Part shown: piece by piece, positions 1-64,000 of the stretch
Numbering within the stretch: the stretch's first letter is position 1
Layout of the letters: each line of letters opens with the position of its first letter
Assembly (NCBI RefSeq): GCF_003522965.1
Contig: NZ_CP031513.1
Location: 1,426,001-1,490,000, forward strand
From: Bombilactobacillus bombi
GTDB taxonomy: Bacteria; Bacillota; Bacilli; Lactobacillales; Lactobacillaceae
DNA length: 64,000 nt
Direction of reading: 5' to 3'
Translations under genes and position numbers: made by a program
The notes under the pieces: generated by a model
What the model was told of the DNA's origin: nothing
What the model saw: the letters and a program-made list of their open reading frames with translations, nothing else
Databases searched by the model: none

Positions 1-638
1 AAATATTGTTTTAAAATTTGTGGTATAACAGTTACTTTTGTTCCTAGTAGCTCTGCAAGTTCTTGTTCATTTGGTTTAATATAATCTAGTTGCTGTGAAC
101 TTTTCAAAACAGACTTTAATGCTGTTCCAGATGTATCTAAAATAATATTTATATCTGGATTAATTTTTCTAATTATAGAAATTACACTACTGTAAAAATT
201 AAGTGGCAATTGTTTTGGAAAACTACCATTTATTGATACAGCTTTTATATTATTAGTTGTAATTAATAATCTAATTTTATCCAAAAGACGATCCAAATCA
301 GATAAATTTATAGAATTATAAATTTCATTAATTTCCGTTTTAGTACTATTACTTTGAATAATAGTGTAACAATTCCGTGTTTCACCATTTACTTGTACAA
401 AATTAGGAATATAACTATCTTTTTGTGCTTGCTTTAATATATATCGACCGTTTTCTCCTCCTAGAAAACCTGTAGCAATTGCTTTAGCACCAAGCTGAGA
501 AGCAACTCTTGCGGCATTAATTCCTTTACCACCTACCATTTTTTTTATTAATTTTGCTCTATTAAGATTGCCAATCTTTAAGTCATCAATTTTATATAGC
601 CGATCTATAGAAGGACTAATTGTAATAGTTAAAATCAT
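1..638 (-). CDS. PfkB-family ketose-phosphate kinase (partial)
   Basis: Reverse-strand frame that starts with ATG at 638 behind AGGAGAAAAC and runs off the left edge; about 212 N-terminal codons are visible, so the C-terminal GAGDS catalytic motif cannot be checked. The protein opens MILTITISPSIDR and has MVGGKGINAARVASQLG near residues 34-50, the GGKGxN sugar-binding signature of the PfkB subgroup containing 1-phosphofructokinase, tagatose-6-phosphate kinase and tagatose-1-phosphate kinase. Family role: ATP-dependent phosphorylation of a ketose phosphate to the bisphosphate in the cytosol. It starts 9 nt behind the DeoR stop codon, so the two are cotranscribed. Back-to-back placement with a PTS and an aldolase suggests it acts on the imported ketose phosphate; the exact sugar is inferred, not seen. 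Confidence 0.88.
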   Translation of the reverse strand, partial: MILTITISPSIDRLYKIDDLKIGNLNRAKLIKKMVGGKGINAARVASQLGAKAIATGFLGGENGRYILKQAQKDSYIPNFVQVNGETRNCYTIIQSNSTKTEINEIYNSINLSDLDRLLDKIRLLITTNNIKAVSINGSFPKQLPLNFYSSVISIIRKINPDINIILDTSGTALKSVLKSSQQLDYIKPNEQELAELLGTKVTVIPQILKQY

Positions 639-647
639 TGTTTTCTC

Positions 648-1391
648 CTATTTTATTATTTTTACATATTGTGAATATTTTTTTTGATCTTCCAAACTAA
701 TTTGACTATCTGTGACAAAATAATCAAAATTAGATAAATTTTGAAAAGTAATAATATCTGAATGGTTTAATTTTGTATGATCAGCTACAATTACTGCTTT
801 ATCAGCATGATCAAAAGCGATATTTTGAATATTGCCTTCACTCATCATACTTGTAGTAACGTGATCGTTATTAATACCATTAGTCGAACAAATAGCAAAA
901 TCAAGATTCAAACCTTTAAACATACTTTCTGCTTTTCTACCCAAAAACTCTTCAGTATTTCGATGTAATTCACCTCCAGTTAGAAATATTCGACAATCAC
1001 TATTAATTAATTCAGTAAAAGCAGGCAAACTATTAGTAACAAAAGTAGCTTTTTTCTTAGAAAGATAAGGTACTGCTAAAAGTATCGTTGTTCCAGCACC
1101 TAAATATACAGTTGAATTATCTGGAATTAATTCATTTAATCTTTGCGCAATCTCTTTCTTTTCAATAATATTCCGTTTCAATTTCTCATTAGTTGAAAAT
1201 TCAGTTTGCTTTTTACTTTGTGCACCACCATAAATTCTTGTTAACTTACCTTCATCTTCTAATTTCTTTAAATCTCTTCTAATTGTCATAGAAGAAACCT
1301 GCAAAGTTTTTGCAATCTCATTAGTAGACATAAATCCAGCTTGATCAATTAAAGCATGGATTCTTGATAACCTTTCCTCTTGAAGCCCCAT
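648..1391 (-). CDS. DeoR/GlpR-family transcriptional regulator
   Basis: 247 residues, the usual DeoR-family size. An N-terminal winged helix-turn-helix (about residues 18-55, reading MSTNEIAKTLQVSSMTIRRD) is followed by a DeoRC sensor domain with YLGAGTTILLAVPYL and FLTGGELHRNTEEFLG, the phosphosugar-binding isomerase-like fold. Family role: repressor of a sugar operon released by a sugar-phosphate intermediate. It is first in the minus-strand operon with the PfkB kinase and divergent from the PTS operon, with a likely operator between them (1443-1489), so control of both directions is the simple reading. The RBS is weak (AGAGAAGTG). Confidence 0.9.
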   Translation of the reverse strand: MGLQEERLSRIHALIDQAGFMSTNEIAKTLQVSSMTIRRDLKKLEDEGKLTRIYGGAQSKKQTEFSTNEKLKRNIIEKKEIAQRLNELIPDNSTVYLGAGTTILLAVPYLSKKKATFVTNSLPAFTELINSDCRIFLTGGELHRNTEEFLGRKAESMFKGLNLDFAICSTNGINNDHVTTSMMSEGNIQNIAFDHADKAVIVADHTKLNHSDIITFQNLSNFDYFVTDSQISLEDQKKYSQYVKIIK

Positions 1392-1442
1392 TATTAATCA
1401 CTTCTCTTTATTAAAATTGTTTCCTATGTTTTGAATTATAAC

Positions 1443-1489
1443 AAAGATAAACATTTTTAGGTATATTTTGTTTAACTTTGTTTATCTAT
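1443..1489. promoter_or_regulatory. inverted-repeat operator candidate for the DeoR regulator
   Basis: AAAGATAAACA (1443-1453) and TGTTTATCTAT (1479-1489) form an inverted repeat with 10 of 11 matches and a 25-nt gap. The right arm touches the -35 box of the PTS promoter, a position suited to repression. A/T-rich AAACA-type half-sites are usual for DeoR-family repressors; binding itself is inferred. Confidence 0.5.
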
Positions 1490-1491
1490 GG

Positions 1492-1543
1492 TTGACATTG
1501 TAAAAATATGAGATTATACTGGAATCGTATTCAAAGAAGGGAG
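1492..1543 (+). promoter_or_regulatory. promoter and RBS of the galactitol-type PTS operon
   Basis: TTGACA at 1492-1497, a 17-nt spacer, and TATACT at 1515-1520 make a near-consensus sigma-A promoter. A strong ribosome site AAGGGAGG ends at 1543, 7 nt before the EIIA ATG at 1551. Confidence 0.75.
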
Positions 1544-1550
1544 GAAAAAA

Positions 1551-2006
1551 ATGGAAAATAAGATGTTCTATTCAGAGCTAATTGACTTGTCCATAGATGT
1601 AAATAGTGAATTACAGTTATTTGATTTAATTGGTAGTCGTGTTATTGATTCAAAATTTGCTAAATTAGGTTATATTTCTAGTTTAGAAAAACGTGAAATA
1701 TCTTATCCAACTGGATTAAAATTTGAAAATATATCATTAGCATTACCCCATGTTGATAGTGCATATATAGATAAACCTTTTATTTATATCGCTCGAACTA
1801 AGCATCCATTATCACTTAAACAAATGGGAGATTCCATAGATATGGAAGCAAGTAACTTTTTATTTTTAGGTATTAAAGATAGTCGTAAACAACCAGAACT
1901 CTTAGCAAAAATAATGAATGCTTTTCAAGATAAAGAATTTGCCAATAAATTTCTATGTACTAACAATGAAACCGTTATGTATAAATTAGCAAATAAAAAA
2001 TTTTAG
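1551..2006 (+). CDS. PTS EIIA, galactitol/fructose-mannitol fold
   Basis: 151 residues, a single PTS EIIA type 2 domain. The motif ISLALPHVDS holds the expected phosphoryl-accepting histidine (His67), which takes phosphate from HPr and passes it to EIIB. First gene of a plus-strand operon with EIIB 10 nt downstream and EIIC after it; the three-polypeptide layout matches GatA-GatB-GatC systems. Soluble, acting at the membrane. The galactitol-family label describes the fold and not a proven substrate. Confidence 0.9.
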   Translation: MENKMFYSELIDLSIDVNSELQLFDLIGSRVIDSKFAKLGYISSLEKREISYPTGLKFENISLALPHVDSAYIDKPFIYIARTKHPLSLKQMGDSIDMEASNFLFLGIKDSRKQPELLAKIMNAFQDKEFANKFLCTNNETVMYKLANKKF

Positions 2007-2016
2007 GAGAATTAAC

Positions 2017-2334
2017 ATGAAAACTATCCTTGTTTGTTGTGGTTCAGGTGTTGCAACTAGTCCTCAAGTTGCTAATAAGATTAATGATTATTTAAGTGAT
2101 AACAATTTAGATAGTAAAGCTAAGGCAACACCAAAACCTATTGAAACAGCAAAATCAACTATAGAAAACGACCCTAGCATTATTATTTATGTCGGCATTG
2201 CTCCAGCAGATGAAGAATTGCAAGAAGTACTGGATGAAAATAACGTAGTAGGTATGGTTGGCTTACCTTGGTTAACTGGAATGGGACAAGATGAGGCCAA
2301 TAAAAAAGTTAAAGATATTATTATAAATGCTTAG
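2017..2334 (+). CDS. PTS EIIB, galactitol family
   Basis: 105 residues. The N-terminus MKTILVCCGSGVATS is the P-loop-like EIIB phosphocysteine motif; Cys8 is the expected phosphorylation site. Family role: accept phosphate from EIIA and transfer it to the sugar bound by EIIC during uptake. AGGAG sits 8 nt before the ATG. It lies between the EIIA and EIIC genes in one operon. Confidence 0.92.
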   Translation: MKTILVCCGSGVATSPQVANKINDYLSDNNLDSKAKATPKPIETAKSTIENDPSIIIYVGIAPADEELQEVLDENNVVGMVGLPWLTGMGQDEANKKVKDIIINA

Positions 2335-2369
2335 TATCCAACTACCTACATAAGTAGAGGTGATGAATA

Positions 2370-3728
2370 ATGGATTGGAACTCGGTAGTACAAGCAATTT
2401 TAGGAGTTGGAGCTCAAGTATTAGTTCCCATTTTGATTATTATTTTAGGATTAATATTTGGGATGAAACCTTCAAAAGCTGTTTTATCTGGATTATATCT
2501 TGGTACAGGTTTTATTGGAATGTCAATGGCTATTAACCAATTGACAGAAACGGTTAGCCCTGCAGCTAAGGCTTTAGCAAAATATACAGGCATCAATTTA
2601 CCCGCTGTTGATTTTGGTTGGACCGGTGCAGCAGCAATAACATGGGGCTGGACATTAGCCTTTGTGTTTTTCTTAGTTGAAATTGCTATTAATCTAGTCA
2701 TGTTATTAACAAAATTAACAGATACAATGAATGCTGATATGTGGAACGTCTGGGGCATAGCTTTAACAGCATACATGGTTTATCAAATCTCCGGAAGCTT
2801 GATTTGGGGATTCATTTGTGGAGGCATTCAAGTTATAATTTGCCTGAAATTAGGTGATATGTGGAGTAAAGAAATTGCTGATATGCTTGGTTATGAAGGA
2901 GTAACTGTTACACATATTGAAGCATTTACAGCTGTTATTATGTTTCCTATAAATAAATTAATGGATTATATTCCAATTTTTAATCGTGAATGGGATGCAT
3001 CAGCTTTAAAACGGAAAATTGGTGTTTTAAGTGAACCTGTAGTAATGGGTGCAATTATAGGTTTAATCTTGGCATTAGCTGGTCATTATAGTATCGGAGA
3101 TGCTCTTAATTTATCAGTTACTGTAGGAGCTGTCATGGCTATTTTCCCAGTTATGGCTAAGTTCTTCATGGATGCTTTAACTCCATTTGGATCTACTATG
3201 AGCGATTTTATGAAAAAACATGTTAAAGGTAGAACTTTTGTAATTGGTTTAGATTGGCCTATTCTTGGACAAAGTACCGAATTATGGGTAACTATGGTAT
3301 TAATGATTCCTATTTCAATTATATTTGCAGCTATTTTACCTGGAAATACAATTTTACCTATTGCCGGAGTTATTAATTATTGCATTGGTGTAGGAGGATT
3401 ATTATTAACTGGTTGTAACTTACTTAGAATGTTAGTATTAGGAATTATTTATGAACCACTTTTCTTATATGGTGCATCATATTTTGCCAACATATTCACA
3501 AAATTAGCAAAAGAATCTGCTGCTATTAAGGTACCTCATGGGGCACAAGTATCTTGGAGTTCCATTGAAGCTCCAGAATTGAGATTTTTAATGGCATGGT
3601 CAGGTAAAGGAAATATTCCAGCAATAATTGGATTAGTCGTTCTACTGTTATTATTCTTTTTGCTCTATAAATACTTTAAGAAGAATCCTATTCCAGCAAT
3701 AAAATACAAGCAAAGTAACAATGATTAA
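2370..3728 (+). CDS. PTS EIIC, galactitol family permease
   Basis: 452 residues with about ten hydrophobic segments and a C-terminal membrane helix rich in leucine and phenylalanine (LLLLFFLLYKYF). Conserved-looking loops include DALTPFGSTMSDF and GLDWPILGQSTELW, of the type seen in the GatC/EIIC-Gat permease family. It forms the membrane channel that binds the sugar phosphorylated by EIIB. The RBS GAGGTG precedes the ATG. It is followed by a small membrane protein and an aldolase in the same operon. Confidence 0.9.
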   Translation: MDWNSVVQAILGVGAQVLVPILIIILGLIFGMKPSKAVLSGLYLGTGFIGMSMAINQLTETVSPAAKALAKYTGINLPAVDFGWTGAAAITWGWTLAFVFFLVEIAINLVMLLTKLTDTMNADMWNVWGIALTAYMVYQISGSLIWGFICGGIQVIICLKLGDMWSKEIADMLGYEGVTVTHIEAFTAVIMFPINKLMDYIPIFNREWDASALKRKIGVLSEPVVMGAIIGLILALAGHYSIGDALNLSVTVGAVMAIFPVMAKFFMDALTPFGSTMSDFMKKHVKGRTFVIGLDWPILGQSTELWVTMVLMIPISIIFAAILPGNTILPIAGVINYCIGVGGLLLTGCNLLRMLVLGIIYEPLFLYGASYFANIFTKLAKESAAIKVPHGAQVSWSSIEAPELRFLMAWSGKGNIPAIIGLVVLLLLFFLLYKYFKKNPIPAIKYKQSNND

Positions 3729-3748
3729 TAAAGGTTAAGGTAATATAT

Positions 3749-3955
3749 ATGTTGAACAACAAATTCAATTGGACCATGATAGCTTTTATTACTTTTGGGT
3801 TATTCATCTTTGCTATTATTAGTAAACTATACTGGATTAATATTTTTGTGATTATTTTAGGAATTCTTATCAATCATAAAGGCTCCCCTATCTTATTTTC
3901 TAATTTAAAAAAAAGTAACAAGACAATATCTAAAAAAAATATTAGGAGGAATTAA
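3749..3955 (+). CDS. small membrane protein of the PTS operon
   Basis: 68 residues, no family recognised. Two hydrophobic stretches (about residues 8-26 and 28-43) are followed by a basic tail rich in K, N and S. It sits 20 nt after the EIIC stop and ends 6 nt before the aldolase ATG, so it is probably translated with the operon; its RBS (AAGGTTAAGG) is modest. It could be an accessory subunit of the permease or a fast-evolving protein without role in transport. The frame stays open between two closely packed genes, which supports reality. Confidence 0.55.
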   Translation: MLNNKFNWTMIAFITFGLFIFAIISKLYWINIFVIILGILINHKGSPILFSNLKKSNKTISKKNIRRN

Positions 3956-3961
3956 AACATT

Positions 3962-4732
3962 ATGAAGTTTCCTGCAGGACGTATACCATTTGAATATGAA
4001 CGTGAAGATTTAGCCAAAGTTGTAAGAGAAGTTATGGAAAGAAGAGATACTAATATCGTAGGAGGAAACATTAGCATTCGTGTTAAAGATGAAGATGGTA
4101 AAGATTATTATGTAATGACTCCCACGATGATGTCCGAAGCATATTTAGGTCATCTAACAGCAGATCAAATATTGGTAATTGAACCACATACAAGAAAAGT
4201 TGTTTCTGGTAATGGAAAAGCCACAAGAGAAATTAATATGCACGAAGCTATTTATGATACTAATCAAGATATTAAATGCGTATTTCATTCACATGCTGAT
4301 CGTGCAATGTTTTGGGCGACTAGCGGTTTAAATATGCCCAATGTTACTGAAGCAACGCAAAAACTTAAAGAAATAAGAACGTTAAAATGGCATCCGATGT
4401 GCACGGAAGAATTAGCACAATATGTAGCCACAGAAATTAAAAACATTGGAGATAAAGCTTTACGGAATGGATTTTTGTTAAATTCTCACGGAACATTATT
4501 TACTTCCGGTGGAAAAAATATGGATCCACTTACTGCATTGCACAAATCACTAGCTGATGTTGATATTACTGAATATAATGCACAAGTTGCTTATGACCAA
4601 ACTATTTTTCAACAAATGGGTGTTTTAGATGGTTATTACTCAGAAGATACAAAAATTGGAACTTGGGAAGATGTTAAAAATGGAAAAGCATTGTATAATA
4701 AAAATTCTTCACAAAATAAAAAAGGCGACTAA
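3962..4732 (+). CDS. class II aldolase/adducin-domain aldolase (FucA/AraD-like)
   Basis: 256 residues. N-terminal VGGNISIRVKD is the phosphate-binding GN.S signature of the L-fuculose-1-phosphate aldolase/L-ribulose-5-phosphate epimerase superfamily. FHSHADRAMFWA supplies the HxH zinc ligands and LLNSHGTLF the third histidine; MHEAIYD lies between. Family chemistry: zinc-dependent retro-aldol cleavage of a ketose 1-phosphate into DHAP and an aldehyde, or epimerisation. AGGAGG at 3944-3949 is a strong RBS. As the last gene of a PTS operon it probably cleaves the imported sugar phosphate, or the bisphosphate made by the divergent PfkB kinase. No sugar-alcohol dehydrogenase is present, so the PTS sugar is more likely a ketose than galactitol. 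Confidence 0.85.
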   Translation: MKFPAGRIPFEYEREDLAKVVREVMERRDTNIVGGNISIRVKDEDGKDYYVMTPTMMSEAYLGHLTADQILVIEPHTRKVVSGNGKATREINMHEAIYDTNQDIKCVFHSHADRAMFWATSGLNMPNVTEATQKLKEIRTLKWHPMCTEELAQYVATEIKNIGDKALRNGFLLNSHGTLFTSGGKNMDPLTALHKSLADVDITEYNAQVAYDQTIFQQMGVLDGYYSEDTKIGTWEDVKNGKALYNKNSSQNKKGD

Positions 4733-4813
4733 CCTAAGTCAATCACCTTTTTAAGACTACACACACACTAATCTTATATCATTTCTTATAATAAAACAAT
4801 ACTTTATTTTTTA

Positions 4814-4859
4814 CATCTTGTAATTGTTAAAGATATATCAACAATTACAAGATGTTTTT
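4814..4859 (+). terminator. rho-independent terminator of the galactitol-type PTS operon
   Basis: A perfect 15-bp stem: CATCTTGTAATTGTT (4814-4828) pairs with 4840-4854 across an 11-nt loop and is followed by TTTTT. A weaker imperfect hairpin around 4722-4754 overlaps the end of the aldolase gene. The rest of 4733-4917 shows nothing coding. Confidence 0.85.
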
Positions 4860-4917
4860 ATTTACAAAAAAGATTGATTATAATAGGGAACAATATATCA
4901 ACTCAAATAAATTTATA

Positions 4918-5634
4918 TTATATTGAAAAAGAGTATTCTACACGATCACAACGGACAAATGACTTAGAATAATGAATAATATCATCATCTACCAAACTAA
5001 TCTTATCTAAAACAAATAATGGGTCGCCCATGGTACATTGTAAAATATTTGCCATATGAGCATTGGCCACTATTCCATTAATCTTTAAGTTAGATTTATT
5101 GATATTAATTTGATATTCGTTTTTTAAAACTTCATATAAAGATTTTTTATTTGATAAATTTTCAATTATTTTGGGAAATCGTTCAGTTTCTACATAGATA
5201 TTATCAATCGCAACTGGGGAATCATCTTCAACAATTAATCTACTAATTAACGTAATATTTGTACCCGATGAAAGATGCAATTTCCTATTAATCTGATTGT
5301 CTTCATTAATAATTGATGTTTTCAATATTTGTACATCAGTTTTATGTCCTTTGGGAGCTAAAAAATCATTAAATCCTAATGAATTTTTTCCAAGTGTCAT
5401 ATTTTCTTTCCTATATAATACAAAAGTTCCTTTTCCTCTAATCTTTTTAAGTAAACTTTTATCAACAAGAATTTGTATAGCTTTACGTATTGTAATCTTA
5501 CTTACAGAAAAGCGTTCACATAATTCAGTTTCAGTAGGTAATTGTTGTTCTGGTTTATATTTTCCCATATATATATCAGATTGAATTTTAGTAGCAATCT
5601 GTTGATATAAAGGTTTATTCTCTTTTAATTCCAT
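4918..5634 (-). CDS. GntR-family regulator with UTRA domain (HutC/FrlR type)
   Basis: 238 residues. An N-terminal GntR winged helix (about residues 8-72; LPTETELCERFSVSKITIRK) is followed by a UTRA ligand-binding domain (about 90-235; LISRLIVEDDSPVAIDNIY, DPLFVLDKISLVDDD). HutC-subfamily regulators sense small metabolites, often sugar phosphates, and repress adjacent catabolic operons. It is the last gene of the mannose-type PTS operon, 65 nt behind EIID, so the operon likely encodes its own repressor. The palindrome at 9193-9228 before the first gene is the natural operator candidate. Confidence 0.9.
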   Translation of the reverse strand: MELKENKPLYQQIATKIQSDIYMGKYKPEQQLPTETELCERFSVSKITIRKAIQILVDKSLLKKIRGKGTFVLYRKENMTLGKNSLGFNDFLAPKGHKTDVQILKTSIINEDNQINRKLHLSSGTNITLISRLIVEDDSPVAIDNIYVETERFPKIIENLSNKKSLYEVLKNEYQININKSNLKINGIVANAHMANILQCTMGDPLFVLDKISLVDDDIIHYSKSFVRCDRVEYSFSI

Positions 5635-5699
5635 TAAACTACATCCGCTTCTAAAACTTTATATGGCTAAGTTATCATAATTAGAAATAAAATATATTC

Positions 5700-6518
5700 T
5701 TATAAAATTCCTAAAGCGCCAATTATGATACCAACAAGTATAATACCAATAAGTAAAGCATTTGTGTTAACTTTCTTTTTAATGAGATAGTAAATTATTA
5801 AAGTTATAACAAAAGGAAGTAATTTGGGGAAAATTTGATTAAGCATATCTTGAAGAACCAATTTAGTTCCACCAGTTGAAAATTTTAACGGAGTTGTAAT
5901 ATCTACCATGCTGGCAACCATGCCTCCAACAACTGATAAACCTACAATTGAAGCGAACTGCATAACTCGATTCATCAAACCTTCTTGATATAACTTAGTT
6001 AGATAGTTCTTTCCAGAATTATAACCTAAAAAAGTTCCATAATATGATACAAATAATGAAGGAATCATAAATAGTCCAACTGCTAATATAGGACCTAAAA
6101 TACTACCTTGCTTAGCAAATGATAATCCTATACCAAAAGTAATAATTCGAATAGTTCCTTGAAAAAAAGAATCTCCTATGCCAGCAAATGGCCCCATCAA
6201 ACTTGTTTTAATCATTGAAATAGATTCAGTATTAAAATCACCATTACTATTTGCATTTTCTTCTTCCATGGAAGCCGATAATCCCATAATAAAAGAAGTC
6301 AATTGTGGAGTACAATTATAAAATTCCATATGGCGTTCATAAGCTCGTTTTTTTTCTTCTTTATCATCATCATACAATTTATCTAACACTGGAGCCATGC
6401 CATACATAAATCCCATATTCATTTGTCGTTCATAATTCCACGAACACATAATAGCCATTGAGCGAAAAAAAACTTTTACTAAATCTTTTTTTGTTACATG
6501 TTTTTTAGGAGTGGTCAT
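5700..6518 (-). CDS. PTS EIID, mannose family
   Basis: About 272 residues. ATG at 6518 is preferred to an in-frame GTG one codon upstream because AGGAGG lies 6 nt before it. N-terminal VTKKDLVKVFFRSMAIMCSW and later MKTSLMGPFAGIGDSFF-like sequence (residues about 105-122) are the EIID-Man signature; the C-terminus has several membrane helices. It forms the membrane part of a mannose-family PTS together with EIIC, whose gene overlaps it by 14 nt. Confidence 0.92.
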   Translation of the reverse strand: MTTPKKHVTKKDLVKVFFRSMAIMCSWNYERQMNMGFMYGMAPVLDKLYDDDKEEKKRAYERHMEFYNCTPQLTSFIMGLSASMEEENANSNGDFNTESISMIKTSLMGPFAGIGDSFFQGTIRIITFGIGLSFAKQGSILGPILAVGLFMIPSLFVSYYGTFLGYNSGKNYLTKLYQEGLMNRVMQFASIVGLSVVGGMVASMVDITTPLKFSTGGTKLVLQDMLNQIFPKLLPFVITLIIYYLIKKKVNTNALLIGIILVGIIIGALGIL

Positions 6519-7257
6519 CACTTACCTCCTTACCATAATTAACTTTATCCATTATAAAGGCTAAAATTATCGAAAACAAAGTTACACCAATCAAATCTAC
6601 TTTTAAATAAGCCACAATTAAAAATCCAAATAAAAAATACAAAAATAATTTTTTATTTAACATTGTACTTAATAGCATTGCAAATCCTAATGCTGATAAA
6701 AGATTACCAGCAACTGTTAAACCATGTGTAATAACTTTCGGAATCATATCTACAATATTTTTAACTGAATCGGCCCCAAAATAAATAGTAATAAAAATTA
6801 GTGCAAAATAAAGTATTGCATTTAGAGCAAATGCCCAATAAACATGAATATGTTGTGCCTTTTTAAAATGATTATTAGCGATTGCCTTATCAGCCATGTG
6901 TCCGAACTGAGCCATAATCATGCGCATCAATATATCTAAAAATTGAGCGGCAACAGCTATGGGTAGCGCAATTGCTAAAGCAGTCTGTGTACTAGCGTGT
7001 GAAAGGATAGCAAATGCTGTTGCAATTACACTACCAATTTGCATATTAGGTGGTGCTGCTGCTCCAATAGCGACAAAGCCCATTGATATTAATTCAAGTG
7101 AAGCTCCTAAAATTATCCCCTGTTGAACATTACCCAATACCAACCCTGCTAAAGTGCTTAAAATTAAGGGTCGTCCGATATTTTGACGACCAATGAGTCG
7201 AGAATCAATTACACCAACAACAGATACCAACCCTAGCATAATAGCTTTAAATAACAT
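6505..7257 (-). CDS. PTS EIIC, mannose/sorbose family
   Basis: About 250 residues. The start is set at ATG 7257, 6 nt after AAGAGGTG; the GTG at 7266 lies inside that ribosome site. Family-typical stretches are VVGVIDSRLIGRQNIGRPL near the N-terminus and GASLELISMGFVAIGAAAPP (about 50-70). Around seven hydrophobic segments. It makes the translocation channel with EIID. It is translationally coupled to EIID and 12 nt after EIIB. Confidence 0.92.
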   Translation of the reverse strand: MLFKAIMLGLVSVVGVIDSRLIGRQNIGRPLILSTLAGLVLGNVQQGIILGASLELISMGFVAIGAAAPPNMQIGSVIATAFAILSHASTQTALAIALPIAVAAQFLDILMRMIMAQFGHMADKAIANNHFKKAQHIHVYWAFALNAILYFALIFITIYFGADSVKNIVDMIPKVITHGLTVAGNLLSALGFAMLLSTMLNKKLFLYFLFGFLIVAYLKVDLIGVTLFSIILAFIMDKVNYGKEVSDDHS

Positions 7258-7269
7258 TATAATCACCTC

Positions 7270-7734
7270 TTAATCATTAAAATTAGCTTTTTCCACTGGT
7301 GAAGAAGGAACTTGTTGAATAAAAACCTTAACGTTATGATTAATAATGTCTTTTGTTTGTTTTAATTCTTCTGGTGTCAAAAAGACAGCTTGCCCATATT
7401 GTTTAGAATTGGCTTTTTTAGCAATTCCACCATAATTTATTTCTTTTATTTCTGGAATTATATTAATTAATTCTTTTGCTTGTTCTGGCCCTTTTACAAG
7501 AATCATGATTTTATCTTTAGAATTTTTAGATACTACATTTTGAACATCAGAAATTTTCACAATATCCATTTTTACGTCTTCAGGCTTGGCCATCTTTAGT
7601 GCAATGGAAGCAATGGGATCATTTTGAATCATATTATCGCCAATAATAATATGATTAATATCATATTGTTTAATCCATGAAAAAATAACCTGTCCATGTA
7701 ATAAACGATGATCTACTCTAACAATTTTTATCAT
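7270..7734 (-). CDS. PTS EIIB, mannose/sorbose family
   Basis: 154 residues, full length for the family. The N-terminus MIKIVRVDHRLLHGQV carries the phospho-accepting histidine (His13 in LLHGQV). IIIGDNMIQNDPIA and NYGGIAKK are further family motifs. Cytosolic; passes phosphate from EIIA to the substrate during import. A good RBS (AAGAGAGGAAAAATA) precedes the ATG. Confidence 0.93.
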   Translation of the reverse strand: MIKIVRVDHRLLHGQVIFSWIKQYDINHIIIGDNMIQNDPIASIALKMAKPEDVKMDIVKISDVQNVVSKNSKDKIMILVKGPEQAKELINIIPEIKEINYGGIAKKANSKQYGQAVFLTPEELKQTKDIINHNVKVFIQQVPSSPVEKANFND

Positions 7735-7747
7735 TATTTTTCCTCTC

Positions 7748-8173
7748 TTAACAAAAGTCTTTAAGCTTTTTATTAACAGACATTAATCCTTGTCGCGATT
7801 CACTAATTAAATCATCTATATTAATATCAGTTAGCTCCATTCCTTCATCACGATTAATAATTATTTGCAACAATAATTGCAAGTTTATTCCTGAAATGAT
7901 TTCTACATATTTATTTTTGTTCATTTGTTTGATTGCAATATTAGTCGGTGTGCCACCGATAATATCAGTCAATATTAACAAGTCGTTCTCTTTACATTTT
8001 GTGGTTATGATTTTGTCTAATTCACTTTCAAAATTACTAGTTTCCATATTTTTTTTAAAAGAAAGTGCGTATACATTTTTTAACTTTATTCCAGAAATTA
8101 ATTGACAAGCATTAATTAAGCCCTCACATAAATTCTCATGTGTAGCAATAATAATATCAAAACTTTTAGCCAT
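7748..8173 (-). CDS. PTS EIIA, mannose family
   Basis: About 141 residues from ATG 8173, which gives the expected N-terminus MAKSFDIIIATHENLCEGL with active His12. AGGAG lies at 8185-8189. An upstream in-frame GTG at 8209 lies inside the SIS-protein gene and lacks an RBS. The motif LTDIIGGTPTNIA is typical of EIIA-Man. It accepts phosphate from HPr and gives it to EIIB. Stop to EIIB start is 13 nt. Confidence 0.9.
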   Translation of the reverse strand: MAKSFDIIIATHENLCEGLINACQLISGIKLKNVYALSFKKNMETSNFESELDKIITTKCKENDLLILTDIIGGTPTNIAIKQMNKNKYVEIISGINLQLLLQIIINRDEGMELTDINIDDLISESRQGLMSVNKKLKDFC

Positions 8174-8190
8174 ATTATTTACTACTCCTA

Positions 8191-9165
8191 TTAATACTTT
8201 TCGTGCCACATATATCTACGTACATCCAAAGAATGTCCTCTTTGAAACGCTATTGATTCGACTAATTGTCTTACTACTACTCCAGATAAAATAGCGGCAA
8301 TATATTGTTTAGATTCTTCTTTAACCCCATCTAAATTTAAATCTTTTTGATCTAAAATAGTAATATTTTTAGTGTACTTAACAGCAAAATCTTCTACTCT
8401 TTGATCTAATTTTCTAGTATTACCAATACTTTTAATCATTAAAAAAGGTACATTATCATCAGTAATTTCAAATGGGCCATGGAAATATTCTCCAGAATGA
8501 ATCATTGCAGAATTAATCCATTGCATTTCCATAAACCAACAATTAGCAGTAGAATACATTTCTCCGTAATTAATTCCGCTAGCTAAAGTATAAATAATTT
8601 TATCTCGTTTATTTTCTTTGCCCCACTGGTCTGCCAAAGGTTGATATTTTTTCTTGTTTTGAATAGTTAACTCTTGTAATTTATTTAATTCATTAAAGCA
8701 AGTGTCCCATTTTCCCTTATTAGTAAAATGTTTTAAAAGCTTAAAAATCAATCCATAAAATACAGGTTTATTTAAATCACTAGCATCAGCATCTTTACCC
8801 CAATCATAGTGAATAGGATATTCTGATTCATTCCATAAAAAAGAATCTTTTTCATGTGAAAAAGAAATAGTCGTAGCACCAGCTGCACGAGCTACTTTTG
8901 TAGCATTAACAGTTTCTGGTGTAGTTCCTGAATGAGACATAGTTATAACTACTGCATTTTCACCTAATAATTTAGGAGTGTCATTAATAAATTCATTTGC
9001 TGTATAAACTTGTGACACTAGTTCCGTTTCTCTATCAAAAATATATTGTCCTGGCATCAATACTGCTTGAGAACCACCACACGCTGCAAAATAAATACTT
9101 TTAATATTCTTATTCTCTAATGCAGCAACTGCATTATCAATTTCTTCAATATGCTCTTTTCTCAT
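8191..9165 (-). CDS. fructosamine-6-phosphate deglycase-like SIS protein (FrlB/GfrF type)
   Basis: 324 residues with two SIS domains. FAACGGSQAVLMPGQYIF and VITMSHSGTTPETVNATK form the first sugar-phosphate site; IHSGEYFHGPFEI and the C-terminal DVRRYMWHEKY resemble fructoselysine-6-phosphate deglycase FrlB and the glucoselysine enzyme GfrE/GfrF, which split phosphorylated Amadori compounds into glucose 6-phosphate plus an amine. The N-terminal glutaminase domain of GlmS is absent. It is the first gene of the operon (RBS AGAAGGAG). Placement with a mannose-type PTS and a UTRA regulator parallels described Amadori-product operons. The substrate (fructoselysine, glucoselysine or another adduct) is inferred. 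Confidence 0.8.
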   Translation of the reverse strand: MRKEHIEEIDNAVAALENKNIKSIYFAACGGSQAVLMPGQYIFDRETELVSQVYTANEFINDTPKLLGENAVVITMSHSGTTPETVNATKVARAAGATTISFSHEKDSFLWNESEYPIHYDWGKDADASDLNKPVFYGLIFKLLKHFTNKGKWDTCFNELNKLQELTIQNKKKYQPLADQWGKENKRDKIIYTLASGINYGEMYSTANCWFMEMQWINSAMIHSGEYFHGPFEITDDNVPFLMIKSIGNTRKLDQRVEDFAVKYTKNITILDQKDLNLDGVKEESKQYIAAILSGVVVRQLVESIAFQRGHSLDVRRYMWHEKY

Positions 9166-9192
9166 AGTCTTTCTCCTTCTAAAAAAATTAAT

Positions 9193-9228
9193 ATTAAAAG
9201 ATTATATAATGTTATATAATCTTTTAAT
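9193..9228. promoter_or_regulatory. long palindromic operator before the Amadori-type PTS operon
   Basis: Perfect 17-nt arms, ATTAAAAGATTATATAA (9193-9209) and its complement at 9212-9228, around TG. It lies 28 nt upstream of the SIS-gene ATG (RBS GGAG in between) and contains TATAAT-like -10 sequence on the minus strand, so a bound repressor would block the promoter. The GntR/UTRA protein at the operon end is the expected ligand. Confidence 0.65.
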
Positions 9229-9286
9229 TGTAAGTTTATATTAACAGTCTTAAAATTACAACCCTTTAATTTAAAAAAATATTTTT

Positions 9287-9302
9287 AATATATCGCTTAC
9301 AT
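9287..9302 (-). promoter_or_regulatory. cre-like catabolite control site
   Basis: The minus strand reads ATGTAAGCGATATATT, matching the CcpA cre consensus WTGNAANCGNWWNCAW except for the CA near the end. It lies about 60 bp upstream of the palindromic operator. A nearly identical 14-mer core recurs at 19252-19267. Confidence 0.45.
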
Positions 9303-9331
9303 TTTTCAAGACGGGATATATTACACAAAAA

Positions 9332-9362
9332 AACAGTTTATTATTTTAAATAACAAACTGTT
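9332..9362 (-). terminator. terminator of the lipoate ligase gene
   Basis: AACAGTTTATTATT (9332-9345) pairs with AATAACAAACTGTT (9349-9362) with one mismatch. On the minus strand the stem is followed by TTTTTTTG, so it ends transcription coming from the lplA gene on its right. Confidence 0.7.
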
Positions 9363-9380
9363 AATTAAACTATCTATACT

Positions 9381-10393
9381 TTATGGTGCTATTAATTGCA
9401 AAACATCAGCTGAATTGATTCCTGTAAAGTATTGTGATAAATCATTATTTTCCAAAACCATTTTCAGGCTTTTATAATCATAATTAATTCCTAACAACTG
9501 TTGCTCTAAATTCTGCACATCTCTTTCACCAAAAAATCACCATAAAATCTAGCAACACTGATTTTTCCATGTTCAACTAAAAATCGTGCATCAATGGTTC
9601 CCATAGAAAAATGATGCCGGCGTTGGATTGTAAATTTGGGTGACTTTCCATAAACCCAATCCCAATTGTAATAATATTTTTCTTTTAACTGATCAATAGC
9701 TGCTTGATCATCAGCAGTTAAATGATATTCTTTATCTTTAATCTCCTCCAGACTTTGTGCATGGAATAAGCTTAATAGTAATACATCTCGAAATTGCTCG
9801 GTTGTTAGATGTTGATATTTTTCTGCCAAATATGGACGAATATTAGTTACCCGACTACGAATTGACTTAATTCCTTTGGATTGAATTTTATCTTGGCGTA
9901 CATGGAGAGCTTTGGATAAAACATCTAAATCAACATCATAAGATAAGGTCCCATGTGAGAAGGTTTTCCCATTTTTCGTGTACATGGCATTACCAGAAAA
10001 CTTCTTTCCCTCAATTGTAATGTCATTGCGTCCTGTGACTTGAGCTCCTTGAGCTCCTAACCCGTGTAAGGCATCAACAATCGGTTGAACAATTTGTTTA
10101 AAATTGCCAAACTGTTCGTCATTAGCATCAACTACAAAGCTAAAGCATAAATTACCTAAATCATCATAAATACCGCCACCACCAGAAACTCTCCGGGTTA
10201 CAGTAATATTGTGTTCACGAACATATTCATTATTTAATTCTTCAATAGTATTTTGATTACGCCCCACAATAATACAAGGCTTTTGAATATAGAATAAAAC
10301 TAGCGGTTCCTTAAAATCTTTTTGATCTGTTAAATATTGTTCGGTAGCTAAATTATCTCTAATATCTTGTGATTTCATTACTACATATTGCAA
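9381..10393 (-). pseudogene. lplA: lipoate-protein ligase A, frameshifted near the C-terminus
   Basis: Lipoate-protein ligase joins lipoate to E2 and GcvH proteins. Conserved features: NLATEQYLTD, FYIQKPCIIVGRNQN, TRRVSGGGGIYDDLGNLCFSF and GTLSYDVDLDVLSKAL. UUG at 10393 is chosen as start because GGAGG lies 9 nt upstream and it yields the family-like N-terminus (M)QYVVMKSQDIRDNL. The open frame stops at 9506 after FYGDFLVKEMCRI, but in the next frame FGERDVQNLEQQLLGINYDY continues to a stop at 9381 and matches the usual family C-terminus. The break is at a run of six A (9531-9536); one missing base explains it. It is either a real loss of the last ~50 residues, phase variation or a sequencing error. 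Confidence 0.82.
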
Positions 10394-10929
10394 TAGTAAA
10401 TTCCTCCCTTTAATTAAAACGATTTCAAAATTAGTATACAATATTATAATAGTCGCTGCTTCTATTAATTAAAGTATTTAATATGTATACTCGTGAGTTA
10501 ATTTTTGTATGCAGCCATTACTATACTGAGACACTGAAATAAGCTTTATTAAACAACATATAGATACTTTAGAATTATTATAAAAATATTTTCAATCATA
10601 GATAAAGTTATACAGTATAGATTATAACTAAAAAAGCCATTCTTAAAACCATCGGCACAATGATTGCATAATGCTATATTATGTAAATTTTATCGAACCG
10701 TACTTTAGTGCGTTCCTCATAATAGCAACGCTGTTTAATAATTCTCAATTATACCTTCCAACAAAATTAGAATTTGTAAGTTTTTATAATCATTAATTTA
10801 AAATTAATAATAAGTCACTTTTCTATAATTATTCCTCAGTCAGTGTTAAGTTGTGAACAAGTTAATTAAAAAGAGGTGAACTTAATTAATGTAATTTGTC
10901 TATCGTGTTTTGTATTAGGAGGTTTTTCA
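10394..10929. other. gene-free spacer between lplA and the SDR gene
   Basis: About 530 bp of AT-rich sequence with stop codons in all frames at short intervals. No convincing RBS-linked ORF, long hairpin or repeat was found except AGGAGG at 10918-10923, the ribosome site of the SDR gene. Confidence 0.4.
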
Positions 10930-11676
10930 ATGAAAAGATTAGAAAATAAAGTTGCCATTATCACTGGCGGAGCAGCTGGAATAGGTTTAGCTACCACAAA
11001 GCGATTCATTTTAGAAGGTGCAAAAGTAGTTTTTACTGATGTTAATGATACAGAAGGCACTAAAGTCCAAAAGGAATTAGGAAATAAGGCAGTCTTTATA
11101 AAACAAAATGTAGCTTCTGAAAATGATTGGATTAAAGTCGTTCAAAACACATTAGATAAATTTGGAAAAATTGATATTCTTTTTAATAATGCAGGCATTT
11201 ATCGAATTAAGCCAATTATCGATATCTCATTAGATGAATGGAAACAATTACTAGATATAAATATTAATGGTGTTTTCTTAGGGATGAAACATGTTTTGCC
11301 CAAAATGGCTTCTAACAATTCTGGTTCTGTTATTAACGCTTCTTCTATTGCAGGATTAATCGGATCAGCAGGACATGTTTTATATGGTGCTAGCAAGGGA
11401 GCTGTTCGCATAATGAGTAAAGATGAAGCAGCAGAATACGCCACACACAATATTAGAGTCAATTCGATTCATCCTGGTTATATAACAACCGCCATGAGTG
11501 ATTATGCCTCCGAATCTTTAAAATTATCTAAAGAAGAACTAAATAAAACTTATCCATTAGGTAGAATGGGTAAACCTGAAGAAGTAGCTAATTTAGTGCT
11601 TTTCTTGGCTAGTGATGAAGCAGCATTTATTACTGGTACAGAAATACCAATTGATGGAGGCTTCACTTCCAAATAG
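10930..11676 (+). CDS. short-chain dehydrogenase/reductase
   Basis: 248 residues from ATG 10930, just after AGGAGGTTTTTCA; an upstream in-frame GTG would add an unrelated 18-residue leader. The N-terminus MKRLENKVAIITGGAAGIG has the TGxxxGIG nucleotide-binding motif, followed by NNAG, the catalytic Ser in NASSIAG and the YGASKG Tyr-Lys pair (YxxxK). The C-terminus FITGTEIPIDGGFTSK is classical SDR. It resembles the NADP-dependent secondary-alcohol dehydrogenases of lactobacilli (ASKGAVRIMSK, NSIHPGYI). NAD(P)-dependent oxidoreduction of an alcohol or ketone; substrate not predictable. Monocistronic with its own terminator. Confidence 0.9.
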   Translation: MKRLENKVAIITGGAAGIGLATTKRFILEGAKVVFTDVNDTEGTKVQKELGNKAVFIKQNVASENDWIKVVQNTLDKFGKIDILFNNAGIYRIKPIIDISLDEWKQLLDININGVFLGMKHVLPKMASNNSGSVINASSIAGLIGSAGHVLYGASKGAVRIMSKDEAAEYATHNIRVNSIHPGYITTAMSDYASESLKLSKEELNKTYPLGRMGKPEEVANLVLFLASDEAAFITGTEIPIDGGFTSK

Positions 11677-11695
11677 AATTTTAATTATTAAAATA

Positions 11696-11737
11696 CCCAT
11701 AATCATTAGATAATAATTTAGTGATTATGGGATTTTA
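11696..11737 (+). terminator. terminator after the SDR gene
   Basis: CCCATAATCA (11696-11705) pairs with TGATTATGGG (11722-11731) over a 16-nt loop; ATTTTAT follows. T-tract is short, so moderate strength. Confidence 0.65.
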
Positions 11738-12195
11738 TGTAAACAAAACAAATCAAATATATAATATTAGTTTGCTTATGAAAATTGTTCTTTTAGCCGC
11801 TATAAAACTATTACTTAAGCAAAAGACAATAACCAAGTTACTACATAAAGTACAATTACAACTAACTAATGCACTATTGCTGAACTTTGTTTGTAATGTT
11901 TGATTTGTCATAGTGTCTCTACTACAATTAACATAATTACCCACTAGATCCTAAAGCATCATTGATATCTGCTTTAGGAGTTAATTTCATAATTTTCTCT
12001 CAAAACCTAGCAATAGACTAAATCATGTTTACTAATTAGAATTATTTCTAACTAAACAAAAATTAGTAACAAATAAGTACTACAAATACTGATTTTGCTT
12101 TTTATATTTCCCAGGAAATAAGCCTTAACTTTCTTGTCAAAGCCCAATAACTACTGTAAATTAAAAGTAGTGACTTTATATTCAAGGAGCAGCTT
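11738..12195. other. gene-free spacer with one short hairpin
   Basis: No convincing gene. A hairpin CCTAAAGCA...TGCTTTAGG (11951-11980) has a 9-bp stem but no T-run. A minus-strand frame of 17 codons overlies it (MKLTPKADINDALGSSG) with only a weak RBS. AAGGAG at 12184-12189 is the ribosome site of the following gene. Confidence 0.35.
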
Positions 12196-13419
12196 ATGTT
12201 AAAACAAAAAAGCTTCAATTCTCTTATTCGAATGTGGTTTTTAGTACAATATTTTTTAGAAATAGCAGTTATTGGTATTCTATTAATGAGGCGCTTATTA
12301 GGAGTTAGTTGGCAAAATAAACCGTTAGGTCTCGTTTTAACTACTTGTATTTTCTTACTAATTTTAACCGTTCCTGGCGTTTTCTTGCTTAATCCTCATG
12401 AAGCACACTCAAATCAAAGCAAACGTTGGCAGCGGCTATTATTAAGATTTAATCACTATTATCAAACGTTGGGACAATTAATAGTTTTGCCTACACTGTT
12501 GAGTATGCTTTGTTCTTTTTTGCCAACAGAAGTCACAATATTTAACAATCTTATTTTGTCACTCATTCTTATTTATAGTTTAGTCATGTATATCCCTATC
12601 GGTGTTTTGGCATTTGCTCGTATTCAATCACTCTTAGGTCGAATGTTAATGTCATTGATCGTAGCTTTTTTAATGCTTAGTCTGCCTTTAACAGGTCACA
12701 CCGGCTTTGATCCTATTCTATTAGCCCTTAGTAATAGTGATATAATGGCTGCTTTGAGTTTTGTCATTTTAACGAGTATCGTTATGAAAATTTGGGGGTT
12801 TGAACTCCCCAAATTTTCTTGGGCACATAATAGTCAAAAGGGAATAATCCTTTTTTTGATTATCTTTTCTCTTATTACTATTATCTTTAACGCCTTTGGA
12901 ACCGCCGAGAGTTGGCAACAAATATTGCAATTAGATTTTACTATTCGTTCTACTTCTTTGACTTTACTTTTAAATGGATTAGAAGCAGGCATTTTAGAAG
13001 AATGGTTATGCCGTTTTGTCTTACTTTATCTATTACTCCATGCTTTACGAAATCGTTTATTCCAATTTGATTTAGCAATTATTGGTAGTTCTTTGATTTT
13101 TAGCTTGGCACATATTCCTAATTTAGCAGTTCAAAGTCTGGATGCAACTATTTTACAAGCAATTTTTGCTTTTAGCTTAGGAATCTTATTTGCTGCTATT
13201 TACCTGTACACCAAAGCTTTTTGGTGGCCAATGCTGTTTCATGCTAGTATGGACATACTGGCTTTTATCACCAGTGGTAAAGAAACTATGAGTATTCCTA
13301 CTAGTTTTGATTGGATGATACTCATTATTACAGCTATTATTTTCTTGGGAATTGCTGCTTTTCTCTTAAGTGGCCAGCGACGCGAAACTGTTAAAGAAAA
13401 TTTTCCAGAATTGCTGTAA
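12196..13419 (+). CDS. CPBP-family intramembrane metalloprotease
   Basis: 407 residues with about ten hydrophobic segments. The CPBP (CAAX protease/bacteriocin-processing, Abi) motifs are present in order: EEWLCR (EExxxR) after GLEAGIL, then FSLAHIPN (FxxxH) and FHASMDIL (HxxxD). These give the two glutamates and two histidines of the membrane active site. Roles in the family include peptide processing and bacteriocin self-immunity; no bacteriocin gene is seen next to it. RBS AAGGAGC is 7 nt before the ATG. It is longer than the usual 200-300 residues because of extra N-terminal membrane helices. Confidence 0.85.
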   Translation: MLKQKSFNSLIRMWFLVQYFLEIAVIGILLMRRLLGVSWQNKPLGLVLTTCIFLLILTVPGVFLLNPHEAHSNQSKRWQRLLLRFNHYYQTLGQLIVLPTLLSMLCSFLPTEVTIFNNLILSLILIYSLVMYIPIGVLAFARIQSLLGRMLMSLIVAFLMLSLPLTGHTGFDPILLALSNSDIMAALSFVILTSIVMKIWGFELPKFSWAHNSQKGIILFLIIFSLITIIFNAFGTAESWQQILQLDFTIRSTSLTLLLNGLEAGILEEWLCRFVLLYLLLHALRNRLFQFDLAIIGSSLIFSLAHIPNLAVQSLDATILQAIFAFSLGILFAAIYLYTKAFWWPMLFHASMDILAFITSGKETMSIPTSFDWMILIITAIIFLGIAAFLLSGQRRETVKENFPELL

Positions 13420-13433
13420 TTAATTTTAGTCGT

Positions 13434-13467
13434 AAAAAAGAGTTAGCCTTTAAACTAACTCTTTTTT
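13434..13467. terminator. bidirectional terminator
   Basis: AAAAAAGAGTTAG (13434-13446) and its perfect complement (13455-13467) form a 13-bp stem with T-runs on both sides, serving the CPBP gene (+) and the small membrane protein gene (-). Confidence 0.88.
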
Positions 13468-13477
13468 AGTATTTATT

Positions 13478-13861
13478 TCATTTTTTCACAATAAGTATTA
13501 CTGCTATCAAAGTAATTACTCCAGCCAACAAAATTGCTAAGAAATAAGCACCTGTTCCTGATTTTCCAAGTCCAAAAAGTCCAATAATAAAAGCAACTAA
13601 TAAAAAAATAATTATCCCACAAATTCCGCTTAATAATGGATGCCGTTCCAAATCTTTAGAAATCGCCATTTCCTTGAAGGCATTTAAAATAAAGCTAATA
13701 TATAAAATGGCCATAATCGGTGCAGAGGTTAAATAGTATAATCCTTGTGTACAAACACCATAAATTGCAAAAATAATCAAAACACCAGTTTGTAAATAAT
13801 ATAAGCGTGACTCTAGCCGTTGTTTTTTTAAAATTAAACGTTCATCTTTTAATTTTTCCAT
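13478..13861 (-). CDS. four-helix membrane protein of unknown function
   Basis: 127 residues. A charged N-terminus (MEKLKDERLILKKQRLESR) precedes four predicted membrane helices at about 22-42, 46-62, 75-98 and 102-125. Proteins of this shape are often found paired with a small XRE regulator, as here (the regulator gene ends 106 bp upstream). No enzymatic motif. GAGGT gives the RBS. Probably cotranscribed with the XRE gene and controlled by it. Confidence 0.7.
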   Translation of the reverse strand: MEKLKDERLILKKQRLESRLYYLQTGVLIIFAIYGVCTQGLYYLTSAPIMAILYISFILNAFKEMAISKDLERHPLLSGICGIIIFLLVAFIIGLFGLGKSGTGAYFLAILLAGVITLIAVILIVKK

Positions 13862-13967
13862 CGTCGCTACCTCATTTTAGTGACTGGTTATTCTAGTTTT
13901 AATTAATTGTTTGTTGTAAGGAATTAAACAGAAGCTTCTATGAATATCTACTTTCAAAAAACATACT

Positions 13968-14174
13968 TTAGCTTTTTTTTGAACTGCTTTCTTCCCAAAA
14001 TAAAGCATTTAAATCTGTTTTTAAAATGTGTGCTAACTTCAGACATAACGCTAAAGTAGGATTATACTTATCATTTTCAATCATATTAATTGTTTGACGA
14101 GAAACATCAATCTTATTAGCTAAGTCTAATTGTGAAAGTCTCATTTTTTTACGATAATAGCGCACATTATTCAT
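13968..14174 (-). CDS. small XRE-family HTH regulator
   Basis: 68 residues from ATG 14174 (GAAGGAG upstream); an earlier in-frame start at 14198 lies inside the palindrome and RBS region. MNNVRYYRKKMRLSQLDLA begins the Cro/CI-type HTH; IDVSRQTINMIENDKYNPT is the recognition part. It belongs to the YozG-like group of free-standing HTH proteins that commonly pair with a small membrane protein. Its promoter is overlaid by a perfect palindrome, suggesting autoregulation. Confidence 0.9.
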   Translation of the reverse strand: MNNVRYYRKKMRLSQLDLANKIDVSRQTINMIENDKYNPTLALCLKLAHILKTDLNALFWEESSSKKS

Positions 14175-14187
14175 GAATACTCCTTCA

Positions 14188-14249
14188 AAATATATCAAAT
14201 ATATTTGATATATTTAATCATAGTATAGCAACTCTTTTTTCAATGTCAA
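14188..14249 (-). promoter_or_regulatory. promoter with 28-bp perfect palindrome for the XRE gene
   Basis: On the minus strand TTGACA (14244-14249), a 16-nt spacer and TATACT (14222-14227) form a strong promoter. Immediately downstream 14188-14215 is a perfect 28-bp palindrome with half AAATATATCAAATA. Its place over the transcript start and RBS suits a dimeric autorepressor; a further half-site (TCAAATATA) lies at 14247-14255. Confidence 0.72.
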
Positions 14250-14369
14250 ATATACCTGATAGAGTCATTTCTAATAGTTGTACTCAGATTAAAAAATATC
14301 TTTTTAGAAATAGTTCGATATTTATCATTGTCTTGAATATAATTGTTTATCTAAATTTGTTTTTAGTTT

Positions 14370-14532
14370 CTTTTATGCAAACGATGGTTGCTCAAAAACT
14401 TTTTGTAAAGACAGGAATTCAAGCAGGAAAACTCTTAATCTCACTGATTTAACAGAAATATTTAACTGTACTTTAGATAGTCTTATATTAGGCATTGATT
14501 CCAAAGAAAATAACACCCAAAATAAAAAGTGA
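14370..14532 (+). pseudogene. remnant of a second HTH regulator
   Basis: Frame 1 reads MVAQKLFVKTGIQAGKL up to about 14424, resembling the recognition helix region of XRE regulators (VSRQTISKWETG...). One frame over, LNLTDLTEIFNCTLDSLILG continues to TGA at about 14525, like the C-terminal helix of such regulators. Together they look like a decayed 50-60 residue HTH fragment with at least one frameshift and no intact start. Short similarity only, so tentative. The rest of the 14250-14643 spacer shows nothing clear. Confidence 0.33.
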
Positions 14533-14643
14533 TAGTGGCAAATACATTAGACATTACAGTAATGTTTGGGACCTTATTGCTAGTTATTGATGGTTATTAC
14601 TAGTATTTTCCCCCTTAGTTTCCTATTTAGTAAAGTAAAAAAG

Positions 14644-16257
14644 TTATTCTGCATTATCTTTTTGTGCTAATACTTTTGCTTTTTGATTCAATTTTTTTGC
14701 TTGTTCAAAGTCAGCTGTTATTACCCCACTATGGCTGCCCCAGTAATAAAATCCTAAAGAAATAACTACAATCACCAATTGATCCCAAGGATAATGCAGC
14801 CAATTTTGCCCGCCGAATTCCTGGCTGCCGCCATAAGAAAGCAGTGAGATTACTATTAAATAAATTATCATCCATAAACTAGCTTGCCAGTGCAAACGAA
14901 ATTGTTGAAAGTGATTTTTTTGTTCGTAAAACAAATATATTGGTAAACCCAAAAGAATGATTCCAATCACTTCAATCGTTGTCGGCCACATTGACCAATA
15001 AATAGCCAAAGACGCCAGCACAAAAGATAATGGTGCTACTACAGATAAGTGCTTCAACTTAATTGGTCGAAATAGTTGGGGCCCAATTTTACGTAAAGCT
15101 ACTGCTGTAACTGGTCCGGTAAGATACGCAATTAAGGTGGCTGCTGATAAAACTGTCGCTAATAACGACCATGATCTAAACAAGGCTACCATCACCATAC
15201 TTAAAATTGCATTAACTACCATCGCTATTCTAGGAATTCGATATTTGGAATTCATTTTTCCTAAAAAGTGAGGCAAATGTCCGTTATCTTCCATCGCAGC
15301 TAAAGCCCTGGCTGCTGACGCCACAAAGGAAACTCCGGTGCCAAACGGGGAAACAAAAGCATCAATGTATAACAAAATTGCCAACCAATTAATGCCTAAT
15401 AAAATTGCTAAATCAGCAAAAGGAGAATCAAATGTGATGTGCTGCCAGCCATTTGCTAATGATTTAGGCGGGATGGAAGTAATAAATGCACTTTGTAATA
15501 ATAAGTAGATAACACCAGCAATTAACAGCGAAATAGTGATACCCAAACCAATGTAACGTTCTGGTTTTTTGATTTCACTCCCCATATTGATAACCGTTTG
15601 AAAAGCATTAAATGAAAAAATAATACCCGCCACTGAAGTTGCTGCTAATACTGGCGCTGTTCCATAAGGAAAAAACTCCTGTAAATTACTGCCATAATTA
15701 CCCGGATGAAAACTAGAACACGTTAAAATAATAATTGTTAAAATGGGCAAGCCGATTTTAAATAGTGAAATTAAAGAAGTAAAATGCGTCATCAAAGTAA
15801 TGGAGCCATAATTAATTAAAGTAAAAATAATAATAATTACAAAGACAACCATTAAACCCGAAGTAGTCACTTGGCCTTGTGCTACAAATTGGCGAGTCCA
15901 ATTAGCCCACTCCCAAGGCCAAGTACTCATATATTGAACTGTTGCTACTGCTTCTATAGGAATAATCGTCACTAATGATACCCAGTTAGCCCAACCAGCG
16001 ATAAAGCCCAATAACGAACCGTGAGAATATTGGGCATATTTGCTCATTCCGCCAGATTCTGGAAACATCGTGCCAATTTCGACGTAATTGTAAGCAATGG
16101 CGCCAATAATTAGTCCACCTAATGCCCAAGATAAAATTGCGGCTGGGCCAGCCAACTTAGAAGCTTCCCAAGAACCAAATAACCAGCCCGAACCAATTAA
16201 AGCACTCAAAGCCATCATTACAATCGAAAACAAGCTCATTTTTCGATGATTGTGCAT
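14644..16257 (-). CDS. APC-family amino acid permease
   Basis: 537 residues with about 12-13 membrane helices. The N-terminus has the APC motif ALSALIGSGWLFGSWEASKLAG; AYNYVEIGTMFPESGGMSKY follows, as in GABA/glutamate and aspartate-type exchangers. Secondary active amino acid import or exchange at the cytoplasmic membrane; substrate unknown. GAGGGAG is the RBS. Upstream TTGACC-17-CACAAT (about 16322-16350, minus) may be the promoter. Monocistronic. Confidence 0.88.
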   Translation of the reverse strand: MHNHRKMSLFSIVMMALSALIGSGWLFGSWEASKLAGPAAILSWALGGLIIGAIAYNYVEIGTMFPESGGMSKYAQYSHGSLLGFIAGWANWVSLVTIIPIEAVATVQYMSTWPWEWANWTRQFVAQGQVTTSGLMVVFVIIIIFTLINYGSITLMTHFTSLISLFKIGLPILTIIILTCSSFHPGNYGSNLQEFFPYGTAPVLAATSVAGIIFSFNAFQTVINMGSEIKKPERYIGLGITISLLIAGVIYLLLQSAFITSIPPKSLANGWQHITFDSPFADLAILLGINWLAILLYIDAFVSPFGTGVSFVASAARALAAMEDNGHLPHFLGKMNSKYRIPRIAMVVNAILSMVMVALFRSWSLLATVLSAATLIAYLTGPVTAVALRKIGPQLFRPIKLKHLSVVAPLSFVLASLAIYWSMWPTTIEVIGIILLGLPIYLFYEQKNHFQQFRLHWQASLWMIIYLIVISLLSYGGSQEFGGQNWLHYPWDQLVIVVISLGFYYWGSHSGVITADFEQAKKLNQKAKVLAQKDNAE

Positions 16258-16351
16258 TTTTACTCCCTCATTTCATTGACTGCAAGATAATTTTTAATAC
16301 TTTTAATTGTGCCGAACAAACAGCTAGCGGTCAAGAAAATTTATAGCTATA

Positions 16352-16383
16352 TTAAAAAAAAACGAAACAATAATGTTTCGTTT
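16352..16383 (-). terminator. terminator of the MFS transporter transcript
   Basis: AAACGAAACA (16360-16369) pairs with TGTTTCGTTT (16374-16383) over ATAA. The A-run at 16354-16362 becomes the T-tract on the minus strand, serving the gene at 16423-17673. Confidence 0.82.
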
Positions 16384-16422
16384 CTAGTAATTAAAATGTA
16401 ATTAATTTTTATAATTATCATG

Positions 16423-17673
16423 TTATTGATTCATTTGACTGACATCATTCTTACCCTTAACCAGGAAAATTGCTGCAAATAAAGCAAAGCAACCGCAAAT
16501 AACTCCTAAAATAAGATAAGTAGTGTGGAAGCCTAATTTATCATATCCAGCACCAATAACACCAGAAAAAATTGTCTGCGAAATTTGAACTGCCGAAACT
16601 GTGCTTAAAGATTGAATAGTGGCAAATTCATTTTTGTTAAAGACTGAGAAAATATAACCCATTGGGCAAATAAACCATAATGGTGTATATAATCCACCTA
16701 AAATCTGAGCAAATGCTACTATGACCCAATTAGTTGCAAACGATAGAAGTAATAATCTAATCGTCATAATGAAAGCCATAATTACTAAACCATTACGGTA
16801 ACCAATTTTTTTGATAACTGCTGGAATAATTAACATCCCTATAAAAGCCAAAATTTGTTGAATAGTAGTAGAATAGGAAAACAACATCACGCCTTGATTA
16901 TTATTTAAAAAAGTTTGAAAATAATTAGACACTTGTTGGTCAGCAATTTGAGAAAGCGGCACTGTTCCCAATAAAAAGATTACAAAGATGATAAAGGCTT
17001 TTGAAGACATACTCTTTAAAATACCATGAATGTTAACTTTTTCATGTTTTTCATCGTGTAAAACTCCCAAATTACTTTCATCGTGTTTTACAAAGAAAAC
17101 TACCATAATTAAGAAAATGAAACCTGTGATAGACAAACTCCAGAAAAACTGTTTGGGTACTGTTGACAATAAATATCCACAAATGATTGGTGCAATAAAT
17201 CCAGTAATTGTAACTCCAGAACGTACCCAACTATATTCAAAACCGTTAACAAAACTGATTCTTTGTTCATATGTTTCAATTGCTCCAGTTCCGCCATTCA
17301 TAACCAGACCAAATACTAATCCCATAAGAATAGACATTACATACGTGTTACCCTTCATAGGTAAAATAAACCATTCCATAAATGGACCCATCAACACTGA
17401 CAGCACAGCAATAAATTGAATCAGATACTTCTTTTCTAAAATTTTATCACCAATATAGCCAAAAAACGGTGCTGAAATTAGACCCATTAATGACATCATG
17501 GAAAAAGCTAACCCTACATTGGCATGTGAAAATCCCGCATATTTAACTAACCAAAATGAAGAATATGTCTGGATTACAGGCCAAATAAAATTATATGACA
17601 TTTCAGAAATAATATATGACCAAAATTTATTGAATGAGTTATAGGGACTTTTTATTTTTTTTAAAATATTCAT
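16423..17673 (-). CDS. MFS sugar (oligosaccharide:H+ symporter-like) transporter
   Basis: 416 residues from ATG 17673, placed 7 nt after AAGGAG; a GTG two codons earlier is too close. About 12 membrane helices. Features: QTYSSFWLVKYAGFSHANVG and FFGYIGDKILEKK (loop 2-3 motif) and ICPMGYIFSVFNKNEFA, of the LacY-like/nucleoside-sugar branch of MFS. It is 29 nt behind the arabinofuranosidase gene on the same strand, so it probably imports arabinose-containing oligosaccharides or arabinosides. Substrate inferred from context only. Confidence 0.85.
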   Translation of the reverse strand: MNILKKIKSPYNSFNKFWSYIISEMSYNFIWPVIQTYSSFWLVKYAGFSHANVGLAFSMMSLMGLISAPFFGYIGDKILEKKYLIQFIAVLSVLMGPFMEWFILPMKGNTYVMSILMGLVFGLVMNGGTGAIETYEQRISFVNGFEYSWVRSGVTITGFIAPIICGYLLSTVPKQFFWSLSITGFIFLIMVVFFVKHDESNLGVLHDEKHEKVNIHGILKSMSSKAFIIFVIFLLGTVPLSQIADQQVSNYFQTFLNNNQGVMLFSYSTTIQQILAFIGMLIIPAVIKKIGYRNGLVIMAFIMTIRLLLLSFATNWVIVAFAQILGGLYTPLWFICPMGYIFSVFNKNEFATIQSLSTVSAVQISQTIFSGVIGAGYDKLGFHTTYLILGVICGCFALFAAIFLVKGKNDVSQMNQ

Positions 17674-17702
17674 TGTCACACTCCTTAAAGGCTAAGAAAC
17701 AA

Positions 17703-19154
17703 TCATTTTAAAGTAATAGAAACCACACTCTTAGCAGGAACTTTTACATGTAACTGAGAATTTTCAAACTTTGCTTCATTAAATGGTTGCAATGTCACTT
17801 CAGAAGGATGATCAAACGTATTGTGTGAATCTATTTCTTTACCAGTGATAATGGCAGCCTCCACAATTTTTGTAAATTCAGAAGCAAATTCAAAGTCCAA
17901 CTCTTGATTATTGGAAATATCATAATTACCTAGGCTAATAGTTAATTGACCATCTTTTTGTGATGCTGTATAGGTAATATGGTCTGGCAATACGCCTTCT
18001 ATTTCGACCAAATTAGCATCCATGTGTTTTTGATACATATCAAACAAATAATATGTTGGAGTTTTCAACATCTGATCATCTTTAGTCAAAATCATGGCTT
18101 GTAAAACGTTGACCATCTGAGCAATATTAGCCATATGAACTCGATCAGCATGTTTATGAAAAATATTTAAGGTAATAGCTGCTGCTAAAACATCACGAAT
18201 AGTATTTTGCTGATATAGAAAACCAGGGTTGGTACCATTTTCAACGTCATACCAAGTACCCCATTCATCAACAATCAAATCTACTTTTTTGTTAGGGTCA
18301 TAATTATCCATAATTTCTGAATGTTTAGTGATTAAACGATCCATAAATTGGGCTTTGTTCATTGTAGAGTACCAGAGATCCTTGGTGAAGTTAGTAGCAC
18401 TTCCTTTACTATGATTCCAATCTCCCGTTGGCAAAGTATAATAGTGCAGACTAATACCATCTAAAAATGGTGCTGCATTTTTCATAACTACATCTGTCCA
18501 GTTATAGTCATCTTCATTGGGACCACAAGCAACCTTATAAATGGGTTCTTGAGGATTATACTGTGGTAAAAATGTTTGATATTGGCGATAAATATCGGAA
18601 TAATATTCTGGGCGCATATTGCCACCACCGCCCCAGGATTCATTACCAATACCAAAAAATTTAACCTTCCATGGTTGATCTTGTCCATTTTCATGCCGTA
18701 AATTGGACATCGGAGATTCCCCAGGCATTGTCATATATTCAATCCATTCAGACATCTCTTGTACGGTACCGCTACCAATATTGGCATTAATATAAGCATC
18801 GGCTCCCAATTGCTTTAACAATTCAAAATATTCATGTGTTCCAAAAGAATTATCCTCAGTGACAGAACCCCAATTAGTATTTACAATTTTTTTACGCTTA
18901 TCTTTGGGACCAATTCCTTGCTGCCAATGGTAGGTATCCGCAAATAAACCACCAGGCCAACGTAAAACTGGCACATGAATTTCTTTTAAGGCATTAACTA
19001 CGTCAGAGCGCATCCCATTAACATTAGGAATATCAGAATTTTCCCCTACATAAATTCCTCCATAAATGCCTCTACCTAAATGTTCAGAAAACTGTCCATA
19101 AATATATTTACTAATTTGTGGACCTTTTTTATTCGTGAGCAATTTAATCGTCAT
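17703..19154 (-). CDS. GH51 alpha-L-arabinofuranosidase
   Basis: 483 residues, near-typical GH51 length. YGQFSEHLGRGIYGGIYV begins the TIM barrel; PVLRWPGGLFADTYHW is conserved. FFGIGNESWGGGG carries the acid/base Glu172 and LIVDEWGTWYD the nucleophile Glu297; GISLHYYT lies between them. The C-terminus is a beta-sandwich. No signal peptide, so it is cytosolic and acts on imported short arabino-oligosaccharides, releasing terminal arabinofuranose. First gene of a two-gene operon with the MFS carrier and divergent from an ArsR-type regulator. Confidence 0.95.
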   Translation of the reverse strand: MTIKLLTNKKGPQISKYIYGQFSEHLGRGIYGGIYVGENSDIPNVNGMRSDVVNALKEIHVPVLRWPGGLFADTYHWQQGIGPKDKRKKIVNTNWGSVTEDNSFGTHEYFELLKQLGADAYINANIGSGTVQEMSEWIEYMTMPGESPMSNLRHENGQDQPWKVKFFGIGNESWGGGGNMRPEYYSDIYRQYQTFLPQYNPQEPIYKVACGPNEDDYNWTDVVMKNAAPFLDGISLHYYTLPTGDWNHSKGSATNFTKDLWYSTMNKAQFMDRLITKHSEIMDNYDPNKKVDLIVDEWGTWYDVENGTNPGFLYQQNTIRDVLAAAITLNIFHKHADRVHMANIAQMVNVLQAMILTKDDQMLKTPTYYLFDMYQKHMDANLVEIEGVLPDHITYTASQKDGQLTISLGNYDISNNQELDFEFASEFTKIVEAAIITGKEIDSHNTFDHPSEVTLQPFNEAKFENSQLHVKVPAKSVVSITLK

Positions 19155-19187
19155 TATTAATCCAACCTTTTTAAATGTTTTTGTTTT

Positions 19188-19213
19188 AATATAATTGCAA
19201 TTATATTTGTCAA
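19188..19213 (-). promoter_or_regulatory. promoter and palindrome for the arabinofuranosidase operon
   Basis: A perfect 20-bp palindrome (19188-19207, half AATATAATTG) directly follows TTGACA (19208-19213, minus strand) and covers the expected -10 region (TATTAA at 19186-19191). This is a likely operator for the divergent ArsR-type regulator. Confidence 0.6.
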
Positions 19214-19240
19214 TTAGGCTGTTTTATTACTCTAACCTGC

Positions 19241-19267
19241 TTGACATCATCAGTATATCGCTTACAT
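19241..19267. promoter_or_regulatory. plus-strand -35 and overlapping cre-like site
   Basis: TTGACA at 19241-19246 with a weak TACATA -10 (19263-19268) points toward the ArsR-type gene. Overlapping it, the minus strand of 19252-19267 reads ATGTAAGCGATATACT, a cre-like site lacking only the CA end. A third ATGTAAGCG half lies at 19371-19379 inside the gene. Confidence 0.42.
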
Positions 19268-19361
19268 ATAGTTTTAAAACCCATTCATTAATTAAACGTT
19301 AGGCTTGATTTTTTATCATAATTGAATTACTTTTAACAAAAAGGTTAAATGAGATGATGAA

Positions 19362-20264
19362 ATGGACTTAGATGTAAGCGCTAAATCTCTACCAGTTTTT
19401 GCAGCTTTAGACAGTAACGTCCGGTTAACAATAATCCAACTTCTAAGTAAAAGAAAAATGAATGTAACTGAATTGGCATTTGCTTTAAATCTCAGCAATG
19501 CTATTACTACAAAACATTTAGATAAACTTGAAGCGGCTCATATTATTAAAACAGAAAAAAAAGGAAAACAACGAGTGTCTTCCTTAGCAGTTGATACAAT
19601 TGATATTGGTTTTCCTAAAAAAGTTTATACCAAGCTTAACCATTGGCATTTGGAATTACCAATTGGTCAATATACGAATTTTCATGTGGCACCAACTTGT
19701 GGTTTAGCCGGGCAACATGGTTTTATCGGTAAAGTTGATAACCCCAGTTATTTCATGAATCCCCTGCGTTATCAAGCCGGAATGCTTTGGTTTGCACAAG
19801 GATTTATAGAATACCAAATGCCCAATTATTTAAAAGCAAACAAAAAACTATTTATGATTGAGTTAACAATGGAATTAAGCTCTGAATTCCCTTTTTCTAA
19901 CAATCGTTGGCCTTCAGATATTACTGTTTCTTTAGATAACCATGAAATTGGCACTTGGACTAGCCCCGGAGATTTTTCAGATGTTCGTGGTCGTTATACC
20001 CCTTCTTGGGTATATAACGACATGAATCAATATGGCATTTTAAAATCTTTTCGTATTTCACGACATGGATCTTTTATTGATGGTCAACGTTCATCCAACA
20101 CTAAGATAACAGATATTGATTTAACCAAACCTAGCTGGACCTTACGTTTTGAGGTCAAAACTGACAGTAAAAATCAAGGCGGCTGCACAATTTTTGGAAA
20201 TAAATTTGGTAATCATGACCAAGGAATTAAAGGAACTTTTTATTATAGTCATGATTCACTTTAG
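19362..20264 (+). CDS. ArsR-type HTH regulator with large C-terminal domain
   Basis: 300 residues. Residues about 8-75 form an ArsR winged helix (LDSNVRLTIIQLLSKRKMN, then LSNAITTKHLDKLEAAHII). The metal-binding ELCVCDL motif of classic ArsR proteins is absent. Residues ~90-300 form a beta-rich domain with many aromatic residues (HWHLELPIGQYTNFHVAPTC, TWTSPGDFSDVRGRYTPSW) that looks like a carbohydrate-binding sandwich. Being divergent from GH51 and MFS genes suggests a sugar-responsive regulator of arabinoside use. The ribosome site is weak (GAGATGATGA). It converges with the AraC gene, sharing 4 bp at the stop codons. Confidence 0.78.
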   Translation: MDLDVSAKSLPVFAALDSNVRLTIIQLLSKRKMNVTELAFALNLSNAITTKHLDKLEAAHIIKTEKKGKQRVSSLAVDTIDIGFPKKVYTKLNHWHLELPIGQYTNFHVAPTCGLAGQHGFIGKVDNPSYFMNPLRYQAGMLWFAQGFIEYQMPNYLKANKKLFMIELTMELSSEFPFSNNRWPSDITVSLDNHEIGTWTSPGDFSDVRGRYTPSWVYNDMNQYGILKSFRISRHGSFIDGQRSSNTKITDIDLTKPSWTLRFEVKTDSKNQGGCTIFGNKFGNHDQGIKGTFYYSHDSL

Positions 20265-21064
20265 TCTATGCAATTGTGACTCTTTTTAAATTGATAAGGA
20301 GTTATTTTATTATGTTCCCGGAATAATTTAATAAAATGAGACACATCTTCAAAGCCCACTGACTCAGCTATTTCTTGAATTTGCAGTTGTGGTGATGAAA
20401 TCATAAGCTCCTTAGCTTTGCGTAAACGAAAATCAGTTAAATACTGCAGAGGGGTCATTTGATAATAATTTTTAAAAATTTTATTTGTATAAGCAATTGA
20501 AAATTTAGTAACCTCTTGAATTGTATTATTAGTAATTTTTTGAGTGTAATGGCTTCTTAGATACTCTACTAAGAGTTGAACAATAGCCTTTTGTGGGAAA
20601 GTAGTCATTTTATTAAGATTGCGTTGATGAAGCAACACTAAAAAATGATAAATAACAGCCGACTGCAAAGCAGTTGTTGTATCATCATCTTTTTGAAAGT
20701 CTGCATAATGGTGTTGGAGATAGTGGGCAACTTGATGATCTAGTTTCAAATAAGAATATTTTTGTGGAAAAAGATAATTGACAATTTCGGACGCTAATGC
20801 ACCTGAAAAAGTTAAAAATGCAGTTTGCCAGTTACCGTCAGGATAATAACTATGCGCAACAAAAGGCGAAATCAATAGCCCCTCTTGAGGCTTTAATACA
20901 AAATGATCTTGTCCTATCAATACTTTCCCCATACCTGTTTCCGTTTGAAGCCAATGATAAAATGGATAACCCTGTGGCCGCTTAACACTACTTTGATGCC
21001 AATGATAACCAATAGTTTCTCCAGATAATGGCAAGCTTGAATTTAAACGTGTTATTAATCGCAT
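20261..21064 (-). CDS. AraC-family regulator with cupin sensor
   Basis: 267 residues. The N-terminal ~140 residues form a cupin-type arm (GETIGYHWHQSSVKRPQGYP, LISPFVAHSYYP). The C-terminal ~100 residues hold two HTH motifs: LRSHYTQKITNNTIQEVTKF and LQIQEIAESVGFEDVSHFIK, ending ITPYQFKK. AraC/XylS regulators with this layout bind a sugar and activate nearby genes. It is divergent from lacLM with a 147-bp intergenic region, so lacLM is the obvious target. GAGGT precedes the ATG. Confidence 0.92.
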   Translation of the reverse strand: MRLITRLNSSLPLSGETIGYHWHQSSVKRPQGYPFYHWLQTETGMGKVLIGQDHFVLKPQEGLLISPFVAHSYYPDGNWQTAFLTFSGALASEIVNYLFPQKYSYLKLDHQVAHYLQHHYADFQKDDDTTTALQSAVIYHFLVLLHQRNLNKMTTFPQKAIVQLLVEYLRSHYTQKITNNTIQEVTKFSIAYTNKIFKNYYQMTPLQYLTDFRLRKAKELMISSPQLQIQEIAESVGFEDVSHFIKLFREHNKITPYQFKKSHNCID

Positions 21065-21211
21065 CTTATTACCTCGGATATTAGTTACTTACTTTTAAAG
21101 TCATCATTAGTATATCAAAATCACATATTTTAAATGCTTTTTTTCATATTAAGTCTATTAAATAAAATTTATAATATATTTTATAAACTTTTATTAATGG
21201 AGGATATGAAA

Positions 21212-23086
21212 TTGAAACCCAGTTTATCATGGTTAGACGATCCTGAAGTCTTCAGTGTAGGACAACTTGCGCCTCATAGCGACCATCAAATTTACGCTGA
21301 TTTTACTGAAGCCCAGCAAAATTTCAGTAGCTTTGAACAATCGCTTAATGGTACATGGAAGTTCAAATTCTCTAACAATCCTCAAGAGCGGCCAGAAAAG
21401 TTCTATCAAGAAAACTTTGATGATCATCACTTTGATAGTATTAAAGTGCCTCAACATATTGAATTAGCCGGTTATAGTCAAATCCAATATATTAATACCT
21501 TTTATCCCTGGGAAGGAAAACAATTCCGCCGCCCTCCGTATACGTTAAAAAACACCTCATCGATGTCCGGACTCTTTAGCCAAGCAGCTGATAATAAAGT
21601 GGGCTCATATATTAAATATTTTGATTTAGATCCTCAATTACAAAACCAAAAAATTCGAATTAGGTTCGAAGGTGTAGAAAAAGCTTGTTACGTGTGGCTA
21701 AATGGTCATTTTTTAGGATATGCCGAAGACAGCTTTACTCCGTCAGAATTTGATCTCACACCTTTTATTAAGAATACCAATAATAAATTAGCTGTTGAAG
21801 TTTATAAGTACAGTAGTGCAGCATTTCTTGAAGACCAAGATTTCTTCAGATTTTTTGGAATTTTTCGTAATGTTAAATTGATTGCTCAACCGTCTGTTCA
21901 CATTGAAGATTTGTCCATTAAACCGACCCTATCAGCTGATTTAAGTACTGGATTTCTCAAAGTGCAGTGTAAAATAAATCAACAAGATTCTGCATCTTTA
22001 AAGATAGCTGTTAAAGATGCTCAAGGTCATCAACTATTTACGACACAAAAACCGACTAACAAAGATTTTCAGTTATCGCCAATCAAAATCGCTCCTGTCC
22101 ATCTCTGGAATAATATTGATCCCTATTTGTACACTTTGGAATTAACTATTCTTCAAAATGATAATATTTTAGAAGCAATTCCTTATCAATTTGGTTTTCG
22201 AAAAATTGAAATTAAAAATAAAATTATTTTACTTAATAATCAACGTTTAATCATCAAGGGAGTTAATCGCCATGAATGGAACGCCAAAAGCGGTCGCGTA
22301 ATTTCCAAAGCAGACATGTTACAAGATATTGAGATTATGACAAATAATCATATCAACGCTGTTCGAACTTCTCATTATCCTAATCAAACTACTTGGTACC
22401 AACTATGTGATCAAAAAGGATTATACGTTATGGCTGAAAATAACCTTGAATCACATGGTTCTTGGCAAAAAAATAGTGTTATTGAGCCCTCGTATAATAT
22501 TCCTGGATCTTTGCCACAATGGAAAGCAGTAGTTTTAAATCGTGCTCGTAATAATTATGAATTACTGAAAAACCATCCTAGTATTATATTTTGGTCACTT
22601 GGTAACGAATCTTTTGCGGGTACTAACTTAGTAGCGATGCAGCAATATTATCAAAGTGTAGATGATAGTAGATTAATTCATTATGAAGGTGTGGTTAACA
22701 ACCGCAAGTATGAGCAGCAACTTTCAGACGTCGAAAGCCGCATGTATGCTTCACCACAAGAAATTGTTAATTATTTAGAAAATAACCCTCAAAAACCTTT
22801 CATACTATGTGAATATATGCATAGTATGGGTAATTCAGTAGGTGGATTAAATTCCTACATGAATTTATTAAAACAATACCCCATGTATCAAGGGGGATTT
22901 ATTTGGGATTTTATTGATCAAGCTTTGTTTGTCAAAGATAACGTCACTAATAAATTAGTACTCAAATACGGTGGCGACTTTGATGATCGCGTCTCCGATT
23001 ATGAATTTTCAGGTAATGGTTTATTATTTGCAGACCGAACTCCTAAACCAGCTTTACAAGAGGTGAATTATTATTATGGAAAATAA
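21212..23086 (+). CDS. lacL: beta-galactosidase large subunit (GH2)
   Basis: About 624 residues if translation starts at UUG 21212, which lies 8 nt after GGAGG (21199-21203) and gives a typical LacL N-terminus (M)KPSLSWLDDPEVFSVGQL; ATG 21206 is only 2 nt from the ribosome site. GH2 sugar-binding, sandwich and TIM-barrel domains are present. FWSLGNESFAG contains the acid/base Glu and ILCEYMHSMGNSVG the nucleophile Glu. Together with LacM it forms the heterodimeric enzyme of lactobacilli that splits lactose and beta-galactosides in the cytosol. The stop overlaps the lacM start by 11 nt. Regulated probably by the divergent AraC protein. Confidence 0.95.
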   Translation: MKPSLSWLDDPEVFSVGQLAPHSDHQIYADFTEAQQNFSSFEQSLNGTWKFKFSNNPQERPEKFYQENFDDHHFDSIKVPQHIELAGYSQIQYINTFYPWEGKQFRRPPYTLKNTSSMSGLFSQAADNKVGSYIKYFDLDPQLQNQKIRIRFEGVEKACYVWLNGHFLGYAEDSFTPSEFDLTPFIKNTNNKLAVEVYKYSSAAFLEDQDFFRFFGIFRNVKLIAQPSVHIEDLSIKPTLSADLSTGFLKVQCKINQQDSASLKIAVKDAQGHQLFTTQKPTNKDFQLSPIKIAPVHLWNNIDPYLYTLELTILQNDNILEAIPYQFGFRKIEIKNKIILLNNQRLIIKGVNRHEWNAKSGRVISKADMLQDIEIMTNNHINAVRTSHYPNQTTWYQLCDQKGLYVMAENNLESHGSWQKNSVIEPSYNIPGSLPQWKAVVLNRARNNYELLKNHPSIIFWSLGNESFAGTNLVAMQQYYQSVDDSRLIHYEGVVNNRKYEQQLSDVESRMYASPQEIVNYLENNPQKPFILCEYMHSMGNSVGGLNSYMNLLKQYPMYQGGFIWDFIDQALFVKDNVTNKLVLKYGGDFDDRVSDYEFSGNGLLFADRTPKPALQEVNYYYGK

Positions 23087-24053
23087 TGAATATCTACGCA
23101 TTATCTATGGTGATGGTACTTTAGGTATTAATGGCTCCAATTTTCATTATATTTTTAATTATAATCGTGAAGGTTTAGAATCATTAGTCATTGACCAAAA
23201 AGAATGGCTTTATCAAGAGCCATTACCTACTTTTTGGCGGGCTACAACCGATAATGATCGGGGCAATGGTTTTTCTAAAAAATCTATTCAGTGGCTTGGT
23301 GCAGATCAATTTATCAATATCAAAGATATTGCTATTCAAATTGATGATAAAAATATTCCTTTGCCGCTACCTCCTCTAAATAATAAGTATTCTAATAATG
23401 AGCAGGCGCAAACTGCCAAAATCATTTTTATTTACCAAACATTAACAATTCCAGCTACCTATGTAAAAGTGAGTTACAAAATATTAACTAATGGTATCAT
23501 TGATGTCAATGTCCATTATTACGGTCATTCACAATTGCCAGAGTTACCAGCATTAGGATTGCGTTTTGTTCTACCCACTCCTGCCATATGGTATGAATAT
23601 GAAGGGTTGTCAGGAGAAACTTATCCTGATCGGATGGCTGGTGCCAAAGAGGGCACCTATAAAATCCAAGGTTTGCCAGTAACTCCTTATTTAGTACCTC
23701 AAGATTGTGGTGTACACATGCAAACCAGACGTGTCACTATTGCTCGTAATACGGTTAACAACAACACTTTAAACAATCTAGAACCATTTTACCTTTCAAT
23801 TTCTAATTTCAAACACCCTTTTGCTTTCAGTTGTTTGCCCTATACTGCTGAAGAATTAGAAAATGCCACTCACCAAGAAGAACTCCCTCCAATTCATCAC
23901 ACAGTATTAACCATCCTGGGAGCAGTCAGGGGCGTTGGCGGTATAGACAGTTGGGGTAGTGACGTAGAACCCAATTACCATATAGATGCTACCAAAGATA
24001 TTGAATTTTCCTTTCAAATTGCCAGCAGAAAAGATACTAAAATTAATAGTTAA
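23076..24053 (+). CDS. lacM: beta-galactosidase small subunit
   Basis: 325 residues matching the C-terminal beta-galactosidase small-chain domain (LacZ domain 5). WLYQEPLPTFWRATTDNDRG is the strongly conserved opening segment, and DSWGSDVEPNYHID the C-terminal active-site loop. It supplies part of the lactose-binding pocket to LacL. GAGGTG inside the lacL end is its RBS and the genes overlap by 11 nt, so translation is coupled. Confidence 0.95.
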   Translation: MENNEYLRIIYGDGTLGINGSNFHYIFNYNREGLESLVIDQKEWLYQEPLPTFWRATTDNDRGNGFSKKSIQWLGADQFINIKDIAIQIDDKNIPLPLPPLNNKYSNNEQAQTAKIIFIYQTLTIPATYVKVSYKILTNGIIDVNVHYYGHSQLPELPALGLRFVLPTPAIWYEYEGLSGETYPDRMAGAKEGTYKIQGLPVTPYLVPQDCGVHMQTRRVTIARNTVNNNTLNNLEPFYLSISNFKHPFAFSCLPYTAEELENATHQEELPPIHHTVLTILGAVRGVGGIDSWGSDVEPNYHIDATKDIEFSFQIASRKDTKINS

Positions 24054-24061
24054 CATCAAAT

Positions 24062-24110
24062 AAGGCAAACACTTTTTGTGATACGCACAAAAGTTGTTTG
24101 CCTTTCTTCT
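24062..24110 (+). terminator. terminator of lacLM
   Basis: AAGGCAAACACTTTTTGTG (24062-24080) pairs with CACAAAAGTTGTTTGCCTT (24086-24104) with few mismatches; TTCTTCTT follows. Confidence 0.7.
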
Positions 24111-24150
24111 TAACTCATAAAAATGCTATGATGAACAAACTAGGTATTTA

Positions 24151-24468
24151 TTAGTCTTTCCAAATTTCTTTAGCGCGGTTGAAAGTCGACCAAGCATGGG
24201 GCCAACCAGTATAAAAAGCTAACTGGGTAATTTCTTCCACAATTTCATCTTTGGTGATGCCATTTTGTTTACCTAATGTTAAATGGGCTTCAATTTGTTC
24301 GGTATTACCTGTCGCAATTAGCGCAGCTATTGTAATCATGGAACGATCATGCGCAGACAATTTATTTTCACGACTCCAGACTTCACCAAACAACACGTCA
24401 TCATTAAATGCTGCAAATTGTGGCGCAAAGTCGCCTAAATTATCGCGACCCGCAGTTTGTTTTTTCAT
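24151..24468 (-). CDS. carboxymuconolactone decarboxylase (AhpD-like) family protein
   Basis: 105 residues, a single CMD domain. HDRSMITIAALIATGNTEQIEAH and GITKDEIVEEITQLAFYTGWP are characteristic; the latter segment is very close to the PcaC-like gamma-carboxymuconolactone decarboxylase family. The CxxC pair of true AhpD peroxidase partners is absent, so a peroxidase role is not supported. In lactobacilli such genes are often near aldo/keto reductases and MerR regulators, as here. GGAGGT is the RBS. Transcribed from the MerR-type promoter at 24499-24529. Confidence 0.88.
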   Translation of the reverse strand: MKKQTAGRDNLGDFAPQFAAFNDDVLFGEVWSRENKLSAHDRSMITIAALIATGNTEQIEAHLTLGKQNGITKDEIVEEITQLAFYTGWPHAWSTFNRAKEIWKD

Positions 24469-24498
24469 TTTGATACCTCCAAAGTTAGATTTTCTTTT

Positions 24499-24529
24499 AG
24501 CATAAGACTTCGAGTATACTCGAAGTCAA
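24499..24529 (-). promoter_or_regulatory. MerR-type promoter with 19-bp spacer and perfect dyad
   Basis: Minus-strand -35 TTGACT (24524-24529) and -10 TATGCT (24499-24504) are separated by 19 bp, longer than normal. A perfect 22-bp palindrome, half GACTTCGAGTA, spans 24506-24527 between them. This is the hallmark of promoters switched on by DNA-twisting MerR-family activators. The regulator gene is not in this window. Confidence 0.78.
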
Positions 24530-24548
24530 GTCAGAAAGGATGATTGGT

Positions 24549-25397
24549 ATGAAAACTGTAACGATTAACCATCAAGTACTTCCTGCCATTGGCATTGGAA
24601 CTTGGCATTTAGGTGATCAGCCCCAACAACAAGCCAAGGAGATTGCAGCTATCCGTTTAGGAATTGAAATGGGGGCTCAAGTCATTGATACTGCTGAAAT
24701 GTACGGTAATGGCCGCTCCGAACACTTAGTAGCCCAAGCTATTAAACCTTATTCACGCCAAAAGCTTTTTTTAATTTCTAAAGTTTTACCTCAAAACGCT
24801 TCTCATAAAAGAATGGCTCATAGTTTAAAAGCCAGTTTACAAAGATTACAAACTGATTATTTAGATTTATACCTTTATCATTGGCGTGGTCATGTCCCAT
24901 TAGCTGAAACTATTTCAGAATTACAACATTTCCAAGATCAAGGTTCAATTCGTGCTTGGGGAGTGTCGAACTTTGATCTATCTGATATGCAAGAACTTTG
25001 GCAATTACCTCATGGCCCTAATGTGGCTGCTAACGAAGATTTATACAATCTTGGTAGTCGTGGTATTGAATATAGTTTGTTACCTTGGCAACAACAACAC
25101 CATCTTCCCATGATTGCTTACAGTCCTGTTAGCAATGGTGATCAATTAGGTGCCCACCTCACACAACATCCAACGGTTTTACAAATTGCCCAGCAACATC
25201 AAGTGAGTCCTTATCAAATTATGCTTGCTTGGACAATTAGTCACCCTAATATCTTAGCAATTCCTAAAGCTAGTCAACCACAGCATATGCAAGATAATTT
25301 GGCCGCTTTAAATTTAAATCTTTCTGCAGCAGAGCTTGCCGCGCTTGATCAGGCATACCCCGCACCCCAACATAAAGAACCCTTAGACATTTTGTAA
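24549..25397 (+). CDS. aldo/keto reductase
   Basis: 282 residues from ATG 24549, 9 nt after AAAGGA; an ATG three codons earlier directly abuts the RBS. The catalytic tetrad is visible: Asp and Tyr in DTAEMYGNGRSE, Lys in LISKVLPQN and His in LYLYHWRGHVP. The C-terminal ILAIPKASQPQHMQDN binds NADPH. Reduces aldehydes or ketones with NADPH in the cytosol; substrate unknown. It is divergent from the CMD gene and shares its palindromic regulatory region, so the two may answer the same carbonyl or redox stress signal. Confidence 0.92.
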   Translation: MKTVTINHQVLPAIGIGTWHLGDQPQQQAKEIAAIRLGIEMGAQVIDTAEMYGNGRSEHLVAQAIKPYSRQKLFLISKVLPQNASHKRMAHSLKASLQRLQTDYLDLYLYHWRGHVPLAETISELQHFQDQGSIRAWGVSNFDLSDMQELWQLPHGPNVAANEDLYNLGSRGIEYSLLPWQQQHHLPMIAYSPVSNGDQLGAHLTQHPTVLQIAQQHQVSPYQIMLAWTISHPNILAIPKASQPQHMQDNLAALNLNLSAAELAALDQAYPAPQHKEPLDIL

Positions 25398-25403
25398 TTA
25401 AAG

Positions 25404-25433
25404 AAGCATCCTGAAAATTTCAGGATGCTTTTT
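25404..25433. terminator. terminator between the reductase and MFS genes
   Basis: GCATCCTGAAA (25406-25416) pairs perfectly with TTTCAGGATGC (25418-25428), followed by TTTTTG. It ends the aldo/keto reductase transcript; flanking AAGAA makes weak action in the other direction possible. Confidence 0.8.
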
Positions 25434-25444
25434 GATCTAAGAAC

Positions 25445-26683
25445 TTAATCAATTGTATTTTGTTCAAAGTTTTTTAGATTTGGAATAGTTAACATCACGA
25501 TAAAACTCAAAACATATAATAAAGCTAAAAAGCCCATGACTACAACCAAAGTATAACGATCCATTAAAAAGCCAATGACAACAGAGGAAAAGCCACCAAT
25601 CGCACGGCCGACATTAACAATTACATTATTAGCTGTTGAACGGATTTCGGTTGGATATAAGCGACTAATAATGGCACCATATCCGCCAAACATTCCATTA
25701 GAAAAGAATCCTAATACTGCTCCTGCGAATAACATGGTAATTTCATTAAATACCAACGTAATACCAAAAACTGAGAGTGCCGAAGCAATTAAGAAAATGC
25801 CAAAAGCTCTGCGTGGCCCGAAATAATCTAAAATCCGACCAAAAGTCATCATCCCAATGCTCATTCCCACAATAGTAGCAATCATCCACAATGATGAACC
25901 AGCTACACTGAGACCTAATTTCTTTTGCATGATGGTTGGCAGCCAGTTCATTAAACCAAAGTAACCGGCAATTTGGACAACTACCATAAACATCAATGCC
26001 ACAGTTTGAAAAGCTAATGGCCATGACTTGAACAATTGTCGTACTTGCCCTTTTTTCTTAACAGTTGTTTGTTGTTGAATAGCTATAAATTCATCACTTT
26101 CATGAACATGCTTACGAATAAAATATGTCAAAGCAACTGGAATTACTCCCAACAAAAATAGTGCTCGCCAACCTAAAGTAGGAATAATCATAGCCGCTGC
26201 AATCGCTGCTAAGATCGAACCAACTTGACCTCCAATAGCTGCAATCGAGGTCATAGTTCCAATATGATGACGATCAAAATTTTCAGCAATAAGAGTAATG
26301 CCAACGCCATATTCCCCACCGGCACCGACACCTGCCAAAAAACGAAAGAGATAAATCATCGTAATATTTTGTGCCCAGTACATTGCAGCTGTAGCGGCAG
26401 CAAAAATAAAAATTGTATATGAGAAAGTCTTAACGCGACCATAGCGATCACCAATAATACCAAATAAAACACCACCCGCTAACATTCCCAAATTAGTGAT
26501 GGAAGAAATTAATCCCGCTTCAGCACCGTGCAAATGTAAGTTGGCTGCAATTGAAGAAAGTGCAAATGATAAAAACATTACATCCATATTCTCCAAAGCA
26601 AAGCCTGCTGAAGTTGAAGCAATTGTCCATTTTTGATTGGTTGTTAGTGCGTGGTGTTCATGACGCTCTAAAGCTGTTTCCAT
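25445..26683 (-). CDS. MFS transporter (metabolite:H+ symporter type)
   Basis: 412 residues from ATG 26683, behind TGGAGGGAAATAC; the longer frame up to 26716 has no RBS. Twelve membrane helices in two halves. GDRYGRVKTF is the MFS loop 2-3 motif, FLAGVGAGGEYGVGITLIAE the helix 4-5 signature shared by aromatic-acid and niacin/sugar carriers (AAHS/SP/NiaP-like). MAATIVGM-like and FGGYGAIISRLYPTEIRSTA in the C-half support this. Imports an organic acid, sugar or vitamin; substrate not decidable. The inverted repeat at 26715-26740 lies in its leader. Confidence 0.85.
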   Translation of the reverse strand: METALERHEHHALTTNQKWTIASTSAGFALENMDVMFLSFALSSIAANLHLHGAEAGLISSITNLGMLAGGVLFGIIGDRYGRVKTFSYTIFIFAAATAAMYWAQNITMIYLFRFLAGVGAGGEYGVGITLIAENFDRHHIGTMTSIAAIGGQVGSILAAIAAAMIIPTLGWRALFLLGVIPVALTYFIRKHVHESDEFIAIQQQTTVKKKGQVRQLFKSWPLAFQTVALMFMVVVQIAGYFGLMNWLPTIMQKKLGLSVAGSSLWMIATIVGMSIGMMTFGRILDYFGPRRAFGIFLIASALSVFGITLVFNEITMLFAGAVLGFFSNGMFGGYGAIISRLYPTEIRSTANNVIVNVGRAIGGFSSVVIGFLMDRYTLVVVMGFLALLYVLSFIVMLTIPNLKNFEQNTID

Positions 26684-26714
26684 GTATTTCCCTCCAAAAT
26701 GAATGCTCGCTGAC

Positions 26715-26740
26715 ATTCGTTATTTTTTCTGGTAACGAAT
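26715..26740. promoter_or_regulatory. inverted repeat in the MFS leader
   Basis: ATTCGTTA (26715-26722) and TAACGAAT (26733-26740), 8-bp arms over 10 bp, just upstream of the MFS gene RBS. A related ATTCGT...ACGAAT repeat occurs at 26808-26824, so a shared regulator is possible. Confidence 0.45.
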
Positions 26741-26807
26741 TTAAATTGTTTATATTTTGCCACGATTTAATAAAAATAGCAACAGTAAATTATAAAATTG
26801 CATTAAT

Positions 26808-26824
26808 ATTCGTATTTGACGAAT
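26808..26824. promoter_or_regulatory. second ATTCGT-N5-ACGAAT repeat, upstream of pyrF
   Basis: ATTCGT (26808-26813) and ACGAAT (26819-26824) form a 6-bp inverted repeat over 5 bp. TTGACG (26816-26821) within it could be a pyrF -35 box. Same half-site sequence as 26715-26740. Confidence 0.4.
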
Positions 26825-26877
26825 TGTAAAAAATAGTTTAAGCTGGCTCCAGCTAAAAATTAAGAAAGGTGATTGTT

Positions 26878-27591
26878 ATGGGACCTGTGTTTATTGCACT
26901 AGATTTTGGTACATTATCCGAAGTTGAACACTTCTTAGATTTGTTTGCAGAAACTGAACAACTAGCTGTGAAAGTCGGAATGGAATTATATTATGCCCAA
27001 GGCCCACAAATTATTGAGCGTTTACATCAACGGGGCGTTAAAATCTTCTTAGATTTAAAATTATACGACATTCCTAATACAGTCCAACGAGCCGCTTTCC
27101 AACTAGCACAACAAAAAATCGACTATTTGACCATTCATGCTGCGGGCGGTTCCCAGATGATTCAAAGCGCAAAAGAGGGACTCATTGCTGGCAGCCAAGC
27201 TATTCAAGCTGCTACACCCAAACTTTTGGCTATTACTAAACTTACATCCTTTTCCCAAGCTCAAATGCAAGCAGAACAACAAATCTCAGTGAGTTTACCA
27301 GCAGCCGTCACCCACTTAGCCCAATTGGCTGCAGCTAATGGCGCTGATGGAGTTATTTGTTCCGCTCAAGAAAATCAAATCATTCACCAAGCAACTAATG
27401 CTGATTTTCTTTGTATTAATCCAGGCATTCGACTTGCCAATCACAGTGATGATGACCAACAACGTATCGCTACACCTCAAGCTGCTAAAGCGTGGGGAAG
27501 TAACGGCTTAGTAATTGGTCGGCCTATAACCCGCGCTAATAATCCAGTCACAACTTACCAACAAATTTTGACCCAATGGAGGACTAACTAA
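26878..27591 (+). CDS. pyrF: orotidine 5'-phosphate decarboxylase
   Basis: 237 residues from ATG 26878 behind AAGAAAGGTG; a GTG at 26869 lies in that ribosome site. FIALDFGT at the N-terminus and IFLDLKLYDIPNTVQ (the catalytic DxKxxDI set, about residues 57-70) identify OMP decarboxylase, the last step to UMP. LCINPGIRL and GLVIGRPITRANNP are phosphate-binding loops. Stop and pyrE start share one base (TAATG), so translation is coupled. The rest of the de novo pyrimidine operon is not here. Confidence 0.96.
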   Translation: MGPVFIALDFGTLSEVEHFLDLFAETEQLAVKVGMELYYAQGPQIIERLHQRGVKIFLDLKLYDIPNTVQRAAFQLAQQKIDYLTIHAAGGSQMIQSAKEGLIAGSQAIQAATPKLLAITKLTSFSQAQMQAEQQISVSLPAAVTHLAQLAAANGADGVICSAQENQIIHQATNADFLCINPGIRLANHSDDDQQRIATPQAAKAWGSNGLVIGRPITRANNPVTTYQQILTQWRTN

Positions 27592-28217
27592 TGACTACTA
27601 TCGCTGAACAAATCGCACAAGATCTTTTACAAATCCAGGCTGTAACTCTGCGACCTCAAGAACCATTTACTTGGGCTAGCGGCTTAAAAGCACCGATTTA
27701 TACAGATAATCGGCAAACTATTGCTTTTCCAGAAGTTCGTAATCACATTGCCGATGGATTAGCTGCCTTGATTCAAGAATGTTATCCTCACGCCACTGTA
27801 ATTGCTGGCGTGGCTACTGCTGGAATCCCCCACGCAGCTTTGGTTGCTGACAGGCTCCATCTGCCTCTTAGTTATGTGCGGCCTAAACCTAAAGATCACG
27901 GAGCGGGCAAACAAATTGAAGGCCAGATTGACTCGAGCGATCAAGTAGTTTTAATTGATGACCTAATTTCAACAGGTGGTAGCGTACTCAATGCAGCCCA
28001 AGCTGTACAAACAAAAGCTTCTGTCATTGGTGTTGCAGCTATTTTTAGTTATGGTTTGCCAGATAGTCTAACTAACTTTCAACAAGCACAAATTTCCCTG
28101 CACACCTTAACTAATTATCAAACGCTTATTACAACTGCACACAATCAAAATAAAATCACGCCTGAAGATTTACAATTATTACAACAATGGCATCAAGATC
28201 CCCATCATTGGAATTAA
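27591..28217 (+). CDS. pyrE: orotate phosphoribosyltransferase
   Basis: 208 residues. FTWASGLKAPIYTDNRQTI binds orotate; VVLIDDLISTGGSVLNA is the PRPP-binding loop; YVRPKPKDHGAGKQIEG is the flexible catalytic loop. Converts orotate and PRPP to OMP, the step before PyrF. It is the second gene of the pyrFE pair and its 3' end overlaps the convergent phosphatase gene by 4 bp. Confidence 0.96.
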   Translation: MTTIAEQIAQDLLQIQAVTLRPQEPFTWASGLKAPIYTDNRQTIAFPEVRNHIADGLAALIQECYPHATVIAGVATAGIPHAALVADRLHLPLSYVRPKPKDHGAGKQIEGQIDSSDQVVLIDDLISTGGSVLNAAQAVQTKASVIGVAAIFSYGLPDSLTNFQQAQISLHTLTNYQTLITTAHNQNKITPEDLQLLQQWHQDPHHWN

Positions 28218-28837
28218 CGAATGAAAAATTCTGCAGGAGCAATGCGATTATAGTAACGCAAGAAGGCTTTACCAGTTTTTTCGTCTGCTCTTAAACTAAT
28301 AACTCCTGCATTACGTACTTGCATAACCTGACTAATATCACTAATGCCTAAGACTGTTTGTACCAATGAACGTGAAACTGTCCCATGACAAACTAATAAG
28401 ACCGCATTATCATGGTTATCCGTAACTAAATCTTGCCAAAAAGCTTGCAAGCGTTGGGCTAAATGTTGATAAGATTCCCCATTGCAAAAATCGCTATAAT
28501 TGTCACGCAAGTATCCCTGATCATCAAAAGCCTGTGGATATTTGGCATGGACTTCATCAGCTGGTAACCCATCCCAATCGCCATAGTCTATTTCTTGCAA
28601 GCGATCATCAATCTGAATCTTACAATGATTATTATTAATAATTTCTGCAGTTTGACGCGCTCGTTTCATCGGACTAGAATAAACACGATCAATTTTATTT
28701 ATATCAAAACTTTCATGAAGTGCCTGTGCTTGTCGCTTACCCAAATCATTTAACGGCAAATCCGTGGATGCTCCATTAATTTTGCCATCTTTATTTGTAT
28801 CAGTTTCTCCATGACGCACTATATAAATATCTATCAT
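28214..28837 (-). CDS. histidine phosphatase (phosphoglycerate mutase-like)
   Basis: 207 residues from ATG 28837, 8 nt behind AAGGAG; a GTG three codons upstream is part of the RBS stretch. IYIVRHGETDTN is the RHG motif with the phosphohistidine; SSPMKRARQTAEII, DYGDWDGL and LVCHGTVSRSLV complete the active site. Cofactor-dependent phosphatase or mutase family; in lactobacilli several paralogues act on sugar or nucleotide phosphates. Substrate unknown. Tail-to-tail with pyrE, no terminator visible between them. Confidence 0.9.
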   Translation of the reverse strand: MIDIYIVRHGETDTNKDGKINGASTDLPLNDLGKRQAQALHESFDINKIDRVYSSPMKRARQTAEIINNNHCKIQIDDRLQEIDYGDWDGLPADEVHAKYPQAFDDQGYLRDNYSDFCNGESYQHLAQRLQAFWQDLVTDNHDNAVLLVCHGTVSRSLVQTVLGISDISQVMQVRNAGVISLRADEKTGKAFLRYYNRIAPAEFFIR

Positions 28838-28865
28838 CAATTCCACTCCTTAAATTAATTTATTA

Positions 28866-28894
28866 TTGACACTAAATATAATTAGTTTTATTAT
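28866..28894 (+). promoter_or_regulatory. promoter of the uracil permease transcript
   Basis: TTGACA (28866-28871), 17-nt spacer, TATTAT (28889-28894). It points into the PyrR attenuator leader. Confidence 0.7.
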
Positions 28895-28914
28895 AACAAA
28901 AATAAGTCCTTTAA

Positions 28915-29000
28915 AAATAGTCCTGTGAGACTGTGAAGGAGCTGCTAATGAAATCAACTATTAGTCAACCCTCATAGTCTTAGGACTATGGGGGGTTTTA
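28915..29000 (+). promoter_or_regulatory. PyrR-type RNA attenuator
   Basis: The leader contains TCCTGTGAGACTGTGAAGGA (28921-28940), matching the PyrR-binding loop of pyrimidine attenuators. A terminator follows: ACCCTCATAGTC (28968-28979) pairs with 28984-28996 over TTAG, then TTTTAAT. ATAGTCC at 28917-28923 is complementary to GGACTAT at 28983-28989, so an alternative fold can disrupt the terminator. PyrR with UMP would favour termination. The pyrR gene is not in this window. Confidence 0.82.
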
Positions 29001-29016
29001 ATATGGGGAGGCAACA

Positions 29017-30285
29017 ATGGCAACAAAGCAAAAAGACATTTTGATGGATATTCCTGATCGTCCCAGCTGGGGCCACTGGCTAGGATTATCAATACAGCAT
29101 TTATTTGCCATGTTTGGTTCTACTGTTTTAGTACCAATTCTTGTAGGCTTAAATCCTGGAATTGCCTTATTTAGTTCTGGAGTTGGCACATTATTATATA
29201 TTTTGATTACAAAGGGTAAAATTCCTGCTTATATGAGTTCCAGCTTTTCTTTTATTGTCCCCATGGTAGCATTAATGAAAACCGTTGGTTATCCTGGCAT
29301 CGCTCAAGGAACTATTGCCGTCGGTGTGGTTTATTTAATAGCTGCTTTAATAGTTGGTTTAATTGGTTCTGAATGGATTGACAAAGCGTTACCGCCAATT
29401 GTTGTTGGCCCGATTATTATGGTCATTGGCCTTTCATTAGCTGGCACTGCTGCTAAAGATGCTACAATGAATGGCAGTCATTATGATATTAAATATTTTT
29501 TAGTAGCGATGGTTACAGCTTTAATTACGATTTTCTTTAATATGTATCTCAAAGGTTTCTGGAGCCAGGTTGCCATTTTACTTGGTATTATTGTGGGATA
29601 TTTAATTGCGGTCCTTTGTGGATTAGTAGATTTTGCCCCGATTGCCAAAACGCCTTGGTTTCAGATTCCTAATTTTCAAATTCCTTATTTGACTTATCAT
29701 CCTCACTTTTATTGGGGCGCCATTTTAAGTCTTGCACCGATTGCTTTTGTCACAATGACAGAACATATGGGACATATTATGGTGCTTGATGGGCTCACAC
29801 ATCGCAATTTCTTCAAAGATCCAGGGTTGAATCATACCTTAGCCGGTGATGGTACTGCCTCAATTATTGCCGGGCTCATCGGTGGTCCTCCAATTACTAG
29901 TTATGGTGAAAACATCGGTGTCATGGCTATTACTAAAATTTATAGTGTCTGGGTCATTGGCGGTGCTGCTACTTTAGCTATGATTTTTGGATTCATTGGT
30001 AAACTTAGTGCTTTAATTCAAAGTATTCCTGCGCCAGTTATTGGTGGTATTAGTTTTCTTTTATTTGGCGTAATTGCTTCCAGTGGTTTGCGCATCCTCA
30101 TTGACAATCACGTGGATTTCAATCAAAAACGCAATCTCATGATTGGTTCTCTTATTTTAGTTGTAGGTATTGGCAATGCTTATCTACAAATGGGACAATA
30201 CCAATTCTCAGGTTTAGCTGTAGCAACTGTTTTGGGCATTGTTTTAAATTTAATTTTGCCGCAAAAAGCTGCTAGTGAGAAATGA
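29017..30285 (+). CDS. pyrP: uracil permease (NCS2)
   Basis: 422 residues, about 12-14 membrane helices of the nucleobase/ascorbate transporter fold. SIQHLFAMFGSTVLVPILVGL is the N-terminal half-helix signature; MTEHMGHIMVLDGLT contains the helix 8 Glu that binds uracil; GGPPITSYGENIGVMAITK is the helix 10 motif specific to uracil carriers (UraA/PyrP). Proton-coupled uracil import. Preceded by a PyrR attenuator and GGGGAGG ribosome site, so expression should drop when UMP is high. Confidence 0.95.
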   Translation: MATKQKDILMDIPDRPSWGHWLGLSIQHLFAMFGSTVLVPILVGLNPGIALFSSGVGTLLYILITKGKIPAYMSSSFSFIVPMVALMKTVGYPGIAQGTIAVGVVYLIAALIVGLIGSEWIDKALPPIVVGPIIMVIGLSLAGTAAKDATMNGSHYDIKYFLVAMVTALITIFFNMYLKGFWSQVAILLGIIVGYLIAVLCGLVDFAPIAKTPWFQIPNFQIPYLTYHPHFYWGAILSLAPIAFVTMTEHMGHIMVLDGLTHRNFFKDPGLNHTLAGDGTASIIAGLIGGPPITSYGENIGVMAITKIYSVWVIGGAATLAMIFGFIGKLSALIQSIPAPVIGGISFLLFGVIASSGLRILIDNHVDFNQKRNLMIGSLILVVGIGNAYLQMGQYQFSGLAVATVLGIVLNLILPQKAASEK

Positions 30286-30300
30286 AAAATACTAAGTAAT

Positions 30301-30340
30301 AATAAAGCTAGGACAACATTAGTCCTAGCTTTATTTTAAT
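30301..30340. terminator. bidirectional terminator between permease and FAD oxidase
   Basis: AATAAAGCTAGGAC (30301-30314) and its perfect complement (30322-30335), 14-bp stem over a 7-nt loop, A-rich on the left and T-rich on the right. It serves both converging genes. Confidence 0.87.
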
Positions 30341-31733
30341 TAATCTTTCGTTTAGGATTTAAAATACCCAAGGGATCGAACAAATTCTTAATTTGGTGTT
30401 GAATTTGATCAACGTCATTGCCTAATTCTTCCACAGTCCATTGATTTTTTGACATTCCAACGGCATGTTCTCCAGAAATTGTGCCACCTAGGCTTAAAGT
30501 TTTTCTAAAGAGCAAACGAACTGCTGTTTTAACATTGTCAGGGGCTTCTGGTTGGTCATTCCATAATAAGCTAGGATGTAAATTACCATCACCAGCATGA
30601 CCTGCCGTATAAATATCAACTTTTTGTTCTTCAGCCACTTTGGTAATATAATCTGTCATTTCTGCTAGTTTAGACAATGGTACTGCCATATCTTCCATGA
30701 TGTAATACTTTGATTGCTCAAAAACCGCTGGCAGCATATCTTGGCGCAGTTTAATTAACTGTTGGGCTTGCGCTTTATCGCTAGTAATTTGAACTCCCCA
30801 AGCCTGATTATCTTGTAAAATCTTTTCAACCACGGCTTTTTCTGAACCAGATGCATCATCAAAGCCAAAAATTAACATGGAAGAAGTAGCTGATTTAGCA
30901 TAATTAGTTTGCTCATATTTATCTAGTGCCTGTACCGTTTTACCATCTAGAGCTTCTAGCATAGAAAAATTTAAACCCGATAATCGTAATTGTTTGACGC
31001 CGCCAGCCAAAGCCGTCATATCCTTGAAAAAGGCTATTCCAGTAATCGCATCTCCCAAAGGTAAAGGCCGCAAACGTACCTTAATCTCAGTAATAATCCC
31101 TAAAGTTCCTTCTGAACCAATGAATAATTGCGTCAAATTGTAACCAAAGGCCTGCTTCAAAGTCCGACCACCCAATGATAACTCGCGGCCATCGGCTAAC
31201 ATCACTTTTAAACCTAAAATATTATCTTTCGTAGCACCATATTTAACACCACTCATGCCGCCAGCATTAGTAGAAACATTGCCCCCAATAGAAGAAATTG
31301 GTTTGGAAGCAGGATCAGGCGCATAAAACATCCCTTGCTTACGGGCCGCTTGGTCTAAGTCCTGATTAATGACACCTGGCTCCACTACTGCCAACGAATC
31401 TTCAGGACTTAATTCTTTAATATGATTTAAACGCGCCACCGATAAAATAATGCTGCCATCAATCCCATCAGCTCCAATCACAGTACTTGTATCTGCTGTT
31501 TGAGGCACTACTGGCAAATGAAATTGACGAGCAGTTTTCAAAACTCCACGAATATCTTCAATATCACCAACTGCCACATAAGCTAAAATCTCACCTTGAA
31601 TATCACTTTGAGCTTTTCCATTAGCGCTGTGCTCTTGAGCTACTTGATCATTGAAATGAATTTTAGCATGTGGTGCTTGCTTTTTTAGATAATTTAGTAT
31701 TTCCGTCTTCGTATTAGCTGTAAAAATTGTCAT
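30336..31733 (-). CDS. FAD-linked oxidase, GlcD/D-lactate dehydrogenase type
   Basis: 465 residues. FAD_binding_4 (VALUE: LPVVPQTADTSTVIGADGID, then SIGGNVSTNAGGMSGVKYG) occupies residues 60-230 and the FAD-oxidase C domain follows, with GHAGDGNLHPSLLW binding the substrate carboxylate and metal. ISGEHAVGMSKNQW is the C-terminal histidine motif. Family enzymes oxidise glycolate, D-lactate or D-2-hydroxyglutarate. With a D-lactate dehydrogenase at 41.2 kb, D-lactate re-oxidation is a fair guess. No iron-sulfur partner (GlcF) adjacent. RBS AAAAGGAAG. Confidence 0.88.
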   Translation of the reverse strand: MTIFTANTKTEILNYLKKQAPHAKIHFNDQVAQEHSANGKAQSDIQGEILAYVAVGDIEDIRGVLKTARQFHLPVVPQTADTSTVIGADGIDGSIILSVARLNHIKELSPEDSLAVVEPGVINQDLDQAARKQGMFYAPDPASKPISSIGGNVSTNAGGMSGVKYGATKDNILGLKVMLADGRELSLGGRTLKQAFGYNLTQLFIGSEGTLGIITEIKVRLRPLPLGDAITGIAFFKDMTALAGGVKQLRLSGLNFSMLEALDGKTVQALDKYEQTNYAKSATSSMLIFGFDDASGSEKAVVEKILQDNQAWGVQITSDKAQAQQLIKLRQDMLPAVFEQSKYYIMEDMAVPLSKLAEMTDYITKVAEEQKVDIYTAGHAGDGNLHPSLLWNDQPEAPDNVKTAVRLLFRKTLSLGGTISGEHAVGMSKNQWTVEELGNDVDQIQHQIKNLFDPLGILNPKRKIN

Positions 31734-31890
31734 TGTACACGCTTCCTTTTCTACTTATTTTAGCATAAAATATTTTCCTTAGTAGTTTTAACTATTATCA
31801 ACAAATATTCTATTCACAATTTAAATTGGTATGGTTATCTAATACATATTTATTGAACCAATAATAAAATTGGTTCTTTGTGCAAAAAAA

Positions 31891-31948
31891 TTGACATTAA
31901 TGGTATTCTCACGTAAATTTAAATAGTAAGTATAGTAAGCGATTTCAA
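31891..31948 (+). promoter_or_regulatory. glpK promoter with downstream cre site
   Basis: TTGACA (31891-31896), 17-nt spacer, TAAATT (31914-31919). Downstream 31933-31948 reads TAGTAAGCGATTTCAA, matching the cre consensus WTGNAANCGNWWNCAW at all but one fixed position. A cre just below the promoter fits CcpA roadblock repression of glycerol use when better sugars are present. Confidence 0.65.
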
Positions 31949-31975
31949 TTTTTGATTATTTAGTTGGAGGTCAAC

Positions 31976-33478
31976 ATGGTACAGCGATACATTATGGCAA
32001 TTGATGAAGGTACAACGAGTACAAGGGCCATTATTTTTGACAAAAAAGGCAATAAAATAACTGATGCCCAGCGAGAATTTAGGCAATACTTCCCTAATCC
32101 TGGCTGGGTCGAGCATGATGCTAATGAAATTTGGAATGCTGTTTTGTCGACCATTGCTAATTGCTTTATTGAATCAGGTATTAAACCTGATCAAATTTCC
32201 GGTATTGGGATTACTAACCAGCGTGAAACCACCGTTATTTGGGACAAAAAAACTGGTTTACCTATTTATCACGCTATTGTTTGGCAATCACGCCAAACAG
32301 AAGCATTAGCACAAAAACTGCAGCAAGCTGGATTATCGGAAGAAATCCATCAAAAAACTGGTTTGCTGATTGATCCTTACTTTTCTGCCACAAAAATTCG
32401 GTGGATTTTAGATCATGTTAAAGGTGCCCAGCAAAGAGCTGAAAAAGGAGAATTACTCTTCGGTACCATTAACACTTGGTTACTCTGGAAGTTAACAGAT
32501 GGCGAAGTATTTGCCACTGACTATACTAATGCTAGCCGGACAATGCTTTTTAATATTAACAATTTGCAGTGGGATGATGATATTCTACAAAAATTAAATA
32601 TCCCCAAACAAATGTTACCAGAAGTTAAACCCAATTCGGCTATTTACGGCTATACGCGTCCCTATCATTTTTATGGTAGTGCTGTTCCTATAGCAGGTAT
32701 GGCCGGCGATCAACAATCAGCTTTATTTGGGCAAATGGCTTTTGAACCAGGAATGGTTAAAAATACTTACGGCACTGGTGCCTTTGTTGTCATGAATACT
32801 GGTCAGGAAATTAAACTTTCTGAAAACAATCTCTTGACGACAATTGCTTATGGAATTAATGATCAAATCTATTATGCATTAGAAGGAAGTATTTATGTTG
32901 CCGGTTCGGCTTTACAATGGTTACGTGACTCATTGAAGTTAATTGCTTCTGCCCCAGAGTCTTATCAAGCCGCTTTAGACTCAACTAACAATGATGAAGT
33001 TTATCTTGTACCAGCATTCACTGGATTAGGTGCACCATATTGGGATGCTGAAGCTCGCGGAGCCATTTTTGGTCTTACTCGCGGCACTACAAGAAATGAT
33101 TTGATTAAAGCCACGTTGCAAGCGATTGCATACCAATCACGTGATGTTTTAGATACAATGCAAGCAGATACTGGGACCACTATCCCTTTACTTAAAGTCG
33201 ATGGTGGTGCTGCCAACAATGATTATTTACTACAATTTCAAGCTGACATTAGTAATACTCCCGTGCAAAGAGCCAATGACTTAGAAACTACAGCCTTAGG
33301 AGCTGCCTTCTTAGCTGGACTAGCCGTAGGATACTGGAAAGATATTGCAGAAATTAAAGAAGATTATACCGAAGGAAAAGTGTTCAAACCGCAAATGGCT
33401 GAACAACGTCGACAGCAATTATATGCTGGTTGGCAACAAGCTGTTGCTGCTACACGTTCATATAAACCACAACAATAA
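31976..33478 (+). CDS. glpK: glycerol kinase
   Basis: 500 residues from ATG 31976, after TTGGAGGTCAAC; a UUG at 31964 lies in the ribosome site. [18 protein letters not shown] is the FGGY-kinase phosphate-binding start; [16 protein letters not shown] and [12 protein letters not shown] form the ATP site. HPr phosphorylation of the family occurs on a His in the region after residue 225 ([14 protein letters not shown] here). Converts glycerol to glycerol 3-phosphate. First gene of glpK-glpO-glpF. Confidence 0.97.
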
Positions 33479-33489
33479 GGAGGAAAATT

Positions 33490-35322
33490 ATGTCATTCTC
33501 ACAAAAAACTCGCAGCGATATTATTAATCATTTAAAAAATGATCAATTGGATGTTTTAGCTATTGGGGGCGGAATTACAGGTGCCGGTGTTGCTCTTCAA
33601 GCTGCAGCTGCTCATTTAAAAACAGGCTTAATCGAAATGCAAGACTTTGCAGAAGGTACTTCATCAAGGTCTACTAAATTAGTACATGGTGGCATTCGTT
33701 ATCTGAAAACTTTTGACGTTGAAGTGGTCGCAGACACTGTTCAAGAGCGGGCTGTTGTGCAGAGGATTGCTCCTCATATTCCGCGCCCGAAGCAAATGAT
33801 TTTGCCAATTTATGATGAACCCGAAGCTACTTTCAGTATGTTTTCTGTCAAAATTGCTATGGATTTATATGATAAGTTAGCTAACGTCACCGGTGAATTT
33901 GCTAATAAAGTAATTTCTAAAGAAGAAGTATTACAATTAGAACCCGATTTAGATCCTCATAATTTATTAGGTGCTGGTATTTATTTAGATTTTGAAAATA
34001 ATGATGCCCGCTTAGTTATTGAAAACATTAAACAGGCCGCTGCTGATGGTGGTTTGATGGCTAGTCATGTACAGGCTTTACAAATTAATCATAACGAAAA
34101 AGGCCAAGTTAATGGCGTACATGTCCGTGATCTTTTAACTCAAGAAGAATTTGATATACGTGCTAAAATTGTGATTAATACTGCGGGGCCATGGTCCGAT
34201 CAAGTTCGAAAACTCGACACCAAATATCATGGCTCACAACAAATTCGCCCGACTAAGGGTGTTCATCTAGTAGTTGATGATTCCAAACTCAAAGTTCCTA
34301 CAGCTACTTATTTTGATACTGGTAAGCAAGATGGCAGAATGGTTTTTGTTATCCCTCGATTTAATAAAACTTACTTCGGTACTACTGATACTGACTATCA
34401 AGGTGACTTTCAACATCCTGAAGTTACACAAGCTGATGTGGATTACCTTTTAGAAATTATCAATCGTCGTTACCCGCATGTCCATTTGACTATTGATGAT
34501 ATTGAAGCTAGCTGGGCAGGTTTGCGGCCATTGCTTTCAGCTAATGGTGGTTCTGATTATAATGGGGGTACGAAAAAATCCATCTCTGAAACTAGCTTTA
34601 ACCAGTTGATTAAAGCTGTTAATCAATATCAATCAGGCAAAATCGGGCGTAGCGCTGTGGAAAAAGTTTTAAATAATTTGCAGGCTGCTCAATCTGAAAA
34701 AACGCCAAGCGCTTCATCCGTTTCTCGTGGTAGTTCACTGACTGTGGATGATGATGGTTTGTTGAATTTAGCTGGTGGTAAAATCACGGATTATCGTAAA
34801 ATGGCTGCAGGAGCACTCCAAAAAATCAAATCTATTTTAGCTGCTGATTTTGCCATGCAAGTACAATTGCCAGATTCTAAAAAATTGCAAGTAGCTGGTG
34901 GTCACTTTGATCCTACACAAGTTGATGAAAATATTAAAAAATATACACAAATTGGTGTAGATAAAGGATTAAGTGAGGCTGCAGCAAATAAAATTGCTAA
35001 TCTGTTTGGTTCTAACGCACCACAAATTTTTGCCTTAGCTGATCACACAACTGCTGCTCCAGGACTTAGTTTAGGCGAAACCCTCGCTCTCCACTATTCT
35101 TTAGATAACGAAATGACTTTAACGGCTGTTGATTATCTTTTGCGAAGAACTAATCATATTCTTTTTGAAGCTGATACCATTGACCAAATTAAACAGCCAG
35201 TTATTGATGAAATGGCTCGTTACTTCCAATGGGATAACCAACGCAAGCAACAAGAAACAGAAAATTTAGACAAGGCAATTCAACAATCACAACTGGCAGA
35301 TTTAAAAGGACAGGATGATTAA
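33490..35322 (+). CDS. glpO: glycerol-3-phosphate oxidase/dehydrogenase
   Basis: 610 residues, the longer GlpO size of Lactobacillales and not the ~500-550 of GlpD. VLAIGGGITGAGVALQAAA is the FAD-binding Rossmann site; SRSTKLVHGGIRYLKTFD and KGVHLVVDDS are GlpD/GlpO motifs. An insertion around residues 350-420 (rich in S, N, Q) is typical of alpha-glycerophosphate oxidases, which pass electrons directly to O2 and make H2O2 and DHAP. Whether it is a true oxidase needs assay. 11 nt after glpK with AAGGAGG. Confidence 0.92.
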   Translation: MSFSQKTRSDIINHLKNDQLDVLAIGGGITGAGVALQAAAAHLKTGLIEMQDFAEGTSSRSTKLVHGGIRYLKTFDVEVVADTVQERAVVQRIAPHIPRPKQMILPIYDEPEATFSMFSVKIAMDLYDKLANVTGEFANKVISKEEVLQLEPDLDPHNLLGAGIYLDFENNDARLVIENIKQAAADGGLMASHVQALQINHNEKGQVNGVHVRDLLTQEEFDIRAKIVINTAGPWSDQVRKLDTKYHGSQQIRPTKGVHLVVDDSKLKVPTATYFDTGKQDGRMVFVIPRFNKTYFGTTDTDYQGDFQHPEVTQADVDYLLEIINRRYPHVHLTIDDIEASWAGLRPLLSANGGSDYNGGTKKSISETSFNQLIKAVNQYQSGKIGRSAVEKVLNNLQAAQSEKTPSASSVSRGSSLTVDDDGLLNLAGGKITDYRKMAAGALQKIKSILAADFAMQVQLPDSKKLQVAGGHFDPTQVDENIKKYTQIGVDKGLSEAAANKIANLFGSNAPQIFALADHTTAAPGLSLGETLALHYSLDNEMTLTAVDYLLRRTNHILFEADTIDQIKQPVIDEMARYFQWDNQRKQQETENLDKAIQQSQLADLKGQDD

Positions 35323-35325
35323 TCT

Positions 35326-36045
35326 ATGAATAGCTCAGTAAGCGCACAATTAATGGGGGAATTTTTAGGAACAGCAATTTTAATTCTTTTAGGTGATGGT
35401 GTTGTTGCGGGCGTCAATTTAAACAAATCCAAGTCGCAAAATGCTGGGTGGCTGGCTATAACTTTGGGTTGGGGCTTAGCTGTTACTTTCGGCGTTTATT
35501 TAGTAGCTTGGATGAGTCCTGGTCATCTTAATCCAGCAGTTTCTTTGGCGATGGCAATAGCAGGGAAACTTTCTTGGAGTTTGGTGATTCCTTATATGAT
35601 TGCACAGATTTTCGGAGCTCTCGTAGGTGCAGTTTTGGTTTGGCTCACCTATTATCCACATTGGCAACAAACCCAAGATTCCGCTACGATTTTAAGTATC
35701 TTTAGTACCACTCCTGCCATCCGTAATTATGGTGCTAATTTTTTGGCAGAGTTGGTTGGTACTTTCGTTTTAGTTTATGGACTGCTGGCTTTTACCAAGG
35801 GTAATTTTGCCAGTGGATTAAATCCAATTGTGGCTGGTTTACTAATCACTGTTATTGGGATTTCCTTAGGTGGTCCCACGGGTTATGCGATTAATCCCGC
35901 TCGAGATTTAGGTCCTCGAATTGCCCATCAATTATTGCCGATTGCCAATAAAGGCGATTCTGACTGGTCTTACAGCTGGGTTCCAATTTTAGGGCCATTA
36001 GTTGGTGGTATTTTAGCAGCATTATTATTTAATCTTTTAAAATAA
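35326..36045 (+). CDS. glpF: glycerol uptake facilitator
   Basis: 239 residues, six membrane helices plus two half-helices. Both aquaporin motifs are present: GHLNPAVSLAM and GYAINPARDLGPR; Arg after the second NPA and Asp in NPARD mark the glycerol-conducting branch. Passive entry of glycerol before GlpK. Starts 3 nt after glpO and closes the operon. Confidence 0.95.
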   Translation: MNSSVSAQLMGEFLGTAILILLGDGVVAGVNLNKSKSQNAGWLAITLGWGLAVTFGVYLVAWMSPGHLNPAVSLAMAIAGKLSWSLVIPYMIAQIFGALVGAVLVWLTYYPHWQQTQDSATILSIFSTTPAIRNYGANFLAELVGTFVLVYGLLAFTKGNFASGLNPIVAGLLITVIGISLGGPTGYAINPARDLGPRIAHQLLPIANKGDSDWSYSWVPILGPLVGGILAALLFNLLK

Positions 36046-36050
36046 AATGC

Positions 36051-36091
36051 AAAAAGCATTGTTTATCTTCAACGATTAAACAATGCTTTTT
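36051..36091. terminator. bidirectional terminator after glpF
   Basis: AAAAAGCATTGTTTA (36051-36065) pairs perfectly with 36077-36091, a 15-bp stem over 11 nt, with T-runs on both strands. Shared with the convergent ROK kinase gene. Confidence 0.9.
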
Positions 36092-36111
36092 ATATGGTTT
36101 CAATTTAATAT

Positions 36112-36987
36112 TTATTCTTCATTAACTCGATAAGCTAATGCAAAGTTGCCTAAAGTCGCAGAACCATTATCTTGAACACGTGGCATTTGAATATATTTTT
36201 TTAAATCTGGTACATGTACATATCCATTCAGCATTTGGGAAAATTGTTCTCGCACTTTGTCTAAAAAGCCTTCACTGACTACACCACCACCAAAAACAAT
36301 ATTATCAGGCCGTAAAATCATGGTTTGTTGAATAGCTGCTTGGGCAACATAATAAGCCAAAATATCCCAGACGTGGTGATCTTTAGGAACTTGAGGACCG
36401 GGAATGCCTAAGCGAGCTTCAAAAGTTGGTCCTGATACTAAGCCTTCTAAGCAGTCTTTATGATACGGACAAATGCCGGCAAAATCTAAATCATCAGGAT
36501 GGCGCTTCAAAAATGTATGCCCCATTTCGGGATGACCAATACCTTGTAAAATTTTACCATCTAAAACAGCACCACCACCGACACCAGTACCAATAGTATA
36601 GTAAACTAGCGAATCAATTTTTTCATTATATAATTGAGAAGTCACATACTCGCCATAAGCCGAGGCATTAACATCTGTAGTGAAATAAATAGGAACTTGT
36701 AAAGCCTTTTTTATCGGTCCAATAAGATCTGTTTGTCGCCATTTAATTTTAGGAGTATCAGTAACATAACCATAGTGAGGATTATTCTTTTTCAGTTCAA
36801 TAGGACCAAAAGAAGCAATCGATAAAGCTGCTAAATCAGGAAATTGTTTAAAAAAATCAATTGTTTTTTGTATTGTAGTCTGCGGATCTGTGGTAGGAAA
36901 TTGCGTCTTATGCAATACTCGATAATCTTCATTACCTACTGCACAAACAAATTTGGTTCCCCCACCTTCAACACTACCTAATAACAT
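36112..36987 (-). CDS. ROK-family fructokinase
   Basis: 291 residues. GSVEGGGTKFVCAVG is the ATP-binding start; IGTGVGGGAVLDG the second phosphate loop; HPEMGHTFLKRHPDD with FAGICPYHKDCLEGL gives the His and Cys zinc ligands. This matches the ~290-residue Lactobacillales fructokinase (ScrK) group. Phosphorylates fructose to fructose 6-phosphate with ATP. No sucrose genes are adjacent; it stands 66 nt behind a purine permease, possibly cotranscribed. RBS AGAGAGGT. Confidence 0.92.
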   Translation of the reverse strand: MLLGSVEGGGTKFVCAVGNEDYRVLHKTQFPTTDPQTTIQKTIDFFKQFPDLAALSIASFGPIELKKNNPHYGYVTDTPKIKWRQTDLIGPIKKALQVPIYFTTDVNASAYGEYVTSQLYNEKIDSLVYYTIGTGVGGGAVLDGKILQGIGHPEMGHTFLKRHPDDLDFAGICPYHKDCLEGLVSGPTFEARLGIPGPQVPKDHHVWDILAYYVAQAAIQQTMILRPDNIVFGGGVVSEGFLDKVREQFSQMLNGYVHVPDLKKYIQMPRVQDNGSATLGNFALAYRVNEE

Positions 36988-37053
36988 GAAATTTACCTCT
37001 CTTTTTGAAATATCATCACAATTGATTATATTATTAAGTTAATTTAATGCAAG

Positions 37054-38337
37054 TTAAGCTTGTTTTCTTGGAGCACCATTTAATAACAGATTCATCACGA
37101 CTGCAGTCATACTACCAATAACCATACCATTACTTAAAATTGTTTGAACAGACGCTGGTAAAAAGTGAAACAGTTGCGGTTGTGACGTTACCCCTAGTCC
37201 CAAGCCCACAGAAATCGCAATAACGAGCAAGTTTTTAGTAGTCATTTCTACACTGGTAAGCATCTTGATGCCTTGAGCTCCAACCATACCAAACATAACC
37301 AACATTGCCCCACCTAATACAGAAGTAGGAATTAAATTAGCAATGGCGCCTACTTTTGGAATCATACCTAAAATTATTAGAAAGAAAGCAGAATAGTAAA
37401 CCGGTTTTAATTTTTTAATACCGGAAAGCTGAACAATTCCTACATTTTGCGAAAAAGTAGAATATGGAAAAGTATTAAACAATCCTCCTAAAATAGCGGC
37501 AAGTCCTTCTGAACGATATCCATCTGCTAAATCTCGTTCATTCAAATCTGTTTCAACCACTTCGCTGAGGGCAAAATAAACACCTGTTGATTCAATCATA
37601 CATGTCAAGGCTGCTAAAATCATCGTAGCAATTGAGGACCATTCAAATTTTGGTGTTGCAAAATAAAACAATTGCGGTATTTGGAACCAATGAGCTGCAC
37701 TTACAGGAGCAAAACCCACTTGACCAAGAACCATAGCTAGTACTGTCCCTACAACAATCCCAATTAATACAGAAATTTGCTGGATAAAACCGTGCGTCCA
37801 AATATTAATACAAATAATGACTAAAGCAGTAACTAAACCCAAAAGCAAATTAATGGGTGCGCCAAAACTTTTAGCTGTACTATCACCACCGCCAATATTT
37901 TGAAAAGCTACTGGAATTAAGGTAAAACCAACTAAAGTAATAAGTGAGCCTGTAACCAAAGTTGGGAAAAAACGTTGTAGTTTAGCAAAAATTCCAGAAA
38001 TTAAGAAAATAAAGATCCCAGCAGCAATAATACCACCATACATATAACCTGGTCCTAAAGTTTTTCCAATTTGTTGTAACGGTGCCACATACTCAACTGC
38101 GCAACCTAAGACCACCGGCAAACCAATTCCCGTCCACGGAGTTCGTTTAATTTGCAGTAAGGTCGCAATTCCACACATAAAAATATCAGCAGAAACTAGA
38201 TACGTCATTTGTTGTGTATTAAAACCCAATGCCCCACCAACTAACAGTGGTACCAAGATATCCCCTGAATACATGGCTAACAAATGCTGTAAACCTAAGA
38301 TAGCTGTTTTTATTATTGATTGCTGCTTCTCCAACAC
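37054..38337 (-). CDS. xanthine/uric acid permease-type NCS2 carrier
   Basis: 427 residues with a GUG start (AGGAGG 7 nt upstream). LQHLLAMYSGDILVPLLVGGAL is the NCS2 N-terminal motif; IESTGVYFALSEV holds the helix 8 Glu; NTFPYSTFSQNVGIVQLSG is the helix 10 motif of the xanthine/urate branch, distinct from the uracil-type motif of the permease at 29.0 kb. Purine base import with protons. No purine riboswitch could be recognised in the upstream 166 bp. Confidence 0.9.
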   Translation of the reverse strand: MLEKQQSIIKTAILGLQHLLAMYSGDILVPLLVGGALGFNTQQMTYLVSADIFMCGIATLLQIKRTPWTGIGLPVVLGCAVEYVAPLQQIGKTLGPGYMYGGIIAAGIFIFLISGIFAKLQRFFPTLVTGSLITLVGFTLIPVAFQNIGGGDSTAKSFGAPINLLLGLVTALVIICINIWTHGFIQQISVLIGIVVGTVLAMVLGQVGFAPVSAAHWFQIPQLFYFATPKFEWSSIATMILAALTCMIESTGVYFALSEVVETDLNERDLADGYRSEGLAAILGGLFNTFPYSTFSQNVGIVQLSGIKKLKPVYYSAFFLIILGMIPKVGAIANLIPTSVLGGAMLVMFGMVGAQGIKMLTSVEMTTKNLLVIAISVGLGLGVTSQPQLFHFLPASVQTILSNGMVIGSMTAVVMNLLLNGAPRKQA

Positions 38338-38503
38338 CTTAATCCTCCTAAATTTTAAAAGTATGTTTATTAGGATAACACGTAAAAGCAGAATTTTAAA
38401 GATAAAAATAGGATTAATGTTCGGATTTTCTTTAAATCAATTTGTTAATTTCGTTGCAATCTTATGGTAAACTAAAGATAATAAACTTAAGGAGGATTTT
38501 GTT

Positions 38504-39934
38504 GTGCAACAAAAATCTTTATCAGCATGTACTACTATTTTAGTAGGTAAAAAAGCATCTTTAGATGGCTCAACAATGATTGCTCGTAATGATGACACTT
38601 TTCATGCGGTAGCTCCACATAAATTTGAATATCATCAACCCCAAACTGGCCAAAAAGGCCAAATTGTTAAATCGTGGCTGAATGGTTTTCAAGCCCAAGT
38701 TCCTGAGGATAGTTATGGATGGCCTGGTGTGCCTAATGTTGATTATAAACATGAAGGTTACTATGATGAAAGTGGTATTAATACCAAAAATGTTGCCATG
38801 TCAGCCACTGAGAGCACTTATGGAAATGAGCGCGCTTTAGCGTACGATCCCTTGGTGAAAGACGGCTTAGACGAGGACTGTATTGTTCGTATGGTACTAC
38901 CTTACGTAGACTCTGCTAAAGCTGCTGTTCAAAGAACCGGGGCCTTAATTGCTCAATATGGTTCTCCTGCAGGCAATTCTGTTTTATTCAGTGATAAAAA
39001 TGACGTTTGGTATATGGAAATTGTTACTGGACATCACTGGGTTGCACAACGAATTCCTGATGATGCGTATGTCATTGCTGCCAATCGTGTTTCTATTCAA
39101 CAAGTTGACTTTGACAATCCAGCCGAATTTATGTGGTCTGATGGCATTCAAAACTTTGTTGCAGACAACCATTTAAATACTGATAGCCAAGGATGGAATT
39201 TCCGACATATCTTTGGTACCAATAATCAAAAAGACCGCCATTATAATAATCCTCGTGTCTGGTTTGGTCAGCGTTATTTTAATCCGGAAATTCAACAAGA
39301 TCCTGAAGATGGAGAATTGCCATTTATTTGTCGTACCAACCATAAAATTTCAGTTGATGACATTGAATATATTTTGGGTTCTCATTATAATGAAACTCCT
39401 TATGATCCATTGCAATCTAGTGAAACTCATGAAAAATATCTTTACCGTCCTATTGGTTTAAACCGGACCCAGAACTCCCATGTGCTCCAAATTAGAAATA
39501 ACGTACCTGATGAATATGCGGCTATCATGTGGTTATGCCTAGGGTATCCTACTTTTTCACCATATCTACCATTTTATACGAATATGAACGACACAGCTCC
39601 TTCTTATAATGACACCAGCATGCATTTTAATTTAAAGGATGCTTACTGGCTCTATAAGGGTATGTCCGTTTTAGTAGAATCGCATTATAAAGAATTTATC
39701 CAAGGAAATATTGATTTTCTCACGGAATGTCGGCGCCAATTCCGCGCAGTAGTAGCGCAAACTGATCAAGCAGCCAATAAATATCATGGTCAAGAATTGA
39801 CCGAATTCTTAACGAAACAAAATCAAGCATTGGTGCAAACCAATCAAACACAAACTCTCCAATACATGGGTGAGCTCATGACACAAGGTATTAATTTATC
39901 TAAGTTGACTTTTGATATGGATAAAAATTTATAA
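38504..39934 (+). CDS. C69-family dipeptidase (Ntn hydrolase, PepD type)
   Basis: 476 residues, GUG start 7 nt after AAGGAGG. SACTTILVGKKASLDGSTM places the nucleophile Cys at residue 9 after a short propeptide, as in lactobacillal PepD; the following GSTMIARNDD is conserved. NRVSIQQVD and FICRTNHKISVDDI are later family motifs. Cytosolic broad-specificity dipeptidase supplying amino acids. Monocistronic, divergent from the purine permease. Confidence 0.93.
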   Translation: MQQKSLSACTTILVGKKASLDGSTMIARNDDTFHAVAPHKFEYHQPQTGQKGQIVKSWLNGFQAQVPEDSYGWPGVPNVDYKHEGYYDESGINTKNVAMSATESTYGNERALAYDPLVKDGLDEDCIVRMVLPYVDSAKAAVQRTGALIAQYGSPAGNSVLFSDKNDVWYMEIVTGHHWVAQRIPDDAYVIAANRVSIQQVDFDNPAEFMWSDGIQNFVADNHLNTDSQGWNFRHIFGTNNQKDRHYNNPRVWFGQRYFNPEIQQDPEDGELPFICRTNHKISVDDIEYILGSHYNETPYDPLQSSETHEKYLYRPIGLNRTQNSHVLQIRNNVPDEYAAIMWLCLGYPTFSPYLPFYTNMNDTAPSYNDTSMHFNLKDAYWLYKGMSVLVESHYKEFIQGNIDFLTECRRQFRAVVAQTDQAANKYHGQELTEFLTKQNQALVQTNQTQTLQYMGELMTQGINLSKLTFDMDKNL

Positions 39935-40010
39935 AAAACTTTCTTATAGTTCACTATTTTATTTTGTGAAATATTAAAATTAGATAACTAAGATTAGTTA
40001 TAATGATTCA

Positions 40011-40048
40011 AAAAAGGGATGTTGAATTTATTCAGCATTCTCTTTTTG
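40011..40048 (+). terminator. terminator after the dipeptidase gene
   Basis: AAAAAGGGATGTTGAA (40011-40026) pairs with TTCAGCATTCTCTTTTT (about 40031-40047) with G-U pairs and one mismatch; the T-tract closes the stem. Confidence 0.7.
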
Positions 40049-40166
40049 TTATACAGAAAGAATTTAAATCAATCCCACTTTTATAAAGCTAAATAGCCTA
40101 GATTACGACAGTATTTTAATGCATGCTTCACTCTCTTGTATTAAAATATTTAATTGGAGGTTTATT

Positions 40167-41072
40167 ATGAATTCAAAACAAATGCTTCGCAAAGGTACAT
40201 TGTTAGCTCTAACAGCTTCAATCATCTGGGGGATTTCTGGAACTGTTATGCAGTTTGTTGCCCAATCGACTTCAGTACCAGCTACCTGGTTTATTGGGAC
40301 ACGAACTTTAATTACCGGAATTATTTTATTACTGATTGTTTTTTTCAAAAATGGCAAGCAGCAATTTTTCCGCATTTTTAAAAATAAAAAAAGTGTAGTA
40401 TTACTAATTTTATTCTCATTGCTAGGACTATTAGGCAATTTATATACCTTTTTTTATAGTGTTCAGTTAGGTAATTCTGCCGCAGCTACAATTTTACAAT
40501 ATTTAAGTCCCTTGTTTATTTTATTAGGAACCTTAATTTTCATGCATAAAATTCCTAGTAAAGTTGATTTGATCAGCTTTGGCATTGCTTTAATTGGCGT
40601 TTTTCTTCTAATTACTCAAGGCAATATTCATCACTTGGTTATTCCCTTTGCTGCTTTTATTTGGGGAATTCTTTCAGGTTTAACTGCGGCATTTTATGTA
40701 GTTTTTCCTAAATTATTAGTAGAAATGGATTTTGATCCTGTAGAAGTTACTGGCTGGGGGATGTTCCTCAGTGGTATCATTTCTCAATTTATTCGTCCAA
40801 TCTGGCAATTGCCACCGCATTTTACACTGAGTGCAGCAATGGGTGTAGGTACAATTATTCTTTTGGGAACTCTATTGGCTTTTCTCATTATGATTACTGC
40901 TACTAAATATGTTTCTTCAGCAATTGTCAGCATTACAGATGCCGCTCAGCCCTTTGTAACTTTCATTTTGAGCATCATCTTTTTACAGGCTCATTTTTCC
41001 ATAGCTGAAGTTATAGGTGCATGTTTAGTTGTTATTTCCATTTATATTTTAAATCGTTTTTCAGAAGAATAG
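40167..41072 (+). CDS. DMT-superfamily EamA transporter
   Basis: 301 residues from ATG 40167, 7 nt after TTGGAGG; an upstream frame to 40119 has no RBS. Ten membrane helices in two EamA repeats: ALTASIIWGISGTVMQFVAQ opens the first and FAAFIWGILSGLTAAFYVVF the second. Metabolite or amino acid exporter family; substrate unknown. Monocistronic. Confidence 0.9.
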   Translation: MNSKQMLRKGTLLALTASIIWGISGTVMQFVAQSTSVPATWFIGTRTLITGIILLLIVFFKNGKQQFFRIFKNKKSVVLLILFSLLGLLGNLYTFFYSVQLGNSAAATILQYLSPLFILLGTLIFMHKIPSKVDLISFGIALIGVFLLITQGNIHHLVIPFAAFIWGILSGLTAAFYVVFPKLLVEMDFDPVEVTGWGMFLSGIISQFIRPIWQLPPHFTLSAAMGVGTIILLGTLLAFLIMITATKYVSSAIVSITDAAQPFVTFILSIIFLQAHFSIAEVIGACLVVISIYILNRFSEE

Positions 41073-41168
41073 CTATCTTGACTAGCTTTTTTCTATTATT
41101 CTTAATTGTATTCGTTTACATTGTATATTAAAATAATAATGGTAAAATTATTTTTGTAACTGAGTTAA

Positions 41169-42182
<1,014 letters not shown>

Positions 42183-42194
42183 AATTTAAGATAA

Positions 42195-42255
42195 AAACAA
42201 AATTATACAGCTTATTGTTAAGGTTTTATTAATGATAAGCTGTATAATTTTGTTT
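42195..42255. terminator. long perfect hairpin between ldh and menF
   Basis: 42195-42215 pairs with 42235-42255 over 21 bp without mismatch (AAACAAAATTATACAGCTT begins the left arm); loop 19 nt. The right arm ends TTTTGTTT, so it works as a terminator. Unusually long for a simple terminator. Confidence 0.75.
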
Positions 42256-42279
42256 AGAGATTTTTAAAGGAGCATAGTT

Positions 42280-43578
42280 TTGTCTGCAGCATTATTTATT
42301 AAAACCAAAACAATTGATTCATTAAACTTACCGCAGGCTATGGCTTGGTTGCAAAACCAGGCAGGTCCTAATTTTGCTTGGGAAAATCCCACTCAAGATC
42401 ATTTAATGATTGCAAGCGGCCAAATCTTAGAAGTTTTCTCGCAACAAGCAGTCAATTTTAATGATTTAAATAATCTTTTGCAACAGGCTCAACAACAATT
42501 AGGTGATTTATCTGCAAAAGAATTGTCCCACTTAAAAGTCGTAGGGGGTTTTCCTTTTAATATCCACCAACTGGGAGCTGAAGTTTGGCAAAATTTAAAA
42601 GGCGGCCGACTTTGGATTCCCCATATTCTCATTGAACGCCGGCAAAATACTAACTATCTCACGTTGATAGAATCTAACCCTCATCAAATTAATTCTCATT
42701 GGGACAAAGTTTTTCATCAAATCCAAACAACATCCCCCTTAAAGGCTCAACGATATTCTTTAACAGATGTTCAAGAACTAGCGCTTTTGCAATATCAAAA
42801 CAGTCTAAAAATAGCACTGCAAAAAATTGCAACCGGCTCTTTAAAAAAGGTCGTTGTGGGTCGTTTTGCTGTCGGTAATTTAACTGCTGTTCAACCTGCA
42901 GCGGTTTGGCTGCAGCTAAGAGATAGCCAACCCGATGTTTATCATATTCTTATTCAAGATCAACAAACTGCATTTTTAAGTGCTACTCCCGAAAGATTAT
43001 TAGCCACCAAAAAGCAACATTTTCAAACGGCCGCTGTAGCTGGGACTATTAGACGTGATTCTAATCCGATAATTGATCAGCAATTACAGCAAGACTTACT
43101 TCATGATTATAAAAACTTACAGGAACAAGATTTAGTAGTGCAATGGATTAAAACAGCACTTCAAAAACTCCATTTACAAGTTAGTGCACCTATGACTCCA
43201 CAAATTATCCAAACGGCTACTGTGCAACACCTTTATACACCTATTCAAGCTGACGGCTTCGCTAATCCTGCCCAAGTTTTGGCCCAATTGCATCCCACTC
43301 CCGCCTTAGGTGGCTTACCCAAAGCAGCAGCCTTAAATTTCTTAAAAAATCATGAATCAGAATCCCGTGGCATGTTTGGCGCGCCTATTGGTTACTTAGA
43401 TGCTAATAATCAAGGCGAATTTGCTGTGGGTATTCGAAGTTGCTTACTGACTCCTAATCAAATTCGCTTATTTGCTGGTTCAGGCATCATAAACGGCTCA
43501 GAAATTAATACTGAAACTCAAGAAACTTATAATAAATTACAAGCTATGCTATCAGCTTTTCAAATCGAGGACAGATAA
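42280..43578 (+). CDS. menF: isochorismate synthase
   Basis: 432 residues. UUG 42280 lies 7 nt after AAGGAG and gives (M)SAALFIKTK. Chorismate-binding domain in the C-half: VVVGRFAVGNLTAV, LSATPERLL, VAGTIRRDSNP, PALGGLPKAAALNFL and the active-site ESRGMFGAPIGYLD. Isomerises chorismate to isochorismate, first step of menaquinone synthesis. The lack of a salicylate or siderophore gene and the following menD favour MenF over EntC. First gene of menFDHC. Confidence 0.93.
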   Translation: MSAALFIKTKTIDSLNLPQAMAWLQNQAGPNFAWENPTQDHLMIASGQILEVFSQQAVNFNDLNNLLQQAQQQLGDLSAKELSHLKVVGGFPFNIHQLGAEVWQNLKGGRLWIPHILIERRQNTNYLTLIESNPHQINSHWDKVFHQIQTTSPLKAQRYSLTDVQELALLQYQNSLKIALQKIATGSLKKVVVGRFAVGNLTAVQPAAVWLQLRDSQPDVYHILIQDQQTAFLSATPERLLATKKQHFQTAAVAGTIRRDSNPIIDQQLQQDLLHDYKNLQEQDLVVQWIKTALQKLHLQVSAPMTPQIIQTATVQHLYTPIQADGFANPAQVLAQLHPTPALGGLPKAAALNFLKNHESESRGMFGAPIGYLDANNQGEFAVGIRSCLLTPNQIRLFAGSGIINGSEINTETQETYNKLQAMLSAFQIEDR

Positions 43579-43580
43579 TA

Positions 43581-45314
43581 ATGAAACCAATTCAATCGGC
43601 GTTAACTAAGCAAGTGCTGACTATTTTACAAACAATTTATACTCAAGGAATTACCCAAGTAGTCCTATCACCCGGTTCTCGTTCGACGCCCGTAGCAATT
43701 TTACTAGGAAAAATGCAAGATCAAGGTTTAATTGATTTATATGTAGATGTAGACGAGCGCTCGGCGGCTTTTTTTGCTCTGGGCCTTGCAAAAACTAAAT
43801 TACAACCGGTTCTTTTAGTCTGCACATCAGGTACTGCTGCTGCTAATTATTATCCCGCCATTTGTGAAGCTAATGCCAGTCATATTCCCTTAATTGTTTT
43901 AACTACCGATCGCCCACCAGAATTACAAGATATTGGGGCTCCCCAAACTCTTAATCAAACTAACTTTTATTATCAACAAGTTAAACATTCTTGGAATTTA
44001 CCTACTATTGATTCGTCTAATCAAGAAACTGAAATTAAATATTCCCAATACTTAGTTCAAAAGGCTATTCAGTGTGCTGTCAGTAGTCCTTGTGGGCCAG
44101 TACATTTAAACTTGCCTTTGCGTAAACCTTTAATGCCCGATTTAAACGTCCATTTTGAACCAGTTGCACCCCATAATCCTATCAAAATCCACAACGAGTT
44201 AACTTCTGCTGCCTTACAAGAATTACAACAGCAGCTAACTGGTAAACGCGGTCTGATTCTCGCTGGTCCTCAAGTGGGCATAAATTCTTATCAAGACGAA
44301 TTAATAGAATTTGCTAACGCAATGAATTGGCCGCTAATTGCGGACTCGTTGAGTAATCTACGTGATTATCCGCAAACAATTACTACGGGAAAATGGATTT
44401 TCCAATTTTATCAATTTTTGCCATTGTCAATGCAGCCAGAAGTCATTTTACGTACTGGTGGGACATTAGTGTCAGCAGAAATTGCTGCTTGGCTGAAACA
44501 AGTTCAATTACCCATCGTTTATTTAGATGCTGATCATGCCCAATTAGATGATACTTTGGCAACTACCTTAGCCTTAAATGCTAACCCCGCCACGGTTTTA
44601 CCCCAGTTAAAACTAAACCCTAGCCAACCCCAATGGTTAAAATCTTGGCAACAACTGGATCAAAATATTCAAACATTGCTCCAACAAACCGTACACACTA
44701 CCGCTTTAACAGAGCCTCAAATCGCTTGGACTTTAGGACAAAACTTGCCGAAAACAGCGCAACTATTTGTCAGCAATTCCATGCCTATCCGCGAAATTGA
44801 AGCTTATTTTGGTCATCTGCAAGCTAATGTTAACGTATATTGCAATCGTGGAGTCAATGGGATTGATGGCGTGAACTCTACAGCACTTGGTATGGCCGCT
44901 GCTCATAATCAAAAACCTGCTTATCTTTATATTGGTGACTTAGCTTTTTTTCATGATTTAACTGGCTTAATGTTAAGTAATAATTATTCACTGAATTTAA
45001 CTATCTTGCTGCAAAATAATAATGGTGGAGGGATTTTTTCCTTTTTGCCTCAAAATCAAGCTGTTGATCAATTTGAAAAAGTTTTTGGCACTCCGCAAAA
45101 CTTAAATATCAAAGCTCTTGCTCAATTTTATCAAGCACGTTATTACAAATGTACTGACTGCCAAACTTTACAAGCTTTAATCCAACAAATTCCCCAAGGT
45201 CTAACTATCGTTGAACTCTCCACCAAGCGCAGTCAATTAACGACTGTCGATAATCAGATTAGTCAACAAGTTAAAAAATTAATTCAGGACCAAAATTATG
45301 AAAATCAAGATTAA
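43581..45314 (+). CDS. menD: SEPHCHC synthase
   Basis: 577 residues, full-length ThDP enzyme. VVLSPGSRSTPVAILLG binds isochorismate/ThDP; DLYVDVDERSAAFFALGLA and LVCTSGTAAANYYPAICEA are typical; GDLAFFHDLTGL plus NNNGGGIFSFLPQ bind the ThDP diphosphate and Mg. Adds the succinyl semialdehyde of 2-oxoglutarate to isochorismate. ATG is 2 nt after the menF stop; end overlaps menH by 17 nt. Confidence 0.95.
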   Translation: MKPIQSALTKQVLTILQTIYTQGITQVVLSPGSRSTPVAILLGKMQDQGLIDLYVDVDERSAAFFALGLAKTKLQPVLLVCTSGTAAANYYPAICEANASHIPLIVLTTDRPPELQDIGAPQTLNQTNFYYQQVKHSWNLPTIDSSNQETEIKYSQYLVQKAIQCAVSSPCGPVHLNLPLRKPLMPDLNVHFEPVAPHNPIKIHNELTSAALQELQQQLTGKRGLILAGPQVGINSYQDELIEFANAMNWPLIADSLSNLRDYPQTITTGKWIFQFYQFLPLSMQPEVILRTGGTLVSAEIAAWLKQVQLPIVYLDADHAQLDDTLATTLALNANPATVLPQLKLNPSQPQWLKSWQQLDQNIQTLLQQTVHTTALTEPQIAWTLGQNLPKTAQLFVSNSMPIREIEAYFGHLQANVNVYCNRGVNGIDGVNSTALGMAAAHNQKPAYLYIGDLAFFHDLTGLMLSNNYSLNLTILLQNNNGGGIFSFLPQNQAVDQFEKVFGTPQNLNIKALAQFYQARYYKCTDCQTLQALIQQIPQGLTIVELSTKRSQLTTVDNQISQQVKKLIQDQNYENQD

Positions 45315-46104
45315 TCACGCCACATATTCACTAAAAATCACGGGAGTAGGAGCCCCGGTTTGGTTATTATTGCATGGGTTTATGGGGAGCAAATATGACT
45401 TTGATAACATCCGCTCTGCTTTACCTGGTCAAGTAATTACTCTAGACTTACTAGGTCACGGTCAAACCATTTGTGACTTAACACCCACGCGCCTCGCTTT
45501 TTCGCAGCAAATCAAAGATTTACAAATTTTCTTAGAGAAATATTTTACTCAACCGATTAACCTTGTTGGTTATTCCATGGGTGGACGTCTCGCCTTAGGC
45601 TTAGCCATTTCAGCCCCGCAGTTAATTGCTCAACTTTTTCTAGAAAATTGCACTGCCGGCATTGCTGATAGACAAAAACAACAATTGCGTCAACACCAAG
45701 ATGCCCTCTTAGCTCAACAACTAAGACAAGAATCGTTAGACCAATTCATCGATAATTGGGAAAATCTGCCCTTATTTGCTTCACAAAAAAATTTATCTAC
45801 AAAATTGCAACAACAAATCCGACTACAACGCCAACATCAAAATCCGCTGGCACTAGCTGCCAGCTTAGAAGGTATGGGTACTGGTGTAATGCCCAATTAC
45901 TGGCCGCGATTAGCGCAATTAACATTGCCTACTACTATAATTACTGGTGACTTAGATGCTAAATTTCAAAAAATTACTGCCCAGATGACTGCTTTATTGC
46001 CCCACGCACATCGATTTGTAGTTACTAACGCAGGTCATAATGTGCATTTAGAACAACCTAATCAATACCTTACTATTTTGCAGGAGCAATCATATGCAAA
46101 TTAA
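45298..46104 (+). CDS. menH: SHCHC synthase (alpha/beta hydrolase)
   Basis: 268 residues. LLLHGFMGSKYDF is the oxyanion motif; LVGYSMGGRLALGLA has the nucleophile Ser; TNAGHNVHLEQP has the catalytic His; ITGDLDAKFQ holds the Asp. Eliminates pyruvate from SEPHCHC to SHCHC. Its start is inside menD and its stop inside menC (11-nt overlap), a tightly coupled operon. Confidence 0.92.
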   Translation: MKIKINHATYSLKITGVGAPVWLLLHGFMGSKYDFDNIRSALPGQVITLDLLGHGQTICDLTPTRLAFSQQIKDLQIFLEKYFTQPINLVGYSMGGRLALGLAISAPQLIAQLFLENCTAGIADRQKQQLRQHQDALLAQQLRQESLDQFIDNWENLPLFASQKNLSTKLQQQIRLQRQHQNPLALAASLEGMGTGVMPNYWPRLAQLTLPTTIITGDLDAKFQKITAQMTALLPHAHRFVVTNAGHNVHLEQPNQYLTILQEQSYAN

Positions 46105-47206
46105 ATCAATTAAATTATTACCTGTCCACTTAACTTTTAAGCAACCTTTTGTTTCGGCTCATGAAACTCTAACAACTAGAGATTTAGTAATAGTTGAAGT
46201 TTTAGATGAGTATGGAAATCAAGGATTAGGGGAGTTAGATGCTTTTGTAAATCCTTATTACAACGCAGAAACTTTAACAACAGCGAGTTGGATAATCAAA
46301 CAGATCTTAGCACCCAAAATCAAAGATTTAGAATTTCAAAAACCACAGGAAATCAGCAACTGCTGGCAAGCTGTTCGTAGCAATAACTTAGCCAAGGCTG
46401 CTTTAGAAACTGCTATTTGGGTGGCATTTGCCCAACGACAACATCAACCCTTGCGCCAAGTGTTGGCTCAAGCTGCTGGGGTTAATAGTCGTATGCATAT
46501 TCGCACTGGGATTAGTTTAGGAATCAATAATTTAGCTCAAACTCAAGCTGCTATGAGCCAAGCTTTAGAATTGGGATATCAAAAAATCAAGTTAAAAGTT
46601 CACGGCAACAACGACTTGCCCAAAATCGCTCAACTACGACAACAATTCCCACAAGCTCCGCTTATGATTGACGCCAATGGTTCATTACAAAATACTGATA
46701 CATTAGCTGCAACCATTGATGATTTGAATTTACTAATGATTGAGGATCCTTTTGCTCCTAGTGATCTAAAAGCTGCTCAAAAGTTACAAAACCAGATGCA
46801 AACTCCAATTTGCTTTGATGAACCCATTACCGGTGTGGCAGCAGCTCTGAATGCATTGGCTTTTGATCAATGTCGTATTATTAGCTGCAAAATTGGCGCT
46901 CTTGGTGGCTTTGGACCTTTAATTCAGCTAATTAAAGCTCAACAAAAATTCCATTTTCCACTTTGGTGTGGCGCTATGCTTGAAGGTGGTATTGGTCGGG
47001 CTTTGAATCTAGCAGCTGCTAGTCTCGAGACGTTTGCTTTTGTCAGTGATATTGGTGAAACTCGCAAATATTATCAAAAAGATCTCACATTAGAAACTTT
47101 TCAACTACATCATGGCTGCTTTCAATTGCCAACAACTTCTGGCCTGGGCGTATCATTATTGTCACAATATCAAGCTCAATTGGCGCAAACACCATCCTTG
47201 ATTTAA
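46094..47206 (+). CDS. menC: o-succinylbenzoate synthase
   Basis: 370 residues, enolase superfamily. KIKLKVHGNND has the KxK acid/base pair; MIDANGS, MIEDPF and CFDEPIT give the three metal ligands; CKIGALGGFGP has the second Lys. Dehydrates SHCHC to o-succinylbenzoate. The longer MenC of firmicutes can also act as N-acylamino-acid racemase, but the operon makes MenC the best reading. CAGGAGC is the RBS. Last gene of the operon; menE, menB and menA do not follow. Confidence 0.94.
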   Translation: MQIKSIKLLPVHLTFKQPFVSAHETLTTRDLVIVEVLDEYGNQGLGELDAFVNPYYNAETLTTASWIIKQILAPKIKDLEFQKPQEISNCWQAVRSNNLAKAALETAIWVAFAQRQHQPLRQVLAQAAGVNSRMHIRTGISLGINNLAQTQAAMSQALELGYQKIKLKVHGNNDLPKIAQLRQQFPQAPLMIDANGSLQNTDTLAATIDDLNLLMIEDPFAPSDLKAAQKLQNQMQTPICFDEPITGVAAALNALAFDQCRIISCKIGALGGFGPLIQLIKAQQKFHFPLWCGAMLEGGIGRALNLAAASLETFAFVSDIGETRKYYQKDLTLETFQLHHGCFQLPTTSGLGVSLLSQYQAQLAQTPSLI

Positions 47207-47215
47207 ATAAACAAT

Positions 47216-47244
47216 AAAAGACGGTAAACTTTTTACCGTCTTTT
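47216..47244. terminator. bidirectional terminator overlapping a stop codon
   Basis: AAAAGACGGTAAA (47216-47228) and TTTACCGTCTTTT (47232-47244), perfect 13-bp stem over 3 nt. On the minus strand the last codons and TAA stop of the neighbouring gene (47233) lie inside the stem. Confidence 0.88.
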
Positions 47245-48723
47245 TAAACGTTGGTTCCAATAATCAGGATTTTGTTGATCAAAACGATCATTTACCCAGA
47301 CAAATTTTCGATAAGGTACGTGCTTGTTTAGCAGCCGTTGGTGTTGCTCATAAGCTGGTTCTTGGACGCGCATTAAATTGGCTTCATAGTTAGTCTGCAT
47401 AATGATTTGATAATGTGTTGCTGCTCCCGCAACCATAATCATGGTAATGACTAATAACAAACGGTTGATTTTTAATTTGTGACTAGCTGTTTGTACAAAT
47501 TTTATCATGATTAAATACATAAAAACATAAGTCGGAAAGATTCCGCGACAATTAACTGGTGCAGCCACGAATAATAGAGGACCAAAGAATAAACCTGCAC
47601 ACACATAAAATAACCAAATCATTTTATCAAAAGGTAATAAATAATAAATACAACAGCCAATATATCCAATGAATAACAAACTTACAATTGCATCAATATC
47701 TGCAAAATGAATATTTACTAAATAGTCATAAATCATATCAGTTTTTACTGTATGCAAATATCTGCTAACGAATAGATAATAAATTAAAAAGATAACTGCC
47801 CCTAATAAAAGACTACCTTTGGTCAATTTAGAAAGTTGACTTTGCCATGCTAAAACAATAATTGCCACTAACAGTATAGCTAATAAAATAGTATTCAAAC
47901 TAATCAACCAAATATGGTTACTAGTAGTATAAATATACCAAATTTTTGATAAATCAAATGTTGTCTGGCGATAAGGAACCTGTAAACGATAACCAGGATG
48001 AGAAAACATCATTCCAAAAGACAGAATAGCTCCCAACAAATAGGTAAAGTGATAAAGCTGCTTATGACTTGTGAAAAACACTAATAAAATTAAACCAAGA
48101 AAAATTTGACATATTGTTATCGACTCTAAAAACAATCCTGCTGTTAATCCTAGTCCTAAAGTTAACAGTGCATAAATTGCAGATAGATGCTGTTGTTCCC
48201 CCTTTTGAACAATTACCAAATATAATAGTAATAATGCCATCGGTGGTACATAGTTGATAAAACCCGCATTCCAAACCAAAATAGTATTTAAAAAAGCATC
48301 ATTTAATGTAAAAATAAAGCCACACGCTAAAACTAGCGACCACCAAGTTTTCCCACTTAATTGCCAGATAGTCCAAATTAATAACGTCCAAAAACCGCCA
48401 AAAACTATGACCGCAAGCTTTAAATGCCGCATGGTTAATATTTCTAAAAAATTACCTAAATAACGGCCATTAATACTGCCACCATAAATTTTTATTGGTC
48501 CATAAAATCCGTGATGTAACAAATATTCACCTTGAGTGCCCCACCAGAAATAATCATCACCGGAAGGAATTAGAAAATAACGAAAAATCCCAAAATAGCA
48601 GAAAATTAATAGAAAGATTAAAAAATAAAGCCAATTACGCTCTATAAGCTGCAATAATTTTGATTTAGATATGTTCATAATGTTCTTATCATACTTTAAC
48701 CAAGAGCAATAATCAAAGTTCAT
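47233..48723 (-). CDS. polytopic membrane protein of the DUF6056-like type
   Basis: 496 residues (or 481 from an internal ATG at 48678). About 11-12 membrane helices; the N-terminal periplasm-facing loop has SGDDYFWWGTQGEYLLHHG and NGRYLGNFLEI, and WNAGFINYVPPMALLLLYL follows. Proteins of this shape resemble membrane glycosyltransferases of the GT-C type (GDDY acidic motif) but the function is unproven. No good RBS at either start; 10 nt behind the APC permease stop, so coupling is possible, though TTGATT-17-TATGAT near 48688-48716 might be a separate promoter. Confidence 0.72.
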   Translation of the reverse strand: MNFDYCSWLKYDKNIMNISKSKLLQLIERNWLYFLIFLLIFCYFGIFRYFLIPSGDDYFWWGTQGEYLLHHGFYGPIKIYGGSINGRYLGNFLEILTMRHLKLAVIVFGGFWTLLIWTIWQLSGKTWWSLVLACGFIFTLNDAFLNTILVWNAGFINYVPPMALLLLYLVIVQKGEQQHLSAIYALLTLGLGLTAGLFLESITICQIFLGLILLVFFTSHKQLYHFTYLLGAILSFGMMFSHPGYRLQVPYRQTTFDLSKIWYIYTTSNHIWLISLNTILLAILLVAIIVLAWQSQLSKLTKGSLLLGAVIFLIYYLFVSRYLHTVKTDMIYDYLVNIHFADIDAIVSLLFIGYIGCCIYYLLPFDKMIWLFYVCAGLFFGPLLFVAAPVNCRGIFPTYVFMYLIMIKFVQTASHKLKINRLLLVITMIMVAGAATHYQIIMQTNYEANLMRVQEPAYEQHQRLLNKHVPYRKFVWVNDRFDQQNPDYWNQRLKRR

Positions 48724-48733
48724 TTGCCATAAT

Positions 48734-50155
48734 TTAGGGATTCTTATTCTGTGTTAACTTATGAATCATATCTTTACCTAATAAAGCTTGTATATCTACA
48801 GAATAAAAACGGGAACGCCACAATATAATTAAACCTAAAACTGCCCAAATTGCTAGTAATAGATACTCAATAGGCCAGATTAACGAATATTTGGTAATGG
48901 GTAAAAAATTAATTACAGCAATGGATAACGAAGCTACTCCTCCTATAATTGGCCATAATAAATGACGGTTACGAAAACCTGCTGGCAAATGAGGATACTG
49001 ATGGCGAATTTTGAGTAGGCATAAAACATTAAAAGCCCACGCTAACGCAATCAAAAAGCCACCTACATCTAAGAAATATACTAAAGCACCCTTACCCAGC
49101 CAACCTAAAGCTAGTACTAAAACCAACACTACACTGACAGCTCGTGCTGGCGTTTGATAACGGGCATGTAATTGCGCTATTCCTTGCGGTAGCAAATTGC
49201 CTCGTGCCAAAGAAAATAACAATCGTGAAGAAGCTGAAAATAAATTCAAAAAACCCGTCATCAAGCCTAAAGAAGAGATGCCAAACGCAATCATCCCTAG
49301 TATTGGAAATCCGGCAGCAGTAAAGGCATCGATTGTTCCCATGGTCATTTGGGCTGTTTTTTGCCAAGGCCAAATCCACGCTGATGCCAATAACACACTA
49401 ATATAATAAGTGGCCGCTAAGACAATTGAAAAAATGACAATTAAACCAATTTTTCTAGCAGGCATTTGAGCCTCTTCAGCTAAAGTCGCAACTGACTCCC
49501 AGCCTGTTAAAAAAGTCATTGCTGGAATGACAAATCGAATAATTGCTGGCAAAGGCTTTTGCTGATTATGAAATGCTGGCCAAAAATTATGCATTGATCC
49601 GTGACTGAAACCTATAACTATTAAAATAAGACCTAAAATAATTAAACCACTCAGTAAAACAACTTGTACCTTACTCGTTAAATGTGCGCCACGATAAGTA
49701 ACCCCATAAACTACCAAAGTAATTAAAACACCAATTGCTAATTCGACCAATGAAATTCGCACTCCAGCAAAGCTATAACCAATTCCTTTAGTGATAATCG
49801 GAAATAAACGCGCTAATAACAAGCTTGAAGCGGTTACATAAAACCCTAGCAAACTAATGTATCCTCCCAGTAAAGCCCAGGCAGCAAAAATGGCCCCTGG
49901 TTTGCCAAAAGCTACATATCCATAAACCACCTCGCCACCGGCACGCACAAAAGTGGTAGCTAATTCAGCAAATGATAAAGCGGCAAAAATGGCCAATACA
50001 GCAGCCAGCAACAAGCCGCCAATCTCACCACCAGCACCATATTCACGAAAAAACTGGCTATTTGTATAAATCCAACTACTGCCAATTGTACCACCAGCAC
50101 CGAGAGCAATTAATCCACTCGAAGTAATACTCTTTTTAACTATTTTTGTACTCAT
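48734..50155 (-). CDS. APC-family amino acid permease
   Basis: 473 residues, about 12 helices. SGLIALGAGGTIGSSWIYT is the first-helix APC motif; FAELATTFVRAGGEVVYGYVA is helix 3; FLTGWESVATLAEEAQMPAR is the helix 6-7 loop of the family. Amino acid import or exchange; substrate unknown. GGGAGGG precedes the ATG and a clear promoter (50252-50280) lies 97 bp upstream. A paralogue of the permease at 14.6 kb only at the fold level. Confidence 0.88.
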   Translation of the reverse strand: MSTKIVKKSITSSGLIALGAGGTIGSSWIYTNSQFFREYGAGGEIGGLLLAAVLAIFAALSFAELATTFVRAGGEVVYGYVAFGKPGAIFAAWALLGGYISLLGFYVTASSLLLARLFPIITKGIGYSFAGVRISLVELAIGVLITLVVYGVTYRGAHLTSKVQVVLLSGLIILGLILIVIGFSHGSMHNFWPAFHNQQKPLPAIIRFVIPAMTFLTGWESVATLAEEAQMPARKIGLIVIFSIVLAATYYISVLLASAWIWPWQKTAQMTMGTIDAFTAAGFPILGMIAFGISSLGLMTGFLNLFSASSRLLFSLARGNLLPQGIAQLHARYQTPARAVSVVLVLVLALGWLGKGALVYFLDVGGFLIALAWAFNVLCLLKIRHQYPHLPAGFRNRHLLWPIIGGVASLSIAVINFLPITKYSLIWPIEYLLLAIWAVLGLIILWRSRFYSVDIQALLGKDMIHKLTQNKNP

Positions 50156-50251
50156 GATTCCCTCCCTTGTTCAATCTTTTACATTGAATATCAATTAAGT
50201 GATGAGCTTAATTTTGATCTTCAATACTTCACAAACTCTCATAGAAACTAT

Positions 50252-50280
50252 ACTGTAACCGATATCATTGCAAATGTCAA
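50252..50280 (-). promoter_or_regulatory. promoter of the APC permease gene
   Basis: Minus-strand TTGACA (50275-50280), 17-nt spacer, TACAGT (50252-50257) followed by ATAG. It leaves a 5' leader of about 90 nt with no recognised riboswitch. Confidence 0.65.
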
Positions 50281-50304
50281 TTGTGAAATACTACTAAAAA
50301 TAAA

Positions 50305-50334
50305 AGGGTAGAAACAAAATTTTGTTTCCACCCT
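50305..50334 (-). terminator. terminator of the HAD phosphatase gene
   Basis: AGGGTAGAAACAAAA (50305-50319) pairs with TTTTGTTTCCACCCT (50320-50334), one mismatch. The T-tract is on the minus strand (TTTTATTTTT). Confidence 0.78.
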
Positions 50335-50357
50335 AAATGTTTATTTAAATAATAATT

Positions 50358-51170
50358 TTAATTTAACGCATACTTCTCAATAGCAGCTGCCAGACCATCT
50401 TCATCATTAGTACCAGTAACAAAATCAGCATGTTGCTTAGCTAAGTCGGTCCCATTGCCCATTGCCACAGCAGTCCCGGCAAATTCAAACATCGGTAAAT
50501 CATTTTTTTCATCGCCGACAGCCATCACTTCAGCAGCAGACAAATTCAAATGTTGAGCCAGTTGTTGCAAAGCAACTCCTTTATTAACTCCTAAATGCAT
50601 CACTTCTAAAAAATTAGGCCCCGAACGAACTACAGATAACTCTTGGCCAAAAACTTGTTCTACTGTCGGCTCAATTTGATCCAGTAAAGAACTATCTCCA
50701 ACAAATAACCCTTTAGCAATTACAAAATCAGCGGGCAATTCATCAGGCTTGCGAATGAACACACCGGCACTATTTTCCCAAGCTTGAACCACAGTCAGCC
50801 AATTAACATCATGATCAGCAGTATAAATTTGACTATCAGGAGCTACAACATTAAACGGAATCTTATGCTCTTGACTAAAAGCAGTTAGTTGGCGGTACCA
50901 CTGATTATTAACTAATTTTTTGGAAATAATATCACCTGCTACTGCTTCAATAATTGCACCATTATAGGTAATAGCATATTGTTGAGAACCGCTAATGTTT
51001 AAAGCTTGTAAATAAGGAGTTAACCCTGCTAATGGTCGTCCTGAACATAAAACCACTTTAATTCCCTGTTCTAAACAAGCAGCAACAGCTTTTCTTGTAG
51101 ATGGCAATAATTTGCCTTGTGAATCTAATAGAGTATCATCGACATCGACTGCTAGTAAGCGAATTGTCAT
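50358..51170 (-). CDS. HAD hydrolase, Cof subfamily
   Basis: 270 residues. LLAVDVDDTLLDSQGKLLP is HAD motif 1 with the nucleophile Asp; VLCSGRPLAGL is motif 2; GVNKGVALQQL supplies the Lys; MAVGDEKNDLPMFEFAGTAV is motif 4. The C2B cap is typical of Cof-type sugar phosphate/FMN phosphatases (YidA, YbjI). Cytosolic dephosphorylation of a small metabolite; substrate unknown. RBS AAAAGGAGC. Confidence 0.92.
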   Translation of the reverse strand: MTIRLLAVDVDDTLLDSQGKLLPSTRKAVAACLEQGIKVVLCSGRPLAGLTPYLQALNISGSQQYAITYNGAIIEAVAGDIISKKLVNNQWYRQLTAFSQEHKIPFNVVAPDSQIYTADHDVNWLTVVQAWENSAGVFIRKPDELPADFVIAKGLFVGDSSLLDQIEPTVEQVFGQELSVVRSGPNFLEVMHLGVNKGVALQQLAQHLNLSAAEVMAVGDEKNDLPMFEFAGTAVAMGNGTDLAKQHADFVTGTNDEDGLAAAIEKYALN

Positions 51171-51250
51171 TTGTTTGCTCCTTTTCGTTTAAAAATAATT
51201 GTAACAAATACCTGATTTGAAAGAAATAATTTTCCAAATCGGAACGCAAA

Positions 51251-51286
51251 TAAAAAAGCTGGAACAAATCTAGTTTGTCTCAGCTT
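51251..51286 (-). terminator. terminator of the 52-residue protein gene
   Basis: AAGCTGGAACAAA (51256-51268) pairs with TTTGTCTCAGCTT (51274-51286) with two mismatches; the A-run at 51252-51257 is the T-tract on the minus strand. Confidence 0.72.
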
Positions 51287-51313
51287 CCAGTACTTATACG
51301 TGATGTGTAATTT

Positions 51314-51472
51314 TTATTTCTTAGCAGACTTTTTAGCTTCAGCCTTTTTCATATCATCAAGACCATTCATCAAGAATGATAGTACTTCATCAGTATGTTG
51401 ACGACGCTTAGCTGAATTAAGCTTAGATGTTGGGCGGCGACGTCCCGTAACGCCTTTATGTGTATTAACCAT
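51314..51472 (-). CDS. 52-residue basic protein
   Basis: Small reverse-strand gene with ATG at 51470-51472 and stop TAA at 51314-51316. A strong GGGAGGAGG ribosome site lies about 9 nt upstream. The protein starts MVNTHKGVTGRRRPTSKLNS and ends KKAEAKKSAKK: N-terminal arginine-rich patch, a short helix (DEVLSFLMNGLDDMKK) and a lysine tail. Predicted pI is very high. It has its own terminator. Codon use and RBS strength suggest good expression. No named family recognised; nucleic-acid or ribosome association would fit the charge but is a guess. Confidence 0.8.
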   Translation of the reverse strand: MVNTHKGVTGRRRPTSKLNSAKRRQHTDEVLSFLMNGLDDMKKAEAKKSAKK

Positions 51473-51592
51473 GATATGTCCTCCTCCCCACTATAGACTT
51501 AACCTCTATATTTTAAGAGAAAGCCAGCTAATATTCAAGTTTAATTACCATTTAAGCTACAAAAAAATATGCGTAGTAGCTGAATTTTATTA

Positions 51593-51606
51593 GTTAGTAT
51601 GCTAAC
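51593..51606. promoter_or_regulatory. MarR operator candidate
   Basis: GTTAG (51593-51597), TATG, CTAAC (51602-51606) form a short palindrome 21 bp before the MarR-gene ATG, in the likely promoter. MarR proteins usually bind such TTAG...CTAA dyads and repress themselves. Confidence 0.55.
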
Positions 51607-51627
51607 ATAAATATAGAGGTGTTGCCA

Positions 51628-52098
51628 ATGACAGAAAATATCATACATTTAGTTAAAATTGTCTCCAATCAGTTATCCCGGAAAATGAACAAATTTGCCA
51701 AACAATTTGGTCTAACTGGGGTACAAATTCAAATCATTGATTATTTAAATCATTTACCGCAGAATCAATTCGTCTATCAGAAAGACATCGAACGAGAATT
51801 TAATATTCGTCGTTCGACTGCAACCAGTGTTCTCCAAAAAATGGAAGAAAATCAACTGATTATGCGGAATGTTTCTCCATCTGATTCACGGATTAAAATT
51901 ATTTCTGCTTTGCCGAAAGCTGAAGAAATTCAGCCGCAAATTTCTGAATTTTTAGCTGCTACTAATGCTGAATTATTAAACAGTATTAGCACGTTTCAAC
52001 GTCGAGGCTTTTTGAAAGCCCTCGATAAAATTTCCACAGAATTAGCTGCGGAAGAAAAAAAGGAGCATAATAATAATGACACAGAACATCCTCTTTGA
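51628..52098 (+). CDS. MarR-family regulator
   Basis: 156 residues from ATG 51628, 6 nt after AGAGGTG. A winged helix with YQKDIEREFNIRRSTATSVLQ as recognition part and NVSPSDSRIKIISALPKA as the wing. Homodimeric repressors of this family sense small aromatics, metals or oxidants. The 3' end overlaps the nucleoside hydrolase start by 23 nt; the heavy-metal ATPase follows after a terminator. Likely autoregulated through 51593-51606. Confidence 0.92.
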   Translation: MTENIIHLVKIVSNQLSRKMNKFAKQFGLTGVQIQIIDYLNHLPQNQFVYQKDIEREFNIRRSTATSVLQKMEENQLIMRNVSPSDSRIKIISALPKAEEIQPQISEFLAATNAELLNSISTFQRRGFLKALDKISTELAAEEKKEHNNNDTEHPL

Positions 52099-53011
52099 TT
52101 GTGACCCCGGTAGCGATGATGCTATTGCGATTTTAGAAACTTTTGCCCATCCTGAAGCTATTAAAGTTCTTGGAATGACAACAGTCGGTGGCAATGGTAT
52201 TTTGAAAAATGTTACTCGTAATTTGCAACATTTATTATGGTTTTTAAAACAAGAAACTCCGATGGCTCCAGGACAAGCTGAACCAATTATTAAAAATCTC
52301 AAAAATGCCACTGAAATTCATGGTGAAAATGGCTTAGCTGGTCCAACTTTTCCTGAAGAAGCTGACCAATATCCAATTGCCAGCAATAATGGAGTGACCT
52401 TTTTACATCAAATTATCAGCCAAAGTGAAACTCCAGTTACAATAGTAGCAACTGCTCCCTTAACTAATATTGCTTTATTATTGAAAGTCTTTCCTGAAGA
52501 CCGTCAAAATATTGAAAAATTAGTGATTATGGGTGGTACTTTAAGCGCAGGTAATGTTACGCCCGCTGCCGAATTTAACTTTTATGTTGATCCTGATGCG
52601 GCTGATATTGTTTTACGGGCAGGAATTCCTACGGTCTTATGTGGCTTAGATATCACTAATAACACCGGTTTAAGTGCTGACCAAATTAAATCTTTAGAAA
52701 ATCGTGGCCCTGCTAGCCACTTAGCTTATGAAATTTTAATGCCTTATTTTCAAGCGGAACAAGGCGAAGGTTTAAAGCGGGCTGCCATTCATGATTTAGC
52801 TACAATCACTTACTTATTAGACCCAACAGTTTACCAAGGTCACCAATATGGTTTAAAGATTAACAATACTTGGGGAGAGCTTAGAGGCAAGGTCGAAATT
52901 GATGATAAAGCTAGCCAAAAAAATGTTTTAGTTTTAGATCAAGTTGACATTGAACGAGCATCCCAGTTACTCTTAGATTCTTTAGCTATTTTAGACAAAC
53001 AGTTACAATAA
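52076..53011 (+). CDS. inosine-uridine type nucleoside hydrolase
   Basis: 311 residues. FDCDPGSDDAIAI is the calcium-binding DxDxxxDD signature; IVATAPLTNIALLLK and IMGGTLSAGNVTPAAEFNFY bind ribose; IHDLATITYLL has the fourth Ca ligand region. Hydrolyses ribonucleosides to base plus ribose, salvaging nucleosides together with the nucleobase permeases of this window. Cytosolic, no signal peptide. AAGGAGC in the MarR end is its RBS. Confidence 0.94.
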   Translation: MTQNILFDCDPGSDDAIAILETFAHPEAIKVLGMTTVGGNGILKNVTRNLQHLLWFLKQETPMAPGQAEPIIKNLKNATEIHGENGLAGPTFPEEADQYPIASNNGVTFLHQIISQSETPVTIVATAPLTNIALLLKVFPEDRQNIEKLVIMGGTLSAGNVTPAAEFNFYVDPDAADIVLRAGIPTVLCGLDITNNTGLSADQIKSLENRGPASHLAYEILMPYFQAEQGEGLKRAAIHDLATITYLLDPTVYQGHQYGLKINNTWGELRGKVEIDDKASQKNVLVLDQVDIERASQLLLDSLAILDKQLQ

Positions 53012-53053
53012 ACTGAAAACAAATTGCTTAATTACATTTACAGATTCATCGTG

Positions 53054-53085
53054 CTAGTTTATAATGATTATAAACTAGTTTTTTT
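53054..53085 (+). terminator. terminator after the nucleoside hydrolase gene
   Basis: CTAGTTTATAA (53054-53064) and TTATAAACTAG (53068-53078) around TGA, followed by seven T. Confidence 0.85.
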
Positions 53086-53102
53086 ATTGAGGAAGCGATT
53101 TG

Positions 53103-54932
53103 ATGCATTTTCGGAAATTGATGATTATTTTTGGTATTGGTATTGTGGCCCTAATTTTGGAATTTGGTTTTCACCAAAATTTATGGGCGCAAATTATTAT
53201 TAGTGTTGTTGGCCTGGCCTTAGCCGTGTCAATGACTATTGAAATGATTAAGACCTTGCGTTCTGGTAAATATGGCGTAGATCTTTTGGCTATCATGGCA
53301 ATTTTATCGACGTTAGCGGTAAGTCAATATTGGGCCAGCTTGATTATTCTTTTAATGTTAGTCGGTGGCGATACTTTGGAAGATTATGCCGCTAACAAAG
53401 CTGGTAGTGAACTCAAAGCTCTTTTAGAGCATGCACCCGAACAAGCCCATTTACTGCAAAAAGATGGCACAATTAAAGATGTAGAATTAGATGATGTGGC
53501 TATCGGCGCCGATTTGATTGTAAAACCTGGAGAACAAGTTCCTGTTGATGGAATTGTTACCAAAGGTAGTGGTACTTTTGATGAATCTTCACTAACAGGT
53601 GAATCAAAGCCCGTCGATAAAAAAGTTCATGATGAACTAATGTCTGGTTCAATTAATGGTTCCACCGCGATTGAATATCGAGCTACCAAGTTAGCTACTG
53701 ATTCTCAGTATCAAAAAATTATTCGTTTGGTTAAAGAATCCCAAAACCAACCTGCTCACTTTGTCCGTTTGGCTGATCGTTATGCTGTGCCCTTTACAAT
53801 TGTAGCCTTAGTTATTTCTGGAGTCGCTTGGTTCATTTCTGGAGATCCTAATCGCTTTGCACAAGTTTTGGTGGTTGCCTCTCCTTGCCCACTAATCTTA
53901 GCAGCTCCTATTGCTTTAGTATCAGGTATGAGTCGCACCAGTCGTAACGGAATTATTGTAAAAAGCGGAACCTCCATTGAAAAAATGGCGTTGCTCAAAA
54001 CTATTTATTTCGACAAAACGGGCACTATTACAACGGGTGAATTGGCTTTAAATCAAGTTCAACCAGCTAACGACTTTACGGCTGAACAGTTATTAAAGTA
54101 CGCAGCTAGTGCTGAACAGCAATCTAACCATGTCTTGGCAATTTCTTTATTGCGCAATTATCATGAACAATTATTGCCTTTAACCCATTTAGAAGAAAAA
54201 ACTGCCCAAGGTGTCCAAGCCCAAATTGAAGGTCATGTAGTCAAAGCGGGAAAAATGGACTTTGTTAATCCGGGACACAAAGCAGATAACGATGATCCTA
54301 CTATTTTTGTAGCAATTGATAATCAATATGCTGGTAAAATTACTTTCATTGATCAAATTCGACCAGAAGCCCAACAGACGATTACTGATTTACGTAATTT
54401 AGATATTAAACACCTCAAAATGTTAACTGGCGATAATAAGCCCACTGCCCAAAGAATCTCACAAACCGCTGGTTTGACTGAATTTCAAGCTAACTTATTA
54501 CCCGAAGATAAAATCAAAGCTTTGAAAAATACACCTGAAAATGAACGGCCCATGGGAATGGTGGGCGATGGCGTTAATGATGCTCCTTCCCTAGCTGTAG
54601 CTGATGTAGGGATTGCGATGGGTGCAAAAGGATCGACTGCCGCTAGTGAGTCAGCCGATGTGGTCATTTTAAAAGATGACTTAAGCCGCCTTGTTCGCGG
54701 AGTAATTATTTCCCGGGAAACAATGTCCATTGCTAAACAGGCTGTTTTGATTGGAATTTTTATTTGTACGGCTTTAATGTTAGTGGCTGCTGTCGGTATT
54801 ATTCCCACTATTATCGGCGCTTTATTGCAGGAAGTAATTGACACGGTATCTATTCTTTGGTCTTTGAAAGCTCGTCATGGTAAGACAACCTTTGAACAAC
54901 CATTACCAACAACTCCCAAAGCTAACAATTAA
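53103..54932 (+). CDS. heavy-metal P1B-type ATPase
   Basis: 609 residues from ATG 53103 (GAGGAA upstream); UUG at 53100 is also possible. No N-terminal metal-binding domain. TGES actuator loop (SSLTGESKPVD), phosphorylation site FDKTGTITTGE, TGD loop (MLTGDNKPTA) and hinge VGDGVNDAPSLAVADVGIAMG. The helix 4 metal site reads VASPCPLILAAPIAL (SPC, not CPC), as in Zn/Co/Fe-type P1B ATPases; the last helices have LLQEVIDTVSILW in place of the HEGG-type motif. Metal export across the membrane is expected; ion not certain. Monocistronic. Confidence 0.9.
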   Translation: MHFRKLMIIFGIGIVALILEFGFHQNLWAQIIISVVGLALAVSMTIEMIKTLRSGKYGVDLLAIMAILSTLAVSQYWASLIILLMLVGGDTLEDYAANKAGSELKALLEHAPEQAHLLQKDGTIKDVELDDVAIGADLIVKPGEQVPVDGIVTKGSGTFDESSLTGESKPVDKKVHDELMSGSINGSTAIEYRATKLATDSQYQKIIRLVKESQNQPAHFVRLADRYAVPFTIVALVISGVAWFISGDPNRFAQVLVVASPCPLILAAPIALVSGMSRTSRNGIIVKSGTSIEKMALLKTIYFDKTGTITTGELALNQVQPANDFTAEQLLKYAASAEQQSNHVLAISLLRNYHEQLLPLTHLEEKTAQGVQAQIEGHVVKAGKMDFVNPGHKADNDDPTIFVAIDNQYAGKITFIDQIRPEAQQTITDLRNLDIKHLKMLTGDNKPTAQRISQTAGLTEFQANLLPEDKIKALKNTPENERPMGMVGDGVNDAPSLAVADVGIAMGAKGSTAASESADVVILKDDLSRLVRGVIISRETMSIAKQAVLIGIFICTALMLVAAVGIIPTIIGALLQEVIDTVSILWSLKARHGKTTFEQPLPTTPKANN

Positions 54933-54943
54933 TAAATAATAAT

Positions 54944-54979
54944 AAGAGGTTGAGACATTGTTTGTTTCAGCCTCTTTTT
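54944..54979 (+). terminator. terminator after the P-type ATPase gene
   Basis: AAGAGGTTGAGACA (54944-54957) pairs with TGTTTCAGCCTCTT (54963-54976) with G-U pairs, then TTTTG. The GAGACA/TGTTTC core resembles two other terminators in this window. Confidence 0.82.
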
Positions 54980-55015
54980 GTATCTTATAATAAAGTCATA
55001 AAGGAGGATTTTATA

Positions 55016-55516
55016 ATGGCTCATTTACAAATTATTAAAGGTGATATTACCAAAATACCCGCCGATGCAATCGTTAATGCTGCCAATACCGAATTAAAAG
55101 GCGGTGGTGGTGTGGACGGTGCGATTCACCAAGCGGCAGGAATAAAAGCATTAAATGCCGCTTGTGCTAAATTGCATGGTTGCCCTACAGGTCAAGCTAA
55201 AGTGACACCCGCTTTTCAACTAGCTGCTAAAATTATTATTCATACGCCGGGACCTATTTGGCGTGGCGGTGATAATCAAGAAGCAAAGCTTCTCGCTGCT
55301 TGTTATCACAACAGCTTACAAAAAGCCCAGGAATATCATTGCCAAACGGTTTTATTTCCCTCTATTAGTACTGGTGTCTATGGCTATCCCTTGCATTTAG
55401 CTGCACCAATTGCTATCCATGCTATTCGAATTTTTCCTACTGATTTATCAGTTCAAATGGTTTGCTTGGATGAAGCTACTTATCAAGCTTATTTAATTGC
55501 TGACGCTGCCAAATAA
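55016..55516 (+). CDS. macrodomain protein (ADP-ribose binding/deacetylase)
   Basis: 166 residues from ATG 55016 behind AAAGGAGG; the longer frame starts inside the preceding terminator. IIKGDITKIPADAIVNAANT and ELKGGGGVDGAIHQAAG form the ADP-ribose pocket; FPSISTGVYGYPLHLAAPIA is the second phosphate loop. Single-domain MacroD-type enzymes hydrolyse ADP-ribosyl-protein esters or O-acetyl-ADP-ribose. No sirtuin or lipoate partner beside it. The last 41 bp overlap the convergent YibE/F gene. Confidence 0.94.
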   Translation: MAHLQIIKGDITKIPADAIVNAANTELKGGGGVDGAIHQAAGIKALNAACAKLHGCPTGQAKVTPAFQLAAKIIIHTPGPIWRGGDNQEAKLLAACYHNSLQKAQEYHCQTVLFPSISTGVYGYPLHLAAPIAIHAIRIFPTDLSVQMVCLDEATYQAYLIADAAK

Positions 55517-56231
55517 TATAATAATTAGTGACAAAAACCACCATGATGACTCCTAGAATACCTAATAGTAATTCTAAGATTGCTGAAACTAAAATCGCAT
55601 TATTCATGACTTTCACCAGTGAATAATGTAGCTGAATCATCCATAAACCTAAAGTCAAATAACTACCGAAAAAACCAAATAGTAATGTATTTAATGCGGT
55701 GGCAATATTTTTACGGCCAATTTCTTGACCAGCATGTAATAATTGTTGCTTGCTGATTTGAGGTTGATAAGCAACAATTTCCCAAACACCAGAACTCACA
55801 GCAATACTAGCCTCGGCTATTGCCCCTAGCGTGCTAAATAATAACACCACAACTTGAATCTGCGGGAAAGATACTCCGACAGGCAAAATAAATTGTTCGA
55901 TTTCGTCAGTATCTTCAATAGAAAATCCTTGACTGAAAGAAAAGCGAACAGCTACAATTGCCATCCCTAAAATTACCACCAAGACTATTAAAGTACTTAC
56001 AATCGCGCTTTGGCGGATTTGTTGATTTTGTGTATGCGGATAAATTGCTAAAAATACTAACCCCACCGCAAAAACACTACCAACAATCAAAGGATTAAAT
56101 TCATCAGCAATTAACATAATTACCAACATTAAAACAACAAAACCACCAACTAAACTTAAAAAAATTTTTAAACCTTGTTTGCCAACAACTAAAATTAAAG
56201 CCAGTAATAAGATGCCAGTTAATACCCACAT
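55476..56231 (-). CDS. YibE/F-family membrane protein (second subunit)
   Basis: 251 residues with seven or so helices. The segment LFSTLGAIAEASIAVSSGVWEIV and ISKQQLLHAGQEIGRKNIA match the YibE/F family signature (ALGAxMDxxxSI...). Function unknown; transport is suggested by topology. It starts at the stop base of the preceding yibE/F gene (1-nt overlap) with GAGGTG as RBS, so the pair is cotranscribed. Its 3' end runs 41 bp into the macrodomain gene on the other strand. Confidence 0.82.
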   Translation of the reverse strand: MWVLTGILLLALILVVGKQGLKIFLSLVGGFVVLMLVIMLIADEFNPLIVGSVFAVGLVFLAIYPHTQNQQIRQSAIVSTLIVLVVILGMAIVAVRFSFSQGFSIEDTDEIEQFILPVGVSFPQIQVVVLLFSTLGAIAEASIAVSSGVWEIVAYQPQISKQQLLHAGQEIGRKNIATALNTLLFGFFGSYLTLGLWMIQLHYSLVKVMNNAILVSAILELLLGILGVIMVVFVTNYYIIWQRQQLNKLDK

Positions 56232-57313
56232 TAAGCTTCACCTCGAAATAATTTTGCTGCTAAAAATGCAGTAATCGGTACTGCTAACACAATACCTAAA
56301 GCACTAATGACTGTTTGTGTATATTCTAAAGTCATAGTTCGAGATAAAGCAAAATTAAGAGTGTTGCCGTTCCGCAAGTACAAAACCACTAAAGGAATTA
56401 ATTCTGCTAAGAACAAATAAAACAAAATATTAATTAAAGGACCAATAATTTCCCGGCCTACTGTCAAACCCGAAGTGAATAATTGTTGTTGGGTGATAGT
56501 TGGCTGTTCTTGTAATAATTGATACACTGACGCAGTAATATCCGTAGTTTCGTCCATGCAGGCCCCTAAAACTCCTAATAACGTTTCTGCCAAAAAAATT
56601 ACTTGAAAAGGCTGAATCCCATAAGCTAAAGTTTCATAATGAATACCTTGACTATGTGTCCCCACAAGCACTAACACACTTACTCCTAACGCTAAAAATG
56701 TACTCAAAATAGTGGCACTGCTAGCAATGATAGTTTGGCGCGAATAACCAAAAATAATCCCTAAAGTTAAGAGCGTTGCCGCAATAGTTAATATAATAGT
56801 TAAAAATAAAATATGTTGATTCTGCCAATGTGTGGCTAATAACAATAGCCCGGCAAATAAACTGCAATTCACTACCGCACTCAGCAAAGCTCGGGCGCCA
56901 TGATTTTTTAAAAGTCCCAATAGACTCAAAATCACAATTGCTAACAATAGCCACACAATATTGTCCCGTTTAGGATTTAATAAGGTTAAATGCTGTACAT
57001 GGCGACCAGGACTCAGAATGACATAGTCATATCTGTGGTACTGATTAGAGTCAGCTTGTGATTGATAATAGGTATTAGATAATTGTACTTGTTGCTGTTT
57101 TAACGGCCCCTTAACAAGTTTAAGTTTTAAACGTTGAGTAATTTGAGTATCTTGATTTTGATATTCACTTGTAATAGTTCGTTTTTGAACTGTTTGTACT
57201 TGTTGCACCACAGCAATGTTTTGATTGCGATAAGACCATTGAACAAAGATTATAATTATTAGCCATAAGCCTATTGCGCCTAAAAACCACGCATGTTTTT
57301 TTAGTTGCGCCAC
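56231..57313 (-). CDS. YibE/F-family membrane protein (first subunit)
   Basis: 360 residues using GUG 57313, 7 nt after GGAGGT; a longer frame to 57370 lacks an RBS. An N-terminal helix is followed by an extracytoplasmic domain (about residues 30-120, QTVQKRTITSEYQNQDTQIT) and seven helices in the C-half. LLGVLGACMDETTDITASVY and GLTVGREIIGPLINILFYLF are family motifs. Two-gene YibE/F pairs are common in lactobacilli; function unknown. Confidence 0.83.
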   Translation of the reverse strand: MAQLKKHAWFLGAIGLWLIIIIFVQWSYRNQNIAVVQQVQTVQKRTITSEYQNQDTQITQRLKLKLVKGPLKQQQVQLSNTYYQSQADSNQYHRYDYVILSPGRHVQHLTLLNPKRDNIVWLLLAIVILSLLGLLKNHGARALLSAVVNCSLFAGLLLLATHWQNQHILFLTIILTIAATLLTLGIIFGYSRQTIIASSATILSTFLALGVSVLVLVGTHSQGIHYETLAYGIQPFQVIFLAETLLGVLGACMDETTDITASVYQLLQEQPTITQQQLFTSGLTVGREIIGPLINILFYLFLAELIPLVVLYLRNGNTLNFALSRTMTLEYTQTVISALGIVLAVPITAFLAAKLFRGEA

Positions 57314-57526
57314 AAATAAGACCTCCAATTTTGTGAAATACAGAAAGCTGCTGAAAAAACTAATATACACATAATAAATCTAATTTTTCTGAAAGTCTTA
57401 TATTTTTGTTTGTTAAGAATTCTGTTATTGCTATATTTTTATCTGGATAATACCATAAACCAGTTCATTTCCAGATAATGATATATTATACTAACCATAC
57501 AACTCAATTAAAGGAATGGTGAAATC

Positions 57527-57958
57527 ATGCATAAAAAAACTCTGGCCATCATAATCTCTATGCTATTATTAAGTTTGGGCACTGAAACTTCTCTTGTTGC
57601 TGCAAAAACAAATCAGTATAATCATGATTACATAGTTGTATATAACGCTCAGAACCAAAAAATCACCACGATTACATCGAAAAAAAGCATCAAGTATCTC
57701 TCAGATTTTGCGGGTGACGTCGGTGGAAATGAAAAAGGTATTCATAAAAAGCTAACTAACAATGCTCAGCTTAGTTATAAATATGTCTTTCATAGTGGCA
57801 AAAAAAGCAAATTATCTTACAAATTGAATTTGTATGTTTATCCCAACGTTAAAGAAGTCAAGATGACTAATCTACCTATCGTATCTAACGGTGTTTGGCA
57901 AATAGATAAAAAGCAACTGCACAAGTTAGATAACCCTAAAAAATTTAATAATAATTAA
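57527..57958 (+). CDS. small secreted protein, unknown function
   Basis: 143 residues. MHKKTLAIIISMLLLSLG is a Sec signal peptide (charged start, hydrophobic core, likely cleavage after VAA near residue 26). The mature part is basic, rich in K, N, Y and S (SGKKSKLSYKLNLYVYPN), with no cysteine and no LPxTG anchor. RBS AAAGGAATGG. No family recognised. It begins the accessory region; a terminator follows about 190 bp downstream. Confidence 0.72.
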   Translation: MHKKTLAIIISMLLLSLGTETSLVAAKTNQYNHDYIVVYNAQNQKITTITSKKSIKYLSDFAGDVGGNEKGIHKKLTNNAQLSYKYVFHSGKKSKLSYKLNLYVYPNVKEVKMTNLPIVSNGVWQIDKKQLHKLDNPKKFNNN

Positions 57959-58150
57959 GCAACAATTAAAAAATTTGCTCATTGCTTTTATGATTTTTGT
58001 TATTATAACTATCATATTATATTTTAACTTCAAAAAGTGAATGCACCGCAGATAACTATAACCAAGTGACTTAAATTTGAGTCCTAATGCTTGTATTTCT
58101 GCTTATAATGTTTCAGATTAAAGATTGGAATTTTAAATAAAATAAAAAGT

Positions 58151-58188
58151 AACCCAGAAATTCTTCATCGATTTCTGGGTTATTTTAT
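58151..58188 (+). terminator. terminator downstream of the secreted protein gene
   Basis: AACCCAGAAAT (58151-58161) and ATTTCTGGGTT (58171-58181), perfect 11-bp stem over 9 nt, then ATTTTAT. The 57959-58150 stretch before it has no gene. Confidence 0.8.
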
Positions 58189-58233
58189 GAGATATTAGGC
58201 TTTCTTGCTCAGATAAATTCTAAAATGAAGCGA

Positions 58234-58262
58234 TTGGTACATATCTAGTTTTTCTGTATAAT
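58234..58262 (+). promoter_or_regulatory. promoter of the intact toxin mRNA
   Basis: TTGGTA (58234-58239), 17-nt spacer, consensus TATAAT (58257-58262). It would give a leader of about 55 nt to the ribosome site AAGGAGG (58307-58313). Confidence 0.68.
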
Positions 58263-58322
58263 ATTAATCAGCAAGAAGTTTTATGGGCGGTGGCTGTTTG
58301 ATCTTCAAGGAGGTGCTTGCGT

Positions 58323-58439
58323 ATGAAGATACGGAAGAATACTCAAGAAAGGATATACAGCTCACTTGGATACATTTCAAGTTCGGTCACTTATGATTTC
58401 CTTTGCGCTACTTATCGTAGCAATTATGGATCATCATGA
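58323..58439 (+). other. leader ORF overlapping the toxin gene
   Basis: A 38-codon frame begins ATG 58323, 9 nt after the strong site AAGGAGG, and reads MKIRKNTQERIYSSLGYISS before ending at 58439 inside the toxin gene in another frame. It is the frame with the best ribosome site on this mRNA. The decayed copy has the same start region (59279). It may only open the mRNA for translation of the toxin, or may be noncoding leader. Confidence 0.4.
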
Positions 58440-58449
58440 CGGAAAATAA
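58366..58449 (+). CDS. holin-like type I toxin
   Basis: 27 residues starting at UUG 58366 with AAGAAAGGA 12 nt upstream: (M)DTFQVRSLMISFALLI followed by a short helix end and tail MDHHDGK. One membrane helix with a short charged tail matches the Hol-Tox/TxpA-like group of type I toxins of lactobacilli and bacilli, which insert in the membrane. The stop TAA flows into AAAAGCCGCC, the start of a hairpin that terminates an antisense RNA. Too short for standard ORF calling. Start codon choice is uncertain. Confidence 0.7.
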   Translation: MDTFQVRSLMISFALLIVAIMDHHDGK

Positions 58450-58580
58450 AAAGCCGCCCTGTGTAACTTTGGCATGTTACAGGACGACCAATAAATTGTC
58501 TTAACACTTGCCACCGCCTTTAAAGCGGCTTGCACAAGAAGTCCTGCTGGAACAGGGCTTCTTTTTATATTTCTATAATA
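58446..58580 (-). ncRNA. candidate antisense antitoxin RNA (intact copy)
   Basis: The minus strand carries TATTAT (58575-58580) as possible -10, followed by a structured ~120-nt segment ending in a terminator stem (GTCGTCCTGTAAC ... GTTACACAGGGCGGC, 58453-58490) and TTTTTAT at the toxin stop codon. It would overlap the 3' end and 3' UTR of the toxin mRNA, the layout of TxpA/RatA-type systems. No strong -35 box was found. Confidence 0.5.
58537..58566 (+). terminator. terminator of the toxin mRNA
   Basis: AGAAGTCCTG (58537-58546) pairs with CAGGGCTTCT (58553-58562), then TTTTT. In the second copy (59456-59482) the T-run is broken. Confidence 0.78.
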
Positions 58581-58795
58581 ACATATTCTTAATTTTTTTG
58601 TTGCCAAGAAACAATCCACTATAACTTTAATAAGCTATAGAATATGCTAGTGAATTATAAAATAGGAATTCATGAAACTCATACCCTATGTCTTCATGCT
58701 GCAGTTTTGTTGCTGATATATACGGCAATTTAGGTTTTAAAATAGCCACCTTTGACTAAGCTGTAGAATCCAATATTGGCGATCAAATATTGTTA
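58567..58795. other. gene-free spacer after the toxin locus
   Basis: No gene recognised. A short inverted repeat CAATATT...AATATTG lies at about 58772-58794 just before the stop codon of the membrane protein gene; it lacks a T-run. Confidence 0.35.
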
Positions 58796-59236
58796 TTAAT
58801 ATAAGATATAAATTATTACAGCACTAATAATATTAATTATACTTTCTATACCTAAACTATTAACTGCTAGTTTACGGAGTTTTAATCTTTTATAAAATTT
58901 TTTTATAATCATTGGATCATTAATCGTTGGATCATTAATTATTTTTTTAAAATAAAAACAACTAATACCAAAAAATATTCCAGACCAAACAAAATAAATA
59001 AATATTGGTAATGATGAATGTGATAAAACAAAAAAACAGAAAGATCCCAAAATAAATAATAGTAGAGCTTGGATTGCGATAACAAAATTTTTGATTTGAT
59101 GATCGATGTTATGATTTTTAAAAGTTTTTATCTTTTGTTCATTTGTAAGATTAGTTGAAGTGTTATGAAAACAGTAAAACATTATAACGATAATTAAAAA
59201 AAATAGTATATTTAAAATAGTTAAAATTAATATCAT
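58796..59236 (-). CDS. membrane protein of unknown function between toxin copies
   Basis: 146 residues. Four hydrophobic stretches (about 3-22, 50-70, 76-93, 125-145) and a basic loop (KKFYKRLKLRKLAV). RBS AGGAGC 8 nt before the ATG. AT-rich even for this genome, with many ATA/AAT codons, suggesting acquisition. It sits exactly between the two toxin-antitoxin copies. No family recognised; SdpI/immunity-like membrane proteins have similar size, but nothing specific supports that. Confidence 0.62.
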   Translation of the reverse strand: MILILTILNILFFLIIVIMFYCFHNTSTNLTNEQKIKTFKNHNIDHQIKNFVIAIQALLLFILGSFCFFVLSHSSLPIFIYFVWSGIFFGISCFYFKKIINDPTINDPMIIKKFYKRLKLRKLAVNSLGIESIINIISAVIIYILY

Positions 59237-59278
59237 TGATAATTGCTCCTGGTTAATTTATTTTTAAGGTACCAAACT

Positions 59279-59366
59279 ATGAAGATACAGAAGAAAACTC
59301 AAGAAAGGATATACAGCTCACTTGGATATTTTTCAAGTTCTATCACTTAATGATTCCTTTACACTA
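59279..59366 (+). pseudogene. decayed second copy of the holin-like toxin
   Basis: From 59279 the sequence repeats the toxin leader (43 nt with two changes up to TTG 59322). The toxin frame then reads LDIFQVLSLNDSFTLIKSRP: an AT duplication-type shift in CTTATGATTTCC to CTTAATGATTCC and a net 35-nt deletion remove the membrane helix. The upstream ribosome site and promoter of copy 1 are also absent. No functional toxin can be made. Confidence 0.72.
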
Positions 59367-59497
59367 ATAAAAAGCCGTCCTGTGGTAACTTTGGCTAGTT
59401 ACAGGACGACTAAATTTTAGTCTAATAGTACTGCCGCCTTTAAAGCAGCTTGCATCAGAAGTCCTGCTCAAACAGGGCTTATTATATTTGTATAATA
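59366..59497 (-). ncRNA. candidate antitoxin RNA of the decayed copy
   Basis: The antisense part is better kept than the toxin: the terminator stem (GTCGTCCTGTAAC ... GTTACCACAGGACGGC) with TTTTTATT, the middle stem GCCGCCTTTAAAGCAGC, and TATTAT at 59492-59497 in the same relative place as copy 1. It could still be transcribed and act on the intact toxin mRNA in trans. Confidence 0.38.
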
Positions 59498-59610
59498 CCA
59501 TAATTTCATGGTTTGGGGACGCTGAAGACGGTAAGTCAATCATTATCGATGATAAATTATTTCAAACAAATTAAAAGTGTTATTTTATCCCTCCCCAAAA
59601 TGACTAACAA

Positions 59611-60162
59611 TTACTTAAGCATAATTTCTCCACCATTACTATATAATCCCAATTTACTACCATTGACATACATATCTCGAGATTTATTTTTGAAATTACC
59701 GCCGTTTAAAAACGCATAATATGAAATTTTTGAATGAGTAGAATTGTTAATTTTGATACTACCACCATTAGTTTTTATCTTTAATTTATCCAAATTTTGT
59801 AATTGCTTACTAGAAACATTCACATTAACTATTGGCCTTTTCTTAGATAAGATAACCCCCAAGTTCTTCTTTTCCGTATCAAAATTCATACTAATTATAT
59901 TTTTAGAAGTTAAAACAATCTCCTTAGTATTTTTGATTGGCGCATAGCCATTGGTTACAACCTGTGGCGTATTCCCTGACTCAATGTTTAAGTTAACATC
60001 TGTCCCGCCAGTATTAATAACTAACTCCTTAATGTTTTTATTCACTTCTACATTTTTTTGAAAAGAGTTATAAGGATGATTAAACATCAGTCTAATTAAA
60101 ACGCCGACTATTAAGACAACCACAATAATCGTTGCTCCTATCGCAAATATCTTCTTATTCAT
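59611..60162 (-). CDS. membrane-anchored surface protein (DUF4097-like)
   Basis: 183 residues. One N-terminal helix (IFAIGATIIVVVLIVGVLIRL) anchors an extracellular beta-repeat domain: NKNIKELVINTGGTDVNLNI, DKLKIKTNGGSIKIN and GLYSNGGEIMLK show the repeated GG-S/E-I pattern of DUF4097-type adhesin-like beta-solenoids. Role unknown; related proteins accompany sensory systems. GAAGGAGGG is the RBS. Two LytTR-type direct repeats lie 57-89 bp upstream, downstream of the response regulator gene, so it is the likely regulatory target. Confidence 0.68.
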   Translation of the reverse strand: MNKKIFAIGATIIVVVLIVGVLIRLMFNHPYNSFQKNVEVNKNIKELVINTGGTDVNLNIESGNTPQVVTNGYAPIKNTKEIVLTSKNIISMNFDTEKKNLGVILSKKRPIVNVNVSSKQLQNLDKLKIKTNGGSIKINNSTHSKISYYAFLNGGNFKNKSRDMYVNGSKLGLYSNGGEIMLK

Positions 60163-60218
60163 GTGTTCCCTCCTTCAATGTCTATATATTAACCCAGCCA
60201 AAAGTTGACTAATCAAAA

Positions 60219-60251
60219 TTTCTTTAACGGTTGATTTCTTTCTTGAACGGT
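60219..60251 (-). promoter_or_regulatory. LytTR-type direct repeats
   Basis: Minus strand: ACCGTTCAAGAAA (60239-60251) and ACCGTTAAAGAAA (60219-60231), 12 of 13 identical, repeat period 20 bp. ACCGTT matches the ACVGTT core bound by AgrA-like LytTR regulators, and two-turn spacing puts both on one DNA face. TTGATT (60211-60216 region) with TAATAT downstream could be the activated promoter. Confidence 0.65.
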
Positions 60252-60261
60252 CAAAATTAAA

Positions 60262-60297
60262 TAAAAATGACTGCATCCATTTAGTGAATACAGTCAT
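60262..60297 (-). terminator. terminator of the two-component operon
   Basis: ATGACTG (60267-60273) pairs with CAGTCAT (60291-60297) with extra partial pairing inside; minus strand continues TTTTTATTT. Confidence 0.72.
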
Positions 60298-60305
60298 GAT
60301 TAATA

Positions 60306-61013
60306 TTATTTTTCTAATAATTTAATTTTTCTACGTGCAATTAGACAGCTGGCGCCAGTCTTTAATCTTAGAAGATTTTGCTTTTTATCGATGTAATCAA
60401 GATAATCCAAATTAACCAAAAAAGATTTATGGCAACGAAAGAAGTTATCAGGCAATCGTTCCTCTAACTCTTTTAAATCCCCCGTAACTAATGATTCTTT
60501 GTCAGTTGAATGCAGCAAAAGCTTATGATTGCTGGCAGTTTCAACGTAAGTCAGAGAATTTAAATTAAGATAAAGCACGCGATCATTGAGATTAATCGCA
60601 ATCACTTTATTATCTACCGCATCTATAGCCAATTGTTGCTTGATCGTTTGAAATACCTTTCTTACATTAGACTGTAAATCGCCTTGATCTTTTAGAATAA
60701 AATCTAAAGCAGCTACTTGATATTTAAAGGTTTCAAATGCCATTTCATCATGGGTAGTAATAAAAATAATATATCCATGACTGTCCTTGGCTCTAATTTG
60801 ACTCGCTAATTCAATCCCATTCAAATCGCTGTGCAAATCAATATCTAGAAAATAAATCCCCTGCTGATTATCTAAACATTGTAATACTTGATGAGGATTA
60901 GCAGTTGATAAAACTACCTGCATATCCAAATTTTCAATAAAAATATAATTTTTAATAATTGTGGTTATTTCTTTTCTTTGACTAGGATCGTCTTCACATA
61001 TATAAATATTCAT
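60306..61013 (-). CDS. LytTR response regulator (AgrA/ComE type)
   Basis: 235 residues. Receiver domain residues 1-120: IYICEDDPSQRKEI acidic pocket, phosphorylation Asp in YFLDIDLHSD, and Lys in FILKDQG. LytTR DNA-binding domain 130-235: LTYVETASNHKLLLHS, FFRCHKSFLVNLDYLDYIDK and GASCLIARRKIKLLEK. Activated by the kinase 3 nt upstream, it binds ACCGTT-type direct repeats, here found at 60219-60251. No second repeat pair was seen before its own operon. Confidence 0.94.
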   Translation of the reverse strand: MNIYICEDDPSQRKEITTIIKNYIFIENLDMQVVLSTANPHQVLQCLDNQQGIYFLDIDLHSDLNGIELASQIRAKDSHGYIIFITTHDEMAFETFKYQVAALDFILKDQGDLQSNVRKVFQTIKQQLAIDAVDNKVIAINLNDRVLYLNLNSLTYVETASNHKLLLHSTDKESLVTGDLKELEERLPDNFFRCHKSFLVNLDYLDYIDKKQNLLRLKTGASCLIARRKIKLLEK

Positions 61014-61016
61014 CAG

Positions 61017-62345
61017 CTATACCTTACTTAAAGTTAATTTCTGAATAAAAAAATCAGGCGTAATTTCTGTGTCTATAGAACTGTGCGGATATTGTTGTAA
61101 TATTTCATTAATGTTAGCTAAACCCAGACCTTGATGCCCTTTTTTATTAGTAAATCCAGATTTATAAATCTCTGATAAATTAATTTTTTGAAAATAACGA
61201 TTTTTAATTACCATCACTAGTTGTTGCTCTTTTTGATAAAAGACGATTGATAAATATGTTTTTTTGTCACTAGAATCAATTTGACTAAAATCTAAAGCTT
61301 CCATCGCATTATCAAGCAAAATGCCTAGACACCGATTATATTCATAAATAGGCATTGCATTCGGTAAATTTTGGATTGGATTAATAATTTCAATGCGAAA
61401 ATTATTCTGATATTGATTAAATTTGCTCAACTTTAAAGCCAATAAGCCCTTAACTTCAATAATTTTCATATTTTGCAATGATTTCAAGTTAAATAAATCA
61501 TTAGTTTGATTGATATTGTTATTATTCACAACTTGATAAAAATACTTTTTCAAACCTTCCAAATCTTGATTTTCAATGTAGCCAGTTAACCCTGCTAAAA
61601 CATTTAAATAATCATGCTTAAATTTGCGAAATTCTGTTTGGGCATATTCTAAATTAGAAAGATACTCTACTAACTGCTGATTAGTTTCTTGTTCATGCCT
61701 TAATTGCAAAAGTTGTTGTTGACTGCGTAACCAAATTATACTGACAAAACTCACGATCACTATAATCAATAAAAAAAGCAAACTTACTTTAGTAGTAGTA
61801 CTATTACTATTAGAATTATCAATTTGACTAAAAAATGCTATAACAATTAATAAAATAGTACTGCCTACTCCTAAGGAATTCATACTGTGCGTACGCAATA
61901 GTGCATATACTTTAAAGTGTTTAAATAAGTAATGTAATCCTTGAGCCAGCAATAGTACTATTATCGTCATCAAAATAGTATTACTCAAAATTAATTTCCA
62001 GTTACTTTCCTGTAAAGCATAAGGGATCTTAAATAATGCATATACTAGCACTTCACTGGTTTGAGCGGCAAAAAGAATTATTAAAAAACTCAATATTAAA
62101 AAGAAAAAATTAGCCAGCAATTTTTTTTGCAGCAATAAGTAAAGAGCCACTATTAATATTTCTACAGCAAATAAAACCATCAAAATTACATTATAATCAA
62201 AATAAACAATCCCTAAAATAATTATTCCAAAAGTAATAATTGAGCTCAACGCTAGCTTTAAAAAATCCAGCAAAGTTAAATTTATTTGAAAAATATGTAA
62301 GCATAGCCAATATAACAAACAATAATAGCCTAAAATTAATAACAT
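61017..62345 (-). CDS. AgrC-like sensor histidine kinase
   Basis: 442 residues. Six or seven N-terminal helices (residues 1-205) are followed by a coiled segment (LRHEQETNQQLVEYLSNLEY), the H-box FRKFKHDYLNVLAGL and a GHKL ATPase domain with N-box GILLDNAMEAL and GLGLANINEIL. HPK10 kinases of this form sense peptide pheromones in AgrC/ComD/PlnB systems. Cotranscribed with the LytTR regulator. No pheromone precursor gene is evident beside it. Confidence 0.92.
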   Translation of the reverse strand: MLLILGYYCLLYWLCLHIFQINLTLLDFLKLALSSIITFGIIILGIVYFDYNVILMVLFAVEILIVALYLLLQKKLLANFFFLILSFLIILFAAQTSEVLVYALFKIPYALQESNWKLILSNTILMTIIVLLLAQGLHYLFKHFKVYALLRTHSMNSLGVGSTILLIVIAFFSQIDNSNSNSTTTKVSLLFLLIIVIVSFVSIIWLRSQQQLLQLRHEQETNQQLVEYLSNLEYAQTEFRKFKHDYLNVLAGLTGYIENQDLEGLKKYFYQVVNNNNINQTNDLFNLKSLQNMKIIEVKGLLALKLSKFNQYQNNFRIEIINPIQNLPNAMPIYEYNRCLGILLDNAMEALDFSQIDSSDKKTYLSIVFYQKEQQLVMVIKNRYFQKINLSEIYKSGFTNKKGHQGLGLANINEILQQYPHSSIDTEITPDFFIQKLTLSKV

Positions 62346-62631
62346 CCTACCCTACCTATAATTTTAATTAATCATTATTCAAGTCATTTATAAACTTATC
62401 ATACTGCTTATTCATGCGTAAAAACTAACTACATAATTAAATTTGAAATCTAATTTTTTGTGTTAATCCAATCATTGAATCAGCGTCAATTCTTCAAAAA
62501 CAAACGTTTCTCATTCAATGAAATTTAATTGCCGTATTAATGCTACTATTATACATAAGGAGAAACTTAAAATTAATAAATGGTTTCCTTGGATATCCAA
62601 ATAATAATATCAAAAAATTGGAGATGATAAG
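62346..62631. other. divergent intergenic region of the two kinases
   Basis: About 285 bp with no standard gene. AAGGAG at about 62558 precedes a very short aromatic frame (INKWFPWISK, AUU start required), and ATG 62580 opens a 15-codon frame that ends at the RBS of the next kinase. No ACCGTT repeats seen here. Confidence 0.3.
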
Positions 62632-63963
62632 TTGGTCACTGTTAGTAAATTGGCTGATTTTATAGATAATACACTTATTATTTATTTAATGGCTAATTTA
62701 ACTCATATATATAATTATAATTATAAAAAATATTTTTTCATTATAGATATTATCCAGTCTCTTTTACTTGGATACATAGGCTTATATATAGAAAATTTGA
62801 ATGTGCTTCTTTGGTTTTTGATTACCTTTTTGATTCAAAAAATATTTCATCGGTTAAATTATCAATTTCTAAGCGCTAGATTATTATCAATAATAACAAT
62901 TGTATTTATTACCATAATATCAGCCTGTATCGAACCAATTGTAAAATTTTCTATATTTAGATTATTTCATCTACGATATTCTAATGATGTTAGGCTTTAT
63001 ATTCGTATTATCTTTTATATATTTATCGCATTACTCCTGATGTTTGTACTGTATAAACACAACAATCAAATCATTATTATTAAACAACAAATTAAAAAGC
63101 TGGGTTTAGAAACTAGAATTTTTAAATTATTAGTTTTCTTATTGGTGTCCTTAATTTTTATTATAGTTCTTACACAAATAACCAATATAACGAAGACTGT
63201 TATGATTCCATTATTAATTATTTTTATAATCTTTATAGTTTTAACTTTTATCCAAGTCTTTTCTTTTATCCAAGCTTACAGTTATCGGCAAGAGACTGAA
63301 GCTAAAATCGTGCAAAATCAACAATTACAAGAGTATCTCCAAAACACAGAACAGCAATATCAAGAATTACGTCACTTTAAACACGACTATCAAAATATGC
63401 TGTTGGCTTTGGAAGGCTTCGCCAAAAAGGGTAATCAACAACAATTTAAAGATTATTATCACCAACTAGTACAACAACGACCCCAGACAGAAAATTTAGA
63501 AGAACTAACAATCAGCCATATTGATTACTTAAAAAATGAACCTTTGCGGGGATTAATTATTCAAAAGTTCTTTGCTGCAAAACAAGATAACATTCAATTA
63601 CAGTTAGAAATTGATCAAAATATTGAAATTCATAACCCGGATATTCTCTCCATTGTCCGTATTTTAGGCATTTTGCTGGATAATGCTCTAGAACAAACAG
63701 CCCAAGAAAATGAAAAGGTCGTTACTTGTGCTTTTAATCAAACTGCTGATCAAATTATTGAAATCACAATTGCTAATCCTGCAACTAACCTGACCAATAT
63801 CGATCAATTATTTGCCAATGGTTACACCACCAAACAAGATCACCATGGATTTGGTCTCAATAATGTCCAAAAAATGGTTAAACAAAATAAAAATTTGTTT
63901 TTAGAAACCGAACTTTTAAAGCAACATCTAAATATCACACTAATGATTACAGGCGAAGAATAA
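62632..63963 (+). CDS. second AgrC-like sensor histidine kinase
   Basis: 443 residues with UUG start behind TTGGAGATG. Membrane part residues 1-220 rich in I, L and F; then coiled coil (QQLQEYLQNTEQQYQELRHF), H-box FKHDYQNMLLALEGF, N-box ILGILLDNALEQ and GFGLNNVQKMV. Same architecture as the kinase at 61.0-62.3 kb and divergent from it. The C-terminal half shares its domain order. A regulator partner would be expected just after 63963, beyond the window. Signs of sequence transfer: none beyond high AT in the membrane part. Confidence 0.9.
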   Translation: MVTVSKLADFIDNTLIIYLMANLTHIYNYNYKKYFFIIDIIQSLLLGYIGLYIENLNVLLWFLITFLIQKIFHRLNYQFLSARLLSIITIVFITIISACIEPIVKFSIFRLFHLRYSNDVRLYIRIIFYIFIALLLMFVLYKHNNQIIIIKQQIKKLGLETRIFKLLVFLLVSLIFIIVLTQITNITKTVMIPLLIIFIIFIVLTFIQVFSFIQAYSYRQETEAKIVQNQQLQEYLQNTEQQYQELRHFKHDYQNMLLALEGFAKKGNQQQFKDYYHQLVQQRPQTENLEELTISHIDYLKNEPLRGLIIQKFFAAKQDNIQLQLEIDQNIEIHNPDILSIVRILGILLDNALEQTAQENEKVVTCAFNQTADQIIEITIANPATNLTNIDQLFANGYTTKQDHHGFGLNNVQKMVKQNKNLFLETELLKQHLNITLMITGEE

Positions 63964-64000
63964 TGTTATCTATCTTCACTAAGACATAAATTATTCTTGC

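Follow-up and report, generated by a model that had tools for sequence, protein, structure and literature searches.

Positions 24499-24529 of the window, a 64-kb stretch of DNA (C1 1426-1490 kb) from a genome of 1,842,084 bases in one contig (C1), carry what looks like a MerR-type promoter, and the locus raises the question of which regulator it would answer to and which of its two neighbours it would serve. The minus strand from 24529 to 24499 reads TTGACT-TCGAGTATACTCGAAGTCT-TATGCT, i.e. a −35 hexamer TTGACT (24524-24529), a 19-bp spacer (24505-24523) and a −10 hexamer TATGCT (24499-24504), and the same pattern with 19-bp spacing recurs in relatives. The promoter coordinates match those of the first-pass annotation, and an inverted-repeat search recovered the perfect 22-bp dyad (24506-24527), with gapless arms GACTTCGAGTA (24506-24516) and TACTCGAAGTC (24517-24527) that are complementary at 11 of 11 positions. 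The dyad lies inside the spacer, the length of which falls in the 19-20 bp range that defines the −35/−10 spacing of MerR-type promoters as described in PMC9909328. On these grounds the segment is supported as a MerR-type promoter, putatively bound by a regulator at the dyad, its predicted MerR-family operator.

Taken by itself, a 22-bp dyad is uncommon but not decisive. In 200 dinucleotide shuffles, gapless perfect dyads of at least 22 bp occurred at a mean of 0.06 per window, with 11 of the 200 having one; the window itself contains two, at 24506-24527 and 14191-14212; the latter is an AT-rich perfect palindrome (TATATCAAATATATTTGATATA). The combined promoter-plus-dyad pattern, allowing up to 3 mismatches, matched once in the window and in none of 100 shuffles, a contrast flattered by the pattern having been modelled on the two sites themselves, i.e. 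the present one and the MerR promoter described below. The copy of the element before a MerR gene is stronger evidence than these shuffle statistics.

As first described, the element separates a CMD-family gene from an aldo/keto reductase (AKR) gene, and both assignments hold by Pfam (PF02627 and PF00248, respectively). The promoter points towards the CMD gene (24151-24468, minus strand; 105 aa; Pfam E 1.2e-19), our predicted target, with 30 nt from the end of the −10 hexamer to its ATG (24468) and a GGAGG ribosome-binding site between. The CMD protein passes the PF02627 gathering score (70.4 against 23 bits) and is not the PcaC (4-carboxymuconolactone decarboxylase) equivalog, scoring 74.2 bits against an NCBIfam cut-off of 155.7. 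CMD peroxidases of the AhpD type carry a redox-active cysteine pair; the 105-aa translation contains zero cysteines. The AKR gene (24549-25397, plus strand) lies on the other side, and at the mirror positions the plus strand reads AAGACT and AGTCAG, so that no MerR-type promoter faces it.

The first-pass annotation found no MerR gene in the 64 kb, and none of the genes matching PF13411 lies within the window. Genome-wide, four such genes score above the cut-off, at C1 388, 534, 1151 and ~1797 kb, and one of them has the same element; a truly missing regulator was therefore rejected. That one is the gene at C1:1150937-1151368 (minus strand), which has its own promoter with a near-copy of the CMD element at C1:1151413-1151439 (TTGACTTCGAGTCGACTCTAAGTAATAAACT at the MerR gene, TTGACTTCGAGTATACTCGAAGTCTTATGCT at the CMD gene). 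Its product has the MerR DNA-binding domain (PF13411, 71 bits; PF00376, 57.7 bits), and a cupin gene follows, making a MerR-cupin pair. With as many as 3 mismatches allowed, a strict pattern built from the −35, the two half-sites and the first bases of the −10 matched only the CMD promoter and this MerR promoter in the whole genome, 299 kb apart, while the reversed control gave 0 matches. The genome search that had been suggested for the dyad and a MerR gene with the same element thus succeeds when the middle and right half are relaxed and fails for the exact 11-mer arm, which occurs nowhere else in the genome. The suggestion that the regulator acts from a distance gains support from the 1151-kb MerR gene and from its relatives, which go together with this CMD family and this element.

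We propose, with considerable confidence, that 24499-24529 is the operator-promoter of the CMD gene and belongs to a small scattered regulon of the 1151-kb MerR, which would also control its own MerR-cupin pair. The proposal draws on the element, the similar copy ahead of the MerR gene, the way the element is conserved along with this MerR clade and the different position of the CMD gene, all of which are read from sequence; from these we infer binding by MerR, activation and a signal. As in the MerR family generally, a dimer would occupy the dyad between the −35 and −10; the 19-bp spacer would hold the hexamers out of register, leaving the CMD gene off or low, and the activated regulator would kink the DNA, realign the hexamers and switch the gene on.

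The remaining MerR genes must be weighed as the real or an additional regulator, above all the NmlR-like gene L005 (C1 ~1796 kb), which adjoins two NmrA-like genes and would make the signal an electrophile. By inspection the AdhR/NmlR sensor position of L005 is still a cysteine; of the three regulators tested, L005 also scores best against NmlR (86 bits), and like the 1151-kb MerR it has a Tyr at position 23 of the recognition helix, which might let it bind similar half-sites. However, the 86 bits fall far under the cut-off of 175, the whole-genome scan placed no strict element near L005, and by eye the intergenic region between it and the divergent NmrA pair lacks the dyad. We consider it improbable that L005 or another MerR takes the place of, or joins, the 1151-kb MerR. 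Another MerR gene accompanies a second CMD-family gene whose element differs: this gene (L003:53-83 and 140-517; C1 ~532.6-533.0 kb) is preceded by a separate element with a 19-bp spacer, TTGACATGGAGCTAACTCCAGCCTTTATATT, which recurs almost unchanged in front of its relatives in B. bombi, B. mellis and B. mellifer, and the MerR gene lies ~0.8 kb beyond it on the opposite strand. The fourth MerR gene precedes a glutamine synthetase-like gene and is presumably GlnR.

The relation between element, regulator and target can be followed through related genomes. Relatives of the 1151-kb MerR and of the CMD protein occur in 7 of 7 genus genomes, our own included. The 19-bp-spacer element stands before CMD in B. 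bombi (G002), where it also precedes MerR and NmrA-cupin; before CMD and then cupin in genome G003; before MerR-CMD in B. apium; and before MerR-cupin-CMD in Apilactobacillus xinyiensis. Genome G004, B. mellis and B. mellifer have no element directly before the CMD gene, and the link between the two is hence not universal in the genus. In G004 the MerR matches are weak (31-34% identity) and the CMD gene sits within an AKR-CMD-cupin run. A close form of the dyad was found in 3 of 60 genomes, including our own, and a looser form in 51 of the 121 genomes of the family; the control matched once, in B. mellifer (G006).

Loci fetched by similarity to an alignment of the 1151-kb MerR give a broader picture. 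Of 211 confirmed, 80 were listed, and each of these 80 has at least one element. Counting up to 3 mismatches to a loose consensus derived from sites already seen, they hold 94 elements (37, 26, 22 and 9 at 0, 1, 2 and 3), most of them in front of MerR, cupin, CMD or NmrA genes; the reversed pattern gave 0 matches in the same loci. CMD genes lie within 69 and cupin genes within 70 of the 80. Adding 30 loci from the looser-form scan gave 118 elements in 110 loci, some of the same species. In the 1.5 kb downstream, CMD is present for 89 of these elements and cupin for 100, compared with 28 and 36, respectively, of 330 random 1.5-kb stretches from the same loci. A third, weaker element in our genome, TTGACTTATAGTTGGCTATAAGTGATAGATT (C1:1833646-1833676; L192:3147-3177), precedes a DUF3737 gene followed by aminotransferase and DUF915 hydrolase genes. 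The DUF3737 gene is a possible further target of the 1151-kb MerR; no DUF3737 gene was found downstream of the 118 elements in relatives.

In the listed loci the spacer is 19 bp long in 63 close matches, 18 bp in 0 and 20 bp in 1, with 11 and 9 putative matches at 17 and 21 bp. This bears on the idea that the dyad acts as an RNA hairpin, serving the AKR gene as a leader or terminator element, and not as a protein-binding site. Folding of the plus strand does give a 9-bp stem closed by a UAUA loop (−16.2 kcal/mol, z −2.96); such folding is, however, expected of any perfect dyad. No U run follows, the terminator scan does not list the dyad, and the element in relatives is tied to the −35 and −10 hexamers at that fixed 19-bp distance, upstream of the start site. 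We give the hairpin almost no credence.

The listed loci also relate the regulator to its half-site. In the 75 of 80 loci with a MerR reading frame passing the ORF filter (L085, L111, L131, L132 and L141 had none and were left out of the residue table), Tyr or Phe at MerR residue 23 accompanies a G beside the half-site AGT in 20 of 21 cases, against 2 of 54 otherwise. On the tree this corresponds to 4 and 5 state changes, and to 1 independent pair on well-supported branches or 4 over all branches. With so few independent changes the correlation is not independent proof, and it does not separate the 1151-kb MerR from L005.

Comparison of gene order suggests how the CMD gene reached its present place. 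In B. bombi (G002) the order lacL, lacM, AKR, MFS, pyrF, pyrE, uraA is intact, and the lacM match ends 185 bases ahead of the AKR start, a gap in which CMD has no match; the CMD gene of that genome follows glpF, with its own element. The glpF gene of the window (35326-36045) has no CMD gene beside it, and in B. mellis AKR, MFS, pyrF, pyrE and uraA are likewise together (neighbourhood genes were named from translations, except those assigned by Pfam). The simplest reading of these arrangements is that this lineage acquired the CMD cistron, promoter included, by insertion between lacM and AKR, with the direction of the move deduced. The regulator would act in trans because the CMD cistron and promoter are placed differently than in the sister species. 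An extended inverted repeat, AGGCAAAC...GTTTGCCT, can be made out by eye at 24063-24104 between the convergent lacM and CMD genes; it is likely a two-way terminator, although the terminator scan made no call there.

If the CMD cistron and promoter have moved, the adjacency of the AKR gene is incidental. Three close AKR orthologues (65-67% identity) all lack the element upstream. Given the direction of the promoter, these element-free orthologues and the B. bombi AKR neighbourhood without CMD, the AKR gene was rejected as main target, and co-control of it is unsupported; it is probably a bystander beside the CMD promoter. Control of both divergent genes, with MerR activating CMD and repressing or gating AKR, has some appeal: the AKR start codon (24549) is only 21 bp beyond the dyad end, B. 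bombi homology upstream of AKR fades near the ribosome-binding site, so that an old AKR promoter may be gone, and a weak promoter might use the TATACT at the dyad centre (24515-24520). By eye, however, no −35 is suitably spaced from that hexamer, the promoter scan reports no promoter at this place, and the orthologues lack the element. We regard dual control as unlikely, though well short of negligible; it is an add-on to regulation of CMD by the 1151-kb MerR, not an alternative to it.

What the 1151-kb MerR might sense is less readily deduced. Its best match among solved structures is NmlR of Haemophilus influenzae (HI_0186; PDB 5d8c, 5d90, 5e01; E 4e-21 over residues 8-120), and it falls below the NCBIfam NmlR cut-off (72 against 175 bits). 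AdhR and NmlR, the nearest characterised regulators, respond to formaldehyde or carbonyls by way of a cysteine. According to a review (PMC4776306), this residue (Cys54 in NmlR, Cys52 in AdhR) is invariant throughout the NmlR clade and is required for the formaldehyde response. Aligned to HI_0186, the 1151-kb MerR has His59 at this position, and its single cysteine is Cys125. Of 75 relatives in the ORF-filtered listed loci, 73 have His at the sensor position and 2 have Cys; 57 of the 75 lack cysteine altogether. With histidine replacing the sensor cysteine of AdhR and NmlR, the regulator probably does not read its signal through thiol chemistry, and that the inducer is a small organic molecule is our guess. 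The carbonyl or redox role first proposed for the regulon remains plausible from the company of the genes, even though the expected sensor residue is missing. More broadly, we tentatively suggest, at a little below even confidence, that a His-for-Cys branch of NmlR/AdhR-like regulators extends across lactobacilli and, provided that its regulon is still one of detoxification (CMD, cupin, NmrA), relies on non-thiol sensing, perhaps of a small organic molecule.

Several known systems provide points of comparison. AdhR (YraB) of Bacillus subtilis, with targets adhA, yraA and yraC, resembles the present case in that a MerR-family regulator induces a CMD-family gene, yraC (PMC4776306), but it needs Cys52 to respond to formaldehyde (PMC4776306), where the 1151-kb MerR has His59; by inspection no adhA-type gene was seen beside the latter. 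NmlR HI_0186 targets adhC-estD, while CMD and cupin are predicted here. The 1151-kb MerR would thus work like the AdhR/NmlR promoter system, yet it lacks the defining feature of the thiol-sensing clade. In L. sakei LS25, CMD, hypothetical, MerR and oxidoreductase genes carry the consecutive numbers LCA_1190 to LCA_1193; a study that lowered the availability of glucose reported them as upregulated and as apparently coordinately regulated (PMC5669474). There CMD and MerR cluster by gene number, whereas our CMD gene lies 299 kb from its candidate regulator; the likeness is one of gene content. Literature searches returned nothing combining CMD, MerR and cupin in Lactobacillus, or CMD, aldo/keto reductase and regulon in lactobacilli, and among the matches listed for Bombilactobacillus and MerR none was on topic by its title or the start of its abstract.

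A CMD promoter whose candidate MerR lies far away is a neat but unexceptional example of a regulon that has come apart. It assigns an orphan promoter to its candidate regulator and illustrates that a MerR operator can be traced from one genome to another when its target gene has moved. In practical terms the benefit is modest: a stress-type regulon of bee-gut lactobacilli can be annotated more accurately. The comparison also brings to notice a largely cysteine-free NmlR-like branch in lactobacilli, within which two MerR relatives from Apilactobacillus (L082 and L094) retain Cys at the sensor position and, set against the His relatives, form a natural pair for comparing thiol and non-thiol sensing.
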